From: a virus | Direction: 5' to 3' (one strand) | IMG/VR virus record: IMGVR_UViG_3300006795_000001 | Location: 1 to 23,052 of that record | Length of the DNA: 23,052 bases | In this document: one piece after another, positions 1-23,052 of the stretch | Numbering within the stretch: the stretch's first letter is position 1 | Layout of the letters: every line of letters begins with the position of its first letter | Made by a program: the position numbers and the translations under genes | The notes under the pieces: generated by a model | Databases searched by the model: none | What the model was told of the DNA's origin: nothing | The model's input: only the letters and a program-made list of their open reading frames with translations

Positions 1-2
1 AT

Positions 3-152
3 AAAAGAAATATAGATTCCTTAAATCTTGTATCCCTTTGCCACAAATGTCACGGAAAGACGAACTATAATCGCGATAAAGGGCAGACCTTCTTTGAAGA
101 ACAACGAGACGGTCTGAAAGTAGCAACTAACCAACCAAACAGGGGGGAGTGA
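3..152 (+). CDS. HNH endonuclease, C-terminal fragment (5' end outside window)
   Basis: An open frame enters from the left edge and stops with TGA at 150-152, giving about 49 residues. It contains LVSLCHKCHGKTNYNRDKG, the typical end of a phage HNH nuclease: a Cys-x2-Cys zinc pair, the last catalytic or structural His, and the K-T-N-x-N-R tail. Members of this family cut double-stranded DNA and are often free-standing homing endonucleases in phage late regions; some instead assist terminase. The His-Asn part of the motif lies upstream of the window, so activity cannot be judged. The next gene starts 38 bases downstream. The family call is good; the role is not determined. Confidence 0.75.
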   Translation, partial: KRNIDSLNLVSLCHKCHGKTNYNRDKGQTFFEEQRDGLKVATNQPNRGE

Positions 153-163
153 TTCTCCCCTTT
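144..163 (+). terminator. Possible weak terminator or attenuator hairpin after the HNH gene
   Basis: GGGGAG at 144-149 pairs perfectly with CTCCCC at 155-160 around a 5-base loop, followed by only three T. The hairpin overlaps the HNH stop codon. The short T run argues for attenuation or an mRNA end rather than efficient termination. Confidence 0.35.
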
Positions 164-189
164 AGCAAACCCTAATAAGGAGAATTAAA

Positions 190-684
190 ATGAAAGTAAA
201 ATTAGAAGAAATTCACTTGGTTTCACTTTACACGCCTGCTGACATTGACGGTCTAGGTGGTGCAAAGAGTCCAGTTGTATGTTTGATGAAAAACTTTGAC
301 CTAGCATTGATTGTGATCGGTCTTTCCAGTCCGCTTGCCGCTGGAGTTGTCACGGTTGAATCATGTTCGGATATTGTTCCTACAGTTGCCACAAAGATCA
401 TGTTTCCGTTTTATCGTTATGAAACCTCTTTGATCTTAGCGAATGGCGATGTTCATGGCGCACGTACTTGGACGACAACTGCCGCCGCAGGGTTAATTCC
501 TGCTGCAACAGGAACTCCGTCAATGTATGCGATTGAGGTCAAGGCTTCAATGTTGTTGGCTGATCATATTGGATTCCGGCTTTGTATAGCAGACCCCGCT
601 GCTGCTTCTGTCGGCTGGGCTGTTGCAATTATGTCCGGTGGTCGTTTTCAAGATGCAAATTTGACTGCGCAGGCAGTTATCTAA
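190..684 (+). CDS. Candidate head decoration or minor capsid protein, beta-sandwich type
   Basis: This 164-residue protein starts at ATG after a clear AAGGAG site. It has no signal peptide or convincing membrane segment. Alternating hydrophobic strands (FDLALIVIGLSS, YAIEVKASMLLADHIGFRLCI) and the closing VGWAVAIMSGGRF resemble small beta-sandwich proteins encoded next to the capsid gene in many siphovirus-like phages: a strand-rich core, a Y-x-I-E-V strand, then an A-I-x-S-x-x-R end. Its place between the head genes and the head-tail connector fits a capsid-surface or capsid-stabilising protein. The resemblance is by pattern only. It could instead be an unassigned virion protein; membership of the virion is more secure than the exact role. 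Confidence 0.55.
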   Translation: MKVKLEEIHLVSLYTPADIDGLGGAKSPVVCLMKNFDLALIVIGLSSPLAAGVVTVESCSDIVPTVATKIMFPFYRYETSLILANGDVHGARTWTTTAAAGLIPAATGTPSMYAIEVKASMLLADHIGFRLCIADPAAASVGWAVAIMSGGRFQDANLTAQAVI

Positions 685-717
685 CAAACGCCAAAATACT
701 GAAAGGAGTATTTTCCA

Positions 718-858
718 ATGTTAAAGGAAGAAATTGAACAGGTAGAAGCAATAGCCAGAATGATAGCCAAAGAAGAAATTGCCTTGGCAATAAAAGAAGA
801 AAAGGATAAGGCTGGTTATAAGGAAATACCAGAAACCGACAAAGAAGTAAAAGAATAG
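718..858 (+). CDS. Small charged helical protein, unknown function (46 aa)
   Basis: An ATG follows AAAGGAGT with good spacing and the frame runs 46 residues to TAG. The product is rich in Glu, Lys and Ile (MLKEEIEQVEAIARMIAKEE...) and is predicted by eye to be one long amphipathic helix with a hydrophilic tail. It sits between two candidate capsid-surface proteins, 33 bases after one and 32 before the next, in the same direction. No family is recognised. The ribosome site, the placement and the absence of any competing frame support it as real. Confidence 0.6.
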   Translation: MLKEEIEQVEAIARMIAKEEIALAIKEEKDKAGYKEIPETDKEVKE

Positions 859-890
859 TTCCAAAAATAAATTAAGGAGGGTTAATCCCT

Positions 891-1394
891 ATGAACTCAA
901 TAACACAAGATGCGATTGCTCAGGTGGTTCGTGGCATTAAAATAGAAACAGCCGTGTTTCTCAATGCTACCTACATCAAAGTCGCTCAGGTTTCAATTTT
1001 CACAGTAATCGGAAGAGTACGAATACTGTATTTGGGTATCGAGGCCATCACCTTATGGTCGGCAGATGCGACGACAATTAAATTTGGTTATGATGCCAGC
1101 ACTCCGGCAGTTGCAGCAGTTGATCTTTGCGCGGCCTCAGGTGCATTGACATCTTTAGCAATCGGAAAAAGAGTTTCTGTACTTGGCGATGCTCTTGCTA
1201 CGGACGCATTGGAATCAGCCAATTCCGGTGTGTCCTTGAAAACCAATGCAGTAGACATCGGTTCCGAAAATGGTGTCGGTGTAATTTTTGTCACCGGTGC
1301 AGGCGCAGCTCAGACCGGAATTACAGCAACATCAAAAATGACTTGCTTGTGGATTCCGCAGTCCGATAATGCTTATGTTGAATCGTTAATTTAA
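891..1394 (+). CDS. Candidate head decoration/structural protein (167 aa)
   Basis: ATG follows AAGGAGGG, a very strong ribosome site. After a short N-terminal helix (ITQDAIAQVVRGIKIE), the product is beta-rich: FTVIGRVRILYLGIEAITLW, then TTIKFGY, VDLCAASG, GKRVSVLGDAL, and a final MTCLWIPQSDNAYVESLI. The order F-T-V-x-G-R-V ... D-L-C-A ... small-residue loop ... strand ... W-x-P-x-S-D-x-A-x-V matches my memory of unassigned structural proteins near phage capsid genes, where they are thought to decorate the shell. No catalytic motif is visible. The ribosome site lies in a small hairpin (AGGG...CCCT), which could moderate translation. Confidence 0.55.
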   Translation: MNSITQDAIAQVVRGIKIETAVFLNATYIKVAQVSIFTVIGRVRILYLGIEAITLWSADATTIKFGYDASTPAVAAVDLCAASGALTSLAIGKRVSVLGDALATDALESANSGVSLKTNAVDIGSENGVGVIFVTGAGAAQTGITATSKMTCLWIPQSDNAYVESLI

Positions 1395-1407
1395 TTTTAA
1401 CCTTTAA

Positions 1408-1433
1408 GGGAGGGATTGAAATATATCCCTCCC
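1408..1433 (+). terminator. Hairpin after the decoration-type gene, possible terminator or mRNA end
   Basis: GGGAGGGA at 1408-1415 pairs perfectly with TCCCTCCC at 1426-1433 around a 10-base AT-rich loop. Only GATTT follows, so a strong intrinsic terminator is unlikely. It lies in the 56 bases between two genes and could stabilise the 3' end of the head-gene mRNA or weaken read-through. Confidence 0.4.
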
Positions 1434-1450
1434 GATTTGAAAGGAAAAAT

Positions 1451-1663
1451 ATGATTTGGCAATTACATCACCAGTTTAGGGATGGTCATTTAGAAATGCA
1501 AGCACAAAAAGAGTTTCCGTTATCTGGGAAAGAGGGAGTTGATTCAATAAACGATAGGTTTCAATTGTGGTTTAATAAGATAAAAAATAGTCATCCCGTT
1601 CCCCAAAATGCACAGTGGTTAGTTTGTAATCAAAAAGACACAAATTTTTTGGTTACACCATAA
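1451..1663 (+). CDS. Small protein of unknown function (70 aa)
   Basis: ATG is preceded by GAAAGGAAAA. The 70 residues are soluble in character, rich in Gln, Asn and Phe (MIWQLHHQFRDGHLEMQAQK at the start), with no membrane segment or metal motif. The TAA is 15 bases before the connector gene, whose ribosome site overlaps this gap. The N-terminal WQLHHQF and the QWLVCNQKD strand near the end suggest a compact alpha/beta fold, but no family is recognised. Codon use and spacing look like the neighbouring genes. Confidence 0.55.
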   Translation: MIWQLHHQFRDGHLEMQAQKEFPLSGKEGVDSINDRFQLWFNKIKNSHPVPQNAQWLVCNQKDTNFLVTP

Positions 1664-1678
1664 AAGGATGATGAACGA

Positions 1679-2698
1679 ATGAATGTCAAATTAATTACTC
1701 CCCCGACCGTGGAACCAGTGGATTTGGCATCTTTAAAGCTTCATCTTCGTCTTGATTCCGGTTCTTTCGCCGATAACATTGACGAAACAATTTCGCTCGC
1801 GCCGGGCAGTCATGCAATTAATAACGATTATACTCATATTGTTGGCGATTGGATTGAAGTTATCGGGTATTCAGCTCTTGTAGTTGCTCAATATGGAATA
1901 GCCACGACTGGTGGCATAGTTGATATTAAAATACAGGAAACGGATGACAAGACTTCAATTAATGACTGGTCAACTGGTGCATTTACGCAGGTCACAATTG
2001 GAGCGACTTCATCTACTCAGGAGAAAGCATACACTGGGATAAAGAGATATATCCGAACAGTTGCAAAGGTTACGGTTCAGGCAGGCGAATTTTCAACAAC
2101 GGTTATCAGGCTTATCTCAACATCTTATGAGGACGACCTTTTAAATTCGATTATCACGGCCTCGCGCGAATACATAGAGGATATCACAAGCAGGGCCTTA
2201 CTGACTCAGACATGGGAATATTACCCTGTTAATTGGCCGGGAAGAAGTGGTTATCGTGGCACACCATCGCGCGAGCCAAATATGGAATTTATGCAAATGA
2301 ATAACCTTGCTAGTTATTATATTAAACTTCCCTTCGGCAATTTGCAAAGTGTTACGTCTATAAAATGGAAAGACACGTCAGGAGCGGAAACAATCCTGAC
2401 TGAAAATACAGATTACATAGTAGAAACAAATGGAGATCAATGTGGAAAAATAATTCTACCGTGGGGATGTGTATGGTCCACAGGACAACTCTATCCGTCA
2501 AATCCAATAACAATAAGGTTTATTTCGGGATGGACAACAGCCGCTTTAGTTCCTTCCAAAATTAAGGCGGCAATGAAAATGATTGTAGCCGATTTATACG
2601 TAAACAGGGAAAGGAAAGTTTTGAGTAGTTATAATTATCAAGAAAATAAAGCGGTGCAATCATTGCTTGCAAGCGTAAAATTATGGGATGAATTTTAA
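1679..2698 (+). CDS. Head-tail connector (HK97 gp6-like / phiE125 gp8 family) with inserted beta-domain
   Basis: The 339-residue product starts KLITPPTVEPVDLASLKLHL, the usual opening of gp6-like connectors, which form a ring under the portal. The family continues from about residue 150: YEDDLLNSIITASREYIEDI, SRALLTQTWEYY, LPFGNLQSVTSIKWKD, a Y-x-V ... G-x-I strand pair, ITIRFISGW, and a final helix KAAMKMIVADLYVNRE. Ordinary members go from the first helix straight to the second. Here about 115 residues (roughly 33-148) intervene and look like a separate beta-sandwich: VDIKIQETDD, WSTGAFTQVTIGA, AYTGIKRYIRTVAKVTV. That segment resembles small capsid-associated beta proteins. AAAGGATGA precedes the ATG. 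Confidence 0.85.
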   Translation: MNVKLITPPTVEPVDLASLKLHLRLDSGSFADNIDETISLAPGSHAINNDYTHIVGDWIEVIGYSALVVAQYGIATTGGIVDIKIQETDDKTSINDWSTGAFTQVTIGATSSTQEKAYTGIKRYIRTVAKVTVQAGEFSTTVIRLISTSYEDDLLNSIITASREYIEDITSRALLTQTWEYYPVNWPGRSGYRGTPSREPNMEFMQMNNLASYYIKLPFGNLQSVTSIKWKDTSGAETILTENTDYIVETNGDQCGKIILPWGCVWSTGQLYPSNPITIRFISGWTTAALVPSKIKAAMKMIVADLYVNRERKVLSSYNYQENKAVQSLLASVKLWDEF

Positions 2699-2907
2699 TG
2701 AGATGTGGGTACTGCGGAAGTAATCTTCATACGATTACAAATTGCCCTAAGACATTTAGCGGATCAGCAAATAGGAATCGAATGAACTGTGCTTATTGCG
2801 GATCTCGGGACCACAACATTGAGGCATGTCCAAAGACATGGGGTGGTAATGCAGCGCGTGTGTGGCATCCCGAAATAGTGAAAGACTATTTCGTAAAGGA
2901 TCGATGA
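2698..2907 (+). CDS. Double CCHC zinc-knuckle protein (69 aa)
   Basis: The start overlaps the connector stop (TAATG). Two retroviral-type zinc knuckles with exact C-x2-C-x4-H-x4-C spacing are visible: Cys3, Cys6, His11, Cys16 and Cys31, Cys34, His39, Cys44. Each is followed by CPKT and a small Ser/Gly segment, so the protein is a tandem duplication plus the tail NAARVWHPEIVKDYFVKDR. Zinc knuckles of this kind bind single-stranded nucleic acid or proteins. Small proteins of this build occur beside head-tail genes in other phages, but I know of no tested function. A role in DNA packaging or head completion is inference from location. Confidence 0.8.
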   Translation: MRCGYCGSNLHTITNCPKTFSGSANRNRMNCAYCGSRDHNIEACPKTWGGNAARVWHPEIVKDYFVKDR

Positions 2908-3140
2908 TGGGGAAATATATTGATATTCCGATAGAAGCAGCGAAGCGAATCGCCGAGGGCTTTGAAAAAGATCAGGTAATTATCGTTTGCTGGGATGCGA
3001 AGCACGGCAAAACTCATGTGACGACTTATGGAAAAACGATAGAAGATTGCAGTCAGGCGGCAAAGGGTGGAAATCTCGTAAAGAAGGCTCTCGGATGGCC
3101 AGATGAATTGTGTCACACTAAACCGGTAAGGTCAAAGTAA
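2907..3140 (+). CDS. Small conserved-type phage protein, unknown function (77 aa)
   Basis: The frame could begin at 2862, 2904 or 2907. ATG at 2907 is preferred: it overlaps the previous stop (TGATG), has AAAGGA six bases upstream, and begins right before the conserved-looking GKYIDIPIEAAKRIAEGFEK. The protein continues DQVIIVCWDAKHGKTHVTTY, then GKTIEDCSQAAKGGNLVKKA and LGWPDELCHTKP. This pattern (strand, WD-x-x-HG-x-x-HVTTYGKT, helix with GGN, LGWP-x-x-L) is one I associate with uncharacterised small phage proteins. No catalytic role can be assigned. Translational coupling to both neighbours places it in the head-tail joining operon. Confidence 0.7.
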   Translation: MGKYIDIPIEAAKRIAEGFEKDQVIIVCWDAKHGKTHVTTYGKTIEDCSQAAKGGNLVKKALGWPDELCHTKPVRSK

Positions 3141-3460
3141 TGAACATTGGAGAACGAAATAAAAGAATAACGATCCAGTACCAGACTAAAGTTCCTGACG
3201 GGATGGGCGGATCGACTACCTTATGGGTTACTTATAAAGATGTTTGGGCTTCCATTAAACCATTAACATCACAGAGAAAAACAGAGGCTATGCAACAGGG
3301 AATTAATGCAAGTCACGAAATTAATATTTATTATTTATCCGCGTTCAAAGCATCATGGCGTATAAAATTTGGCAACAGATATTTTTCGATAGGTGGAATT
3401 TCAAATCCTTTAGAAGCGAATAAAGAATTGATTATTCTTTGCTTGGAGGCGGCAGGTTGA
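3140..3460 (+). CDS. Head closure / head-tail adaptor protein (SPP1 gp16-like, Phage_H_T_join family)
   Basis: The start overlaps the preceding stop (TAATG). The 106 residues open with the family signature MNIGERNKRITIQYQTKVPD, a GMGG turn, then WVTYKDVWASIKPL. The middle ASHEINIYYLSAF and the end (KFGNRYFSIGGISNPLEANK, ELIILCLEAA) match the all-beta head-closure fold. These proteins bind beneath the connector ring and seal the DNA-filled head before tail attachment. Length is normal for the family. Its position between the connector and the tail terminator is the standard one. Confidence 0.85.
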   Translation: MNIGERNKRITIQYQTKVPDGMGGSTTLWVTYKDVWASIKPLTSQRKTEAMQQGINASHEINIYYLSAFKASWRIKFGNRYFSIGGISNPLEANKELIILCLEAAG

Positions 3461-3867
3461 CAAATTTACTCACAGCAATATTCGGAAAGTTCACCAGTTC
3501 ATCATTTTCCAATGATGTTGGCGGGAGAGTTTTCCTTGACGAAGCGCCAACGGGAGCCGAATTTCCTTATTGTGTTTATTTTGTTGTTGCTGGAACTCCG
3601 GAAAATGCTTTTCAAAAGAAGGGCAAAGAAATATTAATTCAGTTTTCTCTATTTTCATCTTCACAAAGCGCAGTAGAAATAACAGGAATGTATAATGATC
3701 TTATCGCTCTATTTGACGAATGCACATTGACCATAACGAGTAATATTTTCAATAATATGCACTGGTCAAATCTAACGACAATGATCGAGGATATAACAAC
3801 TACGGACGGAACGCAGACAGTGAAACATTACGCAGTGGATTTTGTAATAACGACACAGGAAGCATAA
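3457..3867 (+). CDS. Tail terminator / tail completion protein
   Basis: The best start is TTG at 3457, overlapping the previous TGA (TTGA), with GGAGG seven bases upstream. TTG at 3439 is in frame but has no ribosome site. The 136 residues begin with a helix (MTNLLTAIFGKF), then RVFLDEAPTGAEFPYCVYFV, EILIQFSLFSS, a helix with YNDLIALFDEC, and a final HYAVDFVITTQ strand. This alpha/beta layout, with P-Y-C/V in the first strand and F-D-x-C ending the helix, fits the terminator ring that caps the finished tail tube and joins it to the head. The gene is in the expected position after the closure protein. Confidence 0.7.
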   Translation: MTNLLTAIFGKFTSSSFSNDVGGRVFLDEAPTGAEFPYCVYFVVAGTPENAFQKKGKEILIQFSLFSSSQSAVEITGMYNDLIALFDECTLTITSNIFNNMHWSNLTTMIEDITTTDGTQTVKHYAVDFVITTQEA

Positions 3868-3912
3868 AGATCTATCAAGGTGACGGCTTAGGCCGGGAAA
3901 GGGAAAAGAGAA

Positions 3913-4050
3913 ATGACAGTAGCAGCATTGATTGAGATATTGAAGGTGCATAAACCAGACGCAGAAGTACGTATCTTCAGCACGGATTATAATACTGATC
4001 TTGGTATTGAGGAAGTTGAAGACCTGGAAGATGTGATAATTCTGCATTGA
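3913..4050 (+). CDS. Small acidic protein A (45 aa), paralogue of the gene at 6489
   Basis: ATG follows AAGGGAAAAGAG. The product MTVAALIEILKVHKPDAEVR continues to IEEVEDLEDVIIL. The gene at 6489-6626 encodes a protein of exactly the same length with the same plan: MTV-x-x-L-x-x-x-L, K, P-x-A-x-V, an aromatic and Asp-rich middle, then I-x-x-V-x-I. Similar short proteins with an MTV-x-E-L-I start and PDAEV occur widely in phages without known function. Identity between the pair is partial, so the duplication is old or the two were acquired separately. Together they bracket the glycosyltransferase gene. Confidence 0.65.
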   Translation: MTVAALIEILKVHKPDAEVRIFSTDYNTDLGIEEVEDLEDVIILH

Positions 4051-4061
4051 AGGAACAGGCT

Positions 4062-4101
4062 GTGGCGCAGGAACTACATGGGGGTACGGTATAATGCTTA
4101 A
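4062..4101 (+). repeat. Degenerate copy of the distal-tail/hub gene junction (left part)
   Basis: The sequence here, ending GGGTACGGTATAATGCTTAA, resembles bases 14307-14346, where the distal tail gene ends and the hub gene begins (GGGTGCGGTATAATGCTTAA). The upstream GGAACTACATGGG also parallels GGCACTTCGTGGG there. The matching right part resumes at 4377 after the reverse-strand cassette. There is no gene for it to serve here: the ATG at 4094 opens only onto the antisense of the cassette. Confidence 0.6.
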
Positions 4102-4108
4102 AAATAGA

Positions 4109-4315
4109 CTAAGGGTTTGGTTCAATCCGCCCTCTTATTATTGCTTCGCCACTATAGAAGGAAATAATATGGGAATTTTTATCACCAATTATAGTGCGTA
4201 TTTGAAGATTTTCAAAAGCTTGCCCTGCTCTATCAATAGCGTCTATTACCCATTTTGGGTATTTTTTCTTAGTCACGATAGAACCGCCCAAAATATTCGT
4301 ACTATATTTAACCAT
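4109..4315 (-). CDS. Reverse-strand accessory (moron-like) protein, 68 aa, unknown
   Basis: The protein begins MVKYSTNILGGSIVTKKKYP and continues WVIDAIDRAGQAFENLQIRT, then a strand-rich end with IISFYSGEAIIRGRI. It looks like a normal small alpha/beta protein with no membrane segment. On the reverse strand, GGAGG lies nine bases before the ATG and a TTGCCT-N16-TACAAT promoter lies further upstream. These two signals make it the real gene here rather than the overlapping forward frame at 4094-4384. It lies alone, against the direction of the late genes, which is how independently expressed lysogeny or host-modifying genes are often arranged. No family is recognised. Confidence 0.65.
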   Translation of the reverse strand: MVKYSTNILGGSIVTKKKYPKWVIDAIDRAGQAFENLQIRTIIGDKNSHIISFYSGEAIIRGRIEPNP

Positions 4316-4336
4316 TTTTCAATCCTCCATAACTTA

Positions 4337-4364
4337 ATTGTATATTATTTTGGAGAAAAGGCAA
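4337..4364 (-). promoter_or_regulatory. Probable sigma-70 promoter for the reverse gene at 4109-4315
   Basis: Read on the reverse strand, TTGCCT (4359-4364) is separated by 16 bases from TACAAT (4337-4342), with the ribosome site and ATG just downstream. Four of six and five of six bases match the consensus boxes. Confidence 0.5.
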
Positions 4365-4376
4365 GGGGATTTGCAG

Positions 4377-4398
4377 ATGCTTAACTTTACTACAACGA
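4377..4398 (+). repeat. Degenerate copy of the hub gene start (right part)
   Basis: Bases 4377-4397 match 14339-14359 at 20 of 21 positions (ATGCTTAAC, one C/T difference, then TTACTACAAC). In frame this reads MLNFTTT compared with MLNLTTT in the hub protein, then diverges and stops after 26 codons. It is a broken gene start, now acting as the leader of the gene at 4408. Confidence 0.6.
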
Positions 4399-4407
4399 AA
4401 GGAACGC

Positions 4408-4593
4408 ATGGAAAAACAACTCATAGACATCACAAGACAGGAATGGATTTCTCTTAGATGGGAAGAGGCTCCGCAGGCATTAGGAGACGAAGAGAGGGTT
4501 TTTATTTCAACCGGTAATCGTACCCCAGACGAAGCACGGCAGGCAATGGAAGATTGGGATAGCACAGCAGAAGAAAGGAAAGACATTGAATAA
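4408..4593 (+). CDS. Small acidic protein upstream of the glycosyltransferase (61 aa)
   Basis: ATG is preceded by GAAAGGAACGC. The product starts MEKQLIDITRQEWISLRWEE and ends with an acidic helix (DEARQAMEDWDSTAEERKDI), apart from a short strand RVFISTGNRTP. Tryptophan and acidic residues are prominent, and there is no metal or membrane motif. Its end overlaps the glycosyltransferase start by eight bases, so the two are translationally coupled; it may be a partner or chaperone of that enzyme. No family is recognised. Confidence 0.6.
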   Translation: MEKQLIDITRQEWISLRWEEAPQALGDEERVFISTGNRTPDEARQAMEDWDSTAEERKDIE

Positions 4594-6472
4594 GCATCCT
4601 TACATAATCCTAGCTCCTCCGTACCGGAATAGTTCAGCCGGTGTCAGGGCATTGTATGTGCTCGGGAAATCTCTCGAATCTAGGGGATTTAAAGTTGAAA
4701 TACTTGGCGGATTCTATCAGGGATGGAAAGCGCCTTCTAATGCAATAGTTATTTATCCTGAAACAGTTTCAAGCAATCCGATGAATGGGAACACAGTTGT
4801 ACGTTGGGTTTTGAATTATCCCGGCCTCCTTTCTGGCGACAAGGTTTATGCCAAAAACGAAATTATTTTTACATGGAGCGAAAATTATTATGATGCTCCT
4901 GTTTTAACCGTTCCGATTATTGAGGACTTTTTTAGAGACGAACACTTACCGCGATCAGGCGCTTGTTTTTGGGTAGGAAAAGGAATGGATATTCCGCGTA
5001 TACCCGAAACTGATGGAATATGTGAAATCACTTATGAATGGCCTGAGACACGGGAAGACCTTGCATTACTATTGAATGGGAAAGAAGTTTTTTATACTTA
5101 CGATGACAATACTGCCTTGGTTACAGAGGCGAAAATGTGCGGGTGTCGGGTTGTGATTATTCCGGGGGAAAAAGAAAGTGATTATGATGATCTGATAGCA
5201 GATTGCGAAAATCAACTTGACGAATTTATCAGGGCTACGCAAACCGCGGCAGGAGATAAATTGAAGGTCAAGGAAATCCTATTGACCAAAGGGAAAGTTG
5301 CTCTGGTTAATGTTGAAGATTTTGAGGACTTAAATAAATATAAATGGCACGCACTTCCGGCGAAGCGAACTTTCTATGCAGTTAGAAATGACCTTTCCTC
5401 CGGGAAGAGAAAGTACGTTTATATGCACAGTGCCATTATTAAAACACCGGAAGGAATGTTTGTAGATCATATAGACGGAGACGGTTTAAACAATAGGACG
5501 GAAAACCTTAGACTGGCGACTGCAAATCAGAACGCACAAAATAGAAAAACATACTTTAAAAAAGTATCTTTATATAAAGGCGTTACATGGCACAAAACAA
5601 CGGGGAAATGGCTATCAAGAATTACGGTTAATCGTCAACTGCAAACCATTGGTTTTTTCTGTCATGAAACAGATGCAGCGGTTGCCTATAACAATGAAGC
5701 AAAAAAGATGTTTGGTGAATTTGCCAAGGTTAACGAAATACCAGAAATGAAGATTTCTTTTGGGGTTATGACAAACGATATGCAACGTCTGAGTATGGTT
5801 CTTAAACAATCTCAACTTCCAAAATCTATTCATTGCCATGTACTCCAAAACCCGGAATCAGCCACAAAAGGACTGAATGGACTACTCAATAAATGTGAGG
5901 CGGATGGAGCAGATATTTCGGTATTGACGCACCATGATATGTATTTTCGGACTGGATGGGTCGATCAGGTCAAGAGTCAGATTAAATTGTTACCAGATAG
6001 TTGGGTTGTGGCCGGGGTTATCGGTAAGGACGCCAGCGGCCTCATTTGCGGAAAGTTCCACGATATGAGGATACCTGACCATTTCGATACTTCTGATATT
6101 CACACCTTTCCGCATCCGGCCTGTTGCTTTGACGAAGCGGTGATAATCGTCAATATGAAAAGTGGTTTTAGATTTGACGAAGCACTGACCGGATTTGATC
6201 TATACGGTACATTGTGTGTTTTGCAGACATGGGAACTAGGAGGAGAGGCATTCGTGATTGACGCCTTTTGCGAACACTATTGCATGAGATCATTCAAGTG
6301 GTTTCCTTGTGAGACGTTTAAGGAAAACTACAAAATGCTCCACGACAGATTTAATGAGAAGTGGAAATTAGATTCAACAGCGTTGGGGTTATCATCCGAT
6401 GCTGAAGAAAGACTTGAACAGTTAAGAGAATTTATGACTTCAGCGGGGCCGGAGAGTGAAGCAGCGGCGTAA
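4586..6472 (+). CDS. Two-domain glycosyltransferase interrupted in frame by an HNH-AP2 endonuclease
   Basis: The TTG start overlaps the previous gene and follows AAAGGAAAGA. Residues 1-222 resemble a GT-B type transferase: PYIILAPPYRNSSAGVRALY, WVGKG, REDLALLL, and the nucleotide-sugar side YTYDDNTALVTEAKMCGCRV. Residues 386-600 resemble a GT-A fold of the Glyco_tranf_2_5 type: ISFGVMTNDMQRLSMVL, ISVLTHHDMYF with the metal-binding HHD region, WVVAGVIGKD, CCFDEAVIIVN, GFDLYGTLCVLQ, AFCEHYCMR. Residues 226-385 are a full HNH-AP2 protein (separate entry). Phage transferases in tail operons can glycosylate virion proteins; the target here is unknown. Whether the 628-residue chain is made, and is active with the guest, cannot be told from sequence. 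Confidence 0.8.
   Translation: MNKHPYIILAPPYRNSSAGVRALYVLGKSLESRGFKVEILGGFYQGWKAPSNAIVIYPETVSSNPMNGNTVVRWVLNYPGLLSGDKVYAKNEIIFTWSENYYDAPVLTVPIIEDFFRDEHLPRSGACFWVGKGMDIPRIPETDGICEITYEWPETREDLALLLNGKEVFYTYDDNTALVTEAKMCGCRVVIIPGEKESDYDDLIADCENQLDEFIRATQTAAGDKLKVKEILLTKGKVALVNVEDFEDLNKYKWHALPAKRTFYAVRNDLSSGKRKYVYMHSAIIKTPEGMFVDHIDGDGLNNRTENLRLATANQNAQNRKTYFKKVSLYKGVTWHKTTGKWLSRITVNRQLQTIGFFCHETDAAVAYNNEAKKMFGEFAKVNEIPEMKISFGVMTNDMQRLSMVLKQSQLPKSIHCHVLQNPESATKGLNGLLNKCEADGADISVLTHHDMYFRTGWVDQVKSQIKLLPDSWVVAGVIGKDASGLICGKFHDMRIPDHFDTSDIHTFPHPACCFDEAVIIVNMKSGFRFDEALTGFDLYGTLCVLQTWELGGEAFVIDAFCEHYCMRSFKWFPCETFKENYKMLHDRFNEKWKLDSTALGLSSDAEERLEQLREFMTSAGPESEAAA
5251..5742 (+). mobile_element. HNH homing-type endonuclease with AP2 DNA-binding domain, nested in the glycosyltransferase
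   Basis: Inside the glycosyltransferase frame, AGGAG at 5251-5255 is followed six bases later by TTG (5261), where a typical HNH-AP2 protein begins: KEILLTKGKVALVNVEDFED, YKWHA, FYAVRND, YVYMHSAII. The nuclease core is VDHIDGDGLNNRTENLRLAT followed by N-Q-N-A-Q-N-R. The AP2 domain is LYKGVTWHKTTGKW, IGFFCHETDAAVAY and KMFGEFAKVNE. The frame then continues into the second transferase domain with no stop. The insertion lies between two folded domains, so the host enzyme could tolerate it. The internal ribosome site could also make the nuclease separately, ending fused to the GT-A domain. No intein splice motifs are seen at either edge. Confidence 0.85.
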
Positions 6473-6488
6473 ACCGGAAAGGAATAAT

Positions 6489-6626
6489 ATGACCGTAGTA
6501 GAGTTAATGGAAAAGTTAAAGAAATGCGATCCCAATGCCAGTGTTTATACATACGATAACGAATATGGTTGTAATGATATCATTGAAGACGAACACGTTC
6601 GCATAGAAGGAAGTAATGTCGTTTAG
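6489..6626 (+). CDS. Small acidic protein B (45 aa), paralogue of the gene at 3913
   Basis: ATG follows GGAAAGGAATA, 16 bases after the glycosyltransferase stop. The product MTVVELMEKLKKCDPNASVY, then an Asp/Tyr/Asn-rich middle and EDEHVRIEGSNVV, has the same length and layout as the 3913-4050 product: an N-terminal helix, a P-x-A-x-V turn into a strand, an acidic loop and a final strand. It lacks the IIL end of protein A and has Cys residues at 13 and 28. Function is unknown. The pair around the glycosyltransferase suggests that the island grew by recombination between similar small genes. Confidence 0.65.
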   Translation: MTVVELMEKLKKCDPNASVYTYDNEYGCNDIIEDEHVRIEGSNVV

Positions 6627-6651
6627 GCGGATATGAAGGAGATGTGGTCAC

Positions 6652-6741
6652 ATGACCGAAGATAGCAAGAAGATATGTCAAGCCCTTATTAGAGGGCTAA
6701 AAATGATCGTGAAGTTATTGGAGGATTTAATAAAAGATTAA
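6652..6741 (+). CDS. Very small helical protein (29 aa)
   Basis: AAGGAG at 6636-6641 lies about ten bases before the ATG at 6652, and the frame stops at TAA 6739-6741. The product MTEDSKKICQALIRGLKMIV, then KLLEDLIKD, is a single amphipathic helix with a Lys/Asp-rich face and an Ile/Leu/Met face. Small phage proteins with an R-G-L-K-x-I-x-x-L-L-E helix are familiar to me, but none has a known role. It is the last forward gene before the terminator hairpin. Confidence is limited by length. Confidence 0.5.
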   Translation: MTEDSKKICQALIRGLKMIVKLLEDLIKD

Positions 6742-6808
6742 CCTTCTATAAATAAAAGTCAGTTTGTCCCTCGCAAGACGCACACACTGATTAGTCAGCC
6801 GCACTTCC

Positions 6809-6856
6809 AAGTCCCGCTGAGATGAAAATAACAATTCATTTCGTGGGGCTTTTTTA
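6809..6856 (+). terminator. Strong rho-independent terminator hairpin before the tail tube gene
   Basis: The arm AAGTCCCGCTGAGATGAA (6809-6826) pairs with TTCATTTCGTGGGGCTT (6835-6851) over about 17 base pairs, with one bulged T and three G-U pairs around an 8-base A-rich loop. A run of six T begins inside the closing arm. It is the best intrinsic terminator in the window. The rest of the 146-base gap (6742-6887) holds no convincing gene. The ribosome site of the next gene (AAGGAGGG) comes only about 20 bases later, leaving little room for a new promoter downstream of the hairpin. Confidence 0.75.
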
Positions 6857-6887
6857 TTGCCTCCGAAACAACAAGGAGGGCTAAAAA

Positions 6888-7319
6888 GTGAGTAAAATCA
6901 GTGGTGTAAATGGAAAAGTAATGTACGGGAGTGTTGTCGTGGCCAACATGGTGTCGTGGTCGATGAGTGGTTTCAGTCTGCCGGTAACTTCGGCTCCCAC
7001 CGCGTTTGGAGACACCGGAACCAAGGTCTACGAAGTGGCGGAACTGGGAGAGGCCGGGACGCTGGAATTTAACGGGAACTATGATCCGACTGATATCAAT
7101 GGCCAGTTGGCTTTATCGGCTCTTTGTCAGGCAGGTACACATCTGACAAATCTCTATCTCTATGCCAATGTCAGTACGTTCTGGAGAGTTGCATCAGGTG
7201 GTTACATTATTGTCACGAAAGCAAATGCGGTGACCTTGCCGAGAAACAATTTTGGAACGATTTCCTTTTCCGGGCAGGTTTCCAGTCAAGCGATGGAACA
7301 GATAGGATCAGGTTCGTAA
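6888..7319 (+). CDS. Major tail (tube) protein
   Basis: GTG start with a strong AAGGAGGG site eight bases upstream. The 143 residues follow the tube-protein plan: SKISGVNGKVMYGSVVVANM (first strands), WSMSGFSLPVTSAPTAFGDT (the loop where tube proteins carry a D-x-T ... F-G-D motif), GTLEFNGNYDPTDINGQLAL, and a closing strand NNFGTISFSGQVSSQ. These proteins stack as hexamers to make the tail tube. Length suits a siphovirus-like tube, and no sheath gene is present nearby. The position before the chaperone and tape measure is canonical. A terminator hairpin directly upstream suggests separate control of this high-copy protein. Confidence 0.8.
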   Translation: MSKISGVNGKVMYGSVVVANMVSWSMSGFSLPVTSAPTAFGDTGTKVYEVAELGEAGTLEFNGNYDPTDINGQLALSALCQAGTHLTNLYLYANVSTFWRVASGGYIIVTKANAVTLPRNNFGTISFSGQVSSQAMEQIGSGS

Positions 7320-7394
7320 TTTAAACCGGGAGTCCCGTAATGGTGCTGGGATTCCCACAACAAGGCATTGCCTGAAAGAAAAGAGTGTAGAGTC

Positions 7395-7865
7395 ATGTTT
7401 GTTGATCTTGAAAACACAAAAGGAGAGTGGTTTGATTTCCGTATGTCGAGTGTTGATCCGAACACGGGAGATATTGTCTGGGGCGAACCGGTCAAAGGCG
7501 TGAGGGTACAGATAAGAAGTTGGAAACCGTTTTTTGACGATCAAATAAATTCAAGAGAACGGATTGTCGAATGGAAGATTAATCCTAAAACGCGGCAGAA
7601 CGAGCGGCATTCAAATCTGAAAGACTTGACCATAGCTGAAATTAAAAAGCAAAAAGATGATGCGATTGATTACGCTATTACAGGTCTTGAGGGATGGAAT
7701 GACAAAAAGACGCGCAAGGTTATCGAATGCACAAGAGCAAATAAAATCGCTTTGATGCAAAAAGATTTCTTTGATCGCTTCTTTGCGGACTGCCAGCAGG
7801 CCATTGATAGCCGAAGCGTAGAAGAGGAAACAACAAAAAACTCTGTGAGTGGGCCGGTTATATAA
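7395..7865 (+). CDS. Tail assembly chaperone, short form (gpG-like)
   Basis: The ATG at 7395 gives 156 residues; an in-frame TTG at 7368 is an alternative with a poorer case, since MFVDLENTKGEWFDFRMSSV looks like a natural N-terminus. The body is mixed alpha/beta, with KDLTIAEIKKQKDDAIDYAI, LEGWNDKKTRKVIECTRANK, then a helix FFDRFFADCQQAI and a polar tail. Two facts identify the gene: it lies between the tube protein and the tape measure, and its end carries an A AAA AAC slip site in the right phase leading into an overlapping second frame. As in lambda, the short form would coat the tape measure during tube assembly. Confidence 0.75.
   Translation: MFVDLENTKGEWFDFRMSSVDPNTGDIVWGEPVKGVRVQIRSWKPFFDDQINSRERIVEWKINPKTRQNERHSNLKDLTIAEIKKQKDDAIDYAITGLEGWNDKKTRKVIECTRANKIALMQKDFFDRFFADCQQAIDSRSVEEETTKNSVSGPVI
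7835..7841 (+). promoter_or_regulatory. Programmed -1 ribosomal frameshift site (A AAA AAC)
   Basis: The heptamer A AAA AAC sits with the X XXY YYZ phasing needed in the chaperone frame (codons AAA 7836-7838, AAC 7839-7841). Slipping back one base moves reading into the -1 frame, which is open from 7811 to 8209. The zero-frame stop is 22 bases downstream. A GGGGGA...TCCCCC hairpin at 7874-7890 starts about 32 bases past the site, rather far for a classical stimulator. Confidence 0.85.
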
Positions 7866-8209
7866 CTTTGTATGGGGGAGATGATCCCCCTTACTGTCCC
7901 ACTCGATGCAGAATAATGATGGGTGAAAGAACTCCGCCGCAAGAACCTCCATGCGATACCTGTATGGATGAAAAAAAGCGGGTAGAGTTACTTTCAGAAA
8001 ATGAACCGGCTGCTAAAATTTACATAGCGATCAGAGGACAGACGATAAAGATATGGAACGGGGAACGTGATATTCCGGTTGATATAAACCACCTTGCGGT
8101 GTGGGCTATGATTGATGCTTATGAAATAAAAAATAGGTTGGAAGTGTTCAACAGGATATTAAGGGCATGGCATGAGGCTCAACAGAGAAAAAGGGATAAC
8201 GAGGGATAA
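7841..8209 (+). CDS. Tail assembly chaperone extension, read by -1 frameshift (gpT part of gpGT-like)
   Basis: This frame has no ribosome site at its first start-like codon (TTG 7868), which supports expression only by fusion from 7395 through the slip site: 149 codons in the first frame plus 122 here, about 271 residues in all. The extension begins LCEWAGYITLYGGDDPPYCP and has two Cys pairs (C-x3-C at CPTRC; C-x2-C at CDTC) that could bind zinc. It continues with KKRVELLSENEPAAKIYIAI, a VDINHLAVWAMIDAYEIKNR helix and LEVFNRILRAWHEA. The L-L-x-E-N-x-x-A and D-x-N-x-x-A-V-x-A-x-x-D-x-Y features are typical of T-type extensions, which recruit tube subunits to the tape measure. Confidence 0.8.
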   Translation, partial: LCEWAGYITLYGGDDPPYCPTRCRIMMGERTPPQEPPCDTCMDEKKRVELLSENEPAAKIYIAIRGQTIKIWNGERDIPVDINHLAVWAMIDAYEIKNRLEVFNRILRAWHEAQQRKRDNEG

Positions 8210-8212
8210 CCG

Positions 8213-8217
8213 ATGCG
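8213..8217 (+). repeat. Left copy of ATGCG, the abandoned start of the gp10-like gene
   Basis: GAGGG at 8201-8205 and ATGCG at 8213 look like the original ribosome site and start of the gp10-like gene. The same ATGCG begins the real gene at 8815-8819. The 602 bases between the copies are occupied by the reverse-strand cassette. A 5-base repeat can arise by chance, so the case rests on its position at a start codon. Confidence 0.35.
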
Positions 8218-8230
8218 GAATAAAATGAAA

Positions 8231-8539
8231 TCATTTGTAACGAAGAGTCATCTTCATTGGCTTTCCTTTTTTCTTAATGTTTTTCTCAAATTCTCGGACA
8301 ATAGAGTCGGGGGTTGTTATGGGAGGCAATGCTCTAAAAGAAATAAATTTAGACTCGTCACTGGATATATTATCAAGAGTGCATCCCTTATCGAGATGAA
8401 TTATTGTCATGTTGGCTTCAACAAAGTCTTTCATAAATTCAATAAAAACATCTTTCATCGGCCTGCCTTGCTGGGCGCAAGCGGCCTTGAATTGCCGGTA
8501 AATATCTTCGGGAATGTTCTTAAACAAGATTGTTTTCAT
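8231..8539 (-). CDS. Ribbon-helix-helix (Arc/antitoxin-type) DNA-binding protein, 102 aa
   Basis: The N-terminus MKTILFKNIPEDIYRQFKAA is a classic ribbon-helix-helix: strand 2-8, a helix from about 11, a G-R-P-M turn, and a second helix KDVFIEFMKDFVEA. Such domains dimerise and bind operator DNA; they occur as Arc-type phage repressors and as antitoxins that silence their own operon. The remaining 60 residues (ITTPDSIVREFEKNIKKKGK near the end) are polar and could form an effector or partner-binding tail. It is the second gene of a reverse pair, three bases after the 62-residue gene, under the promoter at 8766-8792. It may repress that promoter. A toxin-antitoxin role is possible but unproven. 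Confidence 0.75.
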   Translation of the reverse strand: MKTILFKNIPEDIYRQFKAACAQQGRPMKDVFIEFMKDFVEANMTIIHLDKGCTLDNISSDESKFISFRALPPITTPDSIVREFEKNIKKKGKPMKMTLRYK

Positions 8540-8542
8540 ATT

Positions 8543-8731
8543 TCATCTTTTCCATCCTATATCGGATTTTTCAAGAGTTCCGTCGGTGTAAAGATGCATA
8601 ACAGAGCCATCTTCAAGACACAAATCAATTCGATGTTCCGTACCACCACGAGTCAATGCATGAACTATTGGAAGTCCAGTTCTTGTTTTCAGTTTTTCAG
8701 TTTTCTTCGGGGAAAATGCACAGCGAGCCAT
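8543..8731 (-). CDS. Reverse-strand partner of the ribbon-helix-helix gene, 62 aa, unknown
   Basis: On the reverse strand GGAGG lies nine bases upstream of the ATG. The product begins MARCAFSPKKTEKLKTRTGL and continues PIVHALTRGGTEHRIDLCLE, ending DGSVMHLYTDGTLEKSDIGW plus two residues. It is basic at the N-terminus and strand-rich toward the end (IDLCLEDGSVMHLYTDG looks like a beta-hairpin). It is the first gene of the pair and is directly followed by the ribbon-helix-helix gene, an order seen in some toxin-first modules such as BrnTA and HicAB, but the sequence does not show either toxin family. An autonomous regulatory or superinfection role is equally possible. Confidence 0.6.
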   Translation of the reverse strand: MARCAFSPKKTEKLKTRTGLPIVHALTRGGTEHRIDLCLEDGSVMHLYTDGTLEKSDIGWKR

Positions 8732-8765
8732 TATTTAAACCTCCATGATATGCATTTAAGTCTAA

Positions 8766-8792
8766 CTTATATTATATTTATTATCCTGTCAA
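8766..8792 (-). promoter_or_regulatory. Promoter for the reverse pair at 8231-8731
   Basis: On the reverse strand a perfect TTGACA (8787-8792) is followed after 15 bases by TATAAG (8766-8771) in a very AT-rich stretch, then a leader of about 35 bases to the ATG. The spacer is shorter than ideal, but the -35 box is exact. Confidence 0.6.
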
Positions 8793-8814
8793 GAAATATC
8801 TCGGGAGGCGTGTA

Positions 8815-9162
8815 ATGCGAGTTAGTAACTGGGCACCTGAAAAGATAACCGCTGAAGTCGAAAAGACGGCGATGGATAGGCTTGCAAAGGCCGGGGAAAT
8901 TGTAGCCAACAAAGCCAGACAAACAGCCGCGTTTATCGACAAGACAGGAGAGTTAAGGAAGTCAATCCGGGTAACTCGTTTCAAGGATGATCCGAAGTTA
9001 AATATTCGAGTGTACGCGGGAGGAAGAAAAAAGGGTGATCCCTTCTATGCGCCCTTCGTCGAATATGGTCATGGCCCAAAGAAGAAAGCACATCCCTTTA
9101 TGAGACCGGCCTTAAATTCGTCAAAGTCTCAGATTAAAGACATTGTTCAAGGTGGTGCGTAA
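8815..9162 (+). CDS. HK97 gp10-like neck / minor tail protein
   Basis: ATG follows CGGGAGGCG. The 115 residues show the gp10-like plan: an N-terminal helix (ITAEVEKTAMDRLAKAGEIV), ANKARQTA, TGELRKSIRVTRF, a middle strand IRVYAGGR, then YAPFVEYGHGPKKKAHPFMR and a C-terminal helix. The A-P-F-V-E-Y-G-H-G and H-P-F-M-R-P-A motifs are characteristic. The family belongs to the head-tail joining set and is normally encoded between the head closure and tail terminator genes. Here it lies after the chaperones, coupled to the tape measure by TAATG, and is split from its upstream neighbour by the reverse cassette. Confidence 0.85.
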   Translation: MRVSNWAPEKITAEVEKTAMDRLAKAGEIVANKARQTAAFIDKTGELRKSIRVTRFKDDPKLNIRVYAGGRKKGDPFYAPFVEYGHGPKKKAHPFMRPALNSSKSQIKDIVQGGA

Positions 9163-12100
9163 TGGCTGGATCAAATCTAGGCACAGTTTGGGTCGAATTA
9201 AGTTTAGATGATAAAATTTATAAACAAAAACTTGGCGAAACATTAACGAGTTCGACAGCAACAGCCAAAGGCATAGAAACAGCATGGCGGGCATTAGGGA
9301 CTAAATCAGATGCCACTTTCGATCAAATGAGAAAATCTGCTGAAAATGCCTATACATTAATTGCTACTGCTTCAGGGAAGGCTTCACAAGAAACTATACG
9401 TGCTCAACAAGCCGCAGCCGACAAGATCAAATCTATCAATGAACAGCAATACGGCCAGCAAGCAACGTGGATTGAAAAGACAAAGGCTAACTGGCTAGGC
9501 TTAACTTTGGCAGTTGGCGCGGCAATGGTAGCCATGAATAAGGCCGCAGAATTTGTAGAACTTGGAGCAAAAGCACAACAGGCAGAGGATTCCTTTAAAC
9601 GTGTTGCCGAGTCGTCAGGAGAAAGTGCCGATAAAATAATTACCAGCATGAAACGCGCAACGGTTGGAACCGTGGATGATTCTGATTTAATGCAAAGAGC
9701 TGTCAAAGGTATGATGCTTGGATTGTCTGGCGATGCTATGGTTAAGATCGCAGAAATGGCGCGGCTGGGGGCGCGTGTTGCCGGTACAAGTGTTGCCGAT
9801 GCTATTGAGGGGATCACGAACTCTATTGCAACCGGAATGCCGAGGGCGTTGAAGCAGTACGGTTTGGCGTTAGGCCCAGAAGTTAAAATAATTACAGCGG
9901 CGCAAACAGCAGGGGTTGAAGGCATTAACTTAATGACTCTTGCACAAATGAATTTTGACATCCAGTTAGCAAGACACGGAGAAATTCAAGCGAACGCAAT
10001 TGAACAAACTCAAATATTTAAGGCGCAAATAACAGAATTAAAAGAACAGTTAGGCGGGGCATTAATTGCTTTGCTTCGGCAAGATTACGGACTATTGCAG
10101 GCATTGGGTTCTGGGTTTCTGTATGCGGCTGGTGCGACTAATTACCTTGTAGCGGGTTTGGCTAATGTTGCGGCATGGACGGCTGACAAACTTGGGTTTG
10201 ATGAAAAAGCAAAATCCATGAAAGCCTATGCCGACTTCGCAACCGCAACAGCTAAACAATTAATAGCTGATGCTGACGCGATGAAAAATAGAGGAGTGGC
10301 AAACATAACAGGTAACGCGGAGTCTAGTAAGACCGGCACTACGAGTGATGCACAAGCAAAAATAGCACAACTGGAAAAAGACAAGGCGGCATTCTTAAAG
10401 GATGTAAAAGACCGTACCGCCGCCATGAAGAACGCTGGCAAGAACGAAGCAAAAGATGCCCAGAATAATCTTGCTGGTCAGTTATCCGATATAAAATCTC
10501 ATTATGACGCGGCTATTGCATTAGATACTCAGTGGTATGAAAGACAAAAAGAAAATGGCGCAAATTCTGTTGATCTTGACAATCAATATTATGATAAAAA
10601 AAATGCCGATTTGTATTCGAGTTACGACCAGCAATGGAAGTTAATCGAACAATCCAGCGTTAGGGAATCGGAAAAATATAAAAATCTTACGGCACTAAAT
10701 AAAACTTATGAAGATGCGCTCGGTAAGAACAGAATTGAATTGACAAAAAGCCTTATCGCTGACGAAAAAACACACATTGACGTTATGGCCGCCGCCTATA
10801 AAACAATCGGAGATTATTCGGATACTGCGCAAAAATATGAAATAGCAAAAATCAATGAGACTTATAAAATAAAACATGCCTCTGTTAAGGCTGGATCGCA
10901 GGAAGAAATTGATTTGGAGAAAGCGAAACAGACCGAAATATTTAAACTTCAAAACTCCAGTTATCAAACATTAATAGATATGGAATTATCATATTTGGAA
11001 ACGGTAAAAGGGCCGTATTCTGAAACCTACAAAGCAGTATTTGAAGAATCATTAAAAAATCAGGCCGCCGCTCTCGAACTGGCAATGAAAAACGCTGGCC
11101 TTGAATTTGACAAAGAAGCCTGGTTAACTCAAAAACAAAACGAAGAACTAGCCAAGAGGCTAGAAGCACGGGCAACTTATTACATGGCAATCGGCGGCAT
11201 GGAAGACAAGGCAAATTCCGCCGCGCTTGCAGCAATCGAGATTAGAAAACAATTAAATATTAAAGCATACGGAGACGAAGTAGCTGCCGATAAAACAGCT
11301 GCGCAGTCAACGATTAAATCTCAGCAAGATATTATCGATGCAATGAATACAAGATTTGACACTGAGCATAAATATCAAAAAGATTCTATCACCAATGCTG
11401 TCAGTGTTTGCGATAACGCCATGTCCCTAATGGATAAAGAATCCAAGGGTTATCAGATAATGCAAGACGCCAAGAAGGTTTTGCAGATAGCTGAACTGGC
11501 GATGGAAATTGAAAAGAATATTAAAATACTGGCATTTGGTGTTGCACAATCAACGTCGGCTGTAGCGGCGGCGCAAGTTCAGAATGCCGCCAATGCTTCA
11601 ACGGCTGTCACTGGGGCCGTTGCCTCTGTTGCGAGTGCAGGAATAGGGATTCCACCGTATAGTTTCGCGAATGTTGCAGCTATGATCGCTGTCATGGCCG
11701 GTGTTTTGGGAATGGTGGGAATAGCTTTCGGCGGCGCAAGTGCATCTTCCGGTGCTACGGCCACAGCCTCACTCCCTACCAGCACAGTTTTAGGAGCCGA
11801 AAACGGCACGGGCAGCCAGTCGGTTGAAAATGGTTATAAACTTTTGCAAGATACCTACGATCTTGAAAACGTCAAACTGACACGAATCTATGATGAATTA
11901 AAAGACCTCAATTCCAACATAACCGGACTGGTCAGAAACTATGTAAGCACTGGCGGAGTTTCTTCAAGTGATTTTACGGTGTCCGGTGATTCGACAAGTA
12001 AATATGCCGATATTTATAATAGCGATTGGATGAGTCTTGCCGGAGTTGGAAGTTCTTTCACCAATACTGTAATGGGTGGGTATTCAGGATGGGCAACAAC

Positions 12101-13874
12101 TGGCGCGGATGTTTTAGGCGGTCTTCCTGGCCTCAGCCAGATAACAACTTGGGTTTCTGATTTTCTTGGAGATGCAATAAGTTCCATCTTTGGCGGTGCT
12201 CAATCATCCGAGGTTACTCAGTCGGGTATTGCTATTGGCGAGAATGTCGTCGGCAGTATAATTTCCGGTGCGCAAGCGTCCGCACAATCATTTGGACAAG
12301 TTACTACCACAACGGACGGCGGTTGGTTTAACGGAGACGACACTTCAGTATCTAATCAATACGGGACTTTGGATTCAAGCATCTCCGATATGCTGACAAA
12401 GGTATTTAAAGGTATCGGCGGCACCCTTGTCTCTCTATCAACTGAACTTGGAACAAACACGCAAGACGCGCTGAATTACACTTTTGCGGCCATTAATATA
12501 GACCTACAGGGTAAGACGACGGATGAAATTAATACTGCTTTGTCTGATTATATAAACAACATTGCTGACACAGCGGTTTCGACTCTTTTCGGTTCCATTC
12601 TTACTCAATACCAGAGTTTAGGGGAAGGCCTCTATGAAACCGCCGTGCGTTTGGTAAATGACAAACTCACTATTTTAAAAGCGCTAGAAATGACCGGTCA
12701 GTCTTTCCACGGCACGGCAACCGCCGCGATCGCCATGTCAGAAAACTTGATTTCTCTGGCTGGGGATTTGAGCACCTTAACTGACGCAATGGGTGTATAT
12801 TACGACAAATTCACCTCAGATGAAACCAAACAGAGTGATTTGCAAACGAGCCTAACCTCCACACTGGCCAAATACCACCTCTCATTAGGCGCTACACGAG
12901 ATTCTTATACGAGACTAGTGGATTCCCTTGACCTGACGACGAAAAGAGGCCAAGCGGCGTATGTCGCCCTAATGCAACTGTCTGGTTCAGCAGATCAATA
13001 CTATACTTATTTGGAAACTGCACAGGCTGCGGCAACCGACGCACAGGCTGCGGCTGCACAGGCCTCGGCAGATTTAGCAACACAACAGCGGAGTATTGAA
13101 ATCCAAATAATGACAGCGCAGGGCGATGCGGCAGGCGCCCTTGCCGCAACGAGAGCCGATGAACTAGCAGCGATGGATGAGTCTTTAAGGCCCCTACAGG
13201 AACGGCTTTACGCTTTACAGGACGAAGCGACGGCAATTACAGATTTAACAACTGCGGTTGATGGATTAAACACCAGAGCGCAGACAATAGCACAATTCAT
13301 AACCGATATGGGGATGAGTGATCAGGCACCTGTTCAATCAGCAGCGGCATGGGATACAGAATATGCAAAACAAAGAACGCTTGCTATGGCTTCCGGTGCC
13401 ACAGATCAGCAAATTTCCGATTACCTTGCTTTTGCGAAACAGTATCTAAGCTATGAACAGTCTTATGGTACAACCGGAAGTTATCAAGCGATCTACGATG
13501 CTATAATGAAGGATGTGACCAGCCTTGGAACATCAACAAACACAGCCCTTGATATTGCACAACAGCAATTAGACGTATTGATACAAATTAGAGACGGGAA
13601 TGGTGTTCAAGCATCGTACGCGTCGGGGACAGATTATGTTCCGGAAACCGGATTATATAAACTACATCAGGGCGAGATTGTCACCACGAAAACTAATTCC
13701 GTGAAAGCTCTAGGTGCCGCGATCGGTGAATATATCGTTAACAGTAATGGTGGGTCTAACGGCGGGGATATTCATGTTAGTGTGCAGATTGATGGTCGGG
13801 AAATTGGAAACGTAGTTGCTAAGCAAACAAGAACAAATCCGGATTTGCAAAAGTCTATAAGGAATCTAAATTAA
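9162..13874 (+). CDS. Tape measure protein (1570 aa)
   Basis: The largest gene in the window, coupled to the previous stop by TAATG with AAGGTGG upstream. It opens MAGSNLGTVWVELSLDDKIY, the usual T-x-x-V-x-L-x-x-D-D-x-x-Y start of tape measures. Long Ala/Lys/Glu helices fill residues 30-110 and 390-780. Hydrophobic stretches lie near residues 110-127, 311-341 and 810-865, the last rich in Gly, Ala and Met. The C-terminus has ASGTDYVPETGLYKLHQGEI and a closing VSVQIDGREIGNVVAKQTRT. If about 1.5 angstrom of tail is made per residue, as is usual, the tail would be roughly 230 nm. No peptidoglycan hydrolase motif is evident. Confidence 0.92.
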   Translation: MAGSNLGTVWVELSLDDKIYKQKLGETLTSSTATAKGIETAWRALGTKSDATFDQMRKSAENAYTLIATASGKASQETIRAQQAAADKIKSINEQQYGQQATWIEKTKANWLGLTLAVGAAMVAMNKAAEFVELGAKAQQAEDSFKRVAESSGESADKIITSMKRATVGTVDDSDLMQRAVKGMMLGLSGDAMVKIAEMARLGARVAGTSVADAIEGITNSIATGMPRALKQYGLALGPEVKIITAAQTAGVEGINLMTLAQMNFDIQLARHGEIQANAIEQTQIFKAQITELKEQLGGALIALLRQDYGLLQALGSGFLYAAGATNYLVAGLANVAAWTADKLGFDEKAKSMKAYADFATATAKQLIADADAMKNRGVANITGNAESSKTGTTSDAQAKIAQLEKDKAAFLKDVKDRTAAMKNAGKNEAKDAQNNLAGQLSDIKSHYDAAIALDTQWYERQKENGANSVDLDNQYYDKKNADLYSSYDQQWKLIEQSSVRESEKYKNLTALNKTYEDALGKNRIELTKSLIADEKTHIDVMAAAYKTIGDYSDTAQKYEIAKINETYKIKHASVKAGSQEEIDLEKAKQTEIFKLQNSSYQTLIDMELSYLETVKGPYSETYKAVFEESLKNQAAALELAMKNAGLEFDKEAWLTQKQNEELAKRLEARATYYMAIGGMEDKANSAALAAIEIRKQLNIKAYGDEVAADKTAAQSTIKSQQDIIDAMNTRFDTEHKYQKDSITNAVSVCDNAMSLMDKESKGYQIMQDAKKVLQIAELAMEIEKNIKILAFGVAQSTSAVAAAQVQNAANASTAVTGAVASVASAGIGIPPYSFANVAAMIAVMAGVLGMVGIAFGGASASSGATATASLPTSTVLGAENGTGSQSVENGYKLLQDTYDLENVKLTRIYDELKDLNSNITGLVRNYVSTGGVSSSDFTVSGDSTSKYADIYNSDWMSLAGVGSSFTNTVMGGYSGWATTGADVLGGLPGLSQITTWVSDFLGDAISSIFGGAQSSEVTQSGIAIGENVVGSIISGAQASAQSFGQVTTTTDGGWFNGDDTSVSNQYGTLDSSISDMLTKVFKGIGGTLVSLSTELGTNTQDALNYTFAAINIDLQGKTTDEINTALSDYINNIADTAVSTLFGSILTQYQSLGEGLYETAVRLVNDKLTILKALEMTGQSFHGTATAAIAMSENLISLAGDLSTLTDAMGVYYDKFTSDETKQSDLQTSLTSTLAKYHLSLGATRDSYTRLVDSLDLTTKRGQAAYVALMQLSGSADQYYTYLETAQAAATDAQAAAAQASADLATQQRSIEIQIMTAQGDAAGALAATRADELAAMDESLRPLQERLYALQDEATAITDLTTAVDGLNTRAQTIAQFITDMGMSDQAPVQSAAAWDTEYAKQRTLAMASGATDQQISDYLAFAKQYLSYEQSYGTTGSYQAIYDAIMKDVTSLGTSTNTALDIAQQQLDVLIQIRDGNGVQASYASGTDYVPETGLYKLHQGEIVTTKTNSVKALGAAIGEYIVNSNGGSNGGDIHVSVQIDGREIGNVVAKQTRTNPDLQKSIRNLN

Positions 13875-14339
13875 ATGGCTGCCTTCGAAATTTACGATCA
13901 TATTTCTGCCGCGACTGCTGATTACGATTATACCTTATCAATAAAGGCGCAGGGTATTGTTACGGAAGATGGATATAAAAATCAGGTCATCCACCTTGCC
14001 GATGATAATTCTGAGGAACGGATTACCTTGGCGGTTAATTCAATATTTTCTGTTTCGTGGGCGTGGGGACTTTTGTCAGAGGAGGATTCGGGAACTATCT
14101 TTGATCTCTACCACGACCCGGTAAAGGCCAACGGCATGGGGCGCAGTTTTAAGTGGCTTGGACATGACGGCCATACCTATGTCGTACGTTTCGATTGTAA
14201 TCTCTCTCGTTCCGGTAATTCAGTGAAACGCTGGGGACTTCCGGGAATTAAATTGAAAATATTGGGGAGAATTGCTGATGTTCTGGAATGGGAATCCGGC
14301 ACTTCGTGGGAATCCGGCACTTCGTGGGGTGCGGTATAA
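13875..14339 (+). CDS. Minor / distal tail protein (154 aa)
   Basis: The gene begins directly after the tape measure stop, with AAGGAATC in the last codons. The 154 residues are beta-rich: MAAFEIYDHISAATADYDYT, an ITLAVNSIFSVSWAWGLLSE core, a YHDPVKANGMGRSFKWLGHD loop, HTYVVRFDCNLSR and a LPGIKLKILGRI strand before the end. The location between tape measure and hub, plus size, fits a distal tail type protein that forms a ring between tube and tip, but the sequence is not diagnostic. The C-terminal tail is a tandem duplication (WESGTSWESGTSWGAV). Confidence 0.6.
   Translation: MAAFEIYDHISAATADYDYTLSIKAQGIVTEDGYKNQVIHLADDNSEERITLAVNSIFSVSWAWGLLSEEDSGTIFDLYHDPVKANGMGRSFKWLGHDGHTYVVRFDCNLSRSGNSVKRWGLPGIKLKILGRIADVLEWESGTSWESGTSWGAV
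14289..14324 (+). repeat. Perfect 18-base tandem duplication at the 3' end of the distal tail gene
   Basis: TGGGAATCCGGCACTTCG occurs twice back to back (14289-14306 and 14307-14324), encoding WESGTS twice, followed by TGGGG. The unit is in frame, so it lengthens the C-terminal tail without disturbing the downstream overlap with the hub gene. Confidence 0.95.
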
Positions 14340-17300
14340 TGCTTAACCTTACTACAACTCAGGCCGCAATAGTTGCCCTTGATAACAAGACGGCTAAATG
14401 GGCTTTTTATATTTACGACAAAAACGGCGTGGAGTATATTTATACGTCAGGATCACTTGACTCGGTAACTTCATCTATCATCCTTAGTAATTTTTCCGGC
14501 ATTAACCTTCAGCGGAACTATGCCGAGAATACAGTTATTTCACCGTCAGAAGTTACCTTTGATATTTCCAATTCTGGGAATGTTTTGAACTTTTTGGATT
14601 TCAAGGGTGGCAATGTTCTGATTGAATTATGGCTTTCCGACGGGACGCAGGATATTAAAGTCGCTGGCTGGCGATTCAGGATTAAAGTTGCACAACCCGG
14701 ATACCAGAATCTTAAAATCACGGCGCAAGATTTTCTTCAAGATTATTTAACAGGTTACTATCCGAACACCCGTCTACCAGAAGATATTTTCCCTTCTGAC
14801 CGTACTTATTCCAGCGATGGGCTTTGTGTACCTGTACCTTTCGGGCAGGCTTACGTTCCGCTTCGAGATGTTTTTATCACTTCCGCCGGGTATATAATGC
14901 TTGGCGATCCGGCCAAAACTTATACTATCTCCGCAATCCGTTCGCCTCGGTCATGGGGTATGAAATCTGAATATTTCAGCGGGGCTTATACTTTTACTCA
15001 ATCCACAAAAGCGGATGCAGACGGCGTAAACTGGCGAGTATTTCAAGCGATTATTGCCGACATTAATAGTGACGGTGTGGCCGACTCTCCGGGAAGCTGG
15101 CTTATTCCCGGCGGATCAAGTCTTGACACTCCTGTTCAATTCACCAGATCAGACACGGTGGGTTTAACTAATTTTGCCGACCTGATTGCCTTTGTCTTGA
15201 AGGATTTTGGCATACCAGCGGCCTTTATTGATGAAGCGGTAACCTTTGCAGCAGCCAAAACAATATTTACGGGCTGGGGATTAACCTGCAATGGAGCTTT
15301 CTGGTATAAGCAAGATCGTCAAACAGTTTTGGCAAACCTCTTGAATCAATGCCATGCTTGTCTGCGAGTTGGTGAAAAAATTGAACTCCATGTAATTAGC
15401 AAAACCAGTAAGAAAACAATTACAGGGGCGGAAGTTTTGCGAACATCAGAACAGGGTGAAGGCTCTTTCTCTTATCAGGATATTGTCAACACAGATTTAT
15501 CGGATAGTGGTTATGTCGCATGGCAGACAGTTGATGAAGCGCAGGATGAATTTATAAAAACATTGGTAGCTGTAGATGCTGTAGCTAATGTAGTTTCTGC
15601 CGATACTCTGGAATGTGCATTTGTTCAGGATTCAGAGAATATAAAACGGATTGGAATTTTATATTATCAGAGAAAATATTTAAAAGAAGCCGAAGCCGGG
15701 TTCTCAGGAAAAGGAACCTGTTTGGCTTTACAGCCGGACGATAGTATCACGATTAGCGCGGATAATTACGGCGGCGTTTATGATGTTCTTATTGATTCGG
15801 TTCAGATCAATAAAGACCTTTCAATTCAATTTCAATGTTCAAAATACAGTTTACCTTTTCAAGACTGGGCGGATTTATCCGTTGTGCCGTTAGTTGTACC
15901 AACTGATTCCACCGATACTTCATGGACTCCCGTTGTTTCCGGGCCCGATGATGGGGCTAATACGAATGTTTTACCGGGAAGAATTAGAATCGGGGAAACG
16001 AATAATTATATTGTTTTAGACCCGATTGATCCGTTGAGAATTTCCCTTTATTACGGCGGCGTGGAAAAAATACGCCAAGGTAATCTCAATGGATTCCTGG
16101 GTTATACGCTGAATCTTTACGGCATTGGGATCGGTGATACTGATAGTTATTTAAAATATGATTCAGTTAATGGATTGAGGATAAAGGGCGCAATTACTTT
16201 AACTTCCGGCGATGTGCCTTGGGGTTCTGTATCCGGGGCAACAAAGCCAGCCGATAACGCCACGGTGGGGGCAACTTGGGGCTCAAATCTTGGATCGATT
16301 CCTGCCATACTTGGAGCTCCTTCAGGTGACGGTCTTTATTTATCCTCCACTTATATGGGATTTTACCAAAGTTCTGCTTGGAAAACTTATATTGATAATG
16401 CTGGAAATTTTTCTTTAGGTGATATCCACGGCGGCAATGTTGGCTTGGATTGGAATCAAAGCGCGGGGACGTTGACTATTTACGGTAATATTATATTACA
16501 GGCTGGGTGTTCTATTTTATGGACCGCCGTTTCGGGTAGCGGCAAACCTGCAAATTATGCTGATGTGACACTTGCTGCAATTAATGGAGGCCTTTCCGTT
16601 ACTGGCGGCGGTATAACCCTTAGTGCTGGCGGAGCAATTAAAGGTGGACAGACATCTTACGCAACAGGCACGGGGTTCTTTCTGGGGTATGAAAGTAGTG
16701 TTTATAAATTTTCAGTAGGCGACGGCACTAATTTCTTAAAATGGGATGGAAGTGTTTTTAGCGTTAGTTTGTTGGGATCATTCAAAACAGCAACCACCGG
16801 AAAAAGAATTGAGTTAAGCGTTGCCAATAACGAACTGTATTTTTATGGTGATCGTGGCGATGGAACGATTGAACAATTAGTAAACATAGGATTATTGAGT
16901 AATGGCATAGATTTGTATGTTGGGTATTTTGGAGGTGAGGACTCTCGTCACGTCGGCGTTGCCGGGGTGAGTTTGGGTAATATCGGTGTTGAAGGGATAA
17001 GCACTTCCGGCATTGGCGTTTACGGGGTAAGTGGTTCGTGGTACGGAGTTTACGGACAAAGTACGACTGGTTATGCCATTTGTGGCGTTGGAGATTCTTA
17101 CTTTACAGCGAATGTTTCCGCTCTTTCTTTCACTGACCGTACGCCACATTATGAAGGTGATGCTCTCACAGAAATAATAAAGATTACAGGTAAAGACGGG
17201 CAAATAGATCATTCAACTTTGCCTGCCTTTGCACAGAAGAAAACAACGGTACAAAAGAAATACACCGACGAAAACGGCAAGGAAAAGCTCACAGACGAAC

Positions 17301-17398
17301 CGGCAGACGGTAGAGATATTGGAGCCATGGTCTCTATTTTAACAGTTGGAATGCAACAGCTTATAAAAAAGGTGGAAACCTTAGAAAATAAAAAATAA
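14339..17398 (+). CDS. Tail tip hub / central fibre protein (1019 aa)
   Basis: The start is ATG at 14339, overlapping the previous stop (TAATG); the open frame extends back to 14288 but those codons only re-read the tandem repeat of the distal tail gene. Residues 1 to about 510 look like a tail hub: strands such as WAFYIYDKNGVEYIYTSGSL, NLKITAQDFLQDYL, and later KRIGILYYQRKYLKEAEAGF and PFQDWADLS. Residues 520-870 are low-complexity, Gly/Ser/Thr-rich fibre sequence. Residues about 873-918 carry Gly-Val-x-Gly repeats. The C-terminus (DRTPHYEGDALTEI, DGQIDHSTLPAF, RDIGAMVSILTVGMQQLIKK) resembles the trimer-forming end of many phage fibre proteins. It probably connects tube tip to receptor binding. 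Confidence 0.75.
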   Translation: MLNLTTTQAAIVALDNKTAKWAFYIYDKNGVEYIYTSGSLDSVTSSIILSNFSGINLQRNYAENTVISPSEVTFDISNSGNVLNFLDFKGGNVLIELWLSDGTQDIKVAGWRFRIKVAQPGYQNLKITAQDFLQDYLTGYYPNTRLPEDIFPSDRTYSSDGLCVPVPFGQAYVPLRDVFITSAGYIMLGDPAKTYTISAIRSPRSWGMKSEYFSGAYTFTQSTKADADGVNWRVFQAIIADINSDGVADSPGSWLIPGGSSLDTPVQFTRSDTVGLTNFADLIAFVLKDFGIPAAFIDEAVTFAAAKTIFTGWGLTCNGAFWYKQDRQTVLANLLNQCHACLRVGEKIELHVISKTSKKTITGAEVLRTSEQGEGSFSYQDIVNTDLSDSGYVAWQTVDEAQDEFIKTLVAVDAVANVVSADTLECAFVQDSENIKRIGILYYQRKYLKEAEAGFSGKGTCLALQPDDSITISADNYGGVYDVLIDSVQINKDLSIQFQCSKYSLPFQDWADLSVVPLVVPTDSTDTSWTPVVSGPDDGANTNVLPGRIRIGETNNYIVLDPIDPLRISLYYGGVEKIRQGNLNGFLGYTLNLYGIGIGDTDSYLKYDSVNGLRIKGAITLTSGDVPWGSVSGATKPADNATVGATWGSNLGSIPAILGAPSGDGLYLSSTYMGFYQSSAWKTYIDNAGNFSLGDIHGGNVGLDWNQSAGTLTIYGNIILQAGCSILWTAVSGSGKPANYADVTLAAINGGLSVTGGGITLSAGGAIKGGQTSYATGTGFFLGYESSVYKFSVGDGTNFLKWDGSVFSVSLLGSFKTATTGKRIELSVANNELYFYGDRGDGTIEQLVNIGLLSNGIDLYVGYFGGEDSRHVGVAGVSLGNIGVEGISTSGIGVYGVSGSWYGVYGQSTTGYAICGVGDSYFTANVSALSFTDRTPHYEGDALTEIIKITGKDGQIDHSTLPAFAQKKTTVQKKYTDENGKEKLTDEPADGRDIGAMVSILTVGMQQLIKKVETLENKK
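16948..17095 (+). repeat. Gly-Val-x-Gly repeats in the hub/fibre C-terminal region
   Basis: The protein reads HVGVAGVS, NIGVEGIS, GIGVYGVS, YGVYGQS and YAICGVG at spacings of about eight to nine residues. The pattern suggests a short beta-helix or beta-prism stack as found in fibre shafts. It is degenerate at the DNA level, so it is not a recent expansion. Confidence 0.7.
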
Positions 17399-17410
17399 GA
17401 AAGGAAATTT

Positions 17411-17566
17411 ATGAAAACATTTATTATCACTGAACAGCAGGCGCAGACTATCGCAAACTACCTCATTAAAAAACCATTTGAGGAAGTTGTGGGATTGATC
17501 CAAATATTGCAGACCTTACAGGTATACGAACCGGATGTAAAATCGGAGCTAAAGAAGGAGGGTTAA
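17411..17566 (+). CDS. Small phage protein (51 aa), unknown function
   Basis: ATG follows AGAAAGGAAATTT. The product MKTFIITEQQAQTIANYLIK continues KPFEEVVGLIQILQTLQVYE and a charged end. It has an N-terminal strand and then two helices, the second with the L-x-x-x-L-Q-x-L spacing of a small helical bundle. Proteins of this size with an MKTF-x-I start and a K-P-x-x-E-V motif accompany fibre genes in other phages, so a fibre chaperone or assembly role is plausible but untested. The ribosome site of the next gene lies in its last codons, with one base between the two genes. Confidence 0.65.
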   Translation: MKTFIITEQQAQTIANYLIKKPFEEVVGLIQILQTLQVYEPDVKSELKKEG

Positions 17567-17567
17567 A

Positions 17568-19448
17568 ATGAAAAAACTATTCGCGTTAATTATGATTTTA
17601 ATGATGTTGAGTGCCTTTACTGATATTTCAATGTCTCGAACCGTTTACATCAAAGATACACGTACTGGTGGAGGCGCAACCTCCCTTGACGGGATTGACG
17701 GAGCGTTACTTGCGGACAAAGATGCTGCAACAGTTTATTTATCAGGGATAGAATATATCTACGTCCTCAATGCAACTTCTGGGGCGACTGACAACGGTAC
17801 AAGTATAATTGCGCCGGATACGAACGCAGGAACGAAACGGTGGATTTTGCAATCCGCTGGCGGTGGCGGCGCAACCATTGACGACACCAAGGGAAATGGA
17901 GATACAGCCTACGTCTGGTCTGCCGACAAGGTATTCGACCAACTGGCTTTGAAATTATCCCTCGCTGGTGGGACTCTGACAGGCAATCTTCTTTTCTCAA
18001 CCGATAACACGTTAGATATTGGTGCTTCCGGCGCGACAAGGCCGAGAACTATTTATGCTGGAACAAGTATTATTACTCCGGCCCTTACTATTACCGGTGC
18101 CTCCGGTTTAACCCTATCTAAGCAATCAGGCGTTGCGGGTACAGGTCTCATGTTTGATGATTATTCAACTGAGGCCTTTGGTGATGGCTGGATGGGTTCT
18201 CACCAGACGGGTGCTTTGGGCGCAAACAGGTATTATCAATTTCCGACTGCGGCTAATACAGCTGGACAAATAATGGTTTTTGGGGCTCCTGCGGGCGGGG
18301 TATCTATCGCAACGTGGGCAAATCCTTCCTCTGGTGGTGGCGGTGTGACAGGTTCAACTACTCCAACTTCCGGTGATGCTGCTGAATGGAATGCCAGTTT
18401 AAACCTTGCAGCAAATCAATTTATCGCCGGTGTAAATAAGGCAGCGGCAAGTGGTGGCACGGTCACCATGACTATTGCCAGCCCCTATACTCAAATCAGA
18501 ACTGGTTCCTCAAACGAGACTGATGTTCTTCCGGTTGCCTCAACATTACCTAATGGATGGGGCCAGATGTATATCAATAGTTCGACGGGAATAATCACAG
18601 TCCAGACCTCTGGGTCGAACGTAATTTTAGCGGTACCAGCCGGCGGCTCACTATGGGTTTCGGTTCAGGATAGCACGGCAGGAACAGGCTTAGCTAGTTG
18701 GACGTATGCTTATAACTCAATTTTTGCAGGAAGTGATGGCCAGTACCGGATTGTCATTACAAATAATTCCGCAATATCTCCCACGGCCTCAGCGGATGAA
18801 CTTTATCCAGAAGCGCACGTGTGGAAAGTAAATCAGAACGGAACGGAATCAAGCGTTGCGATTGGCCCGACAGCAGGGCAGATATCTTTTACCGGCCCGA
18901 CACAAGCGAGAATTGTAACGCTCCCTGATGCTGCCGTAACAATTCCAGCAAATCCAATGGGTGGAACACTTGGGGCAACTACTAATATTATTCCAAAGGC
19001 AAATGGAACGGGAACAGCTACACTACAGGCATCGGGTATAACTGAAGATGGAACGAATGTCGGCTTAGGTGCGTTAAATCTTGTCACAACCGGAACTATT
19101 CAAGGCGGAATTAAAATAAGTTCTGATGCTGATGGAATGTCTGAATCGGAAATGACCGCAGTTGGTTTGTACGGTTCTTTATTCATGGCTACGGGCGCAG
19201 GAACTTGGACTCTACCTACCGCAGTAGCGGGAATGTCGGCTTGTTTAATGGATAGCGGTACAGCGCATGACCTTATCTTAGATGTTCAGGCGGGTGATGA
19301 CGTTCAGCTTTCAGGAACGGAACAGGCTAATAGAGTGGGTATTACAAACGCCTCTGGTTCTTCCACAGGGGACTTTGTATGCGTGGTTGCTATTAGTGCA
19401 GGGCATTGGGTGACATTAGGTAAAAGCGGAACATGGGCTAGTCAATAA
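17568..19448 (+). CDS. Tail fibre-like protein with N-terminal signal peptide (626 aa)
   Basis: A strong AAGGAGGG site precedes the ATG. The first 24 residues form a Sec-type signal (MKKLFALIMILMMLSAFTDI, then SMS before RTVYI): a basic start, a 14-residue hydrophobic core and a small-residue cleavage region. The next part matches an attachment-type module of phage fibres: LDGIDGALLADKDAATVYLS, then IAPDTNAGTKRWILQS. Around residues 129-168, LAGGTLTGNLLFSTDNTLDI and GASGATRPRTIYAG are classic fibre shaft motifs. The rest is Thr/Gly/Ala-rich beta sequence. A fibre protein with an export signal is unexpected, since virions are assembled in the cytoplasm. The start is firm: no later ATG has a comparable ribosome site. 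Confidence 0.8.
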   Translation: MKKLFALIMILMMLSAFTDISMSRTVYIKDTRTGGGATSLDGIDGALLADKDAATVYLSGIEYIYVLNATSGATDNGTSIIAPDTNAGTKRWILQSAGGGGATIDDTKGNGDTAYVWSADKVFDQLALKLSLAGGTLTGNLLFSTDNTLDIGASGATRPRTIYAGTSIITPALTITGASGLTLSKQSGVAGTGLMFDDYSTEAFGDGWMGSHQTGALGANRYYQFPTAANTAGQIMVFGAPAGGVSIATWANPSSGGGGVTGSTTPTSGDAAEWNASLNLAANQFIAGVNKAAASGGTVTMTIASPYTQIRTGSSNETDVLPVASTLPNGWGQMYINSSTGIITVQTSGSNVILAVPAGGSLWVSVQDSTAGTGLASWTYAYNSIFAGSDGQYRIVITNNSAISPTASADELYPEAHVWKVNQNGTESSVAIGPTAGQISFTGPTQARIVTLPDAAVTIPANPMGGTLGATTNIIPKANGTGTATLQASGITEDGTNVGLGALNLVTTGTIQGGIKISSDADGMSESEMTAVGLYGSLFMATGAGTWTLPTAVAGMSACLMDSGTAHDLILDVQAGDDVQLSGTEQANRVGITNASGSSTGDFVCVVAISAGHWVTLGKSGTWASQ

Positions 19449-19457
19449 GGAGACTTT

Positions 19458-20294
19458 ATGAAACGAATTTTATTAATATTAGCGTTCCTTTTTCTTTGTA
19501 GTTTCTCTGTTGATGCAAGAATGAGCGTTGCCGTGGCGGCTGGAAGTGCTGGTACTTCCTGCACCGCTCAGACAATCACATGGAATACTCAACCAGCGGC
19601 AATGACCGTTGGTGACGCCGACCAGACACTTAATCAGGCGACAGCTTCCGGTGGCGGGGCCGTTACATATACATCTGCAAACACAGGAATATGTACAGTG
19701 GTTAGTGGCCCAAAACTTCACGCAGTCGGGACTGGGAATTGTGTTATTCACGCCAGCCAAGCGGGGAATGGGACGTACTGCGCGGCCTCAAGTGTGAACA
19801 GTAGTGATGTGGTGGTGAGTGCTCCAACGCCCACTTTCCAATTCGGGATTAATACTACAAGTGGGTATAGTAATGTCACTGGAGCCTTAAGTGGTGTTGT
19901 TAATGTTATCGGCCCTTATACGGCAGGTAGTTCAGCCACGATACCTTTCATTAAAACTTATTCATCCGGTAATGGTAATGTTAAAGTGGCTCTATATGCA
20001 GATACAAGTAATACACCAGTGAATAGTGCGTTATTGGCTGTTCAAAATACATCTACAGCCGTAGTTGCTGGATATAATGAAATTTATTTTACAGCGCCGT
20101 ATAATGTTTCAGCAGGAACAAAGTACTGGATTGGTTTAATATGTGACACAACTAATATTATCTACGGCGTAGCCACTTCAGGTACTGATTATTATATAGT
20201 ATTGGGTTACTATACTGGATATAGTTTTCCAAGTACGTGGACAGTAACCGCTAATACACCAGAAACTTTAGTCATGGGGGCTTGGGGATATTAA
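19458..20294 (+). CDS. Exported Ig-like plus beta-sandwich protein (278 aa)
   Basis: AAGGAGACTTT precedes the ATG. Residues 1 to about 21 are a Sec signal (MKRILLILAFLFLCSFSVDA, likely cut after VDA). Residues 36-120 resemble a bacterial Ig-like module: AQTITWNTQPAAMTVGDADQ, TYTSANTGICTVVSG, LHAVGTGNCVIHASQAGNGT, with the usual Y-T-S-x-N-x-x-x-C-T-V and G-x-x-x-A-x-Q-A-G-N motifs. Residues 125-278 are a second beta-domain with VKVALYADTSNTPVNSALLA and FTAPYNVSAGTKYWIGLICD, a layout seen in secreted carbohydrate-binding-like sandwiches. It may be an adhesin module or a coating protein. Nine bases separate it from the fibre gene, consistent with one operon. Confidence 0.7.
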   Translation: MKRILLILAFLFLCSFSVDARMSVAVAAGSAGTSCTAQTITWNTQPAAMTVGDADQTLNQATASGGGAVTYTSANTGICTVVSGPKLHAVGTGNCVIHASQAGNGTYCAASSVNSSDVVVSAPTPTFQFGINTTSGYSNVTGALSGVVNVIGPYTAGSSATIPFIKTYSSGNGNVKVALYADTSNTPVNSALLAVQNTSTAVVAGYNEIYFTAPYNVSAGTKYWIGLICDTTNIIYGVATSGTDYYIVLGYYTGYSFPSTWTVTANTPETLVMGAWGY

Positions 20295-21365
20295 ATGAAA
20301 AAACTAATAGTAATCTTTATTATTCTTTTATACTGCGTGCCAGTTTTCGCTTATGACCAATATTATATAGGTGCCATTGGTCAATCAAACGCCCACAAAG
20401 GCTGGTACACGGCCTCCGATACTGGAACAGATAGTGGAACGCCTGACGCTCATTGCTATGTGTCAACCAATGGAACATCTTGGAGTGCACCGGCCTATTC
20501 AGCCTCAATAGCATTCTGTAACACGATAGCGGCAGCAAAACCAAATATAGATATACGCATGATATTGGGCGGAATGGATTCGTCTTCTCTAACTTCTACC
20601 TGTCAAATTCTTGCCGGATATTGGTTGTACCACGGTGGAGACGCTACGTACTATTGGACACCATTTGCCAACGCGGTAACGGCGGCTGGTGGAACTCTTG
20701 ACGGTATAGTATTTATTCAAGGTGAAACGGAAGGGATAAATAATTGCGGGGTTGCTGGATATCAGACAGACCTTCAAAGTTTCTTTACCCAAATTAGAAC
20801 AGCTTACGGAACTCCAAAAATAGTAGTTGCAGGATTAAATTCTTATGCCGGTTCAAAATACACGGAAGTCAGGGCAGCACAATCCGCAGCGTGTACGGCT
20901 GACGGTTCAGCCCTCTATGTAAATATGACTTCTTATGGAAGTGGGGTACATTACACGGCTACAGAGAATATCACGGTTGGAACAACACTGGCAGCAGATT
21001 TGATTGCAGACACCACTCCACCGACAGTCTCAATCACTCAATCAAGTCCGCAGGCGATCAGTGCAGACACGATTACACTAACCGGTACAAGTTCTGATGC
21101 TGTTGGCGTATCGGGAAATAAAATAAGAGTTGACTCATTGCCGGATGCTACACACGGGACGGCTTGCACCGGTACGACTTCATGGTCATGCACTATCACT
21201 GGATTCAGTTCAGGCGCAAATACTCTCTATGTTTCCGGTTACGATGCCGCTGGGAATTATACGCAGACAGGCAATAGCATCACGGTGAATTATACACCGA
21301 CCAGCTCAACTACCCTATCCCCTCAGTACGGAATAAAATTAATAGGAGGAGCAGTTTATGAATAG
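20295..21365 (+). CDS. Exported SGNH / sialate O-acetylesterase-like protein with Ig domain (356 aa)
   Basis: The ATG follows the previous stop directly. A Sec signal (MKKLIVIFIILLYCVPVFA, V-F-A cleavage motif) leads into an SGNH/SASA fold: GAIGQSNAH gives the nucleophile Ser31 in the G-Q-S-N-A block, ILGGMDSS follows, GIVFIQGETEG holds the Q-G-E block (Glu144), and SGVHYT the catalytic-type His219. Enzymes of this family remove acetyl or similar esters from polysaccharides. The Asp normally three residues before the His is Ser216 here, so activity may be altered or use a dyad. Residues 240-340 are an Ig-like domain (TPPTVSITQSSPQ, WSCTITGFSSGANTLYVSGY). It may deacylate host surface glycans. 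Confidence 0.75.
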   Translation: MKKLIVIFIILLYCVPVFAYDQYYIGAIGQSNAHKGWYTASDTGTDSGTPDAHCYVSTNGTSWSAPAYSASIAFCNTIAAAKPNIDIRMILGGMDSSSLTSTCQILAGYWLYHGGDATYYWTPFANAVTAAGGTLDGIVFIQGETEGINNCGVAGYQTDLQSFFTQIRTAYGTPKIVVAGLNSYAGSKYTEVRAAQSAACTADGSALYVNMTSYGSGVHYTATENITVGTTLAADLIADTTPPTVSITQSSPQAISADTITLTGTSSDAVGVSGNKIRVDSLPDATHGTACTGTTSWSCTITGFSSGANTLYVSGYDAAGNYTQTGNSITVNYTPTSSTTLSPQYGIKLIGGAVYE

Positions 21366-21915
21366 GCGATTACTTTTAGCAATACTTTTTCTCTTTATCT
21401 CCACAACCTGTTTTGCAGCGGGGCCGGAAATCTTTATGACGAGTGGGGCGAGTGCGGCGGCGTGTTCTCCTACAACTATCATTACTAAAAATGATCCTCC
21501 ATCGTCTTCCATTTCTATGACGACATATTATCTTTCTCAACAAATAACCGTGAGTGCAGGTACAGTTATAACATCATGGGAAATAGCAGTGGCGGGACTT
21601 GCAACAACAACAATGAGTTGTCATTTCGAAACTGATTCCGGGAGTGGCCCAACAGGAACAACGGTTAGCGGTTCCACTGTCGACCTTACTAAAGTTTTTT
21701 CAGCTACTATGACCTATGAAACATTTACCCCTGCTTCTCCGCTCACAATGTTGGCAGGAACATATAATGTTGTGTGTCACAATCCAGGCGACTTGCAGTG
21801 GGGTTATAAATCAGGAGGTTCTTTCTATTATGATGCTGATGGTGCGGGGGCATACACGCACAATGAAGCTAATGGTCTCAGTATAAAAGTTAATGGATGT
21901 GGAAGCGGGTCATAA
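21358..21915 (+). CDS. Exported beta-sandwich protein (185 aa)
   Basis: The start overlaps the esterase stop by eight bases, with AGGAGG eight bases upstream. The N-terminus MNRRLLLAILFLFISTTCFA is a Sec signal, probably cut after CFA. The Cys at 18 is not in a lipoprotein box. The mature part is beta-rich: TTYYLSQQITVSAGTVITSW, MSCHFETDSGSGPTGTTVSG, YETFTPASPLTMLAGTYNVV and QWGYKSGGSFYYDADGAGAY. The order (strand, G-P-T-G-T turn, F-T-x-x-x-P-L-T-x-L-A-G-T-Y strand) parallels the second domain of the 19458 gene product and suggests a shared beta-sandwich, perhaps glycan-binding. It is encoded between two probable polysaccharide-active proteins. Confidence 0.65.
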   Translation: MNRRLLLAILFLFISTTCFAAGPEIFMTSGASAAACSPTTIITKNDPPSSSISMTTYYLSQQITVSAGTVITSWEIAVAGLATTTMSCHFETDSGSGPTGTTVSGSTVDLTKVFSATMTYETFTPASPLTMLAGTYNVVCHNPGDLQWGYKSGGSFYYDADGAGAYTHNEANGLSIKVNGCGSGS

Positions 21916-21935
21916 AATTAGCCAGAGATTATAAC

Positions 21936-23052
21936 ATGAAAAAAATCTTATTGATATTACTTTGCTTATTGCTCCTAATTCCAAGTTATTCATGGGCGGC
22001 AAACTGTGGAGGTTCACCGACTATTTACTATGTTGATTTCGGAGCCGCCAATGACACAGCCGATGGGTTGGCTACGTCAACTCCTTGGAAGCACGTTCCC
22101 GGTGATGTGGGAGGAAGTTGGCATGATTCTAATTGTACCCTTCAGGCAGGAGATAAGGTAATCTTCAAGGGTGCGGTTGCCTATAACAGTTCCTTTGAAG
22201 TAACTTCCGGCTCTGGAGATGCAACTGCCAATAGAGTTATCTATGATGGCGACTCTGGTACTTATGCAACACGGTGGGCGTCTGGTACAGACAAGGCCAT
22301 TATTCATGGGCAAGATACTAGGGAAGTTACTATTACTGGGACTAGTAAAAATTATGCCACGATCAATAGTTTTGAATTAAAGAATACGATTGGAGTTCCT
22401 TACAATGGGACTGGAGCTGTAGATTTAAATTCATGTAGTTATATTACCGTCACGAATTGCAACATCCACACGATTGGTCATTTTGGAATAAGCGGCACAA
22501 GTTGGGCTGCCCCAGGGCCGCAAGGTCTGGGTATCAGGTTATCCGCTAGCACCTATTGTAAGATTCTTAATAATACATTAACGAATGTTTATAGCATCAG
22601 TATTATATCCATTGGTGGGTCATATAATGAGATAGGCGGTAATACCGTAGCCAGTTGTTCGGTTTGGGGAATAGACATTGCCAGTGAATCAAATTCTTCA
22701 ATCCACAATAATATCATTCCTAATATGGGTGCTTGTTATATACCCTGTGTGGATGAGACTTGTTCGGCGGCTATCCATATTGATGGAATGATCGTGATGA
22801 ACACCACTGCCCACTCAACAATGTCAAATCTGTCAATATATGGCAATCTTTTTTACTATGACCAAACTGCTCCAAGTTGCCAACTAACTGCTGCCTTGTT
22901 TATAACTGAAGGTGGAGGTGAAACCGATTATAATTATGATGGCTTAAAAATTTACAATAATGTCTTTTCAAATGTTTGGTCATGTGATGGGAATATTTAT
23001 CTTCAGTATTCTAATTTTACAAATACTTATATTTATAACAATTCTTTTAATG
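21936..23052 (+). CDS. Exported right-handed beta-helix protein (pectate-lyase-like), 3' end outside window
   Basis: An open frame runs from ATG 21936 to the window edge (372 codons seen, no stop). It begins with a Sec signal (MKKILLILLCLLLLIPSYSW, then AA before NCGG). The mature start TIYYVDFGAANDTADGLATS, then TPWKHVPGDV, is the Y-V-D ... N-D-T-A-D-G ... T-P-W-K signature that opens many secreted beta-helix enzymes and phage tailspikes. Later come helix-coil repeats (ITVTNCNIHTIGHFGISGTS, NNTLTNVY, IHNNIIPN, LKIYNNVFSN) with Asn ladders. The fold is well supported; lyase, hydrolase or pure binding cannot be decided. The catalytic face probably continues beyond the window. Confidence 0.75.
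   Translation, partial: MKKILLILLCLLLLIPSYSWAANCGGSPTIYYVDFGAANDTADGLATSTPWKHVPGDVGGSWHDSNCTLQAGDKVIFKGAVAYNSSFEVTSGSGDATANRVIYDGDSGTYATRWASGTDKAIIHGQDTREVTITGTSKNYATINSFELKNTIGVPYNGTGAVDLNSCSYITVTNCNIHTIGHFGISGTSWAAPGPQGLGIRLSASTYCKILNNTLTNVYSISIISIGGSYNEIGGNTVASCSVWGIDIASESNSSIHNNIIPNMGACYIPCVDETCSAAIHIDGMIVMNTTAHSTMSNLSIYGNLFYYDQTAPSCQLTAALFITEGGGETDYNYDGLKIYNNVFSNVWSCDGNIYLQYSNFTNTYIYNNSFN

Follow-up and report, generated by a model that had tools for sequence, protein, structure and literature searches.

Assembly in the cytoplasm is textbook knowledge for tailed phages, and tails of the P22 type are added after packaging and can also be added in vitro. The tailspike gp49 of Acinetobacter phage Fri1 (PDB 6c72) and its relatives resemble the fibre of the locus analysed here in fold and in their position at the start of the fibre or spike; Fri1 gp49 and the known members are taken as cytoplasmic, whereas the domain described here has a signal peptide (SP) in front of it. 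The portal-tail adaptor of SU10/GP4 (PF24175), which in SU10 links the portal to the nozzle and bears the long fibres (PMC9509320), resembles by Pfam and fold the adaptor of the short-tailed phages described below. Solved homologues of the SU10/GP4 type and the cultured relatives Itty13, CF418P1, and DS1 have no SP at the start, while the uncultured adaptors have one upstream. Lambda Lom is likewise an exported product encoded among tail genes (PMC12309495), but it is a single outer-membrane protein and no fibre, whereas here the SPs are on fibres and elsewhere on adaptor and nozzle. Phage carbohydrate esterase tailspikes such as those of Moo19/B2 (PMC11654681) likewise place an esterase at the receptor-facing end of the tail; the esterase found here differs from them in having an SP and in belonging to the SASA family. 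No description of SPs on phage tail or structural proteins was found in the open-access literature, which is weak evidence of absence, and in one study the absence of an SP was taken as support for phage origin (PMC6199706).

The window, which is the whole stretch of DNA analysed, is an IMG/VR-type virus record of 23,052 bases with a siphovirus late operon in the order connector proteins, tape measure, distal tail protein, hub, a 51-aa ORF, and five SP-bearing genes. Its connector genes match PHROG head-tail adaptor, Hc1, and neck families. Between them lies a 69-aa protein (2698-2907) with two zinc-knuckle-like motifs of CxxCxxxxHxxxxC type, whose Pfam zinc-knuckle matches are weak and below cut-off. 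A 628-aa ORF (4586-6472) has an in-frame HNH_3 endonuclease domain in mid-protein (PF13392, aa ~288-318), and its C-terminal part resembles an uninterrupted protein of contig L061 (53%). Scans of genome contigs for hosts and prophages gave no relative, and cultured phages gave none for its hub, fibre, esterase, or N-domain, or for the nozzle protein of the short-tailed phages. The features at the distal end of the operon are as follows.

14336 to 17398, + strand: tail hub/central fibre protein without SP, with homologues in L010, L017, L007, and L002.
17411 to 17566, + strand: 51-aa protein without SP between hub and fibre, with a small ORF at the equivalent site in L007, L010, and L017 and a BLAST match in L017.
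17568 to 17636, + strand: SP of the fibre protein, predicted cleavage SMS/R.
17568 to 19448, + strand: fibre/tailspike-type protein of 626 aa.
17637 to 17866, + strand: N-terminal domain of tailspike type, immediately behind the SP.
19458 to 20294, + strand: SP-bearing Cys-rich protein of 278 aa, a probable beta-sandwich adhesin.
20295 to 21365, + strand: SP-bearing carbohydrate esterase of SASA/SGNH type with a C-terminal Ig-like module.
21358 to 21915, + strand: SP-bearing protein of 185 aa.
21936 to 23052, + strand: SP-bearing right-handed beta-helix protein, gene cut by the contig end.

The preliminary description, made from the DNA letters, had read an SGNH esterase-like protein, a beta-helix, and Ig/beta-sandwich modules in this cluster. 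The first is confirmed at 20295 by a SASA match (PF03629, E 5e-10, 39.8 bits vs a cut-off of 24.8), and a relative with an SP and a GDSL domain is found in another contig (L004, 6783-8228). The second holds at 21936 (PF13229, E 5e-08, above cut-off). Ig or lectin modules at 19458 receive no Pfam support above cut-off, the lectin-like matches being below it. The genes at 17568 and 21358 have no match in Pfam or PHROG; the first is assigned as a tail fibre or tailspike by the homology of its N-domain to phage fibres and spikes, in about 100 phage ORFs and in fold matches.

All five genes start at the codons given in the preliminary description, and four of them are complete, while the fifth exits the contig end, so the SP-bearing set may be longer. 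With the predicted cleavage marked by a slash, the N-termini are MKKLFALIMILMMLSAFTDISMS/R at 17568, MKRILLILAFLFLCSFSVDA/R at 19458 (VDA/R), MKKLIVIFIILLYCVPVFA/Y at 20295, MNRRLLLAILFLFISTTCFA/A at 21358 (CFA/A), and MKKILLILLCLLLLIPSYSWA/A at 21936 (SWA/A). Each has the charged n-region and hydrophobic h-region predicted for a protein secreted by Sec and signal peptidase I: the n-region charge is +2, the best 10-residue Kyte-Doolittle mean ranges from 3.07 (fibre) to 3.81, and none of 20,000 composition shuffles within each protein did as well as its SP. These calls come from the authors' own rule, not from SignalP. The Sec-type N-termini claimed for the five genes are thus borne out by the rule and the shuffles, and so is the lack of SPs upstream, since none of the remaining called genes in the window passes the rule. 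The claim of A-type cleavage sites stands for 19458, 20295, 21358, and 21936, which have canonical sites of AxA type; 17568 has a weaker S-x-S site.

A full or near-full Shine-Dalgarno sequence precedes 17568, 19458, and 21358, which makes these starts credible. Among the operon relatives, which were found via the distal tail protein, the strict SP rule passes 2 of 370 genes in the part that ends with the distal-tail gene vs 14 of 162 genes downstream, so five consecutive SPs are far beyond chance. Start codons were picked by a simple rule that performs poorly in high-GC contigs, and most contigs are fragments. Chance origin and misplaced start codons are rejected on the shuffles, the Shine-Dalgarno sequences of three of the genes, and the skew between the two parts of the operon. 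ATGs inside the coding sequence, one at 17631 and another past the SP of the second gene, raised the possibility of a dual start that gives forms of one gene with and without SP. The ATG at 17631 has no Shine-Dalgarno sequence and other SP-bearing copies have no comparable ATG; it yields MSRTVYIK, which resembles the SP-less start MSTRTVYIK of contigs L087 and L094, and more likely marks an old start. In the window, the four accessory proteins are rich in Cys, with 27 in 1103 residues vs 24 in 4070 for the upstream proteins. Cys enrichment, which an oxidising compartment would lead one to expect, is not supported as independent proof of export: it is absent between matched N-domain proteins with and without SP (P=0.51), which counts against export, and is not supported over all genes (11.9 vs 10.3 per 1000).

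N-domain family of the fibre: The AlphaFold model of the N-domain (pLDDT 95.9) has its best PDB match in the Fri1 tailspike gp49 (6c72), with a probability of 1.00 and a TMq of 0.64, but the Foldseek E value is 0.012 and the identity 28%, so the relation is weak; other viral tailspikes are matched in fold as well. One search of viral contigs gave 31 loci with relatives of this domain, and another confirmed 122, of which 80 were retained. When related phage genomes were searched, as the preliminary description had proposed, the SP pattern was found again in other uncultured phages. The 99 distinct N-domain ORFs analysed comprise 83 without and 16 with SP. The domain begins 1-10 residues after the Met in 78 of the 83 SP-less copies and at residue 22-28 in all 16 copies with SP; its position is therefore bimodal, which makes the SP an addition in front of a fibre that does not otherwise change. 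L007, L010, and L017 have tail operons homologous to that of the window; in them hub, small ORF, and N-domain follow each other in the same order, and the N-domain is SP-less. The ORF at 17411-17566 is retained between hub and fibre also where the fibres of the relatives have no SP. Judging from the sequences, SP status switches often within the family: the N-domain tree has 13 changes vs a shuffled mean of 15, with few branches supported and 2 changes forced.

SP-bearing adaptors and nozzles of short-tailed phages: An SP is found on the adaptor and on a nozzle-like protein of about 1000 aa in the contigs L157 (identical to L060), L158, L164, L180 (identical to L091), L178, and L173, and where a fibre gene with the N-domain is present in them, the fibre has an SP too. 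The SP-bearing adaptors match PF24175 (SU10_adaptor) above cut-off, with the match beginning directly after the SP; the Pfam run took in L060, L173, and the SP-less L100, and L158 and L164 were assigned by alignment. By this profile and by the adaptor fold, SU10-type adaptors with SP are present in L157 (at 9309), L158, L164, and L173. Foldseek matches the L157 model to the portal-tail adaptors of cyanophage A4, KHP30, VP1, GP4, SU10, N4, and crAss001, and the adaptor profiles match solved portal-adaptor chains from chain residue 2-4. The junctions are SAFA/GSQQTSSTTA in L157, LCFA/GSQQTSSTLA in L158, and SVFA/GSQQTSSTPA in L180, while the SP-less adaptor of L174 starts MASQQTSSTTA. The SP thus joins the adaptor exactly at the start of the SP-less form, and close relatives have none of these SPs. 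Among homologues the SP sequences diverge and retain the K/R, the hydrophobic core, and the AxA.

In these phages the SP block is flanked by the capsid genes on one side and by the genes that follow the fibres on the other. The major capsid proteins and the genes downstream of the fibres, which by position are probably internal or ejection proteins, have no SP. In L164 the SP-bearing adaptor is preceded by a 282-aa adaptor-like gene without SP, so the head could close in the cytoplasm and the remainder be added later; L173 deviates from this and has an SP on both adaptor-like genes. L171 has SP-bearing fibres, an SP-less adaptor, and a nozzle SP without canonical start codon, and further SP-like N-termini stand upstream of its capsid gene, so the rule of an SP block is imperfect.

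The fibre has an SP in 5 of 5 contigs whose nozzle has one and in 0 of 10 whose nozzle has none, and the adaptor in 6 of 7 vs 0 of 15, with the states assigned by reading gene lists. The SP state of the nozzle is shared by the fibre in 15 of 15 contigs (Fisher P 3e-4) and by the adaptor in 21 of 22 (P 9e-5), counts that ignore relatedness; corrected for phylogeny, there are 2-3 independent pairs and 0 discordant, too few for significance. Forms of the nozzle-like protein that bear an SP and forms that do not are about 50% identical. In the nozzle tree the SP-less L174 and L171, which has SP-bearing fibres and a probable nozzle SP, are sisters with 100/100 support, and the SP state changes at least 3 times on supported branches.

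Read directly from the genes are the SP-like N-termini, the precise graft, the repeated change of state, the SPs on adaptor, nozzle, and fibre together in several phages, and the SP-less capsid. The explanation preferred here, to which we give a little under an even chance, is that the distal tail set is made as Sec preproteins, exported, and joined to the particle outside the cytoplasm. The five proteins of the window would make up the distal end of the tail, which faces the receptor (fibre, accessory adhesins, deacetylase, and beta-helix). Signal peptidase I would cut the SP off and leave an N-domain with nearly the N-terminus of the SP-less relatives, so the mature part could dock as usual. 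DNA-filled heads, in the window phage with tube and hub, would be built in the cytoplasm, and the tail parts added last would fold beyond it and be joined to the particle in the periplasm or once lysis breaches the inner membrane. Export itself, cleavage, presence in the virion, and assembly outside the cytoplasm are thus what we infer. Progeny virions of SU10 were seen assembled within the cell (PMC9509320), which counts against this model.

Of the two readings offered in the preliminary description, a role for hydrophobic N-termini in tail assembly is favoured by the grafts on adaptor and nozzle and by the SP-less occurrence of the fibre domain in syntenic relatives, but a generic hydrophobic handle is less apt than a cleavable signal. 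The signals look cleavable, so the likely novelty is the export of tail parts. The other reading, envelope remodelling or receptor masking, explains SP-bearing adaptors poorly, though receptor masking keeps some probability for the cluster of the window itself. In that unlikely case the exported proteins would not belong to the virion and would act at the surface of the infected or lysogenic cell, where they mask or trim receptors or block superinfection as a multi-gene analogue of Lom. The enzymes of the window are in keeping with surface masking, since esterase and beta-helix domains suit glycan editing, and Lom, an exported membrane protein, has its gene between those of tail spike and fibre (PMC12309495); the related phage L040 has integrase-like and repressor-like ORFs, as judged by eye. 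Surface masking misfits the adaptors and nozzles with SP, which have no plausible job as a surface mask, and the SP-bearing fibre, which is homologous to the SP-less one and takes its place after the hub in a window with no separate SP-less fibre. A consensus scan of the window gave 20 promoter-like sites vs 20.6 expected and 6 terminator-like sites vs 8.0, with no surplus that would mark the cluster as a unit expressed apart from the late operon in the manner of Lom.

Distinctly unlikely is an assembly platform on the cytoplasmic or periplasmic face of the inner membrane, to which uncleaved hydrophobic N-termini would anchor the tail proteins; the strong h-regions and the N-terminal graft onto anchor domains suit it, but the AxA-type motif at nearly every junction and the normal mature N-terminus favour cleavage. 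Very improbable is that the SPs are passengers of gene shuffling between fibres and secreted bacterial adhesins, tolerated with no role in the virion, since adaptors have no bacterial secreted source, the diverged SPs keep their features, and SPs occur as sets, even though the state changes frequently on the N-domain tree and secreted proteins often contain Ig-like, FG-GAP, and beta-helix modules.

The export of tail parts as cleavable preproteins can tentatively be extended, at somewhat less than an even chance, to several tailed-phage lineages that would have moved tail completion out of the cytoplasm via Sec, perhaps escaping cytoplasmic defences that sense tails. The exported set might then, just as tentatively, be adaptor, nozzle, and fibres in the short-tailed phages and only the fibre tip set in long-tailed ones; a benefit from avoiding cytoplasmic sensors of tail proteins is speculation. 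If true, part of the virion would be built or added outside the cytoplasm, which bears on head-tail joining, on the oxidative folding of fibres and their contact with glycans, and on evasion of cytoplasmic tail-sensing immunity. Annotation would be affected as well, because an SP is often read as a sign of a non-virion gene.

In L173 a single protein (2173-4029) combines an SP, six FG-GAP repeats, and an SU10_adaptor domain. After the SP-bearing fibre in the SP block of L164, the gene at 13563-14372 starts LTRRKFIELTAIWGALLPASAQA, a Tat-like signal, and has no Pfam match. Tailspike/pectate-lyase-like proteins with SPs of FAQ type are found in other phages (L082, 10571-12046, and L081, 2372), which suggests that SP-bearing spikes exist in further phage groups.
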